Below the pieces are notes generated by a model that was not told the origin of the DNA, made no database searches, and saw only the letters and a program-made list of their open reading frames with translations. Below, one piece after another: positions 1-64,000 of a stretch of 64,000 bases of DNA. Each line of letters starts with the position of its first letter. Positions within the stretch are counted from its first letter, which is position 1. The translations under genes and the position numbers were made by a program. Where the stretch lies: NCBI GenBank assembly GCA_016742175.1, contig JACVCH010000007.1, forward strand, positions 62,001 through 126,000, read 5' to 3'. The stretch is from Rhizobiaceae bacterium. Its GTDB lineage: Bacteria > Pseudomonadota > Alphaproteobacteria > Rhizobiales > Rhizobiaceae.

Positions 1-1029
1 GAGGTCGTCGTCGCGGCGATCGTTCCGTCGCTGCTCTACTATACGGCGCTGTTCATCCAGGCCGACCTCGACGCCGCCCGCCTCGGCATTTCGAGCGTCA
101 AGGAGTCGGATATCCCCGACCGGAAGATCGTGCGCGGCGGCTGGCATTTCATTCTCGGCTTCGCCGTGCTGATCTACGGCCTCTTCGCGCTCAACTGGCA
201 ACCGGAGCGCGCCGCGCTCGTCTCGTGCCTCGTCGTCATCGCGACGTCGCTCGTCTTCGGCTACCAGTCGAAGCGTCCGAGCCTGCGCGAATTGTGGGAG
301 ACGATCCCGCTGACGGGCAAGAACGTCGTTGAGATCATCCTGATTTCGGCCGCGGCCGGCATCGTCATCGGCATTCTCAACGTCACCGGCCTGTCGTTCA
401 ACCTGACCTACGCGCTGGTCCAACTCGGCGGCGGCAACAAGCTCGTGCTGCTCCTGCTTTCGGCGGTGATCTGCATCGTGCTGGGCATGGGCCTGCCGAC
501 GCTGGGCGTCTACGTGCTGCTCGCAGCCCTCGTCGCGCCGGCGCTGATCGAGGTCGGCATCAACCCGATTGCGGCGCATCTGTTCATCCTCTATCTCGGC
601 ATGATGTCGATGATCACGCCGCCGATCGCCATCGCCGCCTTCGCCGCCGCCGGCATCGCCCGCGCGTCCGCGATGGCGACCGGGTTCGCGTCGATGAAGT
701 TCGGCTGGGCCGCCTTCATCATCCCGTTCCTGTTCGTCTATTCGCCGACGCTGATCATGATCGGCGAGCCGGTCGACATCGCCATCGCCATCGTCACCGC
801 GACGCTCGGCGTCTGGCTGATATCGGCGGCGCTCTCCGGCTTCTTCATGACCAGGCTGCCGCCCGTCATGCGGGCCGCTTTCGCCGTGTTCGGCCTCCTG
901 GCGCTGATCCCGGCCGGCGCCTTCCCGGGCGCCGAATACACCGACATCGTCGGCGTGATCGGCGGCGTCTTCGTGATGATCGTCGACTGGCGGCGCTCGC
1001 GTGTTCTCAGCCCACAGGCGGTGTCTTGA
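1..1029 (+). CDS. TRAP transporter fused permease (DctQM type), 3' part
   Basis: The frame is open from the first base, so the gene begins outside the window; 342 codons are visible, ending at TGA 1029. A GTG at 130 is internal. The visible part matches the C-terminal half of fused 4TM+12TM TRAP permeases: it opens with the segment IVPSLLYYTALFIQ typical of that family, then has hydrophobic membrane spans, the LGMGLPTLGVYVLLA stretch and an ITPPIAIAAFAAAGIA motif of the DctM core. These inner-membrane proteins use the sodium gradient to import a substrate delivered by a periplasmic binding protein, usually of the TAXI type, which would lie upstream. The stop overlaps the TTG start of the IclR gene, suggesting one transcript. 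Family is clear; substrate unknown. Confidence 0.88.
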   Translation, partial: EVVVAAIVPSLLYYTALFIQADLDAARLGISSVKESDIPDRKIVRGGWHFILGFAVLIYGLFALNWQPERAALVSCLVVIATSLVFGYQSKRPSLRELWETIPLTGKNVVEIILISAAAGIVIGILNVTGLSFNLTYALVQLGGGNKLVLLLLSAVICIVLGMGLPTLGVYVLLAALVAPALIEVGINPIAAHLFILYLGMMSMITPPIAIAAFAAAGIARASAMATGFASMKFGWAAFIIPFLFVYSPTLIMIGEPVDIAIAIVTATLGVWLISAALSGFFMTRLPPVMRAAFAVFGLLALIPAGAFPGAEYTDIVGVIGGVFVMIVDWRRSRVLSPQAVS

Positions 1030-1814
1030 CGAAACCGGCAGGCAACAGTCTCGAAAAGGTCCTGGCGGTCCTCGAAGTCTTCAGCGAGGACCGGCTGGAA
1101 TGGACGCCGGAGGAACTGATGGAGGAGCTGGGCTACAGCCGGCCCACCCTCTACCGGTATCTCAAGACGCTGAAGGAGGCGGGGCTTCTGACCTCCATGC
1201 CGAACACCGGCTTCACACTCGGCCCGAAAGTGGTCGAGATGGACTATCTGATGCGAAAGTCCGACCGGCTGATCATCAACGGCTCGGCGCATCTTAGGAA
1301 TCTCACATCGAAATACAGTTGTACCGCGCTTCTGGTGCGCTGGTACGGCAACCGGCTGCTCTGCGTCGATTCCGACACGTCGACGAAGAACCCGCTTTCT
1401 TCCTATCCGCGCGGCCGGCCGATGCCGCTGGGGCGCGGGGCGATCGCGCGTTCGATCATGGCCTTCCTGCCGCGCCGGCACTTGGTGCCGCTCGTCGAGC
1501 GGACCATGGACGATTTGCGCGCCGTCGGCCTCGGCAACAGCGTCGAGGACGTGATGGAGCAGTTGAAGAAGGTGCGCAAGGCCGGCGTCAGCGTCGCCTA
1601 TGGCGAGGTGACGCCGGGCGTCGTCGGCATCGCCGCGCCGGTGTTTGATGCGGGGCGCAGCCCGGTCGCGAGCGTCTGCGTGACCATCGCCGGCAATCTC
1701 GTCGACGGCGCGGCGATCGAGCGCATCGCGGCCGATGTGAAGGCGACGGCGCGGATCGTGTCGGAATCGCTGTTGCGCGGCCGGGTTGAAAGTGACGAGA
1801 CCAAATCTCATTGA
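1026..1814 (+). CDS. IclR family transcriptional regulator
   Basis: A 262-residue protein with the IclR layout: N-terminal winged helix (about residues 5-60, SLEKVLAVLEVF followed by the recognition helix around YSRPTLYRYLKTL), then the effector-binding domain (about 75-250, with AYGEVTPGVVGIAAPVFD). Length fits the family (about 250-270). The start chosen is TTG 1026, which overlaps the TGA of the TRAP permease; it gives the usual short N-terminus and no ATG lies before the HTH. IclR proteins commonly control adjacent aromatic or organic-acid catabolism genes, so it probably controls the TRAP gene before it or the amidohydrolase/dehydrogenase/monooxygenase genes after it. A palindrome sits over its stop codon. 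Confidence 0.88.
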   Translation: MTKPAGNSLEKVLAVLEVFSEDRLEWTPEELMEELGYSRPTLYRYLKTLKEAGLLTSMPNTGFTLGPKVVEMDYLMRKSDRLIINGSAHLRNLTSKYSCTALLVRWYGNRLLCVDSDTSTKNPLSSYPRGRPMPLGRGAIARSIMAFLPRRHLVPLVERTMDDLRAVGLGNSVEDVMEQLKKVRKAGVSVAYGEVTPGVVGIAAPVFDAGRSPVASVCVTIAGNLVDGAAIERIAADVKATARIVSESLLRGRVESDETKSH

Positions 1815-1833
1815 ATGAGATTTTTTGTTGACT
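1803..1833 (+). promoter_or_regulatory. Perfect palindrome over the IclR stop codon, then a TTGACT box
   Basis: AAATCTCATT (1803-1812), a single G, then AATGAGATTT (1814-1823) form a perfect 10+10 bp inverted repeat that includes the iclR stop codon and runs into six T residues (1821-1826). TTGACT follows at 1828-1833, 49 bp before the amidohydrolase start. It could be a weak, A/T-rich intrinsic terminator or an operator placed just upstream of a promoter for the next gene. The one-base centre suits a protein-binding palindrome better than an RNA hairpin, and a regulator gene is adjacent; both points are inference. Confidence 0.5.
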
Positions 1834-1881
1834 TGATGGGCGCCGCGAAGGCATCCTCCGGCCATTGCCGAGGGAGGTCCC

Positions 1882-2901
1882 ATGAAGAAGATCGACATTT
1901 TCAACCACATCTGGCCGAAGCCGTTTTTCGATGCGCTGATCGCGCATATCGGCGAGATGACCGACATCACCATGCGCTCCGGCGCCGTGCCGATGATGAC
2001 GGATCTCGACCGCCGCTTCGAGGTCATGGACACGTTCGGCGAGGACTACCAGCAGGTGCTCTCGCTCGCCTCGCCGCCGCTCGAAAAGCTGGCCGGCCCG
2101 CAAAAGGCGCTCGAACTGTCGAAGATCGGCTCGGATTCGATGGCCGAGCTCTGCCAAAAATATCCCGAGCGCTTTCCGGCCTTCGTCGGCACCGCGCCGA
2201 TGAACAATCCCGACGCGCTGGTCGCCGAATGCCGCCGTGCGGTCGAGGATCTGGGCGCCGCCGGCATGCAGATCTTCACCAACATCGCCGGCAACCCGGT
2301 CGACTTGCCGGAATACGAGCCGTTCTTCGAATACATGGCGAAGGCCGGCAAGCCGGTCTGGCTGCACCCGGCGCGCGGCGAGAATTTTTCCGATTACAAG
2401 AACGAGAGCCGGTCGGAATACGAGATCTGGTGGACGTTCGGCTGGCCCTACGAGACGTCGGCCGCGATGGCGCGCATGGTCTTCTCGCGCTTCTTCGACA
2501 AGTTCGAGGGGCTGAAGGTGCTGACCCACCATGCCGGCGGCATGATCCCGTTCTTCGAGGGCCGCGTCGGCCCCGGGTGGGACCAGATGGGCAAGCGCAC
2601 GACCGATCGTGATCTGGCCGAAGTGCGCAAGGCGCTGAAGCGCCCGCATCTCGACTATTTCAAGGAATTCTACGCCGACACGGCTTCGTTCGGCTCGGCG
2701 AAGGCGATCGAGCACGCGATCGAATTCTTCGGCGAGGATCGCGTCATGTTCGCCTCGGATGCGCCGTTCGATCCCGAAGGCGGACCGATGTACATCCGCG
2801 AGACCATCCGCATCCTCGATGAACTCGACATCTCCGACGAGTTGCGCGCCAAGCTCTTCGAGGGCAATGCGCGCAAGTTCCTCGGGCTGGATGCGGCATG
2901 A
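1882..2901 (+). CDS. Amidohydrolase family protein (ACMSD / gamma-resorcylate decarboxylase-like)
   Basis: A 339-residue metal-dependent TIM-barrel hydrolase of the amidohydrolase-2 family, which includes decarboxylases (ACMSD, gamma-resorcylate decarboxylase) and hydrolases. Start ATG 1882 follows a good ribosome site (GAGGGAGG). Expected ligands: His162 in WLHPARG, the H216-H217 pair in LTHHAGGM, and Asp293 in FASDAPFDPEGG. The N-terminal motif reads DIFNHIWP, with Asn8 and His9 instead of the classical His-x-His, a variant I recall from ACMSD-like members. The ATG of the next gene overlaps its stop (ATGA). With an aldehyde dehydrogenase and a flavin monooxygenase downstream it likely acts on an aromatic acid or a ring-cleavage product; the exact reaction cannot be read from sequence. 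Confidence 0.82.
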   Translation: MKKIDIFNHIWPKPFFDALIAHIGEMTDITMRSGAVPMMTDLDRRFEVMDTFGEDYQQVLSLASPPLEKLAGPQKALELSKIGSDSMAELCQKYPERFPAFVGTAPMNNPDALVAECRRAVEDLGAAGMQIFTNIAGNPVDLPEYEPFFEYMAKAGKPVWLHPARGENFSDYKNESRSEYEIWWTFGWPYETSAAMARMVFSRFFDKFEGLKVLTHHAGGMIPFFEGRVGPGWDQMGKRTTDRDLAEVRKALKRPHLDYFKEFYADTASFGSAKAIEHAIEFFGEDRVMFASDAPFDPEGGPMYIRETIRILDELDISDELRAKLFEGNARKFLGLDAA

Positions 2902-4337
2902 CGACCGCGCTCAACTATGTCGGCGGCGAATGGGTCAAGGGCGCGGGCGCGCGCGACAGCCTGAACCCCGCCGATGGCAGCGTGCTTGGCTCTTACGAGC
3001 CGGGCACCAAGGCGCTCGCCGACCAGGCGGCGGCGCTTGCCCGCGAGACCTTCGAGACGACCGGCTGGGCCTCCTCGCCGCGCCTGCGCGCCGCGGTCCT
3101 GTTCGAATTCGCCGACCGGCTGGAAGCGGCGAAGGACGAGATCGCCGATCTGGTCGTCGCCGAGAACGGCAAGCTCAGGCGCGAGGCGCTGGGCGAGACG
3201 ATGGGTGCGATCTCGGAGATCCGCTACTATGCGGGGCTCGCGCGCACCGTGCTCGGCCGCACGCTGGAGACCATGCCCGGCAATTTCTCGATGATGAACC
3301 GCGAGGCGGCGGGCGTCGCCGCGATCATCGTGCCGTGGAACGCGCCGGTGACGCTGCTTGCGCGTTCGCTGGCACCGGCGCTCGCCGCCGGCTGCACGAC
3401 CGTCATCAAGCCCGCACCGCAGACGCCGCTGATCCATGCGCGGATCATGCGCTGCCTTGCCGACTGCCCGTCGCTGCCGAAGGGCGTCGTCAATTCCGTC
3501 AACGAGCAGGGGTCCGAAGTCGGCGAGGCGCTGGTCGCCTCGAGCGACATCGACGTCATCTCCTTCACCGGCTCGAGCGCGACCGGCAAGCGCATCATGG
3601 CGGGTGCCGCGCCGACGCTGAAGCGCCTGTCGCTCGAACTCGGCGGCAAGGCGCCAGCGACGGTGTTCGCCGATGCCGATCTCGACCAGGCGGTGCGCGA
3701 ATTGACCGGCGGTTCTCTGGTGATGGCGGGGCAGATCTGCGTCGCGGCGGCCAGGTTCCTGGTCGAAAAATCAATCGAGAAGGATTTTACCGACCGGATC
3801 AAGGCGGCGTTCTCGGCCGTGAAGGTCGGGCCGGGCGGCGATGCGCAAAGCCAGATGGGATCGCTCATCGACATGGGCAATCGCGAGCGCGTCGCGCGCC
3901 TGATCGAACAGGCCGGCGACGAGGGCGAGATAGTGCTGAAGGGCGGCGTGCCGAACGGGCCGCTGGCGCAGGGCGCGTTCCTGACGCCGACGCTGTTCAA
4001 GATCGACGATCTCGCCTCGCCGCTGGTGCAGGACGAACTCTTCGGTCCGATCGTCTCGATCGAGACCTTCGAGACGGAGGCCGAGGCGGTGAAGAAGGCG
4101 AACGCCACCGAATACGGCCTCGCGGCGAGCGTCTTCACGCGCGATCTCAACCGGGCGATGCGCATGTCGCGCGCCGTTCGCGCCGGCACGGTCTGGCTCA
4201 ACTGCCATGGACGACTTTTCGCCGAAGGCGAGACGGGCGGCTATCGCCAGTCGGGCCTCGGCCGGCTCCACGGCGTCGAGGGGCTGAACGACTTCCTCGA
4301 AACCAAGCATGTCTATCTGGAGGCCGGCGCGATCTGA
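2898..4337 (+). CDS. NAD(P)-dependent aldehyde dehydrogenase
   Basis: A 479-residue aldehyde dehydrogenase of normal length, in a 4-base ATGA overlap with the amidohydrolase and so co-translated. The proton acceptor Glu247 lies in LELGGKAP and the nucleophile Cys281 in GQICVAA; the nucleotide-binding PWNAPVTLLARSLAPALAAG segment and the C-terminal SGLGRLHGVEGL stretch are present. It oxidises an aldehyde to the acid with NAD or NADP in the cytoplasm. Position suggests it handles the semialdehyde made by the preceding decarboxylase-like enzyme or by ring cleavage. It resembles the betaine-aldehyde/hydroxymuconic-semialdehyde branch, but the substrate is not fixed. Confidence 0.9.
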   Translation: MTTALNYVGGEWVKGAGARDSLNPADGSVLGSYEPGTKALADQAAALARETFETTGWASSPRLRAAVLFEFADRLEAAKDEIADLVVAENGKLRREALGETMGAISEIRYYAGLARTVLGRTLETMPGNFSMMNREAAGVAAIIVPWNAPVTLLARSLAPALAAGCTTVIKPAPQTPLIHARIMRCLADCPSLPKGVVNSVNEQGSEVGEALVASSDIDVISFTGSSATGKRIMAGAAPTLKRLSLELGGKAPATVFADADLDQAVRELTGGSLVMAGQICVAAARFLVEKSIEKDFTDRIKAAFSAVKVGPGGDAQSQMGSLIDMGNRERVARLIEQAGDEGEIVLKGGVPNGPLAQGAFLTPTLFKIDDLASPLVQDELFGPIVSIETFETEAEAVKKANATEYGLAASVFTRDLNRAMRMSRAVRAGTVWLNCHGRLFAEGETGGYRQSGLGRLHGVEGLNDFLETKHVYLEAGAI

Positions 4338-4367
4338 TCGCGCCGACCCCATGCAATCAATGAACGG

Positions 4368-5954
4368 ATGACGATGACGGGCGAATTGGAACGGCAGGCG
4401 GATGTGGTGATCGTCGGCGGCGGACCCGTCGGCACGGGGCTGGCGATCGAGCTTGGCCAGCGCGGCATCCGCACGCTCGTCGTCGAGCGGTATCCGACGC
4501 CGCAGCGCGTGCCGAAGGGCCAGAACCTGACCCAGCGCACGATGGAGCATTTCCACTTCTGGGGCGCCGAAAAGGAACTGCGCGCCGCGCGCACCGTGCC
4601 GAAGGAATACGGCATCGGCGGCTTGACCGCCTATGGCACGCTTCTCGGCGACTACCACTATGACTGGCTGCAGCGCGAACTCGTGCGGCCCTATTATTTC
4701 ACCGACAATGAGCGGCTGCCGCAATATGCGACCGAGGACGTGCTGCGGGCGCGGGCGGCGGAAATCCCTGCTATCGAGACGCTCTACGGCTATTCGGGCG
4801 AGGCGATCGAAAAGGATGCGGACGGCGTGACGGTGACCGCCGTGCCGCGCGAGGGCGGTACGCCGGTCAAGGTCCGCGCGCACTATCTCGTCGGCTGCGA
4901 CGGCAGCAAGTCGGCCGTGCGCGACATGGCCGGCATCACGCAGACGCGTTCCGACCATGACAGGCTGATGGTGCTTCTCGTCTTCCGCTCCACCGGTCTG
5001 CACGAACTCCTGAAGCGCTTTCCCGGCAAGTCATTCTACAATGTCCTGCACCCGGACCTGAAAGGCTACTGGCAGTTCTTCGGCCGCGTCGATTTGGGCA
5101 ACACATGGTTCTTCCATGCGCCGGTGCCGGCCGATACGACGAAGGACAATTTCGACTTCACCGCCTATCTGCACCGGGCGGTGGGCGCGGAATTCGACGT
5201 GGAGTTCGAGCATATCGGCTTCTGGGACCTGCGCGTCGCGGTCGCCGACAGCTATCGAAAGGGCCGCGTGTTCATCGCCGGCGATGCCGCGCACAGCCAC
5301 CCGCCCTATGGGGGCTACGGCATCAACACCGGCTTCGAGGACGCGCGGAACCTTGGCTGGAAGTTGGCCGCGACGCTGCAGGGTTGGGGCGGCGAAAATC
5401 TGCTCGACACCTACGACGCCGAGCGCCGGCCCGTCTTCGCTTCCACCGCAAGAGATTTCATCGAAAAGGCGATCGAGAGCGACCGCGCCTTCCTCGAATC
5501 CCATGATCCCGAATGCGACCGGGCGGCCTTCGAGCGCGAATGGACGGCGCGCGGCTCAGGCGCGCGCGACGAGGTCAACGCATTCGAGCCGAACTATCGC
5601 GGCTCGCCGATCGTGGCGGGCGCGGGCGGCGCGACGAATGCCATCGGCGGTCACAGCTTCAAGGCGCGGGCCGGCCATCACCTGGCGCCGCGGCGCCTGT
5701 CGGATGGCGGGAACGTCTATGACCGGCTCGGATCGGGGTTCACGCTTCTGGCGCTCGGCGGCGACGACGGCGTCGACCGTTTTCGCGCGGCGGCGGACGA
5801 AGCGGGAATCCCGCTGGCGATCGTCGCGGACGATGCGGCAGGTGAGACGGCCGATTACGGCGCGCAATACGTGCTGGTGCGGCCCGACCAGTTCGTGGCC
5901 TATGCGGGCGATACGCTCGCGCCCGATCTGCCGGCGCGCGCGACCGGCCGCTGA
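4368..5954 (+). CDS. FAD-dependent aromatic-ring monooxygenase (PheA/TfdB family)
   Basis: A 528-residue class A flavoprotein monooxygenase. The N-terminal dinucleotide fold VVIVGGGPVGTGLAIELG, the DG motif (YLVGCDGSKSAVRD) and the second FAD motif (RVFIAGDAAHSHPPYGGYG) are all present, so it should hydroxylate an aromatic substrate with NAD(P)H and oxygen. The C-terminal 120 residues form the thioredoxin-like lid seen in phenol hydroxylase relatives. ATG 4368 is 30 bases after the dehydrogenase stop; a second in-frame ATG at 4374 is possible. It is the last gene of this operon and ends at a bidirectional terminator. The trio suggests hydroxylation, decarboxylation and aldehyde oxidation of an aromatic compound. 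Confidence 0.85.
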   Translation: MTMTGELERQADVVIVGGGPVGTGLAIELGQRGIRTLVVERYPTPQRVPKGQNLTQRTMEHFHFWGAEKELRAARTVPKEYGIGGLTAYGTLLGDYHYDWLQRELVRPYYFTDNERLPQYATEDVLRARAAEIPAIETLYGYSGEAIEKDADGVTVTAVPREGGTPVKVRAHYLVGCDGSKSAVRDMAGITQTRSDHDRLMVLLVFRSTGLHELLKRFPGKSFYNVLHPDLKGYWQFFGRVDLGNTWFFHAPVPADTTKDNFDFTAYLHRAVGAEFDVEFEHIGFWDLRVAVADSYRKGRVFIAGDAAHSHPPYGGYGINTGFEDARNLGWKLAATLQGWGGENLLDTYDAERRPVFASTARDFIEKAIESDRAFLESHDPECDRAAFEREWTARGSGARDEVNAFEPNYRGSPIVAGAGGATNAIGGHSFKARAGHHLAPRRLSDGGNVYDRLGSGFTLLALGGDDGVDRFRAAADEAGIPLAIVADDAAGETADYGAQYVLVRPDQFVAYAGDTLAPDLPARATGR

Positions 5955-5963
5955 TCCGATCAC

Positions 5964-5997
5964 AAAAAAGGGCGCGGGACCTGCCGGTTCCGCGCCC
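5964..5997 (-). terminator. Bidirectional intrinsic terminator between convergent genes
   Basis: GGGCGCGGGACC (5970-5981) and GGTTCCGCGCCC (5986-5997) pair in a 12-bp stem with one G-T wobble around a TGCC loop. Six A residues at 5964-5969 become the U-tract on the minus strand, making it a strong terminator for the hydantoinase operon; the stem can also stop the plus-strand monooxygenase operon. Confidence 0.85.
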
Positions 5998-6019
5998 CTT
6001 CTCATTTGCATAATGCCCG

Positions 6020-7576
6020 TCAGGCGACCTTGCGCTTCTCGTTGAAGGCGATGTCGCCGACGACGCGCACGCGCACGCGGCGGGCGTCGCCGGGCAGGTA
6101 GGCGATCGGAATATCCTCGGTGTCGAGCGTGGTGATCGTGCCCGGCTGAGCGCCGGCCTCGATCGCGCGCTCGCGCGCCAGCTTCTCGGCCTCGGCGATC
6201 GCCGCATCGCGGGAGAGGCCGGAGAAGACCTGGTCGACCTCGCCGGAGACCTGCGCCATCGCCGCGCCGAGCGCGTTGGCGACGCCGGCATGCTCGACGC
6301 GCAGCACCTCGCTGACGCCTGCGAGCTTCTCGGGGATGAGGAACGAGCCGCCGCCGACCGCGATGAGCTGGACGCCCTCGGCCGATGTCTTCATGCGGTC
6401 GACGCTGTCTTCGACCATCTTCTCGATGCGCTTCAGAAGCACCGAGACGGTCGATGCATTCAGATGCTTCACGCGATCGCGGTCGCCGATCTCGACCAGG
6501 CCGGCGGCGACGGCGACGTCCGTGGTCGTCAGCGTCGAGCCACCGAATACCAGTGCTTCACTGGTGATTCGGTAGCCGACGCTGCGCGGTCCGATCGTGC
6601 CCCGATCGAGATCGATGATGGTGCCGCCGCCCAGCGCCATCGGAAGAAGGTCCGGCATGCGGAAGAGGGTGCGCACGCCGCCCACTTCCACGACATTGTT
6701 CGCCTCGCGCGGGAACCCGCCGACGAGACAGCCGATGTCGCTGGTGGTGCCGCCGACATCGACGACCATGGCTTCCTTGAGGCCGGTCAGGAAGGCCGCG
6801 CCACGCATCGAATTGGTCGGGCCGGAGGCAAAGCTGTAGACCGGGTTGGCGGCCGCGACTTCCGCCAGCACCACGGTGCCGTCGTTCTGCGTCAGGTAGA
6901 AGGGCGCGTGGACGCCCGATTCCTTCAGCGCCTGACCGAAGGCGCCGACCGTGCGCTGGCCGAGCCCTTGGAGGGCGGCGTTGAGGAGCGTGACGTTCTC
7001 GCGTTCCAGAAGCCCGATCCGGCCGAGCGTGTGCGACAGCGTGATGCGCGCGTCGGGCATGACGGAGCGGACGATCTCGGCCGACTCGACCTCGCATTCG
7101 GTGGTCAGCGGCGAGAAGAGCGCCGTGATGCCGATCGACTGGATGCCCGCGTCGCGGATCTGCATCGCCGCCTCGCGCACCGCGTCGCGGTCGAGCGGGA
7201 CGAGAGGACGGCCGTCATATTCGTGGCCGCCCTCGACCATGAAGCTCATCGGCTCGACGGATTCGCGCAGATCGTCCGGCCAGTCCACCATCGGCGGCAG
7301 CGAGGCGCCGGCCGGCATGGCGATGCGGATCGCGGCGACGCGTTCGAGCCGCGCGCGCTCGACGACCGCATTGGTGAAATGCGTCGTGCCGATCATCACC
7401 GCGTCGACCGGCGCGGCGTGGGCCGGCTGGCTCGCCGTGACGTGGCGGATCGCGTCGACGACGCCCTTCATCACGTCCGACGTGGTGGGGAACTTGATGG
7501 CGGAAAGAACGGTCTCGCCGTCGATGAGGACGGCGTCCGTATTGGTGCCGCCGACGTCAATGCCGATACGCTTCAT
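6020..7576 (-). CDS. Hydantoinase/oxoprolinase family protein (HyuA-like)
   Basis: A 518-residue protein with the hydantoinase A / 5-oxoprolinase fold: N-terminal ASKHA phosphate motif RIGIDVGGTNTDAVLIDG, the IGTTHFTNAVVER segment, a second phosphate region (VVDVGGTTSDIG) and the C-terminal ALGAAMAQVSGEVDQVF. Family members open cyclic amides (hydantoins, 5-oxoproline) using ATP. It lacks the HyuB-type partner and, at about 520 residues, is shorter than the roughly 700-residue HyuA proteins; this short form is usual next to DUF917 proteins. Its ATG overlaps the stop of the DUF917 gene by 4 bases, so the two are translated together and probably form one enzyme system. Confidence 0.86.
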   Translation of the reverse strand: MKRIGIDVGGTNTDAVLIDGETVLSAIKFPTTSDVMKGVVDAIRHVTASQPAHAAPVDAVMIGTTHFTNAVVERARLERVAAIRIAMPAGASLPPMVDWPDDLRESVEPMSFMVEGGHEYDGRPLVPLDRDAVREAAMQIRDAGIQSIGITALFSPLTTECEVESAEIVRSVMPDARITLSHTLGRIGLLERENVTLLNAALQGLGQRTVGAFGQALKESGVHAPFYLTQNDGTVVLAEVAAANPVYSFASGPTNSMRGAAFLTGLKEAMVVDVGGTTSDIGCLVGGFPREANNVVEVGGVRTLFRMPDLLPMALGGGTIIDLDRGTIGPRSVGYRITSEALVFGGSTLTTTDVAVAAGLVEIGDRDRVKHLNASTVSVLLKRIEKMVEDSVDRMKTSAEGVQLIAVGGGSFLIPEKLAGVSEVLRVEHAGVANALGAAMAQVSGEVDQVFSGLSRDAAIAEAEKLARERAIEAGAQPGTITTLDTEDIPIAYLPGDARRVRVRVVGDIAFNEKRKVA

Positions 7577-8652
7577 GATGCAAACACCGATTTGAATTCG
7601 AGGTCGTAGCCGAAGGCGCGCGGGCCGACATGTTCGAGGCCCTTCGGCGTCTGCAGGACGGCGGGCGCGGGCAGGGCGACGGCGGTGACGCGCTGGCCGT
7701 AGCGCACGGTTTCCGTGCCGATCGCTTCACCCGACACCGTGTCGAGCAGGCAGATCAGGTCGGGCGTCATGGCGATGGGCTGGCCATCGCGGAAGGCAAC
7801 GGCCCACTCGTTCTGGAACGACAATTCGAAGCTGGCGCCGCGATCGGCGTCGAGGCCCTCGATCTTCGCCGCGCCGCGCAGGAAGCCGCCGGTCGTGGTG
7901 CGGTCGACGTCGGTCACCTTGCCCTTGAAGAGCTCGACGCCGCCTTCGTGCTCCAGCACTGCGGCGACTGGGTCGGCATGGCGGGCGCGGGCGTCGAGGA
8001 CGGCGTGGCCGAGGCTCGTCGCCTTGGTGACGGTGTGGAGGACGCCCCAGTCCTTGACCTCGCGACCGGTGCGCGGCGCCTTGCACGTGGCCGAGGTCGA
8101 GCCGACTTCGGTGCAGACCTTGCGCGAGATGCGCTCCATCCACTTCCAGCTCGCCGCCCTGGCGACGATCGCCTCGTTGTCGCGGCAGTCGACCAGCGTC
8201 AGCGGGTACATCTGGAGGTCGCCGATGGCGAAGGACGTCATCTGCGCTTCGGGGTAGGCGCGGCCCATCGCGTCGGCGTCGACGACCGGAATGTCGAGCA
8301 TCGCGCCGGCGAGGAAGGGCGACAAAGCGTTGCCGCCGCCGATCTCCACGCTCATCACGGCGCGGAACGGCTTGCCGGTATATTCTTCCATCAACGTCAT
8401 GGCGCGGGCGAGATGGGCGGGATCGACGAGGCGTTCCTGGCCGACGAGCGGCGCGCCCATCTTGGAGACGACCGCGACCGCGTCGTTGTCGTCGAGCGCC
8501 AGCGGGTCGATCAGCCGGCATCTCCTGCCGTCACGATAGAGTTTCTTCAGGTTGAGCTGCGCGAGATAGGGGCTGCCGCCGCCGCCGGTTCCCAATATCC
8601 AGGCGCCCACGGCCAGCGGATCGATCTCGTCCGCCTCGAAGTCACGGATCAT
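7573..8652 (-). CDS. DUF917 family protein (S-methyl-thiohydantoin desulfurase-like)
   Basis: A 359-residue DUF917 protein. The family signature WILGTGGGGSPYLAQ is at residues 18-32, followed by the conserved VSKMGAP, EIGGGNAL and DADAMGRAYPEAQM segments. DUF917 proteins are poorly characterised; Pfam names the family after S-methyl-thiohydantoin desulfurase. They are typically encoded beside hydantoinase/oxoprolinase proteins, as here. First gene of the minus-strand operon; its start is 130 bp from the divergent AroM-LuxR gene, and a conserved palindrome lies between them. A role with the hydantoinase in metabolism of a cyclic amide imported by the nearby ABC transporter is inference. Confidence 0.85.
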   Translation of the reverse strand: MIRDFEADEIDPLAVGAWILGTGGGGSPYLAQLNLKKLYRDGRRCRLIDPLALDDNDAVAVVSKMGAPLVGQERLVDPAHLARAMTLMEEYTGKPFRAVMSVEIGGGNALSPFLAGAMLDIPVVDADAMGRAYPEAQMTSFAIGDLQMYPLTLVDCRDNEAIVARAASWKWMERISRKVCTEVGSTSATCKAPRTGREVKDWGVLHTVTKATSLGHAVLDARARHADPVAAVLEHEGGVELFKGKVTDVDRTTTGGFLRGAAKIEGLDADRGASFELSFQNEWAVAFRDGQPIAMTPDLICLLDTVSGEAIGTETVRYGQRVTAVALPAPAVLQTPKGLEHVGPRAFGYDLEFKSVFAS

Positions 8653-8703
8653 GTCTTGCCTCCAAATAATCGGCTAGAAGCTAGCTTCGCGGGCGGGCCG
8701 ACA

Positions 8704-8723
8704 ATATAAGGAACTGCCCCTAG
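8704..8723. promoter_or_regulatory. Putative AroM-LuxR operator, copy 1 (divergent promoter region)
   Basis: ATATAAGGAACTGCCCCTAG lies between the divergent DUF917 and AroM-LuxR genes. It matches the reverse complement of the element at 9792-9811 at 17 of 20 positions. The shared pattern approximates CTAnnGGGAnnTCCCnnTAG, a 20-bp palindrome the size of a LuxR-type box. The site is 52 bp from the DUF917 start and 60 bp from the regulator start. A second, unrelated inverted repeat (TGCTCA-CGAAT-TGAGCA, 8732-8748) lies beside it. Confidence 0.6.
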
Positions 8724-8782
8724 ATTGCGCTTGCTCACGAATTGAGCAGTTCGCAGGCGGCGGACAAGGAGCCTCGCGTCAC

Positions 8783-9721
8783 GTGACCATGCAGGATTTG
8801 AGCTCGGGAACGATATCGCCGAAAAAGGTGATGTTCGTCAGCGTCGGGCAGACGCCGCGCGCCGACCTCATCGGGGAAATGCTGGCCAATCTCGACATGC
8901 CGATCGAGGCGATCGAACTCGGCGCGCTGGACGGTCTCTCACGGCGCGAGATCGACGACCTGCGGGTACGTCCGGGCGAGACGAGCATCGTCACGCGGCT
9001 CGCCGACAACAGCGAGATCGTCGTCTCCAAGCCGCGCATCGGCGAGCGCATGGCGCGCCTAGTCGCCGGCTTCAGGCCGAACGAGTTCGACCTCGTCGTG
9101 ATCCTGTCGACCGGGCTGTTCCGCGAATTCGAAAGCACCTGCCCGACGGTCAACGCCCAGCGGGCGCTGGAATCGGCCGTCATCTCGCTGGCCGCGCAGG
9201 GCTCGTCGGTGGGGTTGATCCAGCCGCTGGAGCAGCAGATCGACGAACTCGAAATCCCCGCGCTCGACCCCTACCGTATCACCGCCAGCCACGCGGTGGA
9301 CGGCGACCGGGAATCGCTGGCGCGGGCGCTGTTCGACCTTGCCGAATGCGAGATCATCGTCCTGAATTCGGTCAGCTTTTCGGAAGCCGACCGCGAGATG
9401 GCGGCGAAGGTGACCGGCAAGCCGGTGGTGCTGGCGCGACGGATCATCTCGAGCGCGATTCGGCTGCTTCTCTACAGGCCGCAGCCGATCAGCCTGCCGG
9501 GCATGTCGGGCGAGTTCGCCGAGCGCGTCAACCGGCTGACGCCGCGCGAGCGGCAGGTCATGTCGCTGGCCGCCGAGGGCCTGTCCAACAAGGCCATCGC
9601 GCGCCAGCTCGGGATCAGCCCGAAGACCGTCGAAATCCACCGCTCGCACGTCATGGCGAAGATGGAGGTGACGTCCTCCGCGGCCCTCATCCGCATGGTG
9701 GTCCAGGCCGGCCATCCCTGA
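8783..9721 (+). CDS. AroM-domain / LuxR-HTH fusion regulator
   Basis: A 312-residue protein with two parts. Residues 14-230 are an AroM-like domain (VMFVSVGQTPRADLIGEM, then the ELGALDGLSRREI and VILSTG segments), homologous along its length to the free-standing AroM protein encoded next. Residues 251-312 are a LuxR/GerE helix-turn-helix (RLTPRERQVMSLAAEGLSNK, then IARQLGISPKTVEIHRSHV). GTG 8783 is chosen because AAGGAG lies 11 bases upstream; ATG 8789 would be too far from it. Where the paralogue has Cys104 and Cys191, this protein has Ser109 (STGL) and Ser196 (LNSVSF), suggesting it binds but does not turn over a ligand. Probable activator of the two flanking operons; the ligand is unknown. 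I do not recall this fusion as a described regulator family. Confidence 0.87.
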   Translation: MTMQDLSSGTISPKKVMFVSVGQTPRADLIGEMLANLDMPIEAIELGALDGLSRREIDDLRVRPGETSIVTRLADNSEIVVSKPRIGERMARLVAGFRPNEFDLVVILSTGLFREFESTCPTVNAQRALESAVISLAAQGSSVGLIQPLEQQIDELEIPALDPYRITASHAVDGDRESLARALFDLAECEIIVLNSVSFSEADREMAAKVTGKPVVLARRIISSAIRLLLYRPQPISLPGMSGEFAERVNRLTPRERQVMSLAAEGLSNKAIARQLGISPKTVEIHRSHVMAKMEVTSSAALIRMVVQAGHP

Positions 9722-9791
9722 CCGCTGCCGGCGAAAAGGGCACGCTGATGCCCGCGAATGCTGCAGCCGCGAACGGCATTTCATCCCTCAC

Positions 9792-9811
9792 CTAGGGGGA
9801 GTTCCCTATAG
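9792..9811. promoter_or_regulatory. Putative AroM-LuxR operator, copy 2 (aroM-ABC promoter region)
   Basis: CTAGGGGGAGTTCCCTATAG, 58 bp before the aroM start. It is an imperfect palindrome: 14 of 20 positions are symmetric. Read on the other strand it matches copy 1 at 17 of 20 positions. A short hairpin, AGTCC-AGC-GGACT followed by T5 (9810-9826), overlaps its right edge and could end the upstream transcript. A TTGACG box at 9825-9830 may be the -35 element of the aroM-ABC operon. Confidence 0.6.
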
Positions 9812-9869
9812 TCCAGCGGACTTTTTGACGGCTAGGCTTCGGCATCAGATTGCCTGAGGACCAAGCCGC

Positions 9870-10547
9870 ATGTCGCGCATTTCACGTATCGCCTTCGTCA
9901 CGATCGGCCAGACGCCGCGTTCCGACATCGTGCCGGAAATGATGGCGGAGATCGCCGCGGGCCTCGACGCGCAGCCCTCCTATGAGGAGTTCGGCGTGCT
10001 CGACGGGCTGGAGGGCGCCGCCCTCGACGCCTATCGCGCCCGGGACGGCGAGCATTCCTTCGCCACGCGCCTCGCCTCGGGCGAGGAGATCGTCTCGTCA
10101 AAGGCGCTGACCGAAGTGCGGCTCAACGAATTGCTCGCCGAGATCGACGGCAAGGGGTTCGACATCGTCGTGCTCCTTTGCACCGGCACCCGCATCGATC
10201 CCTTGAAGAACACGCTCGTGGTCGAGGCGCAGCGCATCGTCGATTCGACGGTCGAGGCGCTGGCCGCTTCCTGCCGCAATCTGGGCGTCATCCTGCCGCT
10301 GGAGCGGCAGGTGGCCGAATTCGGCCAGCGCCATGTGTTTGCCGGCAGCCCGACACTCGTGTCCGCCTCGCCCTACTCGGGCGGCGGCATGGCGGTTGGC
10401 GCAAAGGGCGTCGCGGACTGCGACCTCGTGGTCATGCACTGCATGGGCTACACGGCCGCCATGCTCGACGAGGTTCGCCGCACGGTCGACGCCCCGGTGC
10501 TCCTGTCGCGCCGCGTCGTCGCGGGCGTCGTGCGCCAGATGATCTGA
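9870..10547 (+). CDS. AroM family protein
   Basis: A 225-residue AroM-family protein, the same length as I recall for E. coli AroM. It has the N-terminal RIAFVTIGQTPRSDIVPEMM motif, FGVLDGLEGAALDAYRARDG, and two cysteines in motifs LLCTGT (Cys104) and MHCMGY (Cys191). The layout, with two cysteines at the ends of core strands, recalls the aspartate/glutamate/hydantoin racemase superfamily; that relation is inference. No function is established for the family. It heads an operon with a peptide-type ABC importer (the next start is 39 bases away) and sits near hydantoinase and DUF917 genes, so a racemase or isomerase step on an imported cyclic amide or amino-acid derivative is plausible. Confidence 0.85.
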   Translation: MSRISRIAFVTIGQTPRSDIVPEMMAEIAAGLDAQPSYEEFGVLDGLEGAALDAYRARDGEHSFATRLASGEEIVSSKALTEVRLNELLAEIDGKGFDIVVLLCTGTRIDPLKNTLVVEAQRIVDSTVEALAASCRNLGVILPLERQVAEFGQRHVFAGSPTLVSASPYSGGGMAVGAKGVADCDLVVMHCMGYTAAMLDEVRRTVDAPVLLSRRVVAGVVRQMI

Positions 10548-10585
10548 AACCGGATGATTTTCGCTATGACAAAGGGGAACTGTCG

Positions 10586-12175
10586 ATGATGAGGAAATTG
10601 ATTCTATCCGCCATGGCCGCGGCGCTGCTCGCCGGCAGCTTCATGGCTTCGCCTGCATCCGCCTTCGAGCGCACCGAGGATGGCGAGATCATCGTCTTTG
10701 CCGGCCGCCAGGCGATCCCGGTGCTCGATCCGCATGTGCGCTACGACTGGTCGACGCGCATGGTGCAGCAGGCGGTCTACGACGCGCTGGTGAAATATGA
10801 AGGCGACCCGGCCGAGATCAAGCCGTGGATCGCCGAGAGCTGGGAGACCAGCGAGGACGGCAGGACCTGGACCTTCAAGCTGGTCGAGAACGCGAAGTTC
10901 CACAATGGCGACCCGGTCAATGCCGAGGCGGTGCGCTACTCGTTCGAGCGCGGGCTGAAGCTGAACAAGGGCGTCGCATGGATGCTCAAGGACTTCCTGG
11001 CGCCCGAAGGCGTGACGGTGGTCGACGACTACACGGTCAAGTTCGAGCTGAATGCGCCCTATGCGCCGTTTCTGTCGTTCCTGCCCTGGTGGTTCATCGT
11101 CAATCCGGCCGAAGTTCAGGCCAACGAGGTCGACGGCGACTATGGCGAGGCCTGGCTGACCGAGCACGCCGCCGGTTCCGGCCCGTTCAAGCTCGGCCGC
11201 TGGGAGCCGAACGTGCTCTATGAACTGCAGGCCGTCGCCGACTACTGGAAGGGCTGGCCGCAGGGCGAAAACCGTCCCGCCGGCGTGATTTACCGCATCA
11301 TCCGCGAGCCGTCCGCCCAGCGCGCCTCGCTCCAGCGCGGCGAGGTCGACATCGTCGAGGGCCTGACCTCCGACGACTACGTGCAGATCGCCAACATGCC
11401 CGGGATCGAGATTCAGGACCACAAGGGCATGACGACCTTCGGCATCAAGTTCAACACGCAGCAGGGTCCGACCGCCGACATCAATCTGCGCAAGGCGATC
11501 GCCTACGCGCTCGACTACGATGCGCTAGTGCAGATCTACAACGGCGCCGCCTCGCTGCAGACGAGCCCGCTGCCGGACGCGATGCGCGGCCATATCGACG
11601 TCGCCGACATTCCGCGCCAGGACCTGGCAAAGGCGAAGGAATATCTCGCCAAGTCCGAACATCCCGAAGGCGGCATCACGCTGGAATATGTCCACGTCGC
11701 CGGCCTCGAGGAAGCGCGCCGCATTGGCCTGGTGCTGCTCGACAACCTCAAGGCGCTCAACATCAATGTCGAGATCAAGCCGGAGCAGTGGCCGAACATG
11801 GTCGCCAACGGCTCGCGCGTCGAGACGTCGCCGGCGATGACCTCGGTCTATGTGACGCCGATCTCGACCGACCCGGATGCGGTGGCCTACCAGTACCACA
11901 AGAACTCCTGGGGCCAGTATTACGCCATGGCGTTCTACGACAATCCGGAGGTCTCGCAGATGATCGACGACGCCCGCGCCAGCACGAACTGGGACGAGCG
12001 CGCCGACCTCTACGCGAAGATCCAGACGCAGATCGTCGCCGACCAGCCGGAAGTCTTCGGCATGCTGCAGAACCGCCGCTGGGCGCACCGCGACTACCTG
12101 AAGGGCTTCCAGTTCAGCCCGGTCCGGTTCACCGGCGAGGTCGACCTCTACCCGCTCTGGGTCGAGGCGGAATAG
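10586..12175 (+). CDS. ABC transporter substrate-binding protein (family 5, peptide type)
   Basis: A 529-residue extracellular solute-binding protein of family 5 (DppA/OppA type). A signal peptide covers about residues 1-27 (LILSAMAAALLAGSF, cleavage near PASA-FE). The mature part starts with the typical pattern of a dipeptide-binding protein (VLDPHVRYDWSTRMVQQAVY, then the W-E-S-DGRTWTFKL region). Start ATG 10586 follows AAGGGGAA; ATG 10589 is equally possible. The frame stays open far upstream inside aroM, but that part lacks a signal peptide and is not the real start. It is the binding component for the two permeases and the double ATPase downstream. The ligand is unknown; context suggests a peptide-like or hydantoin-like compound. 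Confidence 0.9.
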   Translation: MMRKLILSAMAAALLAGSFMASPASAFERTEDGEIIVFAGRQAIPVLDPHVRYDWSTRMVQQAVYDALVKYEGDPAEIKPWIAESWETSEDGRTWTFKLVENAKFHNGDPVNAEAVRYSFERGLKLNKGVAWMLKDFLAPEGVTVVDDYTVKFELNAPYAPFLSFLPWWFIVNPAEVQANEVDGDYGEAWLTEHAAGSGPFKLGRWEPNVLYELQAVADYWKGWPQGENRPAGVIYRIIREPSAQRASLQRGEVDIVEGLTSDDYVQIANMPGIEIQDHKGMTTFGIKFNTQQGPTADINLRKAIAYALDYDALVQIYNGAASLQTSPLPDAMRGHIDVADIPRQDLAKAKEYLAKSEHPEGGITLEYVHVAGLEEARRIGLVLLDNLKALNINVEIKPEQWPNMVANGSRVETSPAMTSVYVTPISTDPDAVAYQYHKNSWGQYYAMAFYDNPEVSQMIDDARASTNWDERADLYAKIQTQIVADQPEVFGMLQNRRWAHRDYLKGFQFSPVRFTGEVDLYPLWVEAE

Positions 12176-12195
12176 GCCGGGGCGAACGCGAAACG

Positions 12196-12222
12196 GCGGG
12201 GAGCGCCACGGGCGCTTCCCGC
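12196..12222 (+). other. Intercistronic stem-loop after the ABC binding-protein gene
   Basis: GCGGGGAGCGCC (12196-12207), loop ACG, GGCGCTTCCCGC (12211-12222): a 12-bp stem with one G-T wobble and no following T-tract. It lies between the binding-protein and permease genes, where such hairpins usually protect the upstream mRNA or cause partial termination so that more binding protein than permease is made. Confidence 0.7.
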
Positions 12223-12239
12223 ATCAAGGGACGGAGACG

Positions 12240-13247
12240 ATGCTGAGTTTCACATTGCGCAAGCTGGCGGCGCTGGTGGGGACCATGCTCGGCATTGCCG
12301 CGCTGACTTTCCTCATCACCAATGTCGCGCCGGGCGACCCGGCAAGGCTCGTCGCCGGCCCGAACGCGACCGAGGACATGGTCGAGACGATCCGCGTCGA
12401 GAACGGCCTCGACAAGCCGGTGGCCGAGCAGTTCGTCATCTACATGGGCGACCTCGTGCGCGGCGATCTCGGCACCTCGATCGTGACGACGCGGCCCGTC
12501 CTCGACGAACTCCTGCGCTACGCGCCCGCGACGATCGAATTGGTGCTGGTGGCGATGACGCTCGGCATCCTCGTCGGTGTGCCGCTCGGAATGCTCTCGG
12601 CGGTCTACCGAAATAGTTGGTTCGACCATGTGACGCGCATCTTCTCGATCTCGGGCGTCGCCATTCCGGCCTTCTGGTTCGGCATCCTGCTCCAGCTTCT
12701 GTTCGCCGTGAAGATGGGCTGGCTGCCGGTCTCCGGGCGGCTGCCGCTGGTCGCGCTGCCGCCCGAGCCGATCACGCATCTCCTCCTCGTCGACAGTCTC
12801 CTGCGCGGCCAGTTCGACACGTTCTGGACCGCGCTCAAGCACATCATCCTGCCGGCGGTGGTGCTCTCCTTCCCCTGCCTCGCCTCGATCCTGCGCGTGA
12901 ACCGCGCCGAGATGATCGAGGTGCTGTCCTCAGACCACGTCGTCGCGGCGCGCGCGCACGGCCTGTCGTCGCGCCGCATCGTCGCGCTCTACGCGCTGAA
13001 AAACGCCATGCTGCCGACGCTCGCCATGATCGGCCTGCGCTTCGGCTGGATGCTGGGTTCGACCGTGCTGGTCGAGACCGTGTTCGACTGGCCGGGCATC
13101 GGGCTCTACGCCGTCTCGTCCGCGCTCGCCTCCGACTTCAAGCCGGTGATCGGCGTGACGCTCCTGATCGGCTTCTTCTTCATCGTCGCCAACACGATCG
13201 TCGACCTCGCCTATGCCTGGATCGACCCCCGCCTGAGGAATGCGTGA
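12240..13247 (+). CDS. ABC transporter permease (DppB type)
   Basis: A 335-residue inner-membrane permease of the peptide/nickel ABC class. The N-terminal span (LAALVGTMLGIAALTFLI) and NVAPGDPARLVAGPNA are typical of DppB/OppB, and the cytoplasmic EAA loop (VVAARAHGLSSRRIVALYAL) contacts the ATPase. About six membrane spans. It ends with TGA at 13245-13247, and the ATG of the second permease begins on its last base, so the two should be made in equal amounts. Good ribosome site GGGACGGAG before ATG 12240. Confidence 0.92.
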   Translation: MLSFTLRKLAALVGTMLGIAALTFLITNVAPGDPARLVAGPNATEDMVETIRVENGLDKPVAEQFVIYMGDLVRGDLGTSIVTTRPVLDELLRYAPATIELVLVAMTLGILVGVPLGMLSAVYRNSWFDHVTRIFSISGVAIPAFWFGILLQLLFAVKMGWLPVSGRLPLVALPPEPITHLLLVDSLLRGQFDTFWTALKHIILPAVVLSFPCLASILRVNRAEMIEVLSSDHVVAARAHGLSSRRIVALYALKNAMLPTLAMIGLRFGWMLGSTVLVETVFDWPGIGLYAVSSALASDFKPVIGVTLLIGFFFIVANTIVDLAYAWIDPRLRNA

Positions 13248-14161
13248 TGACGACCAGCGACCTGACCACGCCGGTTCGGCTGAGCTTTCGCGAGCGCCAT
13301 GAAAGCCGCATCCGCCAGTTGCGGCTCTATGCCCATACCTTCGCGGGCAGCTTCTCCTCGATGCTCGGCCTCGTGCTCGTCCTCCTGTTCCTGGCGCTCG
13401 CCGCCTTCGGACCGTGGCTTGCGCCCTATCCCGAGCACACGACCGGCGGCTTCGACATGGCCGCGCGGCTGCAGCCGCCGAGCGCGACGCACTGGTTCGG
13501 CACCGACGAGATGGGCTCCGACATCCTCTCGCGCGTCATCGTCGGCGCGCGCACGTCGCTGTGGATCGGCCTCCTGATCACCGGCATCGGCGCGGGTATC
13601 GGCGTGCCGCTCGGCATCATCGCCGGCTACACCGGTGGCTGGACGCGCGCAGCGATCATGCGCTTCACCGAACTCTTCCTCGCCGTACCGGGGCTGGCGC
13701 TCGCGCTCGCCATCGTCGCCGCGCTCGGACCCGGCATCACCAACTGCGTCATCGCCCTCGCCATCGTCTGGTGGCCGGGCTATGTGCGCCTCGTCGAGGC
13801 GAAGACGCTGTCGGTCAAGGAAGAGCTCTTCGTCGAGTCCGCCCGCTCGCTCGGCGCGCGCACGCCCTGGATCATGTGGCACCACATCCTGCCCAATTGC
13901 TGGTCGCCGATCATCGTCAAGATGAGCATGGACATGGGCATGGCGATCCTGGCTGCCGCCAGCCTCGGCTTCATCGGCCTCGGCGCCCGCCCGCCCGCGC
14001 CCGAATGGGGCGCGATGATCTCGGTCGCGCGCAGCTACATGCCCGACTGGTGGTGGTATTCCTTCTTCCCCGGCGCCGCGATCTTCCTGACCGTGCTCGG
14101 CTTCAATCTCCTCGGCGACGGCCTGCGCGACATCCTCGATCCCCGGAGCCGTGAGCGATGA
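13247..14161 (+). CDS. ABC transporter permease (DppC type)
   Basis: A 304-residue second permease of the peptide ABC importer. It has the N-terminal OppC-type leader and first span (SSMLGLVLVLLFLALAAFGP), the HWFGTDEMGSDILSR motif characteristic of DppC/OppC, and the EAA loop ESARSLGARTPWIMWHHILP. The frame is open further upstream, but ATG 13247 in the TGATG overlap with the first permease gives the usual N-terminus. Its stop overlaps the ATPase start (ATGA). Confidence 0.92.
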   Translation: MTTSDLTTPVRLSFRERHESRIRQLRLYAHTFAGSFSSMLGLVLVLLFLALAAFGPWLAPYPEHTTGGFDMAARLQPPSATHWFGTDEMGSDILSRVIVGARTSLWIGLLITGIGAGIGVPLGIIAGYTGGWTRAAIMRFTELFLAVPGLALALAIVAALGPGITNCVIALAIVWWPGYVRLVEAKTLSVKEELFVESARSLGARTPWIMWHHILPNCWSPIIVKMSMDMGMAILAAASLGFIGLGARPPAPEWGAMISVARSYMPDWWWYSFFPGAAIFLTVLGFNLLGDGLRDILDPRSRER

Positions 14162-15804
14162 GCAACCTGCTGGACATCAGGAACTATACGCTCGACATCG
14201 ACACGTTCGACGGGCCGGTCCATGTGCTGAAGGACATCAACCTCACCGTCAGGCGCGGAGAGACGCTGGGCATCGTCGGCGAATCCGGCTCCGGCAAGAC
14301 CGTGCTCGTGCGCTCGATCCTCGGTCTCGCGCCGAAGCGGGCGCGGGTGGTGGAGGGGTCGATCCGCTTCGACGGCACCGACCTTTCGACGCTGGGCGAC
14401 AAGGGCTGGAAGAAGATCCGCGGCGTGCGGATCTCGATGATCTTCCAGGACCCGATGACCTATCTGAACCCGCTCTTTTCGATCGGGCGGCAGATCGGCG
14501 ACGTCATCGCCGCGCACAACCGGGCGACGGGCATCTCGATGTCGGCGGCCGGGCGCCGGGCGCGCAGCGAGGACTTGCTGGACCAGGTCGGCATTCCCGA
14601 TCCGGCGCGGGTCTGCGACCAGTATCCGCATCAATTGTCGGGCGGCATGCGCCAGCGCGTGCTGATCGCTATGGCGCTTTCGGGCAAGCCGGACCTGCTG
14701 ATCGCCGACGAGCCGACGACCGCGCTCGACGTGACGGTGCAGGCGCAGGTGCTCGACCTGATCAACGAACTGGTCGCCAAGCTGAACCTGACCGTCATCA
14801 TGATCAGCCACGACGTCGGCGCCATCGCGACGGTGGCGAAGCGCTGCGCGGTCATGTTCCGCGGCGAGATCGTCGAAGAAGGCGCGACCGAGGACATTCT
14901 ACGCGCGCCGCAGCACGACTATACGAAGCGCCTGCTGGCCGCCGTGCCGGAGATCGACGCGCCCCTGGCCGCGCGCGACGAACGCGCACCGGCTCGGCCG
15001 CTTCTCGAAGTGAAAGGACTCGCCAAGACCTATGCCGCCAAGTCCGGCGGCGAGGTGCGGGCGGTCGACGGCGTCGATTTCTCGATCGCGCAGGGCGAGG
15101 TGCTCGGCATCGTCGGCGAATCCGGCTCGGGCAAGTCGACCATCGCGCGGCTGGTGCTGCGCCTGGTCGAGCCGACGGCAGGCGCGGTCGCCTTCGACGG
15201 CAGCGACATCACGGCGATGAACGGCGAGGCGCTGCGCCGGATGCGCCGGCACATGCAACTCGTGTTCCAGAACCCGCATTCGGCGCTGAACGGCCGGCAC
15301 ACGATCGGCGATGCAATCGCCGAGCCGTTCCGCATCCAGTCGAAGCTCTCGCGCCGCGAGATCGAGGCCAATGTCGAGATGCTTCTCGACACGGTGCAGC
15401 TTCCGAAGGCCTTCCGCTACCGCTACCCGCACGAATTGTCCGGCGGGCAGAAGCAGCGCGTGTGCATCGCGCGCGCCGTCGCGCTGAAGCCGAAGCTCCT
15501 GCTCCTCGACGAGCCGACCTCGGCGCTCGACGTGTCGGTGCAAGCGCAAATCCTCGACTTCCTGAAACAGCTGAGGGCGGAGCTCGACCTGACCTATCTC
15601 TTCATCTCGCACGATCTCGCCGTGGTGCGCGAAATTTGCGACCGGGTGCTGGTGATGCAGCGAGGCAAGATCGTGGAACAGGGGCCGACGGCGCAAATCT
15701 TCGACGCGCCGACGGAGGCGTATACGCGGCAATTGCTGGCAAGCGCCCGCAAGACCGCACCGTCCTCGCTGCTCGCCGACGCGGAACTTGCGGCCGCGCA
15801 ATAG
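14158..15804 (+). CDS. ABC transporter ATP-binding protein, two fused nucleotide-binding domains (DppDF type)
   Basis: A 548-residue protein with two complete ATPase domains. The first (about 1-270) has Walker A GESGSGKT, signature LSGGMRQR and Walker B LLIADEP; the second (about 280-535) has GESGSGKS, LSGGQKQR and LLLLDEP. Each is followed by the oligopeptide-type C-terminal extension (for example APQHDYTKRLLAAVPE). It powers the upstream permease pair. It is the last gene of the aroM-ABC operon; only two bases separate it from the convergent decarboxylase gene and no terminator is visible, so the 3' ends of the transcripts probably overlap. Confidence 0.93.
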   Translation: MSNLLDIRNYTLDIDTFDGPVHVLKDINLTVRRGETLGIVGESGSGKTVLVRSILGLAPKRARVVEGSIRFDGTDLSTLGDKGWKKIRGVRISMIFQDPMTYLNPLFSIGRQIGDVIAAHNRATGISMSAAGRRARSEDLLDQVGIPDPARVCDQYPHQLSGGMRQRVLIAMALSGKPDLLIADEPTTALDVTVQAQVLDLINELVAKLNLTVIMISHDVGAIATVAKRCAVMFRGEIVEEGATEDILRAPQHDYTKRLLAAVPEIDAPLAARDERAPARPLLEVKGLAKTYAAKSGGEVRAVDGVDFSIAQGEVLGIVGESGSGKSTIARLVLRLVEPTAGAVAFDGSDITAMNGEALRRMRRHMQLVFQNPHSALNGRHTIGDAIAEPFRIQSKLSRREIEANVEMLLDTVQLPKAFRYRYPHELSGGQKQRVCIARAVALKPKLLLLDEPTSALDVSVQAQILDFLKQLRAELDLTYLFISHDLAVVREICDRVLVMQRGKIVEQGPTAQIFDAPTEAYTRQLLASARKTAPSSLLADAELAAAQ

Positions 15805-15806
15805 GG

Positions 15807-17300
15807 CTAAGCCAACAGGCCCCTCCCGATCCGCACCAGCTCGCCGACGACGAGGTCGAGATCGTCGTAGCGGGTGCGGTGGTTGCAGATGGCGGCGCGC
15901 AGGCTGTGGCGGCCGTTGAGGGTCGTGTCGGTGAGGACGGCGGTGCCGGATTCCTGCAGCCGCAGCATGATCTCGGTGTTGAGCGCCTTCAGTGCCTGCT
16001 CGTCGAGCCCGCCGGGGTCGAAGCGGAAGCAGACGATGTTGATGACCGTCGGCGCGGTGAGCGTGAGCATCGGCTCGCGATCCACAAGGTGGCTCAGGTA
16101 GTGCGCCATGTCGATGTTCTGGTCGATCAGGCGGCCGAACTTGTCGACGCCGTGCTCCTTCAGCGCCATCCACACCTTCAATGCGCGAAAGCCGCGGGTG
16201 GTCTGGAGGCCGAGTTCGTAGAGCCACGCGCCCGAGGCGAGGCCGCGTTCCGAGGTGGCGAGATATTCGGCCGAGGTGACGAAGGCCTTGCGATGCGCGG
16301 CGGCGTCGCGCACGAGGCAGCAGCCGACATCGAACGGCGCGTGGAGCCATTTGTGCGGGTCGAGCGCGAGCGAATCCGCGCGGGCAAGGCCGTCGACGAT
16401 GTCGCGGTGGCGCAGCGCGATGGCGATGAGCGCGCCGATGCAGCCGTCGACGTGGAACCAGAGGTCTTCCTCGGCGGCGAGGTCGGCGAGCGCGTTCAGA
16501 TCGTCGATCGAGCCGGTGTTGACCGAGCCGGCATTGGCGATGATGCAGGCGGGCCGGAAGCCGGCCGCGCGGTCCTCCGCGATCGCCCGGCGCAGGGCGG
16601 AAACGTCGAGGCGCCAGTCGGCGTCGCTCGGGATGCGCCGCAGGGCGCGATTGCCGAGCCCGAGCGTTTCGACCGCCTTGCGGTGGCAGCTATGGAGCTG
16701 GTCGGAGCCGTAGAAGCGCAGCGGCTTTTCGATGGCGCCGACGCCCAGTTCGCGGATGTCGACGCCCGCCTTGACGTTTCGGGCGACCGTGAGGCCGATG
16801 AGATTGGCGATCGAGCCGCCGCTGACGAGCGTGCCGCTGGCCGTCTCGGGAAAGCCGACCATCTGGCGCAGCCAGTCGACGACCTGCTGGTCGACGAGGG
16901 AGGCGGCATGCTTGCCGCCGCCGAGGTTGGAGGCCTGGACGGCCGCGATGAAATCGGCGAGCGCTCCGGTCATGTTGCCCGCGCCCATGAACCAGGCCCA
17001 GAAGCGCGGGTGGTTGTTGCCCATCGGATAGGCCATCACCGTCTCGGTGACGGTTTCGAGCACTTCGCCCAAGGGCTGCGGGTCGCGGGGCGGCGGTCCT
17101 GTGAAGACCGCCGCAATTTCCGGCGGCAGGTCCCGCCAGGCGGGACGCTCCCGCAAGGTTTCCATGTGGGCGAACCCATCGTCGACGATCCTGTGGGCGA
17201 GGGCGGCCATCGCCGCCCAGTCCTTCGGATCGAGGGAATCTTCCTGCGTTCCTGCAGACATCTCGCGCCGCGCGTCCATGGCCCGCCTTGCTCCCGACAT
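15807..17300 (-). CDS. Pyridoxal-dependent decarboxylase (aromatic-L-amino-acid/cysteine-sulfinate decarboxylase family)
   Basis: A 497-residue group II PLP decarboxylase. The PLP lysine lies in LALDPHKWLHAPFDVGCCLV; the conserved PLP-contacting DG pair is in WFHVDGCIGA, and NANAG-type spacing is seen in CIIANAGSVNTGSIDDL. Family members decarboxylate aromatic amino acids, glutamate, aspartate, cysteine sulfinate or cysteate. ATG 17300 is chosen because it forms a TGATG overlap with the preceding cysteine-synthase-like gene; ATG 17279 gives 490 residues and is also possible. A longer frame upstream runs inside the neighbour and is not real. Tight coupling to a beta-replacement enzyme suggests that enzyme's amino-acid product is decarboxylated here to an amine. 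Confidence 0.85.
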   Translation of the reverse strand: MSGARRAMDARREMSAGTQEDSLDPKDWAAMAALAHRIVDDGFAHMETLRERPAWRDLPPEIAAVFTGPPPRDPQPLGEVLETVTETVMAYPMGNNHPRFWAWFMGAGNMTGALADFIAAVQASNLGGGKHAASLVDQQVVDWLRQMVGFPETASGTLVSGGSIANLIGLTVARNVKAGVDIRELGVGAIEKPLRFYGSDQLHSCHRKAVETLGLGNRALRRIPSDADWRLDVSALRRAIAEDRAAGFRPACIIANAGSVNTGSIDDLNALADLAAEEDLWFHVDGCIGALIAIALRHRDIVDGLARADSLALDPHKWLHAPFDVGCCLVRDAAAHRKAFVTSAEYLATSERGLASGAWLYELGLQTTRGFRALKVWMALKEHGVDKFGRLIDQNIDMAHYLSHLVDREPMLTLTAPTVINIVCFRFDPGGLDEQALKALNTEIMLRLQESGTAVLTDTTLNGRHSLRAAICNHRTRYDDLDLVVGELVRIGRGLLA

Positions 17301-18385
17301 CAGGCTGCGAACTGGAAGCCGGGTGTCGACATGGAGAGCGCGCGTTCCTCCGCGTCCATGTCCTCCTCGATCCCTTCGAACATCGGTGTCGACAGGTAGC
17401 GCTCGCCGGTGTCGGGCAGCATGCACAGGATCACCGAGCCGGCCGGCGCCTTCTCGGCAATGCCGCGCGCGATGGCGAAGGTCGCCCCGCCGGAGATGCC
17501 GGCGAAGATGCCTTCGCGGCGGGCAAGCTCGCGTGCCCATTTGATGGCCTCGGGTCCGGCGATCGGGACGACCTCGTCGTAGAGATGCTTGTCGACGGCC
17601 TCCTGCAGGACGTTGGGGATGAAATCGGGCGTCCAGCCCTGGATCGGGTGCGGCTCGAAGGCAGGGTGGCTGGCGGCCGGCGCGCCGTCGCGACCGCGCT
17701 GCTGGGCATGGCCGCTGCCGAGAAGCTGCGCGTTGGCGGGCTCGCTCAAGACGATGCGCGTCTGCGGCATCTCGCGGCGCAGGACGCGGCCGACGCCGGT
17801 GACGGTGCCGCCCGTGCCGTAGCCGGTGACGAAGACATCGAGGCGCTTGCCGGCGAAATCGTTGACGATCTCGCGCGCCGTCGTCATCTCGTGAATGGCG
17901 GCGTTGGCCTCGGTCTCGAACTGGCGGGCGAGGAACCAGCCATTCGCCTCGGCAAGCTCGACCGCCTTCTGGTACATGCCAAAGCCCTTCAGCGCGCGCG
18001 GAGTCAGGACGACCTTGGCGCCCAGCATCCGCATCAACTTGCGCCGCTCGACGGAGAAGCTGTCGGCCATGGTGACGACGAGCGGATAGCCCTTCTGAGC
18101 GCAGACGATGGCAAGGCCGATGCCGGTATTGCCGCTGGTCGCCTCGACGACGGTCTGGCCGGGCTTCAGCAGCCCGCGCCGCTCGGCATCCTCGATGATG
18201 TTGAGCGCGAGGCGATCCTTGACCGAGCCGGCGGGATTGAAGAACTCGCTCTTGGCGTAGATCGTCACGCCCGGAACGGAAAGATTGTTGATCCGCACGA
18301 CCGGCGTGTCGCCGACCGTGTCCAGGATGCTGTCGAAGAGCCGGCCCCGGCCGGCGGTGGTGCGGATGGTCTGGCTGCGTTGCAT
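17300..18385 (-). CDS. Cysteine synthase family PLP enzyme
   Basis: A 361-residue fold-type II PLP enzyme. PLP lysine in NPAGSVKDRLA, asparagine loop TSGNTGIGLAIVCAQKGYP, and phosphate-binding GYGTGGTVTGVGRVLR. It catalyses beta-replacement on O-acetylserine, O-phosphoserine or a related substrate. ATG 18385 follows GAGGAG and gives the standard N-terminus; the frame upstream reads into the divergent promoter. It has a C-terminal extension (about residues 335-361) beyond typical CysK and an unusual Gln/His insert near residue 228. Coupled to the decarboxylase and divergent from a BTAD regulator, it is more likely a specialised enzyme than the main cysteine synthase. Confidence 0.86.
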   Translation of the reverse strand: MQRSQTIRTTAGRGRLFDSILDTVGDTPVVRINNLSVPGVTIYAKSEFFNPAGSVKDRLALNIIEDAERRGLLKPGQTVVEATSGNTGIGLAIVCAQKGYPLVVTMADSFSVERRKLMRMLGAKVVLTPRALKGFGMYQKAVELAEANGWFLARQFETEANAAIHEMTTAREIVNDFAGKRLDVFVTGYGTGGTVTGVGRVLRREMPQTRIVLSEPANAQLLGSGHAQQRGRDGAPAASHPAFEPHPIQGWTPDFIPNVLQEAVDKHLYDEVVPIAGPEAIKWARELARREGIFAGISGGATFAIARGIAEKAPAGSVILCMLPDTGERYLSTPMFEGIEEDMDAEERALSMSTPGFQFAA

Positions 18386-18502
18386 GATCGTCTCCTCATC
18401 AAGGGCCGTGACGGTCCCGTCCAAATGGCGGATGCCAGTCGTCGCCCGCAGTGGTAGTCTCGCTGCGAGGGTGGGATCGTTGTAACGAGCGTGGAAACGC
18501 GC

Positions 18503-20503
18503 ATGGAAATTTCGCAATCCCATGCAAAGCCGGCGTCCGCGGCGCTGGTGCTGCGCATGTTCGGCCGCCTGACGGTCGCGCGCGACGGGGCGGCGATCGA
18601 CCTGCCGCCGTCACGCAAGGTGCGCGCGCTCCTCGCCTATCTCGCCGCCGCCGGCCATCCCGTCAGCCGCAGCCGGTTGTGCGAACTCCTCGGCGACGTC
18701 GCGAACGATCCGCGCGGCGAATTGCGCTGGTGCCTGAGCAAGCTGCGCAGCGTCCTCGACGAGCCCGGCCGCGTGCGCCTTTCCGCGCGCGACGAGATGA
18801 TCGCGCTCGACCTTGCCGATTGCACGGTCGACGTGCTGCTCGTCGATGCCGCCACGCGCGCGGGGCTGGGAACGCTCGACGCAGCGGCTCTGCGCGGGCT
18901 CTGCGACCTCTTCATCGGCGACTTCCTCGAAGGGCTCGACCTTGCGCGCAGCCCGCAGCTCGACCATTGGCTGTCGACGCAGCGGCGTCACTACCGTTCC
19001 TGCCACGCGGCGATGCTGGAGCGGCTGGTGGAATTGAAGACGGAGAGCCCGCAGGATTTGCGGCCCTATGCGGAGCGCTGGGTCGAGCTGTCGCCGTTCG
19101 ATCCGCGCGCACAGACGCTTTTGTTGAAGACGCTGCTCGACGGCGGGTTGCCGCATGAGGCGGAGCGGCATTTCGCGGCCGTGACGCGGCTTTACCAGGC
19201 CGAGGATGTCGACCTCGACGCGGTGGCGAGGGCATGGCGTGAGTTGCGCCGGGCGACCGCCGCGCCTGCGACAAAAGCCGAGATCGCGCCCGAACCGGCC
19301 GAGCCTCCCATCGCGCGCGCCCGCGCCTCGCTCGCCGTGATGCCGTTCACCGAGGACGAATTGATGATCGGCGAGCGCCGGCTTGCCGACGGGCTGACGC
19401 ATGACATCATCACGCGGCTCGCCAAGCTGCGGAACCTCTTCGTCATCGCGCGCGGCTCGGTCTTCGCCCTGTCGGAAGAGGGCGTCGCGCCGGCGGAAGC
19501 CGCGCGGCGGCTCGACGTCGACTATTTCGCGCACGGCATCGTCCGGCGGCACGGCGAGCGGGCGGAGGTTTCGGTGGAACTCGTCGAGATGCGCACGGCA
19601 CGCATCGTCTGGTCGGAGGAATTCGAGGTCCGGCGCGACGACGCGTTCCTCGTCCTCGACGACATTGGCGACATGATCGTCGCGTCGATCGCCAACGAGA
19701 TCGAGACGGCGGAGAAGAACCGCGCCATCCTGAAGCCGCCCAACTCGCTCAACGCCTGGGAGGCCTATCACCGCGGCCTGTGGCACATGTACCGCTTCAC
19801 CAAGGCCGACAACGACCTCGCGCAGCAATTCTTCCGGCAGTCGAGCGCGATCGACCCGACCTTCGCGCGGGCCTATTCGGGCCTCTCCTTCACCCATTGG
19901 CAGAATGCGTTCCAGCAATGGGACGACCGGCAGAAGGAGACGGATTCCGCGTTCGAGGCTGCGGGGCGCAGCCTTCTGGCCGACGATCACGATCCGGCGG
20001 CGCACTGGGCGATGGGGCGCGCGCTGTGGCTGCGAAACCGGCATGACCAGGCGGTTGTCGAACTGGAGCGATCGGTCGATCTCAGCCCGAACTTCGCGCT
20101 CGGCCACTACGCGCTGTCCTTCGTCCAGTCGCAGTCCGGCGACCCGGCGGCGGCGATCACGTCTTCCGATCACTCGCGCAGCCTCAGCCCGTTCGATCCG
20201 CTGCTCTTCGGCATGCTGGGCTCGCGCGCGCTCGCCCATGTGCGGCTCGGCCAGTTCGAGGAGGCGGCGGAATGGGCGCTGAAGGCGGCGGCGCGGCCGA
20301 ATGCGCATGTCATCATCCTGGCGATCGCGGCGCATTGCCTGGCATTGGCGGGACGGGTCGAGGAGGCCCGGACCTATGCGCGGCTGGTCCGGCAGACGAT
20401 CCCGACCTTCCGCGTCGAGGATTTCCTCGCGACGTTCCGCTTCTCGCCCGATGCCGAACTGCTTTTCAGGCAGGCGGGGGCCAGTATCGGGTTCGGCGGA
20501 TAG
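18503..20503 (+). CDS. BTAD/winged-helix regulator with TolB-like and TPR domains
   Basis: A 666-residue regulator. Order: OmpR-type winged helix (about 15-105, LRMFGRLTVARDGAAIDLPP then RKVRALLAYLA), bacterial transcriptional activator (BTAD) helical repeat domain (about 110-255), a TolB-like domain (about 285-400, SLAVMPFTEDELMIGERRLA), then tetratricopeptide repeats to the end. This layout occurs in SARP-like regulators of Rhizobiales. ATG 18503 is taken; GTG 18491 in the same frame is an alternative. It is divergent from the cysteine-synthase/decarboxylase pair, with about 117 bp between starts, and is the natural candidate to control it. The converging kdgK-like gene ends three bases after its stop. 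Confidence 0.82.
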   Translation: MEISQSHAKPASAALVLRMFGRLTVARDGAAIDLPPSRKVRALLAYLAAAGHPVSRSRLCELLGDVANDPRGELRWCLSKLRSVLDEPGRVRLSARDEMIALDLADCTVDVLLVDAATRAGLGTLDAAALRGLCDLFIGDFLEGLDLARSPQLDHWLSTQRRHYRSCHAAMLERLVELKTESPQDLRPYAERWVELSPFDPRAQTLLLKTLLDGGLPHEAERHFAAVTRLYQAEDVDLDAVARAWRELRRATAAPATKAEIAPEPAEPPIARARASLAVMPFTEDELMIGERRLADGLTHDIITRLAKLRNLFVIARGSVFALSEEGVAPAEAARRLDVDYFAHGIVRRHGERAEVSVELVEMRTARIVWSEEFEVRRDDAFLVLDDIGDMIVASIANEIETAEKNRAILKPPNSLNAWEAYHRGLWHMYRFTKADNDLAQQFFRQSSAIDPTFARAYSGLSFTHWQNAFQQWDDRQKETDSAFEAAGRSLLADDHDPAAHWAMGRALWLRNRHDQAVVELERSVDLSPNFALGHYALSFVQSQSGDPAAAITSSDHSRSLSPFDPLLFGMLGSRALAHVRLGQFEEAAEWALKAAARPNAHVIILAIAAHCLALAGRVEEARTYARLVRQTIPTFRVEDFLATFRFSPDAELLFRQAGASIGFGG

Positions 20504-20506
20504 CGC

Positions 20507-21448
20507 CTAGCCGCGCAAGTTCAGTTCCCGAAGCTTCTCCATCGGGATGAGCGCGCCGCGCTGGCCGATGACGTGGCAGGCGAGGCGATGGCCGGCGAGG
20601 ACGGCATCGGCCGGCGGGACTTCGGCAAGCCGGGCGGCGAGGTAGCCGGCGTTGAACGCGTCGCCGGCGCCGGTCGTGTCGACGGGCCGGATGCGCTCGA
20701 CGGCTATCGTTTCATGACCATCCGGCGTGCCGACCGCGATGTCGCCGCCGCCGTTCTTGACGGCGACCTCGCCGCAGCCCGCCGCCTGCCAGCGGCGAAG
20801 GCAGTCTTCGGGCGAGGTGTCGCCCCAAAGGTCCGCATCGTCGTCGAAGCTCGGAAGGCCGATCGACGCGGCCGCGATGCCTTCGTGCAGCCAGCGGCGC
20901 ATCGTCTCTCGATCTTCCCAAAGGGCCGGGCGGATGTTGGGGTCGAACACGACGGTTCGGCCCCTCGCCTTGGCGGCACGGGCGGCCTCTATGAGGTTCT
21001 GCCGGCCGGCGGGCGGCAGGATCGCGAGCGTGATGCCGGAGAAATGGACGACGTCGGCAGCGCCGATCGCGTCCCTGAGCGCTCCGGCGTCGTCGGCGAG
21101 CCCGCGGGCGGCGGATGTGGAGCGCCAGTAGGAAAAGCGGCGCTCGCCGGTCGGCGACAGGTCGATCGCGTAGAGCCCGACGCTGCGCTTTTCGTCGGTG
21201 CCGACATGGGCGGTGTCGAGGCCGTTGCGGGCGAGGAAGTCGCGCATGCGGGCGGAAAACGGGTCGGTGCCGAGCCGGGTCAGGAGCGCGGTGCGCCAGC
21301 CGGTCTCGGGAAGGCTGGCGCGCGCATACCAGAGCGTGTTGAGGACGTCGCCGGCAAAGCCCATCCGCCAGAAATCGTCGTCGCCGTCGCCCGCGCGGCC
21401 GAGTTCCACCATCGGCTCGCCGATCGAGAGGAAGAGCCTTGCGGTCAC
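20507..21448 (-). CDS. kdgK: PfkB-family sugar kinase, probable 2-keto-3-deoxygluconate kinase
   Basis: A 313-residue ribokinase-family protein. The N-terminal glycine motif and substrate region (SIGEPMVELGRAGDGDDDF) and the C-terminal ATP/anion-hole signature DTTGAGDAFNAGYLAARL with its catalytic Asp are present. Start GTG 21448 overlaps the stop of the fructuronate-reductase gene (GTGA), placing it third in a uxuA-uxuB-kdgK operon. It should phosphorylate 2-keto-3-deoxygluconate made by UxuA to KDPG. No KDPG aldolase gene lies in the window, so the product must join an Entner-Doudoroff pathway encoded elsewhere. The general sugar-kinase fold is certain; the substrate comes from context. Confidence 0.85.
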   Translation of the reverse strand: MTARLFLSIGEPMVELGRAGDGDDDFWRMGFAGDVLNTLWYARASLPETGWRTALLTRLGTDPFSARMRDFLARNGLDTAHVGTDEKRSVGLYAIDLSPTGERRFSYWRSTSAARGLADDAGALRDAIGAADVVHFSGITLAILPPAGRQNLIEAARAAKARGRTVVFDPNIRPALWEDRETMRRWLHEGIAAASIGLPSFDDDADLWGDTSPEDCLRRWQAAGCGEVAVKNGGGDIAVGTPDGHETIAVERIRPVDTTGAGDAFNAGYLAARLAEVPPADAVLAGHRLACHVIGQRGALIPMEKLRELNLRG

Positions 21449-22914
21449 GAATTTGCCTCCGCTGCGATGGCTGCCGCCATGCCCTTGTCCAGCATTGCGC
21501 CAAGCGCCTGCTCGATCTCGGTACGCCATTGCGGCGAGGATGCCAATTCGTCCGGGACGAAGTTCGGCAGGCCGTGCAGCGCAGCGGCGATGGATTTCGC
21601 GTCGCGCGGCAGGCCGTCGAGGCGGGTGCGGATCTCGGCCTCGCGCGGATCGCGCAGCGCATAGCGTGCGCCGGCATCGCTGGTGCCGAGGGCGTAGCGC
21701 ATCCAGGCGGCGGTCGCGAAGGCGAAGGGGCGGATGGGCCTGCCGGCGGCCAGCGCGGCGCGGGCGGGCGCGAAGATGCGCTGCGGCAGCTTCTCGGTGC
21801 CGTCCATCGCGATCTGGTAGGTCGCGTGGTCGATCGAAGGATTGCGGAACCGCGCTTCGAGAGCCGCGGCGTAGTCACGAAGTTCGAGTTCGGGCAGGGC
21901 GGGAAGGACCGCGGCGGCGGCGTTGAGGTGCCGGCGCACGAGGGCGGAAAGGTCGCGGTCTTCCATGACGTCGCGGACGAATTCGCGGCCGGACAGGAAG
22001 CCGGCATAGGCGAGCATCGAATGGGTGCCGTTGAGCATGGTGAGCTTGGCGCGCTTGAACGGCGTGACATCCGCGACGAAGATCGCGCCGCCGGCCTCCC
22101 AGGCGGGCCGGCCTTGCGGGAAACGGTCCTCGATCACCCACTGGCTGAAGGCCTCGGTCTCGACAGCGGCGAGATCGGTGCAGCCGGTCGCATCCGCGGC
22201 GTCGGCCAGCGCCCGGTCGGTCGCGGCGGGGGTGATGCGGTCGACCATCGAGGACGGAAACGCGACTTCGGCGGCGATGAAATCGGCAAGATCGGGATCG
22301 ACGGCGCGGGCAAAGCCGATGACGCCGCCGCGCAGGAGGCCGCCGTTTTCGGGGAGATTGTCGCAGCAAAGGACGGTGAAGGGCGCGGCGCCGGCCTTGC
22401 GACGCGCGCCCAGAGCTGCGGTCAGAAGTCCGAGCACGCCGGACGGGGCCTGCGGGGATTTGAGGTCCGCCGCGACGGCGGGGTGGGCGGGATCGTGCGC
22501 GCCGCTCGCCCGGTCGATGCCATAGCCCTTTTCGGTCACGGTCAGGGTGACGATCTTGATCGCGGGGTCGCAAAGGGCGGCCAAGGTCGCGGCCGGATCG
22601 TTGGCGATCGCCTGCGACAGCGCGCCGATGACGCGGGCGCGGGTGCCGTCGACGCCGCGCTCGATCAGCGTGTAGAGCCCGTTCTGCGGCGACAGCGCTT
22701 CGGCAAGTGCGGTGCTACGCAGGCTGACGGCGCAGATGCGCCAGTCGCCGCCTTGCGCCTCGAGCGCATCGTCGGTGGCGACGGCCTGGTGCGCGCGGTG
22801 GAACGCGCCGAGGCCGAGATGCACGATGCCGGTGCCGTGGGCTTCCGGCCGGTAGGCGGGCAGCCGCGCCGGTCCCGTGACGTCGCCGAGCGAGGCTAGG
22901 CGCGGCCGGCTCAT
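21445..22914 (-). CDS. uxuB: Mannitol dehydrogenase family protein, probable fructuronate reductase
   Basis: A 489-residue member of the polyol-specific long-chain dehydrogenases. It has the N-terminal NAD motif GTGIVHLGLGAFHRAHQAV, the VTEKGYG segment, and the catalytic lysine region TMLNGTHSMLAYAGFLSG. The family contains mannitol dehydrogenase, fructuronate reductase (UxuB) and tagaturonate reductase. Overlaps on both sides (ATGA with uxuA, GTGA with kdgK) fix the start at 22914 and support fructuronate reductase: NADH-dependent conversion of fructuronate to mannonate in the cytoplasm. Frame extending upstream of 22914 lies inside uxuA and is a shadow. Confidence 0.88.
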   Translation of the reverse strand: MSRPRLASLGDVTGPARLPAYRPEAHGTGIVHLGLGAFHRAHQAVATDDALEAQGGDWRICAVSLRSTALAEALSPQNGLYTLIERGVDGTRARVIGALSQAIANDPAATLAALCDPAIKIVTLTVTEKGYGIDRASGAHDPAHPAVAADLKSPQAPSGVLGLLTAALGARRKAGAAPFTVLCCDNLPENGGLLRGGVIGFARAVDPDLADFIAAEVAFPSSMVDRITPAATDRALADAADATGCTDLAAVETEAFSQWVIEDRFPQGRPAWEAGGAIFVADVTPFKRAKLTMLNGTHSMLAYAGFLSGREFVRDVMEDRDLSALVRRHLNAAAAVLPALPELELRDYAAALEARFRNPSIDHATYQIAMDGTEKLPQRIFAPARAALAAGRPIRPFAFATAAWMRYALGTSDAGARYALRDPREAEIRTRLDGLPRDAKSIAAALHGLPNFVPDELASSPQWRTEIEQALGAMLDKGMAAAIAAEANS

Positions 22915-24128
22915 GTGCGCAGGCCTTCGCGCCCATGCGACAGGGCGGTGAGAATGCCGCGCAATTCGGCAAGGCCCTTGAGGCGGCCGATGGCGGGGTA
23001 GCCCGGCTGCGCCTTGCGCTGGAAATCGTCGAGAATTTCCTGGCCGTGGTCGGGGCGGAACGGGATCGACACGTCGCGGCGGCCGGCTTTTTCGCGCCTG
23101 CGCTCCTCGCGGATGACGGCAGCGATCAGCGCCACCATGTCGGTGCCGCCGGCCAGATGCTCGTCTTCGAAGAAGCTGCCGGAAATGTCGCCGCTTTCGC
23201 GCGTGACGTTGCGCAGGTGCAGGAAATGCACCCGCTCGCCGAGCCGCTCCATCAGGGCGGGAAGATCGTTGTCGGGCCGCGCGCCGAGCGAGCCCGAACA
23301 GAGCGTCACGCCGTTCGACGGCAGGTCGACCGCGTCGAGGATCGCCCGGTAGTCGGCCTCCGTCGACATGATGCGCGGCAGGCCGAGGAGCGGGAAGGGC
23401 GGATCGTCGGGGTGGCAGCAAAGCCGCATGCCGAGCTCTTCGGCGAGCGGCGCGACTTCCGTGAGGAAATCGACGAGGTTCTGGCGCAGGCGCGCTTCGC
23501 CGAGCGCGGCATAGCCGGCGAGATGGTCGCGGATGTCGTCGAGCGTGAAGCTCTCGGCGGCGCCCGGCAGGCCGCAGACGATGTTGTCGGCAAGGGTGGC
23601 GCGGTCGGCGTCGGACATCGCGGCGAAGCGGCGGCCGGCATCCTCTACGATGGCGGCGGCAAAATCCTCGCGGGCGCCGGGGCGCTGCAGGATGTGGATG
23701 TCGAAGGCGGCGAAATCGGTCAGGTCGAAGCGCATGCAGGTCGCGCCGTTCGGCCGCCGGTGCGCGAGTTCGGTCCGCGTCCAGTCGAGGACGGGCATGA
23801 AATTGTAGCAGATCGTCTCGATGCCGGCGGCGTTAAGATGGCGCAGCGAGGTGCGCCAGGCGTCGATATGGGCGCGCCAGCCGCCGGTCTGCTTCTTGAT
23901 GTCCTCGGAGACGGGCAGGCTCTCGACCACCTCCCATGCGAGCCCCGACGGCGCGCCGTCCTTCATGCGGCCGATCTCGGCCTGGCGCCGGGCGATCTCG
24001 TCCTGCGTCCAGACCGCGCCGGTCGGCACGTGATGCAGCGCGGAGACGACGCCCTCGACGCCGGCCTGCATCATGTCGTCGATCGAGACGCGATCCTTCG
24101 GCCCGAACCATCGCCATGTCTGCCGCAT
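22911..24128 (-). CDS. uxuA: Mannonate dehydratase
   Basis: A 405-residue UxuA. The N-terminus MRQTWRWFGPKDRVSIDDMM and later segments (YNFMPVLDWTRTEL, RLCCHPDDPPFPLLGLPR, HLRNVTRESGDISGSFFEDE) are typical. Metal ligands expected in CHPDDPP and in the NVTR region are present. It dehydrates D-mannonate to 2-keto-3-deoxygluconate. ATG 24128 follows GGAGGAG. First gene of the minus-strand operon, divergent from the GntR regulator; the shared 117-bp region carries a tandem repeat that may be the operator. Confidence 0.93.
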   Translation of the reverse strand: MRQTWRWFGPKDRVSIDDMMQAGVEGVVSALHHVPTGAVWTQDEIARRQAEIGRMKDGAPSGLAWEVVESLPVSEDIKKQTGGWRAHIDAWRTSLRHLNAAGIETICYNFMPVLDWTRTELAHRRPNGATCMRFDLTDFAAFDIHILQRPGAREDFAAAIVEDAGRRFAAMSDADRATLADNIVCGLPGAAESFTLDDIRDHLAGYAALGEARLRQNLVDFLTEVAPLAEELGMRLCCHPDDPPFPLLGLPRIMSTEADYRAILDAVDLPSNGVTLCSGSLGARPDNDLPALMERLGERVHFLHLRNVTRESGDISGSFFEDEHLAGGTDMVALIAAVIREERRREKAGRRDVSIPFRPDHGQEILDDFQRKAQPGYPAIGRLKGLAELRGILTALSHGREGLRT

Positions 24129-24195
24129 ATGAACTCCTCCTGCATGCCTGTCGTCTTGAGCGACCCCAGCCAGCAGATAGCATCCAGATTTGCTG

Positions 24196-24217
24196 TTGAC
24201 TAGTATGGTAGTATGGT
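24196..24217. promoter_or_regulatory. TTGACT box with tandem AGTATGGT repeats
   Basis: Between uxuA and the GntR gene, TTGACT (24196-24201) is followed by two head-to-tail copies of AGTATGGT (24202-24209 and 24210-24217). This is the only repeat structure in the divergent region and would overlap a promoter. GntR/FadR-type regulators usually bind short T/A-flanked palindromes, so a direct repeat is not a textbook site; assignment to the adjacent GntR protein is inference. Confidence 0.4.
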
Positions 24218-24245
24218 TCATTTCTCCTTCCGGGAGGAATTCGAC

Positions 24246-24962
24246 GTGACATTGCGACAGGCATCCGCGCTGCAGGCGCGCGACGAGGAACGGAGCCAGG
24301 CCGTCGGCCCGCGGCTCTACCGTCTGTTGCGCGAACGCATCGTGAAGGGCGACCTGATGCCCGGCACGCGCCTGTCCGAAGTCGACGTCGCCGCGGGCTA
24401 TGCCGTCAGCCGCCAGCCGGTGCGCGAGGCCTTCATCAAGCTTTCCGAAGAAAGCCTCGTCGATATCCGCCCTCAGCGCGGCACCTATGTCAGCCAGATC
24501 AACGTCGCGGCCGTGATGTCGGCGCGCTTCGTGCGCGAGGCGGTCGAGGCCGACATCGTGCGGCTGCTCGCCGGACGGGCGCAGGGCGCTTTCCTCGCCG
24601 ACCTAGACGACCTGATCGCCCGACAGCGCGCGGCGGTCGAAAAGGGCGATCCGGCTAGCTTCATCCAGCTCGACGAACGGTTTCACCGCGCGCTGGCGTC
24701 GGAGGCCGGGCAGGGCGCGAGCTGGGACATCCTGCAGCCGCTGAAGACGCAGATGGACCGCGTGCGGCATCTGAGCGCCAAGCAATTCCCTCTGCGCCAG
24801 CTTCTGGCGCAGCACGAGGAAGTCGTCGGCACGATCCGCAACGGCGATGCCGACGGCGCCGAGCGCGCCATGCGCACGCATCTGCGGCAGATCCTCGACG
24901 ATTTGCCGGCGGTGATATCCGCCCTGCCGGCCTATTTCGACCAGCGGGCGGAAACGCCATGA
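24246..24962 (+). CDS. GntR family (FadR subfamily) regulator
   Basis: A 238-residue regulator: N-terminal winged helix (about 18-80, LYRLLRERIVKGDLMPGTRL, then VSRQPVREAFIKL) and C-terminal FCD ligand domain (about 90-225) with metal-binding histidines in DERFHRAL and in the terminal RTHL region. GTG 24246 is taken as start because a strong GGGAGGA site lies seven bases upstream; ATG 24213 would place the start before that site and add 11 residues. Divergent from uxuAB-kdgK and heading the plus-strand epimerase/TRAP/uxaC genes, it is the probable repressor of the hexuronate regulon, most likely released by a uronate intermediate. Confidence 0.86.
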   Translation: MTLRQASALQARDEERSQAVGPRLYRLLRERIVKGDLMPGTRLSEVDVAAGYAVSRQPVREAFIKLSEESLVDIRPQRGTYVSQINVAAVMSARFVREAVEADIVRLLAGRAQGAFLADLDDLIARQRAAVEKGDPASFIQLDERFHRALASEAGQGASWDILQPLKTQMDRVRHLSAKQFPLRQLLAQHEEVVGTIRNGDADGAERAMRTHLRQILDDLPAVISALPAYFDQRAETP

Positions 24963-26185
24963 GCATCGTCGTGCCGATCCACGCCGTCGACGCCGGCAGC
25001 TTCGCGACGTCCTTCGTGCCGCGCTGGCTGGAGTTTGCGCGCGACGCGGTGCATGGCGGCGTGTTCGACCGGCTCGACATGGAGGGACGGCCGGTCGCGG
25101 GCGATCCGAAAACGACACTCGTCCTGGCGCGCGTCGCCTTCACGCTCGCCCATCTTCACCTTGCGACCGGCGACACGCGGCTGCTCGATGCCGCGCGGGA
25201 GGTTCATGGGTTCCTCGACCGCCATCTGCGCGACGAGGATGGCGGGTATCGATTCAGCGTGGCCCGCGATGGAAGCCGGCTTGCCGGGCCGGCATCGCGG
25301 CTGCGCCGCAGCTACGACCAGTCCTTCGTGCTCCTCGCGCTCGTCACCTTGCGCAAGGCAGCGCCCGACGCCGTGGACCCGGCGCGGATCGACGATTGCT
25401 GGCGGTTCATATCCACGCGCCTGACCGATCCGTCCGACGGCTCGCTCTTTGAAGACGATGTGATGGCAGCGGCCGGCGCCAGGCCCGGCGATTTGCGCGC
25501 GCAGAACCCGCACATGCACATGTTCGAGGCGCTGCTTCAGGCGTTCGAGATGACCGGCGAGCCGGTCTGGCTCGATCGTGCGCGGCCGATGCTGGAGCTG
25601 GCCAGACGACATTTCATCGACCCCGAGACGGGCGCGGTGCGCGAATTCGTCGGCTACGACCTCAAGCCGTTTGACGGTGTCGAGGGCGAGCGGCGCGAGC
25701 CGGGGCACCAGTATGAATGGGCGTGGCTGCTGCACCGCTTCGCCGATCTGTCGGGCGAAGAGGATGTGCGAAAGCTCGCGCTGCCGATGACGGCCTTCGC
25801 CGAGCGTCACGGGCTGCGTTCGGCCGGCGCGATGGCGGGCGTTCCCTTCGACGCGCTCGGCGCCGACGGGTGGGTGAGCGAGGACACGCACCTTCTGTGG
25901 CCGCTGACCGAAGCCGGCAAATTGTCGGCGGCGCTCTATCTTGCGACCGGCGACGAAGCGCATGCCGTCCGCGCGAGAGACCTCGCCGCCATCATGTTCG
26001 CCCGCTACTTCGCGCCGGCCGCGCAGTCCGGTCGGCCGGTCTGGTTCAACCGGCTCGACGGCGAGGGCCGCCCGGTCTGGGCGGAAGCGCTGAGCCGGCT
26101 TCTCTACCACGTCGCCATCTTCGTCACCGAAGGCGCGCGCGCCGGGCTCTGGACGCTCGCAAACGCATCTAAACCGAAAAACTGA
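24959..26185 (+). CDS. AGE family sugar epimerase/isomerase
   Basis: A 408-residue alpha/alpha-barrel protein of the N-acylglucosamine 2-epimerase family. Landmarks: the RRSYDQSFVLLAL helix, NPHMHMFEALLQAFE with the catalytic-type histidines, PGHQYEWAWLLHRF and WVSEDTHLLWPLTEAGK. Members interconvert glucose, mannose or N-acyl sugars, or isomerise aldose and ketose. ATGA overlap with the GntR gene puts it in the hexuronate operon. Its role there may be to epimerise or isomerise an imported sugar or uronate before the Uxa/Uxu steps; the exact substrate is not readable. Confidence 0.85.
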   Translation: MSIVVPIHAVDAGSFATSFVPRWLEFARDAVHGGVFDRLDMEGRPVAGDPKTTLVLARVAFTLAHLHLATGDTRLLDAAREVHGFLDRHLRDEDGGYRFSVARDGSRLAGPASRLRRSYDQSFVLLALVTLRKAAPDAVDPARIDDCWRFISTRLTDPSDGSLFEDDVMAAAGARPGDLRAQNPHMHMFEALLQAFEMTGEPVWLDRARPMLELARRHFIDPETGAVREFVGYDLKPFDGVEGERREPGHQYEWAWLLHRFADLSGEEDVRKLALPMTAFAERHGLRSAGAMAGVPFDALGADGWVSEDTHLLWPLTEAGKLSAALYLATGDEAHAVRARDLAAIMFARYFAPAAQSGRPVWFNRLDGEGRPVWAEALSRLLYHVAIFVTEGARAGLWTLANASKPKN

Positions 26186-26209
26186 AAACAACGACCAGGA
26201 GGAAAGATT

Positions 26210-27190
26210 ATGACCGCATTGTTGAAGACCATCGGACTGACGGGCGCGCTCGTCGTCGCGGCGGGCGCCGCGTCGGCGCAGGAATATTCGCTCAACCTCT
26301 CGACCTCGCAGACCGTGCAGGACCCGCTGGTCATCGCCATGCAGGGCGCCGAAAAGCGCATCGAGGAGCGCTCGGAAGGCAAGATCGACGTCACCATCTA
26401 TCCGAGCTCGCAGCTCGGCGAGGACAATGACGTGCTCGAGCAGATCCGCAACGGTGCGCCGATCGCTGCGCTGGTCGATGCCGGCCGCCTCGCACCGCTC
26501 CATGCCGAGCTCGGCATCCTCGCCGCGCCCTACCTCGTCGACGACTACACGCAGTATGCCGCGATCACGGATTCGCCGGTCTATGGCGAATGGGTCGAGG
26601 AACTGGCCGAAAGCTCCGCCATCCGCCTCCTGAACTACAACTGGTTCCAGGGCACACGGCAGATGATCACCAAGAAGGAGATCACCCAGCCCGCCGACCT
26701 CGAAGGCGTGCGCGTGCGCACCATCGACGCCCCGAGCTGGATCGCCACGGTCGAGGCGATGGGCGCGACGGCGGCCCCGATGGCCTGGTCGGAAGTCTAC
26801 TCGGCCCTGCAGCTCGGCGCCGTCGACGGCGCCGAGGCGCAGTTGACCGGCGCCTACGGCATCAAGCTGCACGAAGTGGCGACCAACATCGCCCTGACCA
26901 ACCACATCCAGCTCTTCACCGGCCTCGCGACCTCCGAATCCTGGTGGCAGTCGCTGCCCGAGGAGATGCGCACCATCATCGACGAGGAGCTGAAGGCGGC
27001 CGGCGACGAGGCGACGCGCATGACGGTCGAACGCCTTGCGGAAGTGCAGACCGAGATGGAAGCGGCCGGCGTCACCTTCAACGAGGTCGACATGGCGCCC
27101 TTCCGCGAGGCGACCGCCGGCGTCTACGAGGAAGTCGGCCTCGTCGAGGCGCGCGAGGCGCTGCAGCCCTACCTGCCGTCGGCCGACTGA
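26210..27190 (+). CDS. TRAP transporter substrate-binding protein (DctP)
   Basis: A 326-residue periplasmic DctP-family protein. The signal peptide covers about residues 1-23 (TIGLTGALVVAAGAASA-QE). The mature part has the family order: N-terminal strand, GEDNDVLEQIRNGAPIAAL, and the conserved arginine that binds the ligand carboxylate in GVRVRTIDAPSW. Ribosome site AGGAGGAAAG precedes ATG 26210. Encoded between the AGE epimerase and the TRAP permeases; with uxaC after them, the likely ligand is a hexuronate such as glucuronate. Confidence 0.92.
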   Translation: MTALLKTIGLTGALVVAAGAASAQEYSLNLSTSQTVQDPLVIAMQGAEKRIEERSEGKIDVTIYPSSQLGEDNDVLEQIRNGAPIAALVDAGRLAPLHAELGILAAPYLVDDYTQYAAITDSPVYGEWVEELAESSAIRLLNYNWFQGTRQMITKKEITQPADLEGVRVRTIDAPSWIATVEAMGATAAPMAWSEVYSALQLGAVDGAEAQLTGAYGIKLHEVATNIALTNHIQLFTGLATSESWWQSLPEEMRTIIDEELKAAGDEATRMTVERLAEVQTEMEAAGVTFNEVDMAPFREATAGVYEEVGLVEAREALQPYLPSAD

Positions 27191-27214
27191 GCCGACCTGA
27201 AACCACGGCACGTT

Positions 27215-27238
27215 GACGGGATGCGCCCGCATCCCGTC
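27215..27238 (+). other. Intercistronic stem-loop after dctP (hexuronate TRAP)
   Basis: GACGGGATGC (27215-27224), loop GCCC, GCATCCCGTC (27229-27238): a perfect 10-bp stem without a T-tract, 25 bases after the dctP stop. It sits where a processing or partial-termination hairpin would raise binding-protein mRNA over permease mRNA. Confidence 0.72.
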
Positions 27239-27271
27239 GGCGGGCGTCGATGACAGCCGGCGAGGAAAAGC

Positions 27272-27772
27272 ATGTCCGCATTCTGGAAAATCTACGACCG
27301 CGTGGAGATGGTGTTCGCGCTTGCGATGCTCGCCGCTACCGTGGTCGCCGTTCTGGCAGCCGCGGTTGGCCGGTCGCTCGGCATGCCCGTCACCTCCGCC
27401 CCGCAGTTCGCCCAGCTCTTCCTGATCTGGACCTGCATGTTCGGCGCCGACCTGACGGCCAAGCATGGCGAGCATATCCGCGTCTCGGCGTTGCCGGACA
27501 TCCTGTCCGTGCCGCTGCGCCGGGCGATCGCGGGCTTCAATCTTTTCCTGATGCTGGTCTTCCTCGGCTTCGTCGCCTGGCTCGGCGTCGAACTCTCCGT
27601 CGGCAACTGGAAGCGCACGCTCGGCGCGTCGGGCCTGAGCTACGGCCTCGTCACGCTTGCCCTGCCGGCGGGCGCGGTTCTTCTGGCGATCTCGTTCCTG
27701 CGCCGCTTCTGGTCGAAGGGGCTGATCGCATCCTACGAGCCCGCCCATGAGGCCAAGGAAGGCGTCCTATGA
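27272..27772 (+). CDS. TRAP transporter small permease (DctQ)
   Basis: A 166-residue membrane protein with four predicted spans, the DctQ pattern: span 1 around VFALAMLAATVVAVLAAAVG, then the conserved FAQLFLIWTCMFGADLTAKHG block before the third span. It pairs with DctM to form the membrane part of the importer. Ribosome site GGCGAGGAAAAG before ATG 27272. Its stop overlaps the DctM start (ATGA). Confidence 0.9.
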   Translation: MSAFWKIYDRVEMVFALAMLAATVVAVLAAAVGRSLGMPVTSAPQFAQLFLIWTCMFGADLTAKHGEHIRVSALPDILSVPLRRAIAGFNLFLMLVFLGFVAWLGVELSVGNWKRTLGASGLSYGLVTLALPAGAVLLAISFLRRFWSKGLIASYEPAHEAKEGVL

Positions 27773-29055
27773 TTTCCGCTCTCATCCTCGCCGCCGCGCT
27801 CGGGCTGATCGTGCTCGGCATGCCGGTCGCCTTCGCCATCGGCATCGCGGGTTCCAGCTATTTCCTGCTGCCTTCGGTCTTCCTGCCGGAAAGCACGGCG
27901 GTGCAGCGCATCGTCGCCGCCAGCCAGTCATTTCCGCTGCTGGCCGTGCCGCTCTTCATCCTGCTCGGCAACCTGATGAACAGCGCCGGCATCACGCCGC
28001 GCCTCGTCGCGCTCGCCACCACGGTCGCCGGCTGGATGCGCGGCGGACTGGCGCAGTCGACCATCATCCTCTCCGCGCTGATGGGCGGCATTTCGGGCTC
28101 CGCCGTCGCCGATGCGGCGATGCAGGCGCGCATCCTCGGCAATCCGATGATCGAGCAGGGCTACAGCCGCGGCTTCACGGCGGCGATCCTCTCGGTCGGC
28201 GGCCTGATCACCGCGACCCTGCCGCCGAGCCTCGGCTTGATCCTCTACGGCTATCTCGGCGAGGTCTCGATCGGCCGGCTGTTCATCGCCGGCATCGTGC
28301 CGGGCATCCTTTTGACCATCGTCCTGATGGTCGCGACCTGGATGATCGCCTTCAAGCGCGACTACCAGCCGATCAACGACCGCCTGCCGACCTTGCGCGA
28401 AGTGGGTCATGAATTCCGCAAGAGCTTCTGGGCGGTGATGTTCCCGGTCTGGCTTCTCGTCGGCATCCGGTTCGGCTTCTTCACGCCGTCCGAGGCGGGC
28501 GCCTTCGCCGTCGCCTATGCGCTGATCGTCGGCTTCTTCATCCACCGCGAGATGACGATCGCGGGTTTCGTCGATGCCATGGCGAAGAGCATCAACGACA
28601 TCGGCATGATCATGCTGATCATCCTCTTCTCCGGCACGTTCGGTTACGTCATCACCTTCGAGCGCGTGCCGCAGTCGATCGCCGAAGTGGCGCTGACGAC
28701 GCTGTCGGACCCGACGATCCTGCTCTTCGTCATCGCCGGCTTCCTGCTCGTCCTCGGCATGCTGGTCGAGGCGACGGTGCTGGTCATGCTCCTGACGCCG
28801 ATCCTCGTGCCGGTCGTCACCGCCGCGGGCGTCGATCCCGTCCATTTCGGCCTGGTGATGATGACGCTCGTCACCTTCGGCGGCATGACGCCGCCCTTCG
28901 GCGTGTCGATGTTCGCGGTCTGCGGCATCCTCAACTGCTCCTACAAGGACTATTCGATCGAGCTGATCCCGCTCGCCATCGCCGTCCTGCTGCTGGTCGC
29001 GGTAATGATCCTCTTTCCGCAGGTCGTCCTGTTCCTGCCGAACTGGCTGATGTGA
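27769..29055 (+). CDS. TRAP transporter large permease (DctM)
   Basis: A 428-residue, about 12-span permease. Family marks: LIVLGMPVAFAIGIAGSSYF at the N-terminus, the first hairpin motif GGISGSAVADAAMQARILG, the TLPPSLGLILYG segment and the second half motif GGMTPPFGVSMFAVCGI. It is the sodium-driven translocation channel for the substrate delivered by the DctP above. Its TGA is within the start region of uxaC (GTGATG), so transport and first catabolic step are translationally linked. Confidence 0.93.
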   Translation: MISALILAAALGLIVLGMPVAFAIGIAGSSYFLLPSVFLPESTAVQRIVAASQSFPLLAVPLFILLGNLMNSAGITPRLVALATTVAGWMRGGLAQSTIILSALMGGISGSAVADAAMQARILGNPMIEQGYSRGFTAAILSVGGLITATLPPSLGLILYGYLGEVSIGRLFIAGIVPGILLTIVLMVATWMIAFKRDYQPINDRLPTLREVGHEFRKSFWAVMFPVWLLVGIRFGFFTPSEAGAFAVAYALIVGFFIHREMTIAGFVDAMAKSINDIGMIMLIILFSGTFGYVITFERVPQSIAEVALTTLSDPTILLFVIAGFLLVLGMLVEATVLVMLLTPILVPVVTAAGVDPVHFGLVMMTLVTFGGMTPPFGVSMFAVCGILNCSYKDYSIELIPLAIAVLLLVAVMILFPQVVLFLPNWLM

Positions 29056-30446
29056 TGCTGCATCCCGACCGGCTCTTTCCCGCCGACGAGACCACGCGCC
29101 GGATCGCCCGCGCGCTCTACGAGACGGTCGCCGACCTGCCGATCGTCTCGCCGCACGGCCATACCGATCCGCGCTGGTGGGCGACGAACGAGGCGTTTTC
29201 CGATCCGGCGACTTTGTTCGTCACGCCGGACCACTACGTCACGCGCATGCTGGTGAGCCAGGGCGTCCCGTTCGAGGCGCTCGGCATCGGCGCGGGAGCC
29301 GAGGCCGACCCGCGCACGATCTGGCGGACGTTCGCGGCGCACTTCCACCTCTTTGCCGGCACGCCGTCGAAATTGTGGATCGAGCATGCGCTGGAGACGG
29401 TGTTCGGCGTCACCGAGCGGCTTTCCGCCGCGACGGCCGACGACGCCTACAACCGGATCGCCGCCTGCCTGCGGCAGGACGGGTTCCGGCCGCACGGGCT
29501 CTACGAGCGCTTCAATATCGAGGTGATCGCGACGACGGACGGCGCGCTGGACGATCTTGCCTGGCACCGCGCGATCCGAAACTCGGGCTGGGCAGGCCGA
29601 GTGGTGCCGACCTACAGGCCGGACGCCGTCACCGATCCGGACCTCCTGGGCTTTGCGGAGAACCTCGAAAAGTTTGCCGGACTCTCCGGCATCGATACCC
29701 GGACATGGGACGGCTATCTCGACGCGCATCGCGCGCGCCGCGCCGCCTTCCGTGAGCTGGGCGCGACGGCGACCGACCACGGCCACGCGACGCCGCGCAC
29801 GGCGGATCTGTCGAAGAGCGAGGCGGCGAGCCTTTACGAGCGCGCCCGCTCGGGCCGGCTTGCGGCGGGCGAGGCCGAGCTCTTCCGCGCCCAGATGCTG
29901 ACCGAGATGGCGCGCATGTCGGCCGAGGACGGGCTGGTCATGCAGCTTCACTGCGGCTCGCATCGCAACCATTCGCGCGACGTGCTGGCCGCCTATGGCC
30001 GGGACCGCGGCTTCGATATTCCCGCGCCCGTCAGTTTTACCGAAGCGCTGAAGCCGATGCTCGACGCGGTCGGCATGGCGCCGAACCTGCGGGTGATCCT
30101 CTTCACGCTCGACGAATCCACCTATGCGCGCGAACTGGCGCCGCTGGCGGGCGCATGGCCGTCGCTGATGCTCGGCCCGCCCTGGTGGTTCCACGACAGC
30201 TATGAGGGCATCCGGCGCTACCGGCAGCAGGTGACCGAGACGGCGGGCTTCCACAACACGGCCGGCTTCAACGACGACACGCGCGCGGTGACGTCGATCG
30301 AGGCCCGCCACGACGTCGCGCGGCGGACCGACTGCGCCTACCTCGCCGAACTGGTGACCACCCACCGCATGGACGAGGACGAGGCCTTCAAGACGGCGGG
30401 GCTGCTCGCGGGCGAACTGGCGCGAAGGGCGTATCGGCTCGGCTGA
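29055..30446 (+). CDS. uxaC: Glucuronate isomerase
   Basis: A 463-residue UxaC. Typical blocks: N-terminal DLPIVSPHGHTDPRWWATNE with the metal-binding HGH, KLWIEHALETVFGV, the QLHCGSHRNHSRDV region, and the C-terminal GFNDDTRAVTSIEARHDVARR. It converts D-glucuronate to D-fructuronate (or galacturonate to tagaturonate). ATG 29055 overlaps the dctM stop; GTG 29052 adds one residue. Presence of UxuA and UxuB but no UxaA/UxaB in the window points to glucuronate rather than galacturonate as the main substrate. Confidence 0.93.
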   Translation: MLHPDRLFPADETTRRIARALYETVADLPIVSPHGHTDPRWWATNEAFSDPATLFVTPDHYVTRMLVSQGVPFEALGIGAGAEADPRTIWRTFAAHFHLFAGTPSKLWIEHALETVFGVTERLSAATADDAYNRIAACLRQDGFRPHGLYERFNIEVIATTDGALDDLAWHRAIRNSGWAGRVVPTYRPDAVTDPDLLGFAENLEKFAGLSGIDTRTWDGYLDAHRARRAAFRELGATATDHGHATPRTADLSKSEAASLYERARSGRLAAGEAELFRAQMLTEMARMSAEDGLVMQLHCGSHRNHSRDVLAAYGRDRGFDIPAPVSFTEALKPMLDAVGMAPNLRVILFTLDESTYARELAPLAGAWPSLMLGPPWWFHDSYEGIRRYRQQVTETAGFHNTAGFNDDTRAVTSIEARHDVARRTDCAYLAELVTTHRMDEDEAFKTAGLLAGELARRAYRLG

Positions 30447-30500
30447 GGCGGTCTTCTTTTTGCATTGCACAATTGCCGCTTCCGCGCAAAAAAGGCGGGC

Positions 30501-31103
30501 ATGAGCGCTGCCGCCGTGAAGATCCTGATCATCGACGAGAACCGCATCCGCGCGGCGATTATCGAGGAAGGGCTGCGCGAGGCGGGCCATGCCGCCGTGA
30601 CGGTCATCCACGACGTTGCCGGCATCGCCCGGCGGATCGCGGACGAGCAGCCCGACGTCATCGTCATCGATCTTGAGAACCCGAACCGCGACATGCTGGA
30701 ATCGATGTTCCAGTTGACCCGCGCCGTGAAGCGGCCGATCGCGATGTTCGTCGACCGCTCCGACAGCGCGTCGATCGAGGCGGCGGTGGAGGCGGGCGTT
30801 TCGGCCTACGTCGTCGACGGGCTGCGCAAGGAGCGGGTGAAGCCGATCCTCGACATGGCGATCAGCCGCTTCAACGCCTTTTCGCGCATGGCGCGCGAAC
30901 TCGACGAGGCGCGCACGGAGCTCGAAAGCCGCAAGCTGATCGAAAAGGCCAAGGGCATCCTGATGAAATCGCGCGGGCTTTCGGAAGAGGCCGCCTACGC
31001 GCTCCTGCGCAGGACGGCCATGAACCAGAACCGCAAGATCGCCGAGATCGCGCAAAGCCTCATCACCGCGGCAAGCCTGCTCGGGCCGGGAGACGGGACA
31101 TGA
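30501..31103 (+). CDS. nasT: ANTAR-domain response regulator, nitrate antiterminator NasT
   Basis: A 200-residue protein with an N-terminal receiver-like domain (KILIIDENRIRAAIIEEGL, then VIVIDLENPNRD) and a C-terminal ANTAR RNA-binding domain (about 135-195: LIEKAKGILMKSRGLSEEAA, then YALLRRTAMNQNRKIAEIAQ). NasT binds leader RNA of nitrate assimilation operons and prevents termination; NasS holds it inactive without nitrate. ATG 30501 gives the standard N-terminus; an earlier in-frame codon at 30465 has no ribosome site. It overlaps nasS by 4 bases and lies upstream of the nitrate operon. Confidence 0.92.
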   Translation: MSAAAVKILIIDENRIRAAIIEEGLREAGHAAVTVIHDVAGIARRIADEQPDVIVIDLENPNRDMLESMFQLTRAVKRPIAMFVDRSDSASIEAAVEAGVSAYVVDGLRKERVKPILDMAISRFNAFSRMARELDEARTELESRKLIEKAKGILMKSRGLSEEAAYALLRRTAMNQNRKIAEIAQSLITAASLLGPGDGT

Positions 31104-32296
31104 ACGCGCGCGTGACGGCCGGCTTCCTGCCGCTTCTCGACAGCGCGATCCTCGTCGCCGCGCGGCAGAAGGGCTTCGCCGCAGACGAGGGCATCGACCT
31201 TGCCCTCGTGCGCGAGAACTCCTGGGCGAGCATCCGCGACCGGCTGGCGGTCGGCCATTTCGACGTCGCTCACATGCTGGCGCCGATGCCGATCGCGCAC
31301 AATCTCGGCCTCGCGCCGCTCGCCGCCCGAACCATCGTGCCGATGGCGCTGGGGCTCGGCGGCAATGCGGTGACCGTCTCGCTGCCGCTCTGGGACGCGA
31401 TGCGCGCCCATGGGGCGACGGACGACTTCGACCCGGCCGCGACGGGCGCGGCGCTGCGCGCGGCGATAGCTGAGGGCCAGCGCCCGCGCTTTGCGGTCGT
31501 CCATCCCCATTCGGGGCACAATTACGAACTGCGCTACTGGCTGGCCGCCTGTGGCATCGCGCCCGATGCCGACGTCGAAATCGTCGTCGTGCCGCCGCCG
31601 CTGATGTCGGACGCGCTGGCGGCCGGCCGTATCGACGGCTATTGCGTCGGCGAGCCGTGGAATACGGCGGCGGTCGCCAAGGGCGTCGGCCGGATCGTCA
31701 CGACGAAGGCGGCGATCTGGCATTCGAGCCCGGAAAAGGTGCTCGGCGTCGCCGCGGGGTGGGCGGAGGCCAATCCCGACGCGCTGGCCGCGCTCCTGCG
31801 CGCGCTCTACCGCGCCGCCGTCTGGTGCGGCGAGGCGGGCAACCGCGAGGAACTGGCGGCGATGCTGGCCGCGCCCGACCATGTCGGCGCACCGGCCGAA
31901 TGGCTGTTGCCGGCGTTGACGGGCCGCATTGCGGCGGCGGCGGGCGAGACGGCCGCGGTTCCAGATTTCTTCGTGCCGCAGGCCAAGGCCGCGACCTTTC
32001 CCTGGAAGAGCCACGCGCTCTGGTTCTACAGCCAGATGGTGCGCTGGGGGCAGGTGGCGGCGAGCGCGCGGAACGCCTCGGTCGCGCGCGAGACCTACCG
32101 GCCCGACCTCTACCGCGCGGCGCTGAAGCCGCTCGGCGTGGCGTTGCCGGGCGCCAATGCGAAGGTGGAAGGCGCGCTGACGGCGGCGACGCCGGTCGGC
32201 TCGGCCGGGGCGAGCCTCGTCCTCGGGCCGGACGGCTTCTTCGACGGACGGATTTTCGACCCGGAGCGCCTGGACCAATATCTTACCTCGTTCTGA
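31100..32296 (+). CDS. nasS: Nitrate-sensing NasS (CmpA/NrtA-type binding protein without signal peptide)
   Basis: A 398-residue periplasmic-binding-fold protein of the NrtA/CmpA family. It starts directly with NARVTAGFLPLLDSAILVAA and has no signal sequence, as expected for cytoplasmic NasS rather than a transporter component. Family blocks HFDVAHMLAPMPIAHNLGLA and GYCVGEPWNTAAVAKGVGRI form the nitrate pocket. Known NasS proteins sequester NasT and release it on binding nitrate or nitrite. ATGA overlap with nasT. No NrtB/C/D permease or ATPase genes follow, which supports the sensor role. Confidence 0.9.
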   Translation: MNARVTAGFLPLLDSAILVAARQKGFAADEGIDLALVRENSWASIRDRLAVGHFDVAHMLAPMPIAHNLGLAPLAARTIVPMALGLGGNAVTVSLPLWDAMRAHGATDDFDPAATGAALRAAIAEGQRPRFAVVHPHSGHNYELRYWLAACGIAPDADVEIVVVPPPLMSDALAAGRIDGYCVGEPWNTAAVAKGVGRIVTTKAAIWHSSPEKVLGVAAGWAEANPDALAALLRALYRAAVWCGEAGNREELAAMLAAPDHVGAPAEWLLPALTGRIAAAAGETAAVPDFFVPQAKAATFPWKSHALWFYSQMVRWGQVAASARNASVARETYRPDLYRAALKPLGVALPGANAKVEGALTAATPVGSAGASLVLGPDGFFDGRIFDPERLDQYLTSF

Positions 32297-32430
32297 CTGC
32301 CGCCTTCGGCATCATCATGCTGAACCTGCACAATCAATGGGCGGATTCGTGCTGCGATGCGCGCAGATGCGCCAGGACGCGATCGTGGGCGGTCGCGACG
32401 GATTCGGATTAAGCTCAGGAATTCATGTGA

Positions 32431-32450
32431 TTTTCGCCGGTGTGCGAAAA
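32431..32450. repeat. 20-bp inverted repeat just upstream of the nitrate operon promoter
   Basis: TTTTCGC (32431-32437), spacer CGGTGT, GCGAAAA (32444-32450): a perfect 7+7 inverted repeat ending one base before the sigma-54-like promoter at 32452. It can be a protein-binding operator. It lies upstream of the predicted transcript start, so it is unlikely to be part of the leader RNA unless another promoter exists. Confidence 0.5.
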
Positions 32451-32451
32451 C

Positions 32452-32468
32452 TGGCACGGTCCATGCTT
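32452..32468 (+). promoter_or_regulatory. Sigma-54 (RpoN)-type promoter of the nitrate assimilation operon
   Basis: TGGCACGGTCCATGCTT contains GG (32453-32454) and GC (32465-32466) exactly ten bases apart and differs from the sigma-54 consensus (TGGCACG, four bases, TTGCW) by one base. The transcript would start near 32478, leaving about 168 bases of leader before narK. Sigma-54 with NtrC is the usual control of nitrate assimilation. I did not find a convincing NtrC enhancer by eye in 32297-32430. Confidence 0.65.
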
Positions 32469-32528
32469 CTCATGTCGCAGGCCCGTAAAGGTCACGAGAT
32501 CGGCGTCCAATGGCGGGCGCTTCCAGGC

Positions 32529-32596
32529 AAAGCTGCCGTTCAGGTTCCTTCTTCGCGCGACTGGCGCGGGGCAGCGGCCTGGCCGGCAGCTTTTTT
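32529..32596 (+). terminator. Terminator-like leader structure, probable NasT target
   Basis: AAAGCTGCCG (32529-32538) pairs with CGGCAGCTTT (32584-32593), and six T residues follow (32591-32596), 49 bases before narK. The 45 bases between can fold further (CGCG-rich and GGCC-rich arms). A terminator in the leader is what NasT/ANTAR antitermination requires, and nasT-nasS is immediately upstream. I could not identify with confidence the two hexaloop hairpins that ANTAR proteins bind. Besides the palindrome, the promoter and this structure, I see nothing in the 349-base gap 32297-32645. Confidence 0.55.
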
Positions 32597-32645
32597 CGTT
32601 TTCAGCCACCCGCGCGGCGCTCCCACGCCGGCCAAGGAGCCAGAA

Positions 32646-33923
32646 ATGACACAAGCACTGAAACCGGATCAGTCCCATCCCGGCGCCACCCAGGCGCTGT
32701 CGCTGTCGACCATCGCCTTCACCGTCTGCTTTGCGGTGTGGACGATCTTTTCCATCATCGGCATCCGCATCAAGGACGAGCTCGGGCTGACGGAGACCGA
32801 GTTCGGCCTGCTGATCGGAATGCCGATCCTCACCGGCTCGCTGGTGCGCATGCTGCTCGGCATCTGGACCGACCGCTACGGCGGACGCCTCGTCTATACG
32901 CTGACCATGCTCGCGGCGGCGGTCGCCACCTTCCTGCTCGCCTTCGCTACCACCTATGGCCAGATGCTGGTCGCGGCGCTCGGCGTCGGGCTCGCGGGCG
33001 GCTCGTTTGCCGTGGGCGTCGCCTATGTCTCCCGCTTCTACGCGACGGCGCGGCAGGGCACGGCGCTCGGCATCTTCGGCGTCGGCAATGTCGGCGCGGC
33101 GGTGACGAAGTTCGTCGCGCCCTTCGTCATGATCGCTTGGGGCTGGCAGTCGGTCGCGCTGATCTGGGCGGCGGCGCTCGTCGTCATGGCGATCGTCTTC
33201 TGGCTGGCGACCGAGGACGACCCGGTGATCCGCGAGCGCCGGCGCACCGGCGCGGGGCAGGTCCGCAGCTTCGCCGCCGAATTCGCGCCGCTGAAGGACC
33301 TGCGCGTCTGGCGCTTCTCGCTCTACTACTTCTTCGCCTTCGGCGCCTTCGTCGCGCTGGCGCTCTGGCTGCCGCGCTACCTGATCGGCGTCTACGGTTT
33401 AGACATCGCCACGGCGGGCATTGTCGGCGCGGCCTATTCGATCCCGGCCTCGATCTTCCGCGCCTATGGCGGCGTCCTGTCGGATCGCTACGGCGCGCGC
33501 GCCGTCATGTATGCGATGTTCCTCGTCGCGGCGGCGGTGACGGCGCTTCTCGGCCTGCCGGACTATTCGCTCGGCCTCGTCGCGGGCGAGGGGGCCATGG
33601 CTTATGCGATCGGGCCGGCGGTGTTCATCGTGCTCGTCTTCATCCTCGGCTTCGTCATGAGCCTCGGCAAGGCGGCGGTCTACAAGCACATCCCCGTTTA
33701 CTACCCGCAAAATGTCGGCGCAGTCGGCGGCCTCGTCGGCATGATCGGCGGGCTGGGCGGCTTCGTCCTGCCCTTCGCCTTCGGCGTGCTGCGCGACGTG
33801 ACCGGCCAGTGGACGAGCTGCTTCATGCTGCTCTTCCTCATCGTCGCGGCAAGCCTTGCCTGGATGCATTTGGCCATCCGCAACATCGAGCGTGCGCCCG
33901 CCCTGGCGCCCGCCGCCGAATGA
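32646..33923 (+). CDS. Nitrate/nitrite MFS transporter (NarK/NasA-type)
   Basis: A 425-residue major-facilitator protein with about 12 spans. Nitrate-porter features: the first signature around LIGMPILTGSLVRMLLGIWT and DRYGGR after span 2, the glycine-rich GVGLAGGSFAVGVAYVSRFY and GIFGVGNVGAAVTKFVAPF, and the second nitrate motif near GMIGGLGGFVLPFAFG. ATG 32646 follows AAGGAG; the frame continues upstream through the leader but without features. Imports nitrate, possibly with nitrite exchange, for the reductases that follow. Confidence 0.92.
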   Translation: MTQALKPDQSHPGATQALSLSTIAFTVCFAVWTIFSIIGIRIKDELGLTETEFGLLIGMPILTGSLVRMLLGIWTDRYGGRLVYTLTMLAAAVATFLLAFATTYGQMLVAALGVGLAGGSFAVGVAYVSRFYATARQGTALGIFGVGNVGAAVTKFVAPFVMIAWGWQSVALIWAAALVVMAIVFWLATEDDPVIRERRRTGAGQVRSFAAEFAPLKDLRVWRFSLYYFFAFGAFVALALWLPRYLIGVYGLDIATAGIVGAAYSIPASIFRAYGGVLSDRYGARAVMYAMFLVAAAVTALLGLPDYSLGLVAGEGAMAYAIGPAVFIVLVFILGFVMSLGKAAVYKHIPVYYPQNVGAVGGLVGMIGGLGGFVLPFAFGVLRDVTGQWTSCFMLLFLIVAASLAWMHLAIRNIERAPALAPAAE

Positions 33924-33940
33924 CCGCGAGGAGCGAACCC

Positions 33941-36391
33941 ATGTCGGAAAGATTAGTCATCATCGGCAACGGCATGGCCCCCGGGCGCATGCTGGAGCAT
34001 CTGATCGAAGCCGCGCCCGGCCGTTATGCGATCACCATCTTCAACGCCGAGCCGCGCGTGAACTACGACCGCATCATGCTGTCGCCGGTCCTGTCGGGCG
34101 AGAAGGCCTATGAGGAGATCGTGATCCACGGCGACGGCTGGTACGTCGCCAACGGCATCACGCTCTACAAGGGCCACCGCATCGTCGCCATCGACCGCGA
34201 GGCGAAGACGGTGACCTCGGACCGGGGCGTGACCGAGCCCTACGACCGGCTGGTGATCGCGACCGGCTCCGTGCCGTTCATCATCCCGGTGCCCGGCGCT
34301 GACCTTCCGGGCGTCATCACCTATCGCGACCTCGACGACGTCAACGCCATGCTTCTCGCCGCGCAGTCGCGGCAGAAGGCGGTGGTGATCGGCGGCGGCC
34401 TGCTCGGCCTCGAAGCCGCGGCGGGCCTCAAGGAACGCGGCATGGAGGTGACCGTGCTGCACGTGATGCCGACGCTGATGGAGCGCCAGCTCGACCCGGC
34501 GGCGGGCTATCTGTTGCAAAAGGCCGTCGAGGCGCGCGGCATCGAGGTGCTGACCAAGGCCAACACCAGGGCGATCGTCGGCGACGGCAGGGTCGAGGGC
34601 ATCGAGCTTGCCGACGGGACGATCGTTGCGGCGAGTCTCGTCGTCATGGCGGTCGGCATCCGGCCCAACGCCGCGCTGGCGAAGGAAGCGGGGCTCGCGA
34701 CCAATCGCGGCATCGTCACGGACGGACGCATGCGCACGTCCGACCCGGCGATCCTGACGGTCGGCGAATGCGCCGAAGTCGGCGGCCATGTCTACGGCCT
34801 CGTCGCGCCGCTCTACGAGATGGCGCGCGTGGCGGCCGACGAACTGGCGGGCGGCGCGGCCGGCAGCTTCGTCCATGCCGACACGCCGACCAAGCTGAAG
34901 GTCACCGGCATCGACCTTTATTCGCTGGGCGATTTCGCCGATGGCGACGACCGCGAGGAGATCATCCTGCGCGACGCCTCGGCCGGCATCTACAAGCGCG
35001 TCGTCCTCAAGGACAACCGGATCATCGGGACGGTGCTCTTCGGCGAGACGGGCGACGGCGCCTGGTTCAACGATTTGAAGAAGAAGGCGACCGACATCTC
35101 GCAGATGCGCGACACGCTGATCTTCGGCCAGATGTTCCAGGGGGGTGCCCCGGCGGACCCTCTGGCGGCCGTTGCGGCCTTGGCGGATGACGCCGAGATC
35201 TGCGGCTGCAACGGCGTCTGCAAGGGCAAGATCACCGGCACGATCACCGCGAAGGGCCTGACGAGCCTCGACGAGGTGCGCGCGCACACCAAGGCGTCGG
35301 CGTCGTGCGGCACGTGCACCGGGCTCGTCGAGAAGCTGATGACGTTGACGCTTGGCGACACCTACAGCCCCGCCGCCGTCCAGCCCATGTGCGGCTGCAC
35401 GGACCTTGGCCATGACGATGTGCGCCGGCTGATCCGGGCGCGGCAGTTGAAGACCATACCGGCGGTGATGCAGGAACTGGAGTGGAAGACCTCCTGCGGC
35501 TGCGCCAAGTGCCGGCCGGCGCTGAACTACTACCTCGTCTGCGACTGGCCGGACGAATATGCCGACGACTACCAGTCGCGCTTCGTCAACGAGCGCGTCC
35601 ACGCCAACATCCAGAAGGACGGCACCTATTCGGTCGTCCCGCGCATGTGGGGCGGAGTGACGAGCGCGGCGGAACTGCGCGCCATCGCCGACGTGGTCGA
35701 CAAGTTCGCGATCCCGACGGTGAAGGTGACGGGCGGCCAGCGTATCGACATGCTGGGAATCCGCAAGGAGGATTTGCCCGCCGTCTGGTCCGACCTCGGC
35801 CAGGCGGGGTTCGTTTCCGGCCATGCCTACGCCAAGGGCCTGCGCACCGTGAAAACCTGCGTCGGCACCGACTGGTGCCGCTTCGGAACGCAGGATTCGA
35901 CCGGCTTCGGCATCCGCATCGAAAAGTTCATGTGGGGCTCGTGGACGCCGGCGAAGGTCAAGATGGCCGTCTCCGGCTGTCCGCGCAACTGCGCCGAGGC
36001 GACGTGCAAGGATGTCGGCGTGATCTGCGTCGATTCCGGCTACGAGATTCACTTCGCGGGAGCGGCCGGACTCGACATCAAGGGTACGGAGGTGCTGGGT
36101 CTGGTCAAGACCGAGGACGAGGCGCTGGAGGTGATCGTCGCGGTCGTCCAGATGTATCGCGAGCAGGCGCGCTATCTGGAGCGCATCTACAAATGGGCCA
36201 AGCGCGTCGGCACGGACGAGGTGCGCCGACAGGTGCTCGACGATGCCGAGCGGCGCAGGGCCTATTTCGACCGCTTCGTGTTCTCCCAGAAATTCGCGCA
36301 GGTCGATCCCTGGTCCGAGCGCGTCTCGGGCAAGGACAAGCACGAGTTCCGCCCGATCACGGCGCTCGCCTTCAAGGAGGCGGCGGAATGA
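33941..36391 (+). CDS. nirB: Assimilatory nitrite reductase [NAD(P)H] large subunit
   Basis: An 816-residue NirB. Order: FAD/NADH oxidoreductase (about 1-400, LVIIGNGMAPGRMLEHLIEA, VVIGGGLLGLEAAAGL), BFD-type [2Fe-2S] region (about 420-480, CGCNGVCKG, SCGTCTGL), a linker with CGCAKCRPALNYY, then sulfite/nitrite reductase repeats with the [4Fe-4S]-siroheme cysteines in VGTDWCRFGTQDS and SGCPRNCAEATCKD. It reduces nitrite to ammonium with six electrons. ATG 33941 with GAGGAG upstream is preferred over ATG 33920 in the narK overlap. A very long open frame upstream lies inside narK and is not coding here. Confidence 0.95.
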   Translation: MSERLVIIGNGMAPGRMLEHLIEAAPGRYAITIFNAEPRVNYDRIMLSPVLSGEKAYEEIVIHGDGWYVANGITLYKGHRIVAIDREAKTVTSDRGVTEPYDRLVIATGSVPFIIPVPGADLPGVITYRDLDDVNAMLLAAQSRQKAVVIGGGLLGLEAAAGLKERGMEVTVLHVMPTLMERQLDPAAGYLLQKAVEARGIEVLTKANTRAIVGDGRVEGIELADGTIVAASLVVMAVGIRPNAALAKEAGLATNRGIVTDGRMRTSDPAILTVGECAEVGGHVYGLVAPLYEMARVAADELAGGAAGSFVHADTPTKLKVTGIDLYSLGDFADGDDREEIILRDASAGIYKRVVLKDNRIIGTVLFGETGDGAWFNDLKKKATDISQMRDTLIFGQMFQGGAPADPLAAVAALADDAEICGCNGVCKGKITGTITAKGLTSLDEVRAHTKASASCGTCTGLVEKLMTLTLGDTYSPAAVQPMCGCTDLGHDDVRRLIRARQLKTIPAVMQELEWKTSCGCAKCRPALNYYLVCDWPDEYADDYQSRFVNERVHANIQKDGTYSVVPRMWGGVTSAAELRAIADVVDKFAIPTVKVTGGQRIDMLGIRKEDLPAVWSDLGQAGFVSGHAYAKGLRTVKTCVGTDWCRFGTQDSTGFGIRIEKFMWGSWTPAKVKMAVSGCPRNCAEATCKDVGVICVDSGYEIHFAGAAGLDIKGTEVLGLVKTEDEALEVIVAVVQMYREQARYLERIYKWAKRVGTDEVRRQVLDDAERRRAYFDRFVFSQKFAQVDPWSERVSGKDKHEFRPITALAFKEAAE

Positions 36392-36726
36392 GCGCGGAGC
36401 ACTGGTTCGACATAGGCACGATCGCCGACATTCCGCAGCGCGGCGCGCGCTGCGTGGCGACGCCACAGGGACGGATCGGCGTCTTCCGCACCGCCGACGA
36501 CCGCATCTTCGCCATCGAAGATCACTGTCCGCACCGCGGTGGGCATCTGAGCGAGGGCATCGTCCACGGCGCGGCGGTGACCTGTCCTCTGCACAACTGG
36601 GTGATCTCGCTCGAGACCGGCAAGGCGCTGGGGGCCGACGAGGGCGCGGTCAGGACGATTTCCGTCAGGGTCGAGGAGGGCCGCATCCGGCTCGGCCTCG
36701 AACCCGCGATCCTGGCGGCGGAGTGA
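36388..36726 (+). CDS. nirD: Nitrite reductase small subunit
   Basis: A 112-residue Rieske-fold NirD. Both halves of the cluster motif are intact (EDHCPHRGGHLSEG and CPLHNW), so this copy probably still binds a [2Fe-2S] cluster, whereas many NirD proteins have lost the ligands. ATG overlaps the nirB stop (ATGA). It associates with NirB in the cytoplasm. Confidence 0.92.
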   Translation: MSAEHWFDIGTIADIPQRGARCVATPQGRIGVFRTADDRIFAIEDHCPHRGGHLSEGIVHGAAVTCPLHNWVISLETGKALGADEGAVRTISVRVEEGRIRLGLEPAILAAE

Positions 36727-36731
36727 GCGCG

Positions 36732-39401
36732 ATGCAGGATCGCCCGGTGGCCGAGGTGAGGACGACCTGCCCCTATTGCGGGGTGGGTTGCGGCGTGCTG
36801 GCGAAGGTCGCCGCAAATAGCGAGGTCACCATCCGCGGCGACCCGGACCATCCGGCCAATTTCGGCCGGCTCTGCTCCAAGGGCGCGGCGCTCGGCGAGA
36901 CGATGGGTCTCGACGGCCGCCTGCTTCATCCCGAGATCGGCGGCAGGCGCGCCGGGTGGGACGAAGCGCTGGACCTCGTCGCTTCGCGCTTCTCCGAGAC
37001 GGTCGCGGAGCATGGGCCGGACGCCGTCGCCTTCTACGTTTCGGGCCAGTTGCTGACCGAGGACTACTACGTCGCCAACAAGCTGATGAAGGGCTTCATC
37101 GGCTCGGGCAACATCGACACCAATTCGCGCCTGTGCATGGCGTCGTCGGTCGCCGGCCACCGCCGCGCCTTCGGCGAGGATGTGGTGCCGGGCGTCTACG
37201 CCGATTTCGAGGAGGCCGACCTGATCGTGCTCGTCGGGTCGAACACGGCCTGGTGCCATCCGGTGCTCTACCAGCGGATGCTGGCCGCGCGAAAGGCGCG
37301 GGGAACGAAGATCGTCGTCATCGATCCGCGCCGCACCGCGACGGCGGAGGAATGCGACCTGCATCTGCCGCTTGATCCGGGCACGGACGTCCTGCTCTTC
37401 AACGGGCTGCTCGCGCATCTCGCGCGGAGGGGCGCGGTCGATGACGACTATGTCGCGACGCATACGAACGGATTTGCGGAAGCGCTGGCACTGGCAAACG
37501 CGGACGCGCCCTCGGTCGAGGACGTCGCACGCGGTTGTGGGCTTCGGGCGGCGGATTTGCAGGCATTCTTCGACGCTTTCGCCGCGACGCCGCGCACGGT
37601 CACGGTCTATAGCCAGGGCGTCAACCAGTCGGCCCACGGCACCGACAAGGTCAACGCCATCCTCAACTGCCATCTGGCGTCGGGGCGGATCGGGCGGCCG
37701 GGGGCGGGGCCGTTCTCGGTGACGGGACAGCCCAACGCGATGGGTGGGCGCGAGGTCGGCGGGCTCGCGAACCAGCTCGCCGCGCACATGAATTTCGACG
37801 TGCCGGCCGACATCGACCGCGTCGCGCGCTTCTGGAACGCGCCGGACATCGCGCGCAGGCCGGGACTGAAGGCGGTCGATCTGTTTCGCGCGATTGGTGA
37901 CGGCAAGGTCAAGGCGCTCTGGATCATGGGCACCAATCCGGCCGCGTCGATGCCCGACGCGAACCGGGTGCGCGCAGCGCTCAAGGCGTGCGACTTCGTG
38001 GTCGCCTCGGACGTCACACGCACGGACACGACCGGCTTCGCCGACGTGCTCCTGCCCGCCGCCGCCTGGGGTGAAAAGGAGGGCACGGTGACGAATTCGG
38101 AGCGCCGCATGTCGCGCCAGCGCGCCTTCCTGCCGCTGCCCGGCGAGGTGCGGGCCGACTGGCGCATCGTCTGCGATGTGGCGCGACGCATGGGCTTTGG
38201 CGATGCGTTCAGGTTTGACGGGCCGGCTGCGATCCTGCGCGAACACGCGGCGTTATCGGCATTCGAGAACGAAGGCGGGCGGCAGTTCGACATCGGTCAT
38301 CTGGCGGATATCGACGACGATCACTATCGCGATCTCGAACCGCGCCTCTGGCCGGCGCGGGCGGGCGGCAATCCCGAGCGGCTCTTCTCCGACGGTCGCT
38401 TCGCAACGCCCGACGGCCGCGCCCGGTTCGTGGCGGTGCGCCAGGAAGGGCCGGCGCTGCCGGTGACGGCCGACCGGCCGCTCGTGCTCAACACCGGCCG
38501 CATGCGCGACCAGTGGCATACGATGACGCGCACCGGCCGCGTGCCGCGCCTTGCCGCCAACGCGCCCGAACCGGCGGTCGACCTTCACCCGCGCGATGCG
38601 CTGGCGAACGGCCTGCGCGACGGCGACCTGGCGCGGATCGAGACGCGGTTCGGCTTCGCCCGCGCGCGGGTTCGCACGAGCGACGGGCAGCGTCCCGGCC
38701 ATGCCTTCCTGCCGATGCACTGGAGCGGCCGGTTCGCCGCCCTGTCGGGCGCGGGTGCGCTCTCCTCGCCCGTCACCGATGCCTTCTCCGGCCAGCCCGA
38801 ACTGAAGCACGTGCCGGCGCGAATCGCGCGCGAGGCGGTCGCCTGGCAGGCCGTGCTCCTGACCCGCCGCGACTTGCGTCCGACCGGCTTCGTCCACTGG
38901 AGCCGGCAGGCGGTCGTGGGCGGCTGGTCCTATGTGCTGACCGGCACGGAGACGCCCGATCAGGGCATCCTTCTGGCGCGCGCTTTGCTGCCAGCGATGG
39001 GCGAAAGCCTCGTCGAATATCGCGACAGGCATGGGCTCAACTATCGCGCCGCGATGCTCGACGGCGCGGGTTCGCTGGCGGAGGCGCTGATGGTCGCACC
39101 CGTCGGCCATCTGCCGGATGCGGCCTGGCTGACGTCGCTGCTCGGCTCGCCGGAGCCGCTTTCGATGAGCGAGCGGCGGGCGCTCTTGTCCGGCCGCGCG
39201 CCGGAGGCGGGACCCTCGATCGGCCGCGTCGTCTGCGCCTGCTTCAATGTCGGCGTCAACCAGCTTGCCGACGCCGCGCAGTCGGGCTGCCGCAGCCTCG
39301 ACGCCATCGGCCAGGCGCTCGGCGCCGGCACCAATTGCGGCTCGTGCCGCTCCGAGATCAGGAGGATCGTCGATGCATATCCTGCCCAGGCAGCCGAGTG
39401 A
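36732..39401 (+). CDS. nasA: Assimilatory nitrate reductase catalytic subunit
   Basis: An 889-residue molybdopterin oxidoreductase. The N-terminal [4Fe-4S] motif is CPYCGVGCGV...CSKG, followed by the molybdopterin domains (NTNSRLCMASSVAGHRRAFG with the Mo-ligand cysteine region, GVNQSAHGTDKVNAI, GQPNAMGGREVGG) and the MopB C-terminal domain. The last about 60 residues form a BFD-like [2Fe-2S] domain (VVCACFNVG...NCGSCRSEI), typical of the larger NasA type that receives electrons from a flavoprotein or ferredoxin. ATG 36732 is used; GTG 36723 overlapping the nirD stop is an alternative. No separate NasB-like reductase is encoded here. Confidence 0.93.
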   Translation: MQDRPVAEVRTTCPYCGVGCGVLAKVAANSEVTIRGDPDHPANFGRLCSKGAALGETMGLDGRLLHPEIGGRRAGWDEALDLVASRFSETVAEHGPDAVAFYVSGQLLTEDYYVANKLMKGFIGSGNIDTNSRLCMASSVAGHRRAFGEDVVPGVYADFEEADLIVLVGSNTAWCHPVLYQRMLAARKARGTKIVVIDPRRTATAEECDLHLPLDPGTDVLLFNGLLAHLARRGAVDDDYVATHTNGFAEALALANADAPSVEDVARGCGLRAADLQAFFDAFAATPRTVTVYSQGVNQSAHGTDKVNAILNCHLASGRIGRPGAGPFSVTGQPNAMGGREVGGLANQLAAHMNFDVPADIDRVARFWNAPDIARRPGLKAVDLFRAIGDGKVKALWIMGTNPAASMPDANRVRAALKACDFVVASDVTRTDTTGFADVLLPAAAWGEKEGTVTNSERRMSRQRAFLPLPGEVRADWRIVCDVARRMGFGDAFRFDGPAAILREHAALSAFENEGGRQFDIGHLADIDDDHYRDLEPRLWPARAGGNPERLFSDGRFATPDGRARFVAVRQEGPALPVTADRPLVLNTGRMRDQWHTMTRTGRVPRLAANAPEPAVDLHPRDALANGLRDGDLARIETRFGFARARVRTSDGQRPGHAFLPMHWSGRFAALSGAGALSSPVTDAFSGQPELKHVPARIAREAVAWQAVLLTRRDLRPTGFVHWSRQAVVGGWSYVLTGTETPDQGILLARALLPAMGESLVEYRDRHGLNYRAAMLDGAGSLAEALMVAPVGHLPDAAWLTSLLGSPEPLSMSERRALLSGRAPEAGPSIGRVVCACFNVGVNQLADAAQSGCRSLDAIGQALGAGTNCGSCRSEIRRIVDAYPAQAAE

Positions 39402-40806
39402 CGCCGCGCCGGCCCGCATCCGGCCGCTCAGCGTCCTGCCGGTCTTCTACGACCTTGCCGGCCGGCTGGCCGTCGTCGCCGGCGGCTCGGCGGCCGCCGC
39501 CTGGAAGGCCGAGTTGATCGCGGCGGCGGGCGCCGACCTTCACGTCTACGCGCCGCACGAAGGCCGGTGCGACGAGCTTGTCCGCCTTGCCGAACGCGAA
39601 CAGGGCGTGACGCTTCATGACCGGGCGTGGCAGGCAGGCGATCTGGCCGATGCCGTGCTTGCCGTGGCGGACGCGGAGGATGAAGCGGAGGCCGGGCGCT
39701 TTCGCGCTGCCGCCCGCGCGGCGGGTGCGGCCTGCAACGTCATCGACAAGCCGGCCTTCTGCGATTTCCAGTTCGGTGGGATCGTCAACCGGTCGCCGGC
39801 GGTGATCGGCATTTCGACGGCGGGTGCGGCGCCGATCGTCGGACAGGCGATCCGCCGCCGCATCGAAACGCTGCTCCCGCCCGCGCTCGCCGAGTGGACG
39901 GCGCTGGCGCGCGACTGGCGCGAAAAAGTGAACCAAAAGCTGGCCATGGGCGCGCCGCGCCGCGCCTTCTGGGAGCGGTTTGCCGACCGGGCTTTTGGCG
40001 AAGCGCCTGCAGCCGATACCGACATCGACGCGATGATCCGCGAGGGTGGTGCGAGCCGGGAAGGGCACGTCACCTTCGTCGGCGCGGGACCGGGCGATGC
40101 CGAACTCCTGACGCTGAAGGCGATGCGGGCGTTGCAGGCGGCCGATGTCATCCTCTTCGACGACCTCGTTTCCGACGCTGTGCTGGAACTCGCCCGGCGC
40201 GAGGCGCGGCGCATTCTCGTCGGCAAGCGGGCGGGCCGGCCAAGCTGCAGGCAGCACGAAATCAACGACATGATGGTCGCGCTGGCAAAGGCCGGGCGGC
40301 GCGTCGTGCGGCTGAAGTCGGGCGATCCGATGATCTTCGGCCGCGCCGGCGAGGAGATCGAGGCGCTGCGCGCGGCGGGGATTGGCTTCGACGTGGTGCC
40401 GGGCATCACGGCGGGCCTCGCCATGGCGTCGGCGCTCGGCCTCTCGCTCACCCATCGCGACAGGGCGAAATCCGTGCGCTTCGTGACCGGCCATACCAAG
40501 AAGGGCGGCCTGCCGGACGATGTCGACTGGACGGCGATCGCGGACCCGTCGGCGACGACCATCTTCTACATGGGCGCGCGCATGGCGGGCGAGATCGCGG
40601 CGACGCTGGTCGCCCGTGGCATGGCGCCGGCGACGCCCGTCGCCATCGCCGCCGATCTTGGGCGACCGACCGAGCGTCTCGGCCGCACCGATCTGGCAGG
40701 CCTGGCGCAGGCGCTTTCAGCGTTCGACGCCGACCAGGCGATCCTGATCGGCGTCGGGTCCGTGTTCGCGCAACGGGCGGTGCTGGACGCCGCCAAGGTC
40801 GCCTAG
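39373..40806 (+). CDS. cysG: Siroheme synthase (precorrin-2 dehydrogenase/ferrochelatase and uroporphyrinogen III methyltransferase)
   Basis: A 477-residue CysG. N-terminal domain (about 15-220): VFYDLAGRLAVVAGGSAAAA and NVIDKPAFCDFQFGGIVNRS, NAD-dependent precorrin-2 oxidation and iron insertion. C-terminal SUMT domain (about 228-470): FVGAGPGDAELLTLKAMRAL, VRLKSGDPMIFGRAGEE and VPGITAGLAMASALG. It supplies siroheme to NirB. ATG 39373 follows AGGAGG and overlaps the nasA end by 29 bases. Last gene of the nitrate operon; its stop overlaps the end of a TRAP permease remnant on the other strand. Confidence 0.94.
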   Translation: MHILPRQPSDAAPARIRPLSVLPVFYDLAGRLAVVAGGSAAAAWKAELIAAAGADLHVYAPHEGRCDELVRLAEREQGVTLHDRAWQAGDLADAVLAVADAEDEAEAGRFRAAARAAGAACNVIDKPAFCDFQFGGIVNRSPAVIGISTAGAAPIVGQAIRRRIETLLPPALAEWTALARDWREKVNQKLAMGAPRRAFWERFADRAFGEAPAADTDIDAMIREGGASREGHVTFVGAGPGDAELLTLKAMRALQAADVILFDDLVSDAVLELARREARRILVGKRAGRPSCRQHEINDMMVALAKAGRRVVRLKSGDPMIFGRAGEEIEALRAAGIGFDVVPGITAGLAMASALGLSLTHRDRAKSVRFVTGHTKKGGLPDDVDWTAIADPSATTIFYMGARMAGEIAATLVARGMAPATPVAIAADLGRPTERLGRTDLAGLAQALSAFDADQAILIGVGSVFAQRAVLDAAKVA

Positions 40807-41126
40807 CGCCCGAAGCCCGATTGCTGGGGCAGCCACAGCGCGAGCTGCGGGAAGGCCCAGACGATGAAGAGCCCGACGATCAGGATGCCGACATAGGGCG
40901 CGGCGCCGCGCATGATCTGCGTCAGCGGGGCGCCGGTGATGCCTTTGAGGACGAAGAGGTTCATGCCGACCGGCGGCGTGATCAGCGCCAGTTCGAGGTT
41001 GCCGGCCGCCGCGATGATCATGAACAGCATCGCGCAGGTGCGCATCGTCTGCCAGGTGCAGTCGACGAGATCGCGCAGCGAGACGTTGCGGTAGACGAGG
41101 AGCTTGCCGCCGTGAAGGCGCTGCAT
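40803..41126 (-). pseudogene. Remnant of a TRAP large permease (dctM), internally deleted
   Basis: A 107-residue open frame whose C-terminal 60 residues are clearly the end of a DctM permease (NLELALITPPVGMNLFVLKG, then a last hydrophobic span and a short tail). The first 45 residues (RNVSLRDLVDCTWQTMRTCA, then MLFMIIAAA) resemble a segment normally found some 140 residues earlier in DctM. The two parts are joined directly, so the protein has lost most of its C-terminal half and all of its N-terminal half. No dctP or dctQ is adjacent. It lies wedged between cysG and the Mrp operon and is best read as a decaying gene. Confidence 0.75.
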
Positions 41127-41147
41127 CCGGATGGCGATGAGGAGGGG

Positions 41148-41540
41148 TCAGGCGTCGGCCCGGTTCTCGTCCGTTTCGGACGGTCGGTCGGACTTCACGA
41201 TCGGCGGGATGCCGGGATTGTTGTCGGACCGGTCGCGGTAGATCGCGGCGCGGCCGAGCATCATCAAGGTGACGGGTGTCGTCACCGTGACGAAGACGCC
41301 GATCAGGATCTCGTGGATGACGGGCCTTGCGGCGGCGGCGGTGAAGAAGATCATCGAGCCCATCACCATGCCGCCCGCGCCCCAGCTCGTCGCGAGCGTC
41401 GGCGCATGGATGCGGTCGTAGAAGGAGCCGAGCCGGGCCAGCCCGAAGGCGCCGATCAGCGCCAAAGTGGCGCCGAGCAGGATGAAGGCCGCGCTGAGGA
41501 TCGCGGCCCAGAGCGGGACTTCTGCATAGGCGACGCTCAT
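41148..41540 (-). CDS. phaG: Mrp/Pha cation:proton antiporter subunit G
   Basis: A 130-residue protein with three spans, MnhG/PhaG family: AAFILLGATLALIGAFGLAR, the conserved RLGSFYDRIHAPTLATSWGA block and a third span. The hydrophilic tail (about 30 residues) is longer than usual. Last gene of the phaABCDEFG operon; its ATG overlaps the phaF stop by 4 bases (TCAT on the plus strand). Confidence 0.9.
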   Translation of the reverse strand: MSVAYAEVPLWAAILSAAFILLGATLALIGAFGLARLGSFYDRIHAPTLATSWGAGGMVMGSMIFFTAAAARPVIHEILIGVFVTVTTPVTLMMLGRAAIYRDRSDNNPGIPPIVKSDRPSETDENRADA

Positions 41541-41818
41541 TCGATCACCTCGCCGCGCATGAGGAACTTGGCGAGGGCCACGGTCGCCACGAAGCCCAGC
41601 ATGCCGATGATGAGGGCGGCCTCGAAATAGAGCGTGTTGCCGGTGCGCACGCCGAAGGCGAGCAACTGGAGCATGGCGCAGACATAGAGCCCGTCCAGCG
41701 CCAGCACCCGGTCCTGCGCGCGCGGGCCGACCGCCATCCGATAGGTGCAGAACAGCATGGCGATGGCGAGGAAGGACTGGGCGACGAACAGCGCCACCTG
41801 CATGATCAGGACGTTCAT
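41537..41818 (-). CDS. phaF: Mrp/Pha cation:proton antiporter subunit F
   Basis: A 93-residue three-span protein of the MnhF family, with the conserved YRMAVGPRAQDRVLALDGLY block between spans 1 and 2. Start 41818 is set by the ATGA overlap with phaE; a longer frame upstream lies inside phaE. Part of the multi-subunit sodium or potassium/proton antiporter used in pH and salt homeostasis. Confidence 0.9.
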   Translation of the reverse strand: MNVLIMQVALFVAQSFLAIAMLFCTYRMAVGPRAQDRVLALDGLYVCAMLQLLAFGVRTGNTLYFEAALIIGMLGFVATVALAKFLMRGEVIE

Positions 41819-42300
41819 TCGAAGATCTCCAGCAGCAGGCGCTCGTAGCGATTGGCGATGAGGTCGATCCATGTCGCCTCGTCGACGAGGTCGAAGACGT
41901 GGATCAGGAGCGTTCCGCGCGCCGAATTGTAGTCGAGCCAGGCGGTGCCGGGCGTGCTCGTCAGGACGATGGAGAGGACGGCGAGCGCCGACGGGTTGGT
42001 CAGCCGGATCGGCACGAGGATGAAGCCGGAATTGCGCTGGTAGCGCTTGCCCGACAGGATGATGCGCGCGACCGCGAAATTGGAGCGGACGATGTCGTAG
42101 AGGACGATGCCGAAGAGTTCCGTGATGGCCGCGAAGCGCCGGATGCGCGGGCTGGCCTCGCCGAGCGCGCGCAGCGCGTTGCTCGCGCCGATGGCGACGA
42201 GTACGGCGAGGATCGCATGGCCCGGCGTGAAGCCGGACAGCGCCAGCCACATGAAGGCGAGGCCGGCGGCGAGCAGCGGATAGGGCAGGATGGCTCTCAC
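41815..42300 (-). CDS. phaE: Mrp/Pha cation:proton antiporter subunit E
   Basis: A 161-residue MnhE-family protein: two to three N-terminal spans, the YDIVRSNFAVARIILSG helix, then the cytoplasmic domain with LTNPSALAVLSIVLTSTPGT and HVFDLVDEATWIDLIANRYE. Overlaps phaD by 4 bases and phaF by 4 bases. Confidence 0.9.
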   Translation of the reverse strand: MRAILPYPLLAAGLAFMWLALSGFTPGHAILAVLVAIGASNALRALGEASPRIRRFAAITELFGIVLYDIVRSNFAVARIILSGKRYQRNSGFILVPIRLTNPSALAVLSIVLTSTPGTAWLDYNSARGTLLIHVFDLVDEATWIDLIANRYERLLLEIFE

Positions 42301-43913
42301 TGGCTCTCCTCCGCGAAAGGCGGCACGCGCTCGGCGCCGAGGACGGCGTCGAGATAGCGCTCCGCGTCGTGCAGGTCCCCGGCGGTGGCGGTGACGACGT
42401 CCATGACGAGCCCGGCCTGGAGCGCAAGCGCGACGAGCACCGCGAGCAGGAACAGGATCGGTGCGGTCTCGACGATCGTCACCCGCGGGGCGAAGGCCTC
42501 CACCGGCGCCCAGAAGGTGCGGATGCCCATGCGCGCGAGCGCGATCAGCGCGGTGAGACCCGAGACGATGAGCAGCGTCGCGAGTATGACGCGCATGGTG
42601 CCGCCGCCGGAAATGTCCACGGACGGAGGTCCGATGACGGCGTTGAGGATGGCAAACTTCGCAAGGAAGCCGGAAAGCGGCGGCAGGCCGATCAGCACCA
42701 GCGCGAGAAGCACGAAGCCGATGCCGAGAATGGCAAGCGCGCCCGGCATCATCTCGCCGATTTCATCGTCGTCCTCGTCCTCGGCGCCGGTCTCGCCATA
42801 GGCTTCCATCGTCACGGCGAGAACGTCGGCGGCCGCATCCTGCTCGCGTTCGATGAGTTCGACGACCATGAACAGCGCGCTGACGGCAAGCGTCGAGGAG
42901 ATGAGGTAGAAGAGCGCGCCGGCCGTGCTGCCGGGCTCCGAAATGCCGAAGGTCGCGAGCAGCGTGCCGGACGACATCAGGACGAAATAGGCGCTGGCGC
43001 GCTGCATCGACTGCGAGGCGAGAACGCCGATCGAGGCGAAGACGAGCGTGACCGACCCGCCGATGAAGATCAGCATCGCGCCGAACGCCTCGCCGCTGGC
43101 CGGCACGAGGAGGGCGAGGCGCAGGAGCGCGTAGATGCCGACCTTGCTCAGCATGGCGAAGGTGGCGGCGACGGGCGCGGCGGCGGCCGAATAGGCCGGC
43201 ACCAGCCAGAAGCCGAGCGGCCACATGCCCGCCTTGACCAGGAAGGCGAGGCTGAGCATGGCGAGGCCGACATGGAGGGCGGGTTCGGCGAAGCCTTCGA
43301 GCGTGGCGGCGCGCAGCGCGATCTCGGCCATGTTCAGGCTGCCGGTCGCGCCGAAGACGAGCGCGATGCCGATCAGGAAGATCAGCGAGGCGACGAGATT
43401 GACGGCGATGTAGTGGAGCCCCGATTTCACCCGCGCCGAGCCCGAGCCGTGCAGGACGAGGCCGTAGGACGCGGCGAGCATCACCTCGAAGAACACGAAG
43501 AGGTTGAAGAGGTCGCCGGTCAGGAACGCGCCATTGAGCCCGACCAGCAGGAACTGGAAAAGGCTGTGGAAGTGCGGGCCGGCCTTCGCCCATCGCTCGA
43601 CGGCGAAGACCAAAGCGGGGATGGCGAGGATCGCCGTCAGCACCAGCATCAGCGCCGACAGGCGGTCGGCGACGAGATTGATGGAGATCGGCGCCGGCCA
43701 GTTGCCGAGGAGATAGACGAGCGCGACGGCGTCGTTGCCGATGTGGACGCGGCGCAAAAGCAGGATCGCGACGGCGAAGAGCGACAGGCTCGACAGGAGC
43801 GCGATGGTCGTCTTCAGCCGCCGCTCGCGATCGTCGAAGAACAGCATCAGCGCGCCCGCGATGAGCGGGATCAGGACCGGCGCGATGACGAGGTGGTGCG
43901 GGTCGAAATTCAT
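42297..43913 (-). CDS. phaD: Mrp/Pha cation:proton antiporter subunit D
   Basis: A 538-residue antiporter core subunit homologous to complex I NuoM/N. Conserved membrane glutamate in FVFFEVMLAASYGLVLHG and lysines in FLVKAGMWPLGFWL mark the proton path. An acidic insert (ETGAEDEDDDEIGEMMPG, about residues 375-392) in a loop is typical of alphaproteobacterial PhaD. About 14 spans. Overlaps phaC and phaE by 4 bases each. Confidence 0.92.
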   Translation of the reverse strand: MNFDPHHLVIAPVLIPLIAGALMLFFDDRERRLKTTIALLSSLSLFAVAILLLRRVHIGNDAVALVYLLGNWPAPISINLVADRLSALMLVLTAILAIPALVFAVERWAKAGPHFHSLFQFLLVGLNGAFLTGDLFNLFVFFEVMLAASYGLVLHGSGSARVKSGLHYIAVNLVASLIFLIGIALVFGATGSLNMAEIALRAATLEGFAEPALHVGLAMLSLAFLVKAGMWPLGFWLVPAYSAAAAPVAATFAMLSKVGIYALLRLALLVPASGEAFGAMLIFIGGSVTLVFASIGVLASQSMQRASAYFVLMSSGTLLATFGISEPGSTAGALFYLISSTLAVSALFMVVELIEREQDAAADVLAVTMEAYGETGAEDEDDDEIGEMMPGALAILGIGFVLLALVLIGLPPLSGFLAKFAILNAVIGPPSVDISGGGTMRVILATLLIVSGLTALIALARMGIRTFWAPVEAFAPRVTIVETAPILFLLAVLVALALQAGLVMDVVTATAGDLHDAERYLDAVLGAERVPPFAEESQ

Positions 43914-44254
43914 CGATCGCTCTCCCGCCCGTCGACATGGTCGGTGCCGGTGAGGCCGCGCGAGACGATCAGCACGACGAGGAAGAGCGCCGTCGTGGCG
44001 AAGCCGATGACGATCGCGGTCAGCACCAGCGCCTGCGGCAACGGGTCCGTGTAGGCGGCGGGGTCGACGGGCATGGAGCCGTCGAGCACCGGCGGCGCGT
44101 TCACGCGCAGGCGTCCCATCGAGAAGATGAAGAGGTTGACGGCGTAGGAGAGGAGGGCGAGGCCGATGACGACCTGGTAGGTGCGCGGGCGCAGCAGGAG
44201 CCAGACGCCCGAGCCCGTCAGCGTGCCGATGGCGAGTGCGATCAGGAGTTCCAT
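43910..44254 (-). CDS. phaC: Mrp/Pha cation:proton antiporter subunit C
   Basis: A 114-residue, three-span NuoK-like subunit: GTLTGSGVWLLLRPRTYQVV, GLALLSYAVNLFIFSMGRL and the DPLPQALVLTAIVIGFATTA span with the family motif. Start 44254 follows the TGATG overlap with phaAB. A much longer frame through 45391 lies inside phaAB and is a shadow. Confidence 0.92.
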   Translation of the reverse strand: MELLIALAIGTLTGSGVWLLLRPRTYQVVIGLALLSYAVNLFIFSMGRLRVNAPPVLDGSMPVDPAAYTDPLPQALVLTAIVIGFATTALFLVVLIVSRGLTGTDHVDGRESDR

Positions 44255-47181
44255 CAGCTCTGCCCTCCGTCGGTCGAAGGCTTGGGCGTCTTCGGCTTGG
44301 CCGAACGGATCGACTGGTGGGCGATGGCGATGAGCATCAGGACCGTCGCGCCGACGACGAGGCTGAAGACGCCGAGATCGAAGAGCAGTGCCGAGGCGGT
44401 CGGCATGTCGCCGACGAAGGGAATCTCGGTGTACTGGAAGTAGGACGTCAGGAACGGATAGCCGAAGAGCCACGAGCCGACACCGGTCACCGCCGCCATC
44501 AGGAGGCCAAAGCCGATCCAGCGGACGGGCAGGATGCGCAGCCGTTCCTCCACCCAGCGCGTGCCGCCGGCGAGATATTGCAGAAGGAAGCCGATCGACA
44601 TGGTGATGCCGGCTGCGAAGCCGCCGCCGGGCAGATCGTGCCCGCGCAGGAAGAGATAGGCCGCCAGAAGCACGATGACCGGGAACATCCAGCGCATGAT
44701 GACCGACGGCACGAGCAAATAGTCCTTCACCGTCTCGCCGACCTCGCGGTCGCGCTGGACGTCGTCGAATTCGTTCTGCTCGCGCTGCTGGTAGGGGATT
44801 TCGCTGGTGTCCTCGGCCGGGCGGAAGCGGCGAAGCAGGGCGAAGACGGTGAGCGCGACGATGCCGAGCACGACGATCTCGCCGAACGTGTCGAAGCCGC
44901 GGAAGTCGACGAGGATGACGTTGACGACGTTGGTGCCGCCGCCTTCCGAGTAGGCATGTTCGAGATAGTAGTCGCCGACGGAGGGGGGCAGGGGCGTGCG
45001 CATGGTCAAATAGGCGAGAGTCGCGGTGCCGAGACCGGCAGCGACCGCCAGCGCGAAATCCCGCGAGCGGCGCAGCCGGGTCCGCGGGTCGATGGATTCG
45101 TAGATCTCCTCGTCGCGCTTGGGCAGCCAGCGCAGGCCGAGCAGGATCAGGACCGTGGTGACGATTTCGACCAGCAATTGCGTGACGGCGAGGTCCGGCG
45201 CGGAGAACCAGACGAAGGTGATGCAGGTGATGAGCCCCGCGCCGCCCATCAGGATCAGCGCGGCGAGGCGGTGGAACTTCGCCTGGTAGGCCGCCCCGAC
45301 GGCGCAAAGGCCGCCGATGACCCAGAGCATGGCGAGGATCGGGTCGATGCCGCGCACGGAAAGGTCGGGCAACTGGTCGCCGGCGCCCCACATCGCCCAG
45401 ATGCCGGCGAGGATGGCGACGAGCAGGAGCATGCGAAGCTGCGGCTGCAGCTTGCGCGTGGCGAGGACGCCTTCCAGGAAGCGCGCGCCGCGCCAGCTTA
45501 CCGTGACGAGGATGCGCTCGAAGATGCGCTGGCCCTTGAGGCGGCGGAAGAAGGGCGGGCCTTCCTCGGAATCGCGCAGATAGGGTTGCAGGAGCAGATA
45601 GAGAACGACGCCGGCGACCAGCGCGATCACGCTCATCAGCAGCGGCAAGTTGAAGCCGTGCCAGACCGCGAGGCTGTATTCAGGCGTATCCTCGCGCAGC
45701 ACCGCGACGACCGCCGTGTCGAGAAGGCTGCCGACGCTGAGCGCGGGGATGATGCCGACGATGAGGCAGGCGAGGACGAGCAATTCGATCGGCACCCGCA
45801 TCCAGTGCGGCGGCTCGTGCGGCTCGCGCGGCAGGTCGACCGGCTTCGGGCCGAAGAAGACCTTGTGTATGAAGCGGATCGAGTAGGTGACCGCGAAGGC
45901 GCCGGCGATGGTCGCCACATAGGGCGCGACGCCGTCGAGGAGCGATGCGCGGTGCTGCTCGATCGTCTCGGCGAAGAACATCTCCTTCGACAGGAAGCCG
46001 TTGAGGAGCGGCACGCCCGCCATCGCCGCGCTCGCCACCATGGCGAGCGTCGCAGTGATCGGCAGGAAGGAGAACAGCCCCGACAATCGCCGCATGTCGC
46101 GCGTGCCGGCCTCGTGGTCGATGATGCCGGCGGCCATGAAGAGCGACGCCTTGAACGTCGCATGGTTGAGCATGTGGAAGATCGCCGCGACCGCGGCCAG
46201 CGGACTGCCGAGGCTCAAAAGCAGCGTGATCAGGCCGAGATGGCTGATCGTCGAATAGGCGAGAAGCCCCTTCAGATCCTGCTGGAATATGGCGAAGGCG
46301 GCACCGAGCAGCAGCGTCGACATGCCGGCGAGCCCGACGATGAAGAACCACTCGTCGGTCCCCGCAAGGACGGGCCAGAAACGGGCGAGCAGGAAGACGC
46401 CGAGCTTCACCATGGTCGCCGAATGGAGATAGGCCGAGACCGGCGTCGGCGCGGCCATGGCGTTCGGGAGCCAGAAATGGAACGGAAACTGCGCGCTCTT
46501 GGTCAGGGCGCCGGCGAGGATCAGGAGCAGGGCGGGAACGTAGAGGTCGTGCGTGCGAATTTCGTTGCCGGCGGCGAGCACCGCGTCGAGATCGTAGCTG
46601 CCCGCCATCTGCCCGAGAAGCACCATGCCGGCGAGCAGGCACAGCCCACCCGTGCCGGTGATCGTCAGCGCCATGCGCGCCCCGTCGCGCGCCGCCTGGT
46701 TGTGGTGCCAGTAGCCGATCAGCAGGAAGGAGAAGATGCTCGTCAGTTCCCAGAAGACGGCGAGCAGGATGATGTTGCCGGAGAGGACCACGCCCTGCAT
46801 CGCGCCCATGAAGGCGAGGAGGAAGGCGTAGAAGCGCGCCACCGGGTCCTTCGGCGACATGTAGTAGCGGGCGTAGATGACGACGAGGAGGCCGATGCCG
46901 GTGATCAGCATCGAGAACATCCAGGCAAAGCCGTCGATGCGCAGCGTGACGGACAGGCCGAGCGCCGGCACCCATTGGATGACGTGCTTGACGACGCCGC
47001 CATCGGCGACCTGCGGATAGGCGAGCGCGGTGACGGCGAGCCCGCCGAGCGCCACGAAACCGGCCAGCCAGGCCTCGGCGTTGCGGGCGTTGGACGACAA
47101 CAGCGCGGCAAACAGGCTGCCCACGAAGGGAAGCCCGACGAGAAGCACCAGAAAGCCGCTATGCCAGATCGTTGTCATCAA
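44254..47181 (-). CDS. phaAB: Mrp/Pha cation:proton antiporter fused subunits A and B
   Basis: A 975-residue fusion as in Sinorhizobium PhaAB. Residues about 1-780 are MrpA, NuoL-like: FWELTSIFSFLLIGYWHHN with the proton-path glutamate and LTKSAQFPFHFWLPNAMAAP with the lysine. The last about 190 residues are MrpB (LLVPSVIMRWMFPVIVLLAA, LPGGGFAAGITMSIGFLLQYLA split over two spans). The operon of six genes covers all seven Mrp functions. Its promoter must lie in the roughly 120 bases before 47181; no clear motif seen there. Confidence 0.93.
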   Translation of the reverse strand: MMTTIWHSGFLVLLVGLPFVGSLFAALLSSNARNAEAWLAGFVALGGLAVTALAYPQVADGGVVKHVIQWVPALGLSVTLRIDGFAWMFSMLITGIGLLVVIYARYYMSPKDPVARFYAFLLAFMGAMQGVVLSGNIILLAVFWELTSIFSFLLIGYWHHNQAARDGARMALTITGTGGLCLLAGMVLLGQMAGSYDLDAVLAAGNEIRTHDLYVPALLLILAGALTKSAQFPFHFWLPNAMAAPTPVSAYLHSATMVKLGVFLLARFWPVLAGTDEWFFIVGLAGMSTLLLGAAFAIFQQDLKGLLAYSTISHLGLITLLLSLGSPLAAVAAIFHMLNHATFKASLFMAAGIIDHEAGTRDMRRLSGLFSFLPITATLAMVASAAMAGVPLLNGFLSKEMFFAETIEQHRASLLDGVAPYVATIAGAFAVTYSIRFIHKVFFGPKPVDLPREPHEPPHWMRVPIELLVLACLIVGIIPALSVGSLLDTAVVAVLREDTPEYSLAVWHGFNLPLLMSVIALVAGVVLYLLLQPYLRDSEEGPPFFRRLKGQRIFERILVTVSWRGARFLEGVLATRKLQPQLRMLLLVAILAGIWAMWGAGDQLPDLSVRGIDPILAMLWVIGGLCAVGAAYQAKFHRLAALILMGGAGLITCITFVWFSAPDLAVTQLLVEIVTTVLILLGLRWLPKRDEEIYESIDPRTRLRRSRDFALAVAAGLGTATLAYLTMRTPLPPSVGDYYLEHAYSEGGGTNVVNVILVDFRGFDTFGEIVVLGIVALTVFALLRRFRPAEDTSEIPYQQREQNEFDDVQRDREVGETVKDYLLVPSVIMRWMFPVIVLLAAYLFLRGHDLPGGGFAAGITMSIGFLLQYLAGGTRWVEERLRILPVRWIGFGLLMAAVTGVGSWLFGYPFLTSYFQYTEIPFVGDMPTASALLFDLGVFSLVVGATVLMLIAIAHQSIRSAKPKTPKPSTDGGQS

Positions 47182-47300
47182 TACGCGTCCGTTACCATGC
47201 TCGAGGCGAAGCGAGCGTCAGGGCGGCGATGACGGGCGCGAACGCGAATGCGGGGCGGATCACCCGCAGGAGGTTCGCAGCGCGATGCGGCGCAGGACGC

Positions 47301-47666
47301 TCAGACCGGGGTCGAAGCGGGCGGTGCGCGCGCGTGCGCAGTGTGACGGACGATATCGACGGCGCCTGCCGCAGGTGGCGGCGCGCGGGCGGGGCTGATC
47401 GTGGCGCGTTCGAGAACGGGCAGAAGGGCGGGCAGGGCCGTGTCGCCGTCGAAGCCGACGGGGCCGGCGACGATGTCCACGTCGCGTTCGCGATATTCCT
47501 GCTCCTGCTGGGGTGCGCTGAACTTGTGCGGCGGTGCGGGGTCGGCCTTGAGTTCCTCGGAAAGGCCGGCTGCGATGTGGAGGCCGTTGGCCGGCACCGA
47601 GGGCAGGCCGGCATAGCCGAGGAGGGCGAGGAAGAGGAGCGTGAACGGCACCGCGCGCCACGTCAT
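47301..47666 (-). CDS. Small exported hypothetical protein downstream of secDF
   Basis: A 121-residue frame starting at ATG 47666. Residues 1-27 resemble a signal peptide (AVPFTLLFLALLGYAGLPSV); the rest is polar and proline/alanine-rich with no family I recognise. It is on the same strand as secDF, 140 bases after its stop, and fills an otherwise empty 600-base gap before the Mrp operon. The tail (about 30 residues, rich in Ala, Pro, Arg) could be noncoding extension of the frame. Kept as tentative because of the signal-like N-terminus. Confidence 0.4.
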   Translation of the reverse strand: MTWRAVPFTLLFLALLGYAGLPSVPANGLHIAAGLSEELKADPAPPHKFSAPQQEQEYRERDVDIVAGPVGFDGDTALPALLPVLERATISPARAPPPAAGAVDIVRHTAHARAPPASTPV

Positions 47667-47806
47667 GACGCGACGTCCGGTCGGGGCCAGATTTTGCTCC
47701 GCTCCTGCCAATGAACCACCATTTGCCTGTGTTTCAAATGGACTTAAAGCACAGGTTGCGCCCTGTCCAGATACGCGTTCCGGACAGGCCAGTTTGTCGC
47801 GATCGG

Positions 47807-50317
47807 CTATTCGGCCGGCGCGGCTTCGGGCAGGTTCGCCTTGGCGCCGGGGCGTCCACCCGCCCAGTCGCCCAGGAGGAGCAGGATGGGCGCGGCGATG
47901 AAGATCGACGAGGTCGTCGCGACCACGACGCCGAACACCATCGGCCAGGCGAAGTTCTCGACCGCGCTGCCGCCCCAGATCGCCATCGGCAGGATGGCGA
48001 GGAAGGTGGTCAGGGAGGTAAAGATGCAGCGCACGAGCACCTGGTTGATGCTCATGTCGATGATCTCGCGCAGCGGCTTTTGCCTGTAGAGCCGCATGTT
48101 CTCGCGCATGCGGTCGTAGACGACGACCTTGTCGTTCACCGAATAGCCGATGATCGTCAGGAGCGCCGCGATTGCGGTCAGGTTGAAGTCGAGCCCGGTG
48201 AGCGCGAAGAAGCCGACCGTCTTGGTGGTGTCGAGCACGAGCGTGGCGATCGCGCCGACGGCGAAGTACCACTCGAAGCGCCACCAGATGTAGGCGAGCA
48301 TGGCAAGGCTGGCGAGCACCACGGCGATGACGCCGTTGCGTGCGAGTTCGCCGCTGACCTTCGGCCCGACGACCTCGGTGCGCTCCACGCTTGCGCCCGG
48401 ATCGACAGTCGCGACGGTGCTGCGCAACAGGTCGATCGCCCGCGTCTGCGCCGCCTCGCCGCCTTCCTGGCGCTGCAGGCGCACGAGCACGTTGTTCTCG
48501 CCGCCGATGCCCTGCAGCGTGACCTCGCCGAGCCCCATCTCGCTGAGGTTCGAGCGCAGCGTCGCGAGGTCGACATCGCCCGACGTGACGATCTCGGCCT
48601 GGATGCCGCCGGTGAAGTCGATGCCGTAGTTGAGCCCCGGCTTGATGAACAGGCCGATCGAGGCGAGCGACAGGAAGATCGACATGCCGATGCCCAGATA
48701 CCGCGCCCTCATGAACGCGAAGCGGGTTTCACGGGGCGCGATGCGCAGCGGCGAGCGCAGTTCGAGCGTCTTCATGTGCCGGCGGCGCACGATCTCGGTC
48801 ATGGCGATCCGCACCACCGCGACCGCGGTGAACATCGAGATGACGATGCCGATCATCATCGTGATGGCGAAGCCGCGCACCGGCCCCGAGCCGAACATGA
48901 AGAGAAGCGCGGTGGCGATCAGCGACGTCACATTGGCGTCGACGATGGTGGAATAGGCGCGGCTGAATCCATGATCGAGCGCGGCGAACGCACTTCGCCC
49001 GCGCGCGGTCTCCTCCTTGATGCGCTCGTTGATGAGGATGTTGGCGTCGACGGCGATGCCGATGCCGAGGATGATGCCGGCGATGCCGGGCAGGGTCAAA
49101 GTCGCGCCGAGGAAGCTCAGCGCGCCGAGCGTCAGGACGACGTTGAGGAAGAGGGCGCCGCTCGCGATCATGCCCCAGCCGCCATAAAGCGCGACCATGA
49201 GGCCCATGACGAGGCCGAAACCGGCGAGGCCGGTGACGATGCCCATCTGGATGACGTCGGCGCCGAGGTCGGGACCGACCGTCCGCTCCTCGATGACGGT
49301 GAGCGGCGCCGGCAGGGCGCCGGCGCGCAACAGCGCCGAGAGGACGACCGTGTCCTCGACGGTGAACGAGCCGCTGATCTGGCCCGAGCCGCCGGTGATC
49401 GGCTCGCGGATGACGGGAGCGCTCAACACCTTGCCGTCGAGGACAATGGCGAAGGGGTGGCCGACATTTTGCCGGGTGATCTCGGCGAAGCGCTGCGTGC
49501 CGACGCTGTCGAAGCGGAACGATACGATCGGCTCGTTGGTGCGCTGGTCGAAGCCGGCGCGGGCGTCCCTCAGTCGCTCGCCGCTGAGCGCGACGCGATC
49601 CTCGATCGGATATTGATGGCCTTCCTCGTCGGCCATCATGGTGATGCCGGGTCCGCCCGACTCGCGGGCGACCATGTGGAACGACATCTGCGCGGTCGAG
49701 CCGAGGAGTTCGCGCAGGCGCGTCGGATCCTGCAGGCCGGGAAGCTGGACGAGGATGCGGTCCGAGCCGACGCGCTGGATCGTCGGTTCGGCGACGCCGA
49801 CCTGGTCGACGCGCTGGCGCACGATCTCGAGGCTCTGGTCGATCGCCTGGTCGACGCGTTCGGCGATGCCGGCGTCGCTCAAGGTCAGCGTGAAGCCGTT
49901 GCCCTCGCGCTTGACGAGGATGTCCGTCGTCGGCGCGAAGGTCGCCGCCTGGACGGGCGATCTCAGCCCGTCGAGAAGCGGTGCGATCCGGTCGGCCGTC
50001 GCGGCGTCGCCTGCATCGACGACGACCGCATCGCCCTGGCGGCGCGGGGCGGCGCCGGTGATGTCCTGTCCGCGCAGGACGTTGCGGATTTCGTCCTGGA
50101 GCCAGGTCAGGCGATCCTGCTTCAGCGCGGCGGCGTCGACCTCGAGCACGAGGTGTGAGCCGCCCTGCAGGTCGAGGCCGAGCGTCACCTGCTGGCCGGC
50201 GATCCAGTCGGGCAGGGCGGCGAGGCGATTTTGCGGAATGACGTTGGGAAGCGCGGCGATCAACCCGCAGAGAATGATCAGGGAATAGATGGCGAGCTGC
50301 CATTTGGGCGTACGCAT
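47807..50317 (-). CDS. secDF: Protein translocase SecD-SecF fusion
   Basis: An 836-residue fusion. SecD part (about 1-500): first span WQLAIYSLIILCGLIAALPN, the DLQGGSHLVLEV motif, periplasmic P1 domain, and GIGIAVDANILINERIKEE in the fourth-span region. SecF part (about 520-810): YGIDFTGGIQAEIVTSGDVD and GYSVNDKVVVYDRMRENM. SecDF uses the proton gradient to pull preproteins out of SecYEG. ATG 50317 follows the usual N-terminus; a frame open to 50758 lies upstream inside the next gene. yajC, the usual neighbour, is not seen. Confidence 0.94.
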   Translation of the reverse strand: MRTPKWQLAIYSLIILCGLIAALPNVIPQNRLAALPDWIAGQQVTLGLDLQGGSHLVLEVDAAALKQDRLTWLQDEIRNVLRGQDITGAAPRRQGDAVVVDAGDAATADRIAPLLDGLRSPVQAATFAPTTDILVKREGNGFTLTLSDAGIAERVDQAIDQSLEIVRQRVDQVGVAEPTIQRVGSDRILVQLPGLQDPTRLRELLGSTAQMSFHMVARESGGPGITMMADEEGHQYPIEDRVALSGERLRDARAGFDQRTNEPIVSFRFDSVGTQRFAEITRQNVGHPFAIVLDGKVLSAPVIREPITGGSGQISGSFTVEDTVVLSALLRAGALPAPLTVIEERTVGPDLGADVIQMGIVTGLAGFGLVMGLMVALYGGWGMIASGALFLNVVLTLGALSFLGATLTLPGIAGIILGIGIAVDANILINERIKEETARGRSAFAALDHGFSRAYSTIVDANVTSLIATALLFMFGSGPVRGFAITMMIGIVISMFTAVAVVRIAMTEIVRRRHMKTLELRSPLRIAPRETRFAFMRARYLGIGMSIFLSLASIGLFIKPGLNYGIDFTGGIQAEIVTSGDVDLATLRSNLSEMGLGEVTLQGIGGENNVLVRLQRQEGGEAAQTRAIDLLRSTVATVDPGASVERTEVVGPKVSGELARNGVIAVVLASLAMLAYIWWRFEWYFAVGAIATLVLDTTKTVGFFALTGLDFNLTAIAALLTIIGYSVNDKVVVYDRMRENMRLYRQKPLREIIDMSINQVLVRCIFTSLTTFLAILPMAIWGGSAVENFAWPMVFGVVVATTSSIFIAAPILLLLGDWAGGRPGAKANLPEAAPAE

Positions 50318-50390
50318 GAAGTCGATCCTTGCATGCACGACGCCCCGCGCGCGGGCGAGGCCGCGGCGGGAGGCGATCGGTGCAGATCCG

Positions 50391-50801
50391 TCAAAGGGTG
50401 GCGGAGGTGGGGATCGAAAGCGGGGGTGCCCGCGCGTCTGCGAGGCGCCGGAAGAGAGCCGGCGAGGCCGCGGGCGCGGGATGAAGGACGGTCGCGTGAC
50501 GTGCGCCGAAAATGGCGAACGCCATGTCGCGTGCGGCCAGGACGTCGGGGAAGACGTCCTTGTCGAGCTTCTGCGCCCGCGTCTGGAGCGCATGGCGCGG
50601 GCCGGACGGGGCGGGATCGAATTCGACGGGAACGGATTTGAGCGAACCGGCATCGGCCGCTGCGGCCATGCGGCCGGCAAGGTCTGCAAGCCGGTCGGCC
50701 TGCGAGGCCGCGCCCTGCGAAGCGAAGACCGACAGGACAAACGCCATCGTCGCTGCAAGGAATGCAGCGAGCATGGGTTTCTGGTCGTGCCCGTTCGTCA
50801 T
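50391..50801 (-). CDS. Hypothetical exported protein upstream of secDF
   Basis: A 136-residue protein with a likely signal peptide (MLAAFLAATMAFVLSVFASQ, cleavage near GAAS); the true start may be the second Met, ten residues in. The mature part (ADRLADLAGRMAAAADAGSL and onward) is alanine-rich and helical, without a family I recognise. It precedes secDF by 73 bases on the same strand, so they may be cotranscribed. Confidence 0.5.
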   Translation of the reverse strand: MTNGHDQKPMLAAFLAATMAFVLSVFASQGAASQADRLADLAGRMAAAADAGSLKSVPVEFDPAPSGPRHALQTRAQKLDKDVFPDVLAARDMAFAIFGARHATVLHPAPAASPALFRRLADARAPPLSIPTSATL

Positions 50802-50901
50802 TGGCGGATTCGAACCATCAGATTGCGACTTCGCGATGGCCGGTCAGCCTCGCGGGGCGCTCGTTATCACCGTTGGTTCGTTTCGCCAATCGCGTCGGCG
50901 T

Positions 50902-51153
50902 CTATCGCCTGATCGCCCTTCCGAGCCAGATCAGGATGCAGGCGCCGATGAAGCCGGCGATGAGATAGCCGAGCCATCCGCCGAAGGAGACGCCGAAGAA
51001 GCCGAAGAGGAAACTGGCGACCGCGGCGCCGATGATGCCGAGGATGATATTGGCGAAAACGCCGGTGTCGCTCTTCATGAAGTTCGAGGCGATCCAGCCG
51101 GCGAGCCCGCCGATGATGATCGCCGCAATCCAGCCAACGCTTGCATCTTCCAT
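50902..51153 (-). CDS. GlsB/YeaQ/YmgE family stress-response membrane protein
   Basis: An 83-residue, glycine-rich protein with three spans and the family pattern: WIAAIIIGGLAGWIASNFMK, then GVFANIILGIIGAAVASFLF and GWLGYLIAGFIGACILIWLG. Members (transglycosylase-associated family) are small envelope proteins induced by acid or general stress; molecular role unknown. ATG 51153 follows a GAAGGGGA ribosome site. Single gene. Confidence 0.88.
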   Translation of the reverse strand: MEDASVGWIAAIIIGGLAGWIASNFMKSDTGVFANIILGIIGAAVASFLFGFFGVSFGGWLGYLIAGFIGACILIWLGRAIRR

Positions 51154-51260
51154 CTGACAAATCCCCTTCTCGGATTGACGATGGGTCAATTCATCCACGG
51201 CCGCGTGATTCGGGCAAGAGGCCGGCTGCGGTCATCCCCTTGATCCAGATGGTGCCGCCT

Positions 51261-51971
51261 CTAGCGGCACTGCTGGCGGGGACCGCCGCCATAGGGCTGG
51301 TAGGTGTTGTCCTCGGGGCGGTAGGAACGGTAGCGGTCGAAGCAGGACTGGACGTGCTGCGATGCCATCTCGACGTGGCGCCCGCTGGTGGAAGCGGTCG
51401 CGGTCTCAGACTCGCCAGAGATCATCTGCGCCTCGGCAACCTCTGCGCCGCCTCCGCCGGAATGAGGCGAAACGCAAGTCCGCTCGTCGCCGCTGTAGGA
51501 CATGTAGCTGTTGGACTCGAAGCGATAGGAGCGATAGCGGTCGGCGCACCATTGGAGGTGGGCTGTCGACACCTGAACGGAGTTCGGCTCCTCGGCCGGC
51601 ATGTCCTGGCCCTGTGGGGCGGAGAGGGCGCCGGTCGTGAATTGGTCGACGCCTGCATCCGCGGCATTTCCTTCAGGCCACGCCATCGGATCGGCGCTGG
51701 CCATCGTGATCTCCTCGCCCTCGGCCGCATCGGCAGTCTCGACCGCTTCCGGCTCGGGCGGCAGGGGCGCCGCGGCGATGCGCTCGAGGTCCTGCTCGTC
51801 CCGGTCGATGGATTTGGGCTCGGCCGTCCAGAGGGCCGCGACGTCCTGCGTCGGTCCCGCCTGTTCCGCGACCGGCTGGGCGGTGAGCGTATAGGTGGCG
51901 AGCACCGCCCCCCCTGCGAACATGCCCAGGGACAGCGTGAATCCTGCGGCGGCTGCGAGTACGGGTTTCAT
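51261..51971 (-). CDS. BA14K family protein with two repeats
   Basis: A 236-residue exported protein. N-terminal signal or anchor segment ([20 protein letters not shown]), a long low-complexity acidic middle, then two BA14K modules: [20 protein letters not shown] (about 140) and [20 protein letters not shown] near the end, each with the paired cysteines and the RYRSY core. Typical BA14K proteins have one module. ATG 51971 has GGAG six bases upstream; ATG 51983 is an alternative. BA14K proteins are found mainly in Rhizobiales; the Brucella one is immunoreactive and linked to lectin-like binding. Confidence 0.8.
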
Positions 51972-52079
51972 CGGGCGCTCCATCCTTTGCTTGGGGGATC
52001 AATGCAAAGGACGCGCCGCAGGTTCCGCTCACGATTGCCCGCCGGCCGATACGTTCCGCGTTCGCGGCGGCTGGGGCAA

Positions 52080-53576
52080 CTATCCTAGATACTGCTCGCG
52101 CAACTGCCGGCGCAGCACCTTGCCATAGGCGTTCTTCGGCAGGTCTTCGAGGAAGATCACCCGTTTCGGCTTCTTGAACGAAGCAAGGTTGGCCTTGCAG
52201 AAATTCAGCACCGCCGCCTCGTCGAGCGCGGCATCCTCGGCGACGAGCGCGACCGCGACGCTCTCGCCCCATTCGGCGTCCGGCAGGCCGAAGGCGATCA
52301 CCTCGCGCACGCCCGGATGCCCGGCGATGACGTCCTCGATCTCCTTCGGATAGATGTTGGTGCCGCCGGAGATGATGGTGTCGTGGCGTCTGTCGAGGAC
52401 GCGCAGGCGACCTGCCGAATCGAAGCGGCCGATGTCGCCCGTATGAAGCCACCCATCCTTCAGCGCCCTGGCGGTCGCGTCCGGATTGCGCCAGTAGCCC
52501 TTCATCACGACGTCGCCGCGCACGCAGATCTCGCCGTCCGCGCCATGCGGCACGTCGCGGCCGTCCTCGCCCACGAGGCGGAGTTCGACGCCCGAGCGCA
52601 CGTAGCCGGCCGAAACCAGCGTCTCGTCGTCGGCGCCAAGGTGATCGGCGCCGGGCAGATACGAGATGGTCATCGGCGCCTCGCCCTGCCCGTAAAGCTG
52701 GTGGAAGATCGGGCCGAACCGCGCGACGGCTTCGCGAATGTGCTCCAGATGGATCGACGCGCCGCCATAGACGACGCCGCGCAGGCTGCCGATGTCGGCG
52801 CGCGGCGCAGTTTCGAGGAAGCGGACGATCATTGTCGGCGCGACGAAGGGGATGACGGAGATCGACAGCCGCGCGACGGTGTCGAACACCTCGTCCGGGC
52901 GAAAGCCGGTCCGGTCGTAGATCACGTTCTCGGCGCCGCGCGCGAGCGCCGGAACCATGTAGAGGCCGCTGCCGTGCGACAGGGGCGCGACGTGCAGCAC
53001 GCGGTCGGACGCCTCGAAGGCGAAGACGTCGGCGAGGCAGTTCACCGTCGCGGCGATGAGGTTGCGGTGGCTGAGCGTCGCGCCCTTGGGCTTGCCGGTG
53101 GTGCCGGAGGTGTAGAAGATCCAGGCCGGATCGTCGGGGTCGACATCGGCGCAGGCGGCGGGCGCTTCGAGCGGCTGCGGCAGGTCGAAATCCTCGATCG
53201 CGACGATCTCGCAGGCAAGTCCGGCGGGGAGGGCCGACTTCAACTCCTCGACGTGCTCGGCATGGGTGAAGATCAGGCGCGGCTCGGCATCGCCCGCGAT
53301 CCAGGCCACCTCGCGCGGATGCAGCTTGGCGTTGGTCGGCACGACCACCAGCCCCGCGCGCATGGGCGCGAGCAGGAGCGCCGGGAACGCGAACCCGTTG
53401 CGCAGGAAGAGCAGCACCCGGTCGCCGGGCGCGCAGCCCTTTTGCGCGAACCAGTCGCCGAGCGCCGCGCAGATGCCGTCGACGTCGCGATAGTCCAGCG
53501 ACCTCTCGCCGCACCGGATCGCGGTCTGGCCGCCGCGCCGGCGGATCGCGTCGGTGAGCATGGAATAGACGTTCAT
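52080..53576 (-). CDS. Acyl-CoA synthetase (AMP-binding, ANL superfamily)
   Basis: A 498-residue ANL-family ligase. Motifs: P-loop WIFYTSGTTGKPKGATLSH, A5-type LYGQGEAPMTISYLPG, hinge GRLRVLDRRHDTIISGGTNI and C-terminal catalytic lysine in LPKNAYGKVLRRQL. It activates a carboxylic acid as acyl-AMP and transfers it to CoA. Start 53576 gives the normal N-terminus; the frame continues upstream into the repeat element. It follows the FAA hydrolase and TetR genes on the same strand and probably acts in the same catabolic route. Substrate unknown. Confidence 0.88.
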   Translation of the reverse strand: MNVYSMLTDAIRRRGGQTAIRCGERSLDYRDVDGICAALGDWFAQKGCAPGDRVLLFLRNGFAFPALLLAPMRAGLVVVPTNAKLHPREVAWIAGDAEPRLIFTHAEHVEELKSALPAGLACEIVAIEDFDLPQPLEAPAACADVDPDDPAWIFYTSGTTGKPKGATLSHRNLIAATVNCLADVFAFEASDRVLHVAPLSHGSGLYMVPALARGAENVIYDRTGFRPDEVFDTVARLSISVIPFVAPTMIVRFLETAPRADIGSLRGVVYGGASIHLEHIREAVARFGPIFHQLYGQGEAPMTISYLPGADHLGADDETLVSAGYVRSGVELRLVGEDGRDVPHGADGEICVRGDVVMKGYWRNPDATARALKDGWLHTGDIGRFDSAGRLRVLDRRHDTIISGGTNIYPKEIEDVIAGHPGVREVIAFGLPDAEWGESVAVALVAEDAALDEAAVLNFCKANLASFKKPKRVIFLEDLPKNAYGKVLRRQLREQYLG

Positions 53577-53644
53577 GTGATCGAGCCTGGTTGGTTTGCT
53601 TGACCTTACGCCGGAACGCGCTTGCGGGCGATGCACGTGGCGCC

Positions 53645-53797
53645 GTCGACCCCCACTCCGCCTCGCTTCGCTCGGCACCTCTCCCCCGATCGACGGGGGA
53701 GAGGAACCCAAGCTGGAATGCCGGCGTCGCGGCAGCGCTTTCCTCTCCCCCGTCGAACGGGGGAGAGGTGGTCCGAAGGACCGGAGTGGGGGTCGAC
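53645..53797. repeat. Intergenic palindromic repeat element with two internal hairpins
   Basis: A perfect 16-bp outer inverted repeat, GTCGACCCCCACTCCG (53645-53660) and its complement (53782-53797), encloses two copies of a CCTCTCCCCC / GGGGGAGAGG hairpin (53678-53704 with spacer GATCGAC; 53742-53768 with spacer GTCGAAC). The 153-bp unit can fold as a cross-shaped structure. It resembles repetitive extragenic elements with CTCTCCCCCG hairpins known from alphaproteobacterial genomes. It lies between the AMP-ligase and FAA-hydrolase genes and could act on their mRNA. No second copy in the window. Confidence 0.8.
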
Positions 53798-53812
53798 CTG
53801 CGAAGAGCCCGT

Positions 53813-54799
53813 TTACTGATCCCGCGTCAGCACCCGGTTGCGCAGGATGCCGATGCCCTCGACCTCAAGTTCGACCACGTCGCCATGCTTGAGGAACTTC
53901 ATGTGCTCCAGCCCGCAGCCATTTCCCACCGTGCCCGATCCGAAGAACTCGCCGGGATGGATGGTCTCGGACTGCGAGATGTGGGCGAGTAGGTCCTCGA
54001 ATTTCCAGTGCATCGTGCCGGTATTGCCGCGACCCCATTCCTCGCCGTTGACGCGGCAGATCATGGTGAGATCATACGGGTCCGTCATCTCGTCGGCGGT
54101 GACGAGGCAGGGGCCCATCGCGTTGCCGGTGTCGAAATCCTTCCCCTTTGCCGGGCCGAGCTGGCCGCCCATCTCCTGCGTCTGCGCGTCGCGCGCGGAA
54201 AAATCGTTGAAGATGGTGTAGCCGTAGATGTAGTCGCGCGCCTCGTCGCGGGCGATGTCGACGCCTTTCTTGCGGGCGTAGAAGCCGAATTCCAGTTCGA
54301 AATCCATCAGCCTCGAATAGCGCGGCCAAAGCACGTCCTGGTCGGTGCCGATGACGGAGAAGCGGTTCGCCTTGTAGTAGATCGGCTGCTCGTAGAACGC
54401 CTTCGGGACCGCGAAGACGCCCTTTTCCTCGAACTCCTTCATCGCCGCCTCCGGGTCCGGCGTGGCGTTGGCGCGGATGCGGCGCACGGCGTTGAAGGAC
54501 TGCTTCAGATGCGTCTCGAAGCAGAGGCAGTCGCGCATCTGGATCGGCACCGGGACGGGTGCGAGAAGGCGGGTGCCGTCCTTCGGCAACGCGCCGTTCT
54601 CGCCCTTCTTCAGCGTCTCGTAGGCACGGTCGAGCGCGGCGTCGCCGCCTTCGATCATCGCCTGCACGGACGCAAACGCGGCATGGCTTTCGCCGAATGC
54701 CTGTTCGTGGGCGTCGGCGAGATCGACGATCCTGCGGTCGCCGTCGACCAGCGCGCCGGCGCGCTGCTGCCCCTTTCGTTCGTAGGTCACGAGCTTCAT
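53813..54799 (-). CDS. Fumarylacetoacetate hydrolase (FAH) family protein
   Basis: A 328-residue FAH-fold enzyme. The metal-binding acidic residues lie in RLMDFELEFGFY, and the catalytic core continues with YGYTIFNDFSARDAQTQEMG, ending in the conserved FFGSGTVGNGCGLE. These enzymes hydrolyse C-C bonds of 1,3-diketo acids or isomerise/decarboxylate ring-cleavage products. At about 330 residues with a long N-terminal domain it matches fumarylacetoacetase-like proteins more than short HpcE types. Downstream of the TetR gene, same strand. Confidence 0.87.
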   Translation of the reverse strand: MKLVTYERKGQQRAGALVDGDRRIVDLADAHEQAFGESHAAFASVQAMIEGGDAALDRAYETLKKGENGALPKDGTRLLAPVPVPIQMRDCLCFETHLKQSFNAVRRIRANATPDPEAAMKEFEEKGVFAVPKAFYEQPIYYKANRFSVIGTDQDVLWPRYSRLMDFELEFGFYARKKGVDIARDEARDYIYGYTIFNDFSARDAQTQEMGGQLGPAKGKDFDTGNAMGPCLVTADEMTDPYDLTMICRVNGEEWGRGNTGTMHWKFEDLLAHISQSETIHPGEFFGSGTVGNGCGLEHMKFLKHGDVVELEVEGIGILRNRVLTRDQ

Positions 54800-54842
54800 A
54801 GGTTCCCTCCCTTGAATCGATCCGCCCGGCTCCGCGAGCCGG

Positions 54843-55550
54843 TCAGTCCTGTTTCGGCGTCGCCGGCACGCGGCCGTAGAGGAGCGCGGCCTTCATCAGC
54901 GCGACCAGATGCGTCGCGGTCGCCATCTCGTCTTCCGGGTCGCAGCGCCCGCCCGACAGCCGGCTGATGCGTCCCGTATCGGCCATCGTGTAGACCATGA
55001 CCCCGAGCATCGCCTGGTAGCCCCAGTTGATCTCCTCGACGGAGCGGTCGGGCAGCGCCGCCTGCAGCGCCTCCATCACCTTGTAGGCGATCGGGTCGAA
55101 GAACTCGGCGATGACCTTGCGGTTGTGCGACTTGGGGTCGGAGACCTCGCGCGCAAGAATGCGCGCATAGCTGGAATTCTTTTCCGTGCTGCGCATGTGA
55201 AGGTTCGGCACCAGCACCGCCTTGACGATCATCTCGACCTTGCGCTCGGCATCCGGCTCCATCTCGGCAAGCCGTAGACCGGCGATGCGCTGGTCGACGA
55301 TCATCGGCGCGCGCATCTCGAAGATGGCGCGGTAGAGCCCTTCCTTGCTGCCGAAATGATAGTTGACGAGCGCCACCGGCACCTCCGCGCGCAGCGCGAT
55401 CTGGCGCACCGTCGCACCGTCGAAGCCGTGGTCGGCAAACTCGGCCTCCGCCGCCGTCAGGATGCGCGATCGCGTCAGCGCGGAATTGCGCTGCGTCGCC
55501 TCGACGACGACGACCTTCTCACCCTGCCCGATCTTTCGCGTCCTGCTCAT
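54843..55550 (-). CDS. TetR family transcriptional regulator
   Basis: A 235-residue TetR protein. HTH at about 20-70 (NSALTRSRILTAAEAEFADH, ATVRQIALRAEVPVALVNYH), then a helical ligand domain resembling the CecR/YbiH type. ATG 55550 is used; ATG 55562 adds four residues and neither has a strong ribosome site. It is divergent from a TRAP importer operon and upstream of the FAH hydrolase and AMP-ligase, so it probably represses both directions. An inverted TTGAAC/GTTCAA pair lies in the shared region. Confidence 0.87.
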   Translation of the reverse strand: MSRTRKIGQGEKVVVVEATQRNSALTRSRILTAAEAEFADHGFDGATVRQIALRAEVPVALVNYHFGSKEGLYRAIFEMRAPMIVDQRIAGLRLAEMEPDAERKVEMIVKAVLVPNLHMRSTEKNSSYARILAREVSDPKSHNRKVIAEFFDPIAYKVMEALQAALPDRSVEEINWGYQAMLGVMVYTMADTGRISRLSGGRCDPEDEMATATHLVALMKAALLYGRVPATPKQD

Positions 55551-55597
55551 GCCTGCCGCCATCTGCCGGCCGCGGGAGGCGGCCTCATTTAGGCGAG

Positions 55598-55634
55598 TTG
55601 AACGACATATCAAATCTCTTGTCAACGTGTTCAA
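55598..55634. promoter_or_regulatory. Possible TetR operator region
   Basis: TTGAAC (55598-55603) and GTTCAA (55629-55634) form an inverted pair 25 bases apart in the 156-bp region between the TetR and dctP starts. Two 16-base blocks starting TTG and ending TCAA (55598-55613 and 55619-55634) may be two half-similar binding sites. Weak evidence, based on symmetry and position only. Confidence 0.35.
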
Positions 55635-55706
55635 ATGCCGCTAGCGTTTCCGTCATCGAGCCCGGGGCCTAGGAGTGAGCCTCGTGTCCGGCAAGGGAGG
55701 AAATGC

Positions 55707-56780
55707 ATGTATCGCAACGCTTTGAGGGGCGGCGTGGCCGCCCTTGCGCTCGGCTGCGCAATCGCGCCGGCGCTGGCGCAGGAAACGCTCAATCTCACCG
55801 TGGCGACGGGGCACCCGGAGGTGTTCCTGTGGGTCAAGCACGTCAAGGAGACGTTCATCCCCACCGTCGATGCGGAACTCGCCAAGACCGGCGACGTCGA
55901 GATCAACTGGACCGAGGGCTATGGCGGCACCATCGTCAAGCTCGGCTCGGAAACCGAGGCCTTCCAGCAGGGCATCATCGACGTCGGCCAGATGAGCGGG
56001 GTCTTCAATCCGGCGACGATGGGCCTTCTCAACCTGACCTATGCCATGCCGTTCGGCCCGGCCGACGCGCGCGGGGTGACCGAAGCGGTCGAGAAGGCGC
56101 TGACGGAGACCGAAGGCGCGCTGGCCGCGCTCGAGGAGGCGACCGGCGTCGTCTATATCGGCGGCGGCATCGCCATCGACGACTACAACATCGCCTCGAC
56201 CAAGGAACTGAAGACGGTCGCGGACATGAACGGCGTCAAGCTCGGCGGCGCCGGGCCGAACCTGGCATGGCTCGCCGGAACGGGCGCCGTCGGCGTGCAG
56301 GGCAGCTACGTCACCTTCTACAACGACATCAAGACCGGGGTTTACGACGGCAATATCGGCTGGATGACGGCCAACGTCCCGGCCAAGCTCTACGAGGTCG
56401 CGCCGAACTGGAACCAGACCCATTTCGGCGCGATGTATATCGGCGGCCTCGGGGTCTCGCAGATGCAGTGGGAAACCTTCTCCGACGAGACCAAGGCGGC
56501 CTTCCGCGCGGGCGCCGCCGCCTACACCAAGGCCTATTTCGACGAGCAGGACGCGCGCTACGAAGCCGCGAAGAAGACGCTGACCGACAGTGGCGGCAAG
56601 CTCGTCGAGTTCGATCCGGCCGAACGTTCGGCATGGATCGAGGCGCTGCCGAACCCGACGGCGGCCTGGGCCGATGCCGCGCAAGCCCGCGGCGAGCCGG
56701 GCCGCGCGGTGCTCGAAGCCTATCGCGACAATCTGAAGGCGACCGGCTTCACCTTCGAGCGCGATTACCTGGCAGAGTGA
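55707..56780 (+). CDS. TRAP transporter substrate-binding protein (DctP)
   Basis: A 357-residue periplasmic binding protein with a signal peptide (GGVAALALGCAIAPALA-QE). Mature features follow the DctP family: ETEAFQQGIIDVGQMSG, the GVKLGGAGPNLAWLAGTGAV stretch where the usual ligand-binding arginine region lies, and a long C-terminal helix. The expected arginine of the VR motif is replaced (VKLGGAG), so the ligand may not be a simple carboxylate bound in the usual way. ATG 55707 follows GGGAGGAAA. First gene of a TRAP-MBL operon under the TetR regulator. Confidence 0.88.
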   Translation: MYRNALRGGVAALALGCAIAPALAQETLNLTVATGHPEVFLWVKHVKETFIPTVDAELAKTGDVEINWTEGYGGTIVKLGSETEAFQQGIIDVGQMSGVFNPATMGLLNLTYAMPFGPADARGVTEAVEKALTETEGALAALEEATGVVYIGGGIAIDDYNIASTKELKTVADMNGVKLGGAGPNLAWLAGTGAVGVQGSYVTFYNDIKTGVYDGNIGWMTANVPAKLYEVAPNWNQTHFGAMYIGGLGVSQMQWETFSDETKAAFRAGAAAYTKAYFDEQDARYEAAKKTLTDSGGKLVEFDPAERSAWIEALPNPTAAWADAAQARGEPGRAVLEAYRDNLKATGFTFERDYLAE

Positions 56781-56808
56781 TCCTCCCCCGGCTTTGCCGG
56801 ACCGCCGA

Positions 56809-56842
56809 GGGTCTTCGCCGCCATGGGGCGCGGCGAAGACCC
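56809..56842 (+). other. Intercistronic stem-loop after dctP (second TRAP operon)
   Basis: GGGTCTTCGCCGC (56809-56821), an 8-base loop, GCGGCGAAGACCC (56830-56842): a perfect 13-bp stem, 28 bases after the dctP stop and without a T-tract. Same position as the stem-loops behind the other two binding-protein genes of the window. Confidence 0.78.
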
Positions 56843-56879
56843 GGGACGACGCATCGCAGCATCACCGGAGCCTTCTGAC

Positions 56880-57440
56880 ATGGCCGACGAAGCCGCAATT
56901 CCGCGCGACGACGCGCCGCCGCCGGCACTGCCGAGCGGTCCGTTCGCGCGCATCATCGGCGCGATGAACGCGGTCGGCACGCTCTGGATCATCGGGCTGA
57001 TGGTCCTCATCAATGCCGACATCTTCGGCCGCAGCTTCATGAACCGCCCGATCGCGGGCGTGCCGGAACTGGTCGCCTTCTCGATCGTCGGCATCGTTTT
57101 CCTGCAGCTTGCGCACACGCTGCGCGCCGGCTCGATGACGCGCTCGGACGTGCTGCTCAATCTGCTGGAGCGCCGCGCGCCGCGGATTCGCTTTGCGCTT
57201 CTGGCGATCTTCCATCTCGTCGGCGGGTTGCTGCTCCTGATGATCGCCTGGAAATTCTGGCCGAGCGTCGTCGCCGCCTTCCAGCATCCCGAACGCAATT
57301 TCATGGGCAATCCGGGCTTCTTCACCGTGCCCCAATGGCCGCTCTTCATCCTCGTTTTCCTCGGCATCGTCGCCACGGCGGTCCAGTTCCTGCTCATCGC
57401 CTGGGGCGATCTCCGCTCGGCAAGGGGCACCGCGCGATGA
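56880..57440 (+). CDS. TRAP transporter small permease (DctQ)
   Basis: A 186-residue four-span membrane protein with the DctQ signature GVPELVAFSIVGIVFLQLAH and RSDVLLNLLERRAPRI. It has a proline/acid-rich N-terminal tail of about 30 residues before span 1. ATG 56880 follows CCGGAG; an in-frame ATG at 56823 inside the stem-loop is unlikely. ATGA overlap with dctM. Confidence 0.87.
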   Translation: MADEAAIPRDDAPPPALPSGPFARIIGAMNAVGTLWIIGLMVLINADIFGRSFMNRPIAGVPELVAFSIVGIVFLQLAHTLRAGSMTRSDVLLNLLERRAPRIRFALLAIFHLVGGLLLLMIAWKFWPSVVAAFQHPERNFMGNPGFFTVPQWPLFILVFLGIVATAVQFLLIAWGDLRSARGTAR

Positions 57441-58753
57441 GCGGCGTCGAGATCGCACTCCTGTCCATCGCGATCATGCTGGTGCTGATCTATTCGGGCG
57501 TCCATGTCGCGATTGCGCTGATCCTCCTGTCCTTTGGCGGCGTCTGGCTGATCCGCGGCAATTTCGAGATCGCGTCGAACATGCTGGTGCTGGCCTTCAA
57601 GGATTCCATCAGCGATTACATCTTCGGCGTCGTGCCGCTTTTCGTGCTGATGGGCCTGCTCGTCGCCGTCGCCGGCATCGGGCGCGACACGTTCGAAGTC
57701 GCCGCGCAGGTCTTCCGAAAGGTGCTGGGCGGGCTCGGCATCGCCACGGTCGCGGCCAACGCCGTGTTCGCGGCGATCACCGGCATCTCCATCGCCTCGG
57801 CCGCCGTCTTCACCAAGGTCGCGGTGCCGGAGATGATGCGCCACGGCTATACGCCGCGCTTCTCGGTCGGCGTCGTCGCGGGATCGTCCGTGCTCGGCAT
57901 GCTCCTGCCGCCGAGCCTGCTCTTCATCCTCTACGGCGTTCTCACGGAGCAGTCCGTCGGCTCGCTCTTCATCGCCGGCATCATTCCCGGCATCCTCCTG
58001 TCGCTGGTCTACTGCGCCGGCATCTTCGCCATGGGCCGCTGGTGGCCATCCTTCATCGGCGGCGGCAAGCCGGTGGCAAGCGAGCCGGCGCGCGCGATGG
58101 GCGTCGGCGAGATGCTGAACAAGATCGCGCCGATCGTCATCCTCGTCGCGCTGGTGCTGGGCGGCATCTATGGCGGGTTCTTCACGCCGACGGAGGCGGG
58201 CGCGGCCGGCGCGCTCGGCGCGCTCCTGATCTCGCTCGCCAAGCGGCGCCTTTCCTGGGCAAGCTTCTGGCAAGTGCTCGTCCAGACCGGGCATACGACC
58301 TCGTCGATCTGCTTCCTGATCATCGGCGCGAGCCTTTACTCGCGCATGCTGGCGATGTCCGGCATGCCCGGCTGGCTCGGCTCGTGGGTGGTCGAATCCG
58401 GCCTGGGCGTCGCGGGCATCATCATCGCGCTGATGCTCGTCGTCATCCTGCTCGGCACCATCCTCGATTCCGCATCGATCATGCTCCTGACGCTGCCGAT
58501 CGCGATCCCCATCCTCGTCGGGCTCCAGGTCGACCTGATCTGGCTCGGCGTGCTCATGGTCATCGCGGTCGAAATCGGGCTCCTGACTCCGCCCTTCGGC
58601 ATCGCCGTCTTCGTGGTGAAGGCGACATTGGGGCCCGACAGCAAGGTCACGCTCAACGACATCTTCGCCGGCTCGGCGCCCTTCGCGCTGATGATGCTTC
58701 TCGTGCTGGTGCTCGTCTTCCTCTTCCCGTGGCTCGCCACGGCGCTCGTCTGA
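57437..58753 (+). CDS. TRAP transporter large permease (DctM)
   Basis: A 438-residue, about 12-span DctM permease: N-terminal VLIYSGVHVAIALILLSFGG, ITGISIASAAVFTKVAVPEM for the first hairpin, LPPSLLFILYGVLTEQSVG, and LLTPPFGIAVFVVKATLG near the end. Start at the ATGA overlap with dctQ; the longer frame upstream lies inside dctQ. It ends 19 bases before the MBL-fold hydrolase gene, which has its own AAGGAG site. Confidence 0.92.
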   Translation: MSGVEIALLSIAIMLVLIYSGVHVAIALILLSFGGVWLIRGNFEIASNMLVLAFKDSISDYIFGVVPLFVLMGLLVAVAGIGRDTFEVAAQVFRKVLGGLGIATVAANAVFAAITGISIASAAVFTKVAVPEMMRHGYTPRFSVGVVAGSSVLGMLLPPSLLFILYGVLTEQSVGSLFIAGIIPGILLSLVYCAGIFAMGRWWPSFIGGGKPVASEPARAMGVGEMLNKIAPIVILVALVLGGIYGGFFTPTEAGAAGALGALLISLAKRRLSWASFWQVLVQTGHTTSSICFLIIGASLYSRMLAMSGMPGWLGSWVVESGLGVAGIIIALMLVVILLGTILDSASIMLLTLPIAIPILVGLQVDLIWLGVLMVIAVEIGLLTPPFGIAVFVVKATLGPDSKVTLNDIFAGSAPFALMMLLVLVLVFLFPWLATALV

Positions 58754-58772
58754 CCGGAAAGGAGTGGCTGCG

Positions 58773-59786
58773 ATGGCCAAATGGCAATTCACCAAGGGAA
58801 TGCACGACCTCGGCAATGGCTGCTACGCCTATCTCCAGCCGGACGGAAGCTGGGGCTGGTCGAATGCCGGGCTGATCGTCGACGGCGACGCGACGATGAT
58901 GGTCGACACGCTGTTCGACCTGAAGATCACCGCCGAGATGCTCGCCGCCTACCGCGCGTCGATCCCGGCGGCGAAGGAGATCGGCATCCTGGTCAACACC
59001 CACGCCGACGGCGACCATACGTTCGGCAACCAGCTCGTCGAGGGCGCGCGCATCATCGGCACGCAGGGCACGGTCGACGACTTCGCGCGCTTCGACCCGG
59101 CCGTGGTGCACAAGATCGTCACCAATGCCGAACAGTTCGGCAGCGCCGGGGTCTTCATGCGCGAGTGCTTCCGTCCGTTCGACTTCGCCGGCATCGAACT
59201 CACCCCGCCGACCGAAACCTTCTCGGGCACGATGGACATCATGGTCGGGTCGAAGAAGGTGCAGTTGATCGAGGTCGGGCCGGCGCATTCGCTCGGCGAC
59301 GCACTGATCTACGTGCCCGACGACAAGGTGGTCTATACCGGCGACATCCTCTTCACGGGCGGCACGCCGATCGCCTGGTACGGCCCGGTCCAGCGCTGGA
59401 TCGACGTCTGCGACATGGTCATCGGCATGGACGTCGAGACCGTCGTCGCCGGCCACGGTCCGATCTCGACCAAGGACGATGTGCGCGCGATGCGCGATTA
59501 TCTGCAGCATGTCTCGGACGCGGCGCGCCCGCTCTGGGAAGACGGGCTCGACTACCTCGCCGCAGCCTACAAGATCGACCTCGGGCCATACCGCGACCGC
59601 AACGACGCAGAGCGCGTGGTCGTCACGCTGCAGACGTTGTTCGACGATTTCGGCAGCGCCCCGGAGCGGCCGGTGCGCGCGCCGATCCCGTATTTCGCCG
59701 AGATGAAGAGCTTTCGCCACCACCTCGGCCGCGGCCAGGTGCACGAGGCCTATTGCAAGGCCTGCGGCATCGCGCATCCGGGTTGA
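58773..59786 (+). CDS. MBL-fold metallo-hydrolase
   Basis: A 337-residue metallo-beta-lactamase-fold protein. The zinc motif reads NTHADGDHTFGN, with His77, Asp79, Asp81 and His82: the second His of the usual HxHxDH is an Asp. Further ligands appear in VGPAHSLGDALIY and VVAGHGPIS. Variants lacking that His are known in subfamilies of MBL hydrolases. ATG 58773 with AAGGAG is preferred over GTG 58764. It is the last gene of the TRAP operon, so it likely hydrolyses the imported ester, lactone or thioester, upstream of the divergent FAH hydrolase and acyl-CoA synthetase steps. Confidence 0.87.
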   Translation: MAKWQFTKGMHDLGNGCYAYLQPDGSWGWSNAGLIVDGDATMMVDTLFDLKITAEMLAAYRASIPAAKEIGILVNTHADGDHTFGNQLVEGARIIGTQGTVDDFARFDPAVVHKIVTNAEQFGSAGVFMRECFRPFDFAGIELTPPTETFSGTMDIMVGSKKVQLIEVGPAHSLGDALIYVPDDKVVYTGDILFTGGTPIAWYGPVQRWIDVCDMVIGMDVETVVAGHGPISTKDDVRAMRDYLQHVSDAARPLWEDGLDYLAAAYKIDLGPYRDRNDAERVVVTLQTLFDDFGSAPERPVRAPIPYFAEMKSFRHHLGRGQVHEAYCKACGIAHPG

Positions 59787-59792
59787 GATCGA

Positions 59793-60068
59793 TCAGTGAC
59801 GGCCGAATGACTGCCGGCGTTCAATCTCGTCCTTGACCGCGTCCTCGAAGCTGCAGAGCTCGAGTGCGATCACGATCGGGTCGAAGCCGCAGGCCTCCAT
59901 CTCGCGCGCGAGGCGGTCCGTGATGCGGATCCAGCGGTTGGTGGCCGCTTCTTCCGTCAGGTGGCGAATGGTCAGGAGCGCGGCGGCGCGGCGGACATCG
60001 GCCGCCCGGGCGCTCAGCGGAAACGGCACGAGCGACGCTGTGTGATCTGCCGGCGCAGTGAGTTGCAT
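59793..60068 (-). CDS. DUF6074-like small protein
   Basis: A 91-residue protein beginning ATG 60068 after a strong GGGAGGGG site. It has the VPFPLSARAADVRRAAALLT start and a conserved helical pattern (TNRWIRITDRLAREMEACGF) resembling small DUF6074 proteins of Rhizobiales, which have no known function. Convergent with the MBL gene (6-base gap). The 173-base gap to 60241 contains no feature I can name. Confidence 0.6.
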   Translation of the reverse strand: MQLTAPADHTASLVPFPLSARAADVRRAAALLTIRHLTEEAATNRWIRITDRLAREMEACGFDPIVIALELCSFEDAVKDEIERRQSFGRH

Positions 60069-60241
60069 AGTAAACCCCTCCCGCCGCAAATATTACTGCG
60101 AACGCGTCACAGTCCGAATAGCTCATTCGATCTATGGTTGCTGGAAGGGTTTCTTTGCGAGACTTCAATCCGGGGTTTTGACGCCAGCAACGCGGATGTC
60201 CTGAATGCAACCGCCGCGCGCGCCATGCACCCGATGGCGCC

Positions 60242-60900
60242 TTAGCTCGCGCTCTTTCTTCGCGCGTCCGCGGCAGCGAAATAGGCGACCTGGTCGTCCC
60301 TGGCTTTCGCGAATGCAGGCCGGCTGCACACGCGCTCGACATAGGCGGCGAGCGCCGGGACGTTTGCGAACCTGCGAACCTTCGGAACGCGCAGCACGTC
60401 CGCCATCAGGAGGTCCGCGGCGGTGAAGCGGTCGGCGGCCAGCCAGTCGCGGCCGGCGAGCACCGTCTCGAGATGTTCGAGCCGCGAGATCATCCACCCT
60501 TCGAGCGGATTGTCCGCGTCCGATGACAGGCCGATGAACCACCACGGCACCGACACCATTTCCATCGAGTTCAGCGCGGCGACGACCCATTGCAGCGTCT
60601 CGGCCGCGCCGCGCCGGGGTCGCGCGGCATCAGCACCTCGTTCTTGGCTGCCAGATGCAGAAGCGCCGCGCCGCTCTCGAAGATCACGATGCCGTCGTCT
60701 TCGAGAAACGGAATCTGGCCGAAGTGCTGGCGCGCCAGATGCGCGGGTCCGCGTTCGTCGAACGGAACCGAGCGGACGGCGTAGTCGAGCCCCGCCTCCT
60801 CGCACGCCCAGCGCAGACGGACGTCGCGCACATGGCCGCGCGGGCCGCCTGCGCCTCCCGGCACCCAGTCATAGGTCCAGATGATCAATGGTTCCGGCAT
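60242..60900 (-). pseudogene. Glutathione S-transferase, frameshifted
   Basis: The N-terminal thioredoxin-like domain is read from ATG 60900 (IIWTYDWVPGGAGGP, then GQIPFLEDDGIVIFESGAAL with the cis-Pro and ES motif), and the frame continues to NEVLMPRDPG. The C-terminal helical domain (ETLQWVVAALNSMEMVSVPW through WLAADRFTAADLLMADVLRV) is in another frame. The switch falls in a G/C run at about 60605-60622, where one missing base (or two extra) would restore a normal protein of about 219 residues. Either a recent inactivation or a sequencing error in a homopolymer-like run. It would have conjugated glutathione to electrophiles. Confidence 0.75.
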
Positions 60901-60951
60901 GTCTCGCCTCGCTCGCATGGCGTTTCCATCGCACGCGTTCGGCGCATTCGA

Positions 60952-61335
60952 TCACGCGCTGTTCAGGTGAAGGATGTTGCCGTCGGGGTCCTTGAACCAG
61001 ACCATCTTGAATCCGTTCGCGTCGTGAACGCCATCCTTGTAGGTCGCGCCGTCCATCTCGTAACGCTCGAAGGTCACGCCCCGGCCGCGCAGGTCCGCGA
61101 CGATGGCGTCGATGTCCGCGCCGCAGTCCCAGACCACGGCATTCGCCTTGTTGGTGCCGGCCAGCTCGGACGGGTAGACGACGAGATAGGTCGCCCCGGT
61201 CCTGTAGACCAGAACGCCTTCCATGCCCTCGTCGTCGAGTTCGAGCCCCAGAATCTCGCTGTAGAACCGCCGCGCCCGCTCGATGTCGGTGACCGCGACG
61301 ATGGCCGACGAAGCCTTGCCCTGAAGAATGCCCAT
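60952..61335 (-). CDS. VOC family protein (glyoxalase/bleomycin-resistance fold)
   Basis: A 127-residue vicinal-oxygen-chelate protein with paired beta-alpha-beta modules: AIVAVTDIERARRFYSEILG at the start and GFKMVWFKDPDGNILHLN at the end. The usual first metal residue of the module (a His at the N-terminal strand) is not evident, so it may be a binding rather than catalytic member. ATG 61335 follows GAGGAG. The frame open to 61398 lacks a site. Confidence 0.83.
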   Translation of the reverse strand: MGILQGKASSAIVAVTDIERARRFYSEILGLELDDEGMEGVLVYRTGATYLVVYPSELAGTNKANAVVWDCGADIDAIVADLRGRGVTFERYEMDGATYKDGVHDANGFKMVWFKDPDGNILHLNSA

Positions 61336-61398
61336 CGCACGTCTCCTCTTGTTGACATCCGATAGGACGCGCAAGGCGCCCCGGTTCCGACATCGCAA

Positions 61399-62362
61399 CG
61401 GAAAAAAGTGCGGATGGCGCAGGTAAAGCGCGACGTTATGCCAAAAGAGTTTTGATTTCAGGTGGTTATCGGGAAAATGGCGGAGAGAGAGGGATTCCCC
61501 GCCAAATAACTGACAAATAGCAGTTTTTGGTGTCTTTTGCCGATCGACCTACCGGTTGCGATACCCCAGGTTATACACCGGAGCCGTCAGACGCTAGCCG
61601 GTCAGCGTCCACTCCGCAAGCCGGTCAGCCGCCCTTCGCCGGCACATGGACGCTTGGGCAGCGTGCGTGTTCAGAAACTCTCGGGCACACGGCGGCGGTT
61701 AGGCCCAATCCCGCAGTTGACATCGATATCAGCGACAGAGCCGTTGCCTCTGTTCGCGGGGCATAACGCTGATCGGAACTGAGCGCGGCAATTGATTTCC
61801 GCGCCGGGCTGGCTCCCTCTGCCGGTATGATGCCGCTACCGAAGGTGTGCCTCGTGCCGCGTTGTAGGTGGTTCGCTATTCGGCGAGGCCTGCGCGCTTC
61901 GTTCGCTACTCCCGAACTCGGATGCGGGCCGTTGTCGTTTCAGCGGACCAATGGCTACCTTCGAGCGCCTCCGGAAGCTCGGCAGAATTCGACTTGCCAT
62001 TACTCGCGCGGATGGCCTTCAGGGGAAACTCGGCTCGGCGGCGGAGATCGCCTCGTTTGACGCCGCAGCCCAGTGCGCCCGTATGCACTTCCGGCAAGGC
62101 AACGGATACTGGGCTCGCCAAGTCCTTGCAAAGCAAAAAAAATATGCGTGGCGGATGGTGGCGCCGAATGTCGCCAAAAATGCAATATTGGCCCTGCCAC
62201 TTCAAAATAATTTAGAGAACCATTTATCACCTTTAAGTAAAGCCAAGACGGATGCCGAGATTTGCACGTATTGACGAACAAAAAGCCGGACCGCATACTT
62301 TACGTGACGGATGACGATGAACGTTCATCTGCAAACGGCGCACAAGGAAAGGTCCGCAGCGC
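61399..62362. other. Gene-poor stretch of about 960 bases
   Basis: No protein family recognised on either strand. Short frames here (the longest is 107 codons, 61951-62274) lack ribosome sites and family signals. Base composition is less G/C-rich than the flanks, notably 62130-62280, which has A- and T-rich runs. Three imperfect copies of AGCCGGTCAGC lie at 61582-61629 (exact at 61596-61606 and 61619-61629). It may hold the control region of the following orphan gene or a decayed gene; I cannot tell. Confidence 0.5.
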
Positions 62363-63583
62363 ATGACTGAGACTACGAAGACTTCCACCCCGGCCGAAAC
62401 CAAGACTGCCGCCAAGGCGCGCAAGGGAGCGACCTCCGGGCCCTCGCGCGTGCGAGAGAAGGCAATGACGGACGGTGCGACCGCGACCGAACTCGAAACC
62501 GGGACCGTCACTGCTGCGGCCGCGGAGCTTCCGCAAACCTTCGACGCGTTCGTCAAGACGCTCTCGAGCGATGAGGCACGCGAGCTCGACGAGATCGCGG
62601 CGAAGTTCGGATCGGTCGATGCCCGCGAGGCCGACGACGCGTTCGAGCAGGGAGCTTGGGTCGAGCGGCTTTACGAGATCATCCCAGCGGAGATGACGTT
62701 GAGCAGCTTCATCGAGACGCGGTGCGCCCGCACCTTCCGCAGCGCGCGGCAGTACCGGCAGGTCCACCAAAACCTCTCGTCCCACCGCAAGACCGCGGTC
62801 GCGCTGCGCGTTCATCCGACGACGCTGATCGAGCTTGCGGCGGGCACGGTGAGCCCGGAGCAGATCAAGACCGTGTTCGAGATGTACCGGGCGGAAACGC
62901 GCCCGTCCGTCTCGGCGGTCAAGAAGTACCTGAAGAGCGGCGTGTCCGGTTCGGACGGCACTGACGGCCACGGCCCGGCCGATGCCGGCGGCGTATCGGG
63001 ACTGGGATCGAAGGCGCGCGAACGGGTGTCGGCCGACGTCAGGCGGTTCGTCGCGATCCTCGTCGCGATGGGGCACACGGCGTTCAAGGCGCTCGAAACG
63101 CACAAAGGCAAGGACCACAAGATCCGCAGCGTCCTTGCGAAGGCCTTGCCGAACGAGGCGCGGCTTGCCCGGGCCATCCTGCTCACCATGATCTCGTCGC
63201 CGAACGCTCCGGCGGGGTCCGAGTTCATCACGGTCGAGGTCGACCGGTCGGGCCGGTGGGGCGCGGTCGAGAAAATGCTCGAGGTGCTCTCGAACGCAAA
63301 GGCCTATCCGCAGGGGCGCGACGCGACGATCTGGATCGCCGAACAGGTGCTGCCCGCGATCACCTGGGCGATCGGCAAGGATCCGAGCTGGCGCAGCGAT
63401 CTCGCGCGCAAAACGGTCGCCGCCCCGGCGCTCGATGCAGGCGACGCGCTGGCAGACGGCCTGGCGGACGATGGCGGCGAGGCCGAAGTCGAAACGCCGA
63501 TGTCCGTGCCGCTGGCACAGCTCGCGACAGTCGGCGGCGACAACGTCATCGACTTCGAACCGCAATCGCCGCGCCCGCGTTGA
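62363..63583 (+). CDS. Unrecognised 406-residue cytoplasmic protein
   Basis: ATG 62363 follows an AAGGAAAGG site. Residues 1-60 are Thr/Ala/Lys-rich and probably disordered; about 62-160 and 205-360 look like helical, folded domains (for example FDAFVKTLSSDEARELDEIA and VSADVRRFVAILVAMGHTAF); the linker 190-205 is Gly/Asp-rich and the tail acidic. No signal peptide, no membrane span, no catalytic motif I know. The helical block with VHPTTLIELAAGTVSPEQIK could be a DNA-binding or regulatory helix bundle, but that is guesswork. High coding quality, a lone gene with a large upstream region and a strong terminator. Confidence 0.75.
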   Translation: MTETTKTSTPAETKTAAKARKGATSGPSRVREKAMTDGATATELETGTVTAAAAELPQTFDAFVKTLSSDEARELDEIAAKFGSVDAREADDAFEQGAWVERLYEIIPAEMTLSSFIETRCARTFRSARQYRQVHQNLSSHRKTAVALRVHPTTLIELAAGTVSPEQIKTVFEMYRAETRPSVSAVKKYLKSGVSGSDGTDGHGPADAGGVSGLGSKARERVSADVRRFVAILVAMGHTAFKALETHKGKDHKIRSVLAKALPNEARLARAILLTMISSPNAPAGSEFITVEVDRSGRWGAVEKMLEVLSNAKAYPQGRDATIWIAEQVLPAITWAIGKDPSWRSDLARKTVAAPALDAGDALADGLADDGGEAEVETPMSVPLAQLATVGGDNVIDFEPQSPRPR

Positions 63584-63614
63584 CCCGCGCCGGCCGCGTT
63601 GCCGCTAAAGTCCA

Positions 63615-63645
63615 AGCCCCCGCCGGAAACGGCGGGGGCTTTTTG
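63615..63645 (+). terminator. Intrinsic terminator of the orphan gene
   Basis: AGCCCCCGCC (63615-63624), loop GGAAAC, GGCGGGGGCT (63631-63640) followed by T residues to 63644: a perfect 10-bp stem with a U-tract, 32 bases after the stop at 63583. Confidence 0.92.
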
Positions 63646-64000
63646 TCGGCGGGCGCGGTCGGGCTTGCTGGCGATCGCGACCGAAATCGAAGTGGCAAAC
63701 CGTTTCGAGGTGGTGATTGAATAACGGGGCGCTATCGCGACCGGAAACGCAGCTGAGTTCGGCATCGTGGTCGGCGTGCGGTTGCCGTTGCCTTCGCGCC
63801 GCGCCCGTCGCGTTCGATGAGAACAGTGCGCAGTGGACGGCAACGGTTCCCGATCGAAGCCGCAGTCTCCCCATCACTTTGGGAGCCCCGTATTAACCAA
63901 CAACCGGCTTTGAGCCCCAGGGGCCCCTTGAGCCCGATGCTCGCGCCGGTCATGTATGGGGCGTGGACGGCGACGCCAATTGCGGTTCACGCAATCAGCG
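63646..64000. other. Window end, no gene assigned
   Basis: The last 355 bases have only short frames without ribosome sites or family signals on either strand. An ATG near 63938 opens a frame that runs to the window edge, but too little is visible to judge. Confidence 0.4.

Follow-up and report, generated by a model that had tools for sequence, protein, structure and literature searches.

The regulator locus and its neighborhood

We analyzed a 64-kb stretch of DNA from a Rhizobiaceae bacterium, referred to here as the window, in which a gene encoding an AroM domain joined to a LuxR-type helix-turn-helix (HTH) lies between two predicted target operons (Table 1). A second permease ORF is located between the listed permease gene and the ATP-binding ORF, and the annotation of the Neorhizobium plasmid pNCHU2750a gives the order binding protein, permease, permease, and ATP-binding protein. 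Annotation of the DUF917 gene as an S-methyl-thiohydantoin desulfurase was not adopted because the match scored 109.8 bits against a cut-off of 450. At the outer edges of the locus, genes for an aldehyde dehydrogenase and a FAD-dependent monooxygenase (positions 2898 to 5954, + strand) face the DUF917/hydantoinase genes, and a gene for a PLP-dependent decarboxylase (PF00282; 15807 to 17540, - strand) faces the end of the ABC transporter genes.

Table 1. Features of the regulator locus, with positions numbered from the first nucleotide of the window
Feature	Position	Strand	Basis and details
Hydantoinase/oxoprolinase A-like protein, second gene of predicted target operon	6020..7576	-	Pfam PF05378, PF01968
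DUF917/S-Me-THD-like protein, first gene of predicted target operon	7573..8652	-	Pfam PF06032, PF20906
-10-like element TAGCTT, toward DUF917 operon	8678..8683	-	Sequence scan; 31 nt from dyad A center
Operator-like dyad A, TATAAGGAACTGCCCCTAGA, in the DUF917-regulator intergenic region	8705..8724		Pattern search
AroM-LuxR fusion regulator	8783..9721	+	ORF and Pfam; 312 aa, starting at GTG, with an ATG in frame at 8789
AroM domain (residues 18-227) with racemase fold, predicted to sense the ligand	8834..9463	+	Pfam; model compared with 2eq5
Ser109 codon, aligned with first Cys (Cys104) of neighboring AroM	9107..9109	+	Alignments; column tied to 2eq5 Cys
Ser196 codon, aligned with second Cys (Cys191) of neighboring AroM	9368..9370	+	Alignments; 2eq5
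GerE/LuxR HTH (residues 251-306), recognition helix SPKTVEIHRSHVM	9533..9700	+	Pfam; NarL 1je8
Operator-like dyad B, CCTAGGGGGAGTTCCCTATA, in the intergenic region before the stand-alone AroM	9791..9810		Pattern search
-10-like element TAGGCT, toward AroM/ABC operon	9833..9838	+	Sequence scan; 32 nt from dyad B center
Stand-alone AroM, predicted active racemase/isomerase	9870..10547	+	Pfam E=1.5e-49; 225 aa, Cys104 and Cys191
Peptide-type ABC substrate-binding protein (SBP_bac_5), predicted target operon	10589..12175	+	Pfam; start chosen inside longer ORF
ABC transporter permease	12240..13247	+	Pfam
Probable ABC transporter ATP-binding protein	14158..15804	+	ORF list only; order as in pNCHU2750a

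The genes near the regulator were compared across 58 loci that carry such a fusion (including L154, described below). Within 9 kb of the fusion gene, DUF917 and hydantoinase A genes were each found at 57 loci, an ATP-binding ABC subunit at 55, a peptide-type binding protein at 54, and a stand-alone AroM gene at 51, in 43 cases directly downstream. The DUF917 gene was divergent from and adjacent to the fusion gene at 53 loci. The downstream genes vary: Ketogulonicigenium has an M20-type hydrolase, Shinella has an OPT transporter and an Asp/Glu racemase family gene, and locus L112 has an OPT transporter. Locus L107 (3526 to 11998) has a luciferase-like monooxygenase, and its fusion is flanked on both sides by a DUF917/hydantoinase-A pair, giving two pairs in all. 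A DUF1177 gene adjoins AroM in a Paenibacillus plasmid (L037, 6963 to 8675) and one of the two fusions at L096 (4351 to 6364).

Genes for AroM, DUF917, and hydantoin racemases are enriched in clusters for cyclodipeptide oxidases that lack CDPS genes (PMC11055893, 2024). The same source suggested isomerase activity for AroM, noted that its predicted structure is nearly identical to those of hydantoin and Glu/Asp racemases, and described DUF917 and AroM proteins as experimentally uncharacterized as of 2024. Thus, a functional idea for AroM does exist, which qualifies the statement of the original prediction that AroM has no established function. AroM, DUF917, and dipeptide-type ABC transporters co-occur in those clusters, as they do here; the word LuxR does not appear in the main text of that paper, and we found no mention there of a fusion regulator.

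Architecture of the fusion protein

The original prediction placed an AroM domain at residues 14 to 230 and a GerE/LuxR domain at residues 251 to 312, limits that are within a few residues of those given by Pfam. Residues 18 to 227 matched AroM (PF07302) nearly over the full profile (positions 3 to 216 of 219; E=1.3e-41) with 143 bits, well above the curated cut-off of 23.8, and residues 251 to 306 matched GerE (PF00196) with E=4.7e-23 and 81 bits against a cut-off of 23.5. The score of 124 bits with the NCBIfam AroM model was below the equivalog cut-off of 198 bits. The other NCBIfam matches listed were to HTH-type models, and a dedicated model for the AroM-LuxR architecture was present neither in the Pfam table nor among the 25 of 29 NCBIfam families listed.

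An AlphaFold2 model of the whole protein had two confidently predicted domains (mean pLDDT 85.1) joined by a low-confidence linker (residues 233 to 240). The N-terminal domain of the model resembled hydantoin racemase 2eq5 (Z 16.6, rmsd 3.0, 190 residues aligned) and allantoin racemase 5lg5 (Z 16.0), a similarity that assigns the predicted model to the fold of the Asp/Glu/hydantoin racemase superfamily. The C-terminal domain, a four-helix GerE HTH as found in LuxR/FixJ-type proteins, resembled NarL 1je8 (Z 13.1, rmsd 1.0, 67 residues aligned), and the fusion profile matched FixJ 1x3u at 4.5e-25. In place of the phosphoacceptor receiver domain of FixJ and NarL or the autoinducer-binding domain of LuxR quorum-sensing receptors, neither of which was among the families in the Pfam table, the N terminus carries AroM. 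These results bear out the proposed joining of the two domains and its enzyme-like fold.

Distribution of the family

The genome from which the window is derived has two PF07302 matches, the fusion and the stand-alone AroM, both at the locus described here. Of the genomes sampled, 15 of 385 from the class had PF07302, as did 16 of 297 from the family, 13 of the latter above the cut-off. Of the 22 matching records among PLSDB plasmids, 6 had a query coverage of 80% or more, four of them from Ketogulonicigenium and the others from Neorhizobium and Shinella. The regions fetched first yielded 24 fusions and 33 other AroM-like ORFs, and 72 loci came from a scan of genome contigs in which the AroM parts of 12 fusions served as queries. 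After 21 ORFs with identical AroM domains were dropped, the pooled set contained 58 ORFs with AroM and an HTH and 100 without an HTH, fragments included. The 58 fusions include L154, which is half of a split gene; the 57 others are intact.

The domain search across genomes that the original prediction called for thus recovered the architecture repeatedly. Because 57 intact ORFs with non-identical AroM domains share it, it is attributable neither to chance nor to an assembly artifact. All fusions for which the record or kinship gives a class are from Alphaproteobacteria (Rhizobiaceae, other Hyphomicrobiales, Rhodobacterales, and Kiloniellales); two records, L157 and L161, are assigned only as Pseudomonadota and Proteobacteria. 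No fusion outside Alphaproteobacteria was found among scanned loci of stated class, a weak absence because the scan patterns were themselves derived from fusions. In a survey of the phylum AroM was present in 14 of 398 genomes, including that of the window, and none of the 12 further loci fetched from this survey had an HTH on AroM.

In Mesorhizobium sediminum (L154, 9965 to 10902) the fusion is split into ORFs of 144 and 164 aa with a dyad still upstream, which would reflect recent decay or a sequencing error. An ORF on a Fuscovulum plasmid (L036, 2563 to 3438) encodes a LuxR-type protein whose N-terminal ~220 residues had no Pfam family at E≤1e-5. This protein (H8), which was matched from residue 175 onward, was rejected as a relative because Pfam shows no AroM domain.

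Loss of the racemase cysteines and probable origin of the predicted sensor domain

Most amino acid racemases of this type use a pair of cysteines as bases, and active Cys/Thr exceptions exist (PMC8142540). When the profile of stand-alone AroM proteins was compared with solved structures, hydantoin racemase 2eq5 was matched with E=4.4e-5, and each of the two AroM cysteines aligned onto a cysteine of 2eq5. All 91 stand-alone AroMs compared with the fusions have the Cys/Cys pair. None of the 57 intact fusions has a cysteine at either site: the first is occupied by Ser (48 fusions), Thr (6), Met (2), or Ala (1), and the second by Ser (55) or Ala (2). This count omits four remote ORFs (L108, L109, L110, and L118), three fragments, and all of L154, including its intact stand-alone AroM. 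With S109 and S196, the fusion in the window has neither the two catalytic cysteines of active racemases nor the Cys/Thr combination of some members.

Other features of the family are retained. At thirteen other positions a single residue is shared by the two groups and occurs in 88% or more of the fusions and likewise of the stand-alone AroMs (G22, Q23, P25, R26, G47, L49, D50, T110, G111, G144, P148, Q152, and P214). P168, which is invariant in the 91 stand-alone proteins, is not retained in the fusions, and the pocket may therefore differ.

It cannot be said that every stand-alone AroM has two cysteines, because 8 of 13 further AroMs carry Ser at the first site and retain only the second Cys; the remaining 5 retain both. 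The eight are the AroM of Escherichia coli K-12 (L195, 2929 to 3606) and those of seven genomes of family f242 (L197 to L200 and L202 to L204), and two of the remaining five, L196 and L201, also belong to this family. Thus, the name AroM covers proteins with different active sites. The four remote AroM-like ORFs have neither cysteine. Three of them, from other genomes of the same family as the window (L108, 8883 to 9668; L109, 8440 to 9225; L110, 8526 to 9557), have no HTH and form a separate divergent group, and the fourth (L118, 8713 to 10383), from the same class, is an ORF of 556 aa in which the AroM-like stretch is confined to the C-terminal part.

In a phylogenetic tree of 95 sequences (32 fusions and 63 stand-alone AroMs), all the fusions fell on one side of a single branch (SH-aLRT 91). 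The fusion clade adjoins the stand-alone AroMs encoded at these alphaproteobacterial loci, with SH-aLRT values of 85 for the latter and 94 for the union. The tree was a quick, unrooted search without bootstrap, made from 149 rows that had been thinned at 85% identity and that omitted L108, L109, L110, L118, and five fragments; several rows are long. The simplest reading of these patterns is that an AroM gene was duplicated, the copy became joined with a FixJ-like HTH, and both cysteines were lost. The most fitting interpretation of the fused domain is that of a pseudoenzyme acting as a sensor. On two points the original prediction needs amending: the protein is one member of a family forming one clade in the tree, and its AroM part is a paralogue that has the racemase fold and lacks both catalytic cysteines.

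Operator-like dyads and promoter geometry

Alignment of the regions between DUF917 and fusion genes revealed a conserved dyad. In the window, the 20-bp dyad TATAGGGG-N4-CCCCTATA with three or fewer mismatches occurs only at the two positions listed in Table 1, both in promoter regions flanking the regulator gene. Shuffled sequences of the window gave no matches to this pattern (mean 0.00) and a mean of 0.02 for a related pattern. There is no genome-wide excess of the dyad, which was found at four places in 4.3 Mb at the same threshold, two of them the dyads of the window. The backwards control gave an equal number, which indicates that the position of the dyads is special and their number is not.

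Two dyad classes were recognized across the 58 loci, which include many close relatives. In the 330 bp preceding the fused AroM domain, dyad 1 (M1, four or fewer mismatches) was found 35 times, and in the 200 bp around and after the fusion stop codon it was found 36 times. The remaining 1.12 Mb held 9 occurrences, a density at which 0.15 and 0.09 occurrences, respectively, would be expected in these two regions. Dyad 2 (M2, ATACGTG-N4-CACGTAT, three or fewer mismatches), which was found by reading palindromes in loci that mostly lacked dyad 1, occurred 10 times upstream, 9 times downstream, and 8 times elsewhere.

The dyads are at a fixed distance from -10-like elements. Among non-redundant loci, a TAnnnT hexamer began 31 to 33 nt from the dyad center in 36 of 41 cases, comprising 17 of 20 on the DUF917 side and 19 of 21 on the side of the downstream operon. 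In the opposite directions such a hexamer was present in 2 of 20 cases toward the fusion gene, giving no sign that the regulator's own gene is under similar promoter control, and in none of 21 cases backwards from the second site. Other three-position windows had a mean of 0.20 to 0.68 and a maximum of 3. With the spacing set to 16 to 18 nt, 27 of 36 cases offered no better match to TTGACA than three of six positions. A sigma-70 consensus scan of positions 8600 to 9900 found no promoters, a result that is in line with weak -35 elements and is not proof of them. If transcription starts ~12 nt after the first T of the hexamer, as we infer, the center of the dyad would be at approximately -43.5 to -44.5. 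For comparison, lux boxes are 20-bp dyads centered at -42.5 (PMC7585371, PMC3376562). This geometry favors activation of the two operons.

The dyad class appears to track one residue of the recognition helix. Among 32 non-redundant fusions, those in which the residue following HR[SA] is N, H, K, Q, or S had dyad 1 in 16 cases, dyad 2 in 1, and neither in 3, and those with R at this position had dyad 2 in 11 cases and neither in 1. Thus, the exceptions are four rows with neither dyad and one contrary row. The shuffles for this comparison were first-order Markov resamplings, 100 per locus. The association lends support to a link between helix and dyad and is not a clean test of it, because dyad 2 was defined from loci without dyad 1, which introduces some circularity, and because the rows share ancestry.

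Proposed mechanism and alternatives

We consider it probable that the fusion protein is a one-component activator whose sensor is a catalytically dead AroM paralogue with the racemase fold. The fused domain, which is paralogous to the pathway enzyme AroM and keeps the fold and most of the shared invariant residues, would probably bind a small ring-type metabolite of the pathway without turnover. The presence of DUF917, hydantoinase A, AroM, and a peptide-type transporter makes a hydantoin-, lactam-, or cyclic-dipeptide (diketopiperazine)-like ring the most likely class of ligand. Ligand binding would rearrange the C-terminal LuxR/FixJ-type domains so that they sit as a dimer on the 20-bp dyad. 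Such dimers, positioned near -44 in the promoters of the DUF917-hydantoinase A operon and of the operon for AroM and the peptide-type ABC transporter, would act as class-II activators that substitute for the -35 element. The operator-like sites, the gene neighborhood, and the loss of the cysteines are what suggest a one-component regulator with an enzyme-like fold as its sensor, as had been proposed from the domain arrangement.

A less likely possibility is that the protein is a repressor that occupies both promoters and departs upon binding a pathway substrate. Many catabolic one-component regulators are repressors, and since the dyad ends only ~21 nt before the -10-like element begins, the bound protein would cover the -35 region. 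However, the fixed spacing of 31 to 33 nt to the -10-like element together with the poor -35 matches fits an activator that replaces the -35 element, and the placement of the dyads resembles that of lux boxes (PMC7585371, PMC3376562).

It is rather improbable that the fused AroM domain is instead a docking module that pairs with the stand-alone AroM, the state or abundance of which would then control DNA binding. Racemase-fold proteins often dimerize, and the frequent proximity of a stand-alone AroM gene (51 of 58 loci) and the adjoining positions of the two groups in the tree are in keeping with such a partnership. However, seven of the 58 loci have no stand-alone AroM within the 9 kb examined; in one of them (L112, genome G294) stand-alone AroMs are encoded elsewhere in the genome. 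In genomes G563, G659, and G790 the fusion is the sole PF07302 match, yet dyad-2-like sites with 3, 3, and 1 mismatches, respectively, lie beside it. Dyads are also present beside the fusion of the Ketogulonicigenium plasmid, which has no nearby stand-alone AroM, and that of Shinella, which has the Asp/Glu racemase family gene in place of AroM.

There is little to recommend the idea that the fused domain is a trigger enzyme, still catalytic and moonlighting as a regulator. The retained fold and shared residues would permit this, as would the replacement of one cysteine by Thr in some Asp/Glu racemases (PMC8142540). Cys-to-Ser mutants of glutamate racemase retained chloroglutamate elimination (PMC8142540), and with the active Cys/Thr members this means that residual chemistry of the fused domain is possible. 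However, both cysteines are missing in all 57 intact fusions, in comparison with the E. coli-type AroMs, which lack only the first. Least probable of all, with a very slight chance, is that the dyads serve another regulator and the fusion is an unrelated neighbor, because the dyad class shifts with the fusion's own recognition helix and the sites flank the fusion gene even in distant relatives.

An extension of the preferred activator model combines these elements into an enzyme-sensor pair born by duplication, with chirality-blind sensing, control of two promoters, and rewiring of the operator at one position; as a joint proposition this is tentative, and we regard it as more doubtful than not. 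A racemase-fold enzyme would have been duplicated inside its own gene cluster, with AroM processing a ring compound and the copy without acid/base cysteines sensing the same compound. Because the pocket of a racemase is pseudo-symmetric and takes both enantiomers, the sensor would be blind to chirality. It would then drive uptake, racemization, and ring opening from the two promoters, and its operator specificity may have been rewired through one position of the recognition helix.

Relation to known regulators and significance

The fusion resembles FixJ/NarL/LuxR-type factors in its C-terminal GerE HTH, in the 20-bp dyad predicted to be its operator, and in the inferred position of this dyad, near that of lux boxes (-42.5; PMC7585371, PMC3376562). 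It differs in having a racemase fold instead of a receiver or AHL-binding domain. Its likeness to the AroM family and the Asp/Glu/hydantoin racemase superfamily consists of the Pfam match, the fold, and the GQxPR, LD, and TG motifs, and it differs from them by the loss of both catalytic cysteines and the attached HTH.

One-component regulators that use an enzyme fold as the sensor include MocR/GabR, ROK/NagC, and BzdR. They share with the fusion the recruitment of an enzyme fold as a sensor, and their folds and HTH families are different; to our knowledge, none of them uses the Asp/Glu racemase fold. In a Foldseek search with the fusion model, the N-terminal sensor domain of PrpR (2pju) was matched loosely (E=3.9e-5, TMq 0.28, rmsd 8.5). 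The output domain of PrpR is of the sigma-54 type and differs from that of the fusion.

Among the matches listed in a search of the open-access literature, no description of an AroM-LuxR fusion or of a role for it as a regulator was found. The fusions thus appear to represent an undescribed family of one-component activators. The proposal of a new class of regulator is narrowed by the fact that enzyme-derived one-component sensors are known as a concept, of which the AroM-based sensor would be a new variant. The family is easily overlooked because the public records examined here label these proteins "AroM family protein" or "hypothetical protein."

AroM has so far been a name without a characterized function, and a sensor derived from a dead paralogue, with predicted operators, makes the family testable. 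Such a sensor could be used as a reporter for finding the compound bound by AroM and the sensor. The fusions also provide what appears to be a clear case of the evolution of a sensor from an enzyme, in one clade, with both catalytic residues lost and the dyad and recognition helix covarying, as well as a predicted control system for DUF917/hydantoinase pathways.
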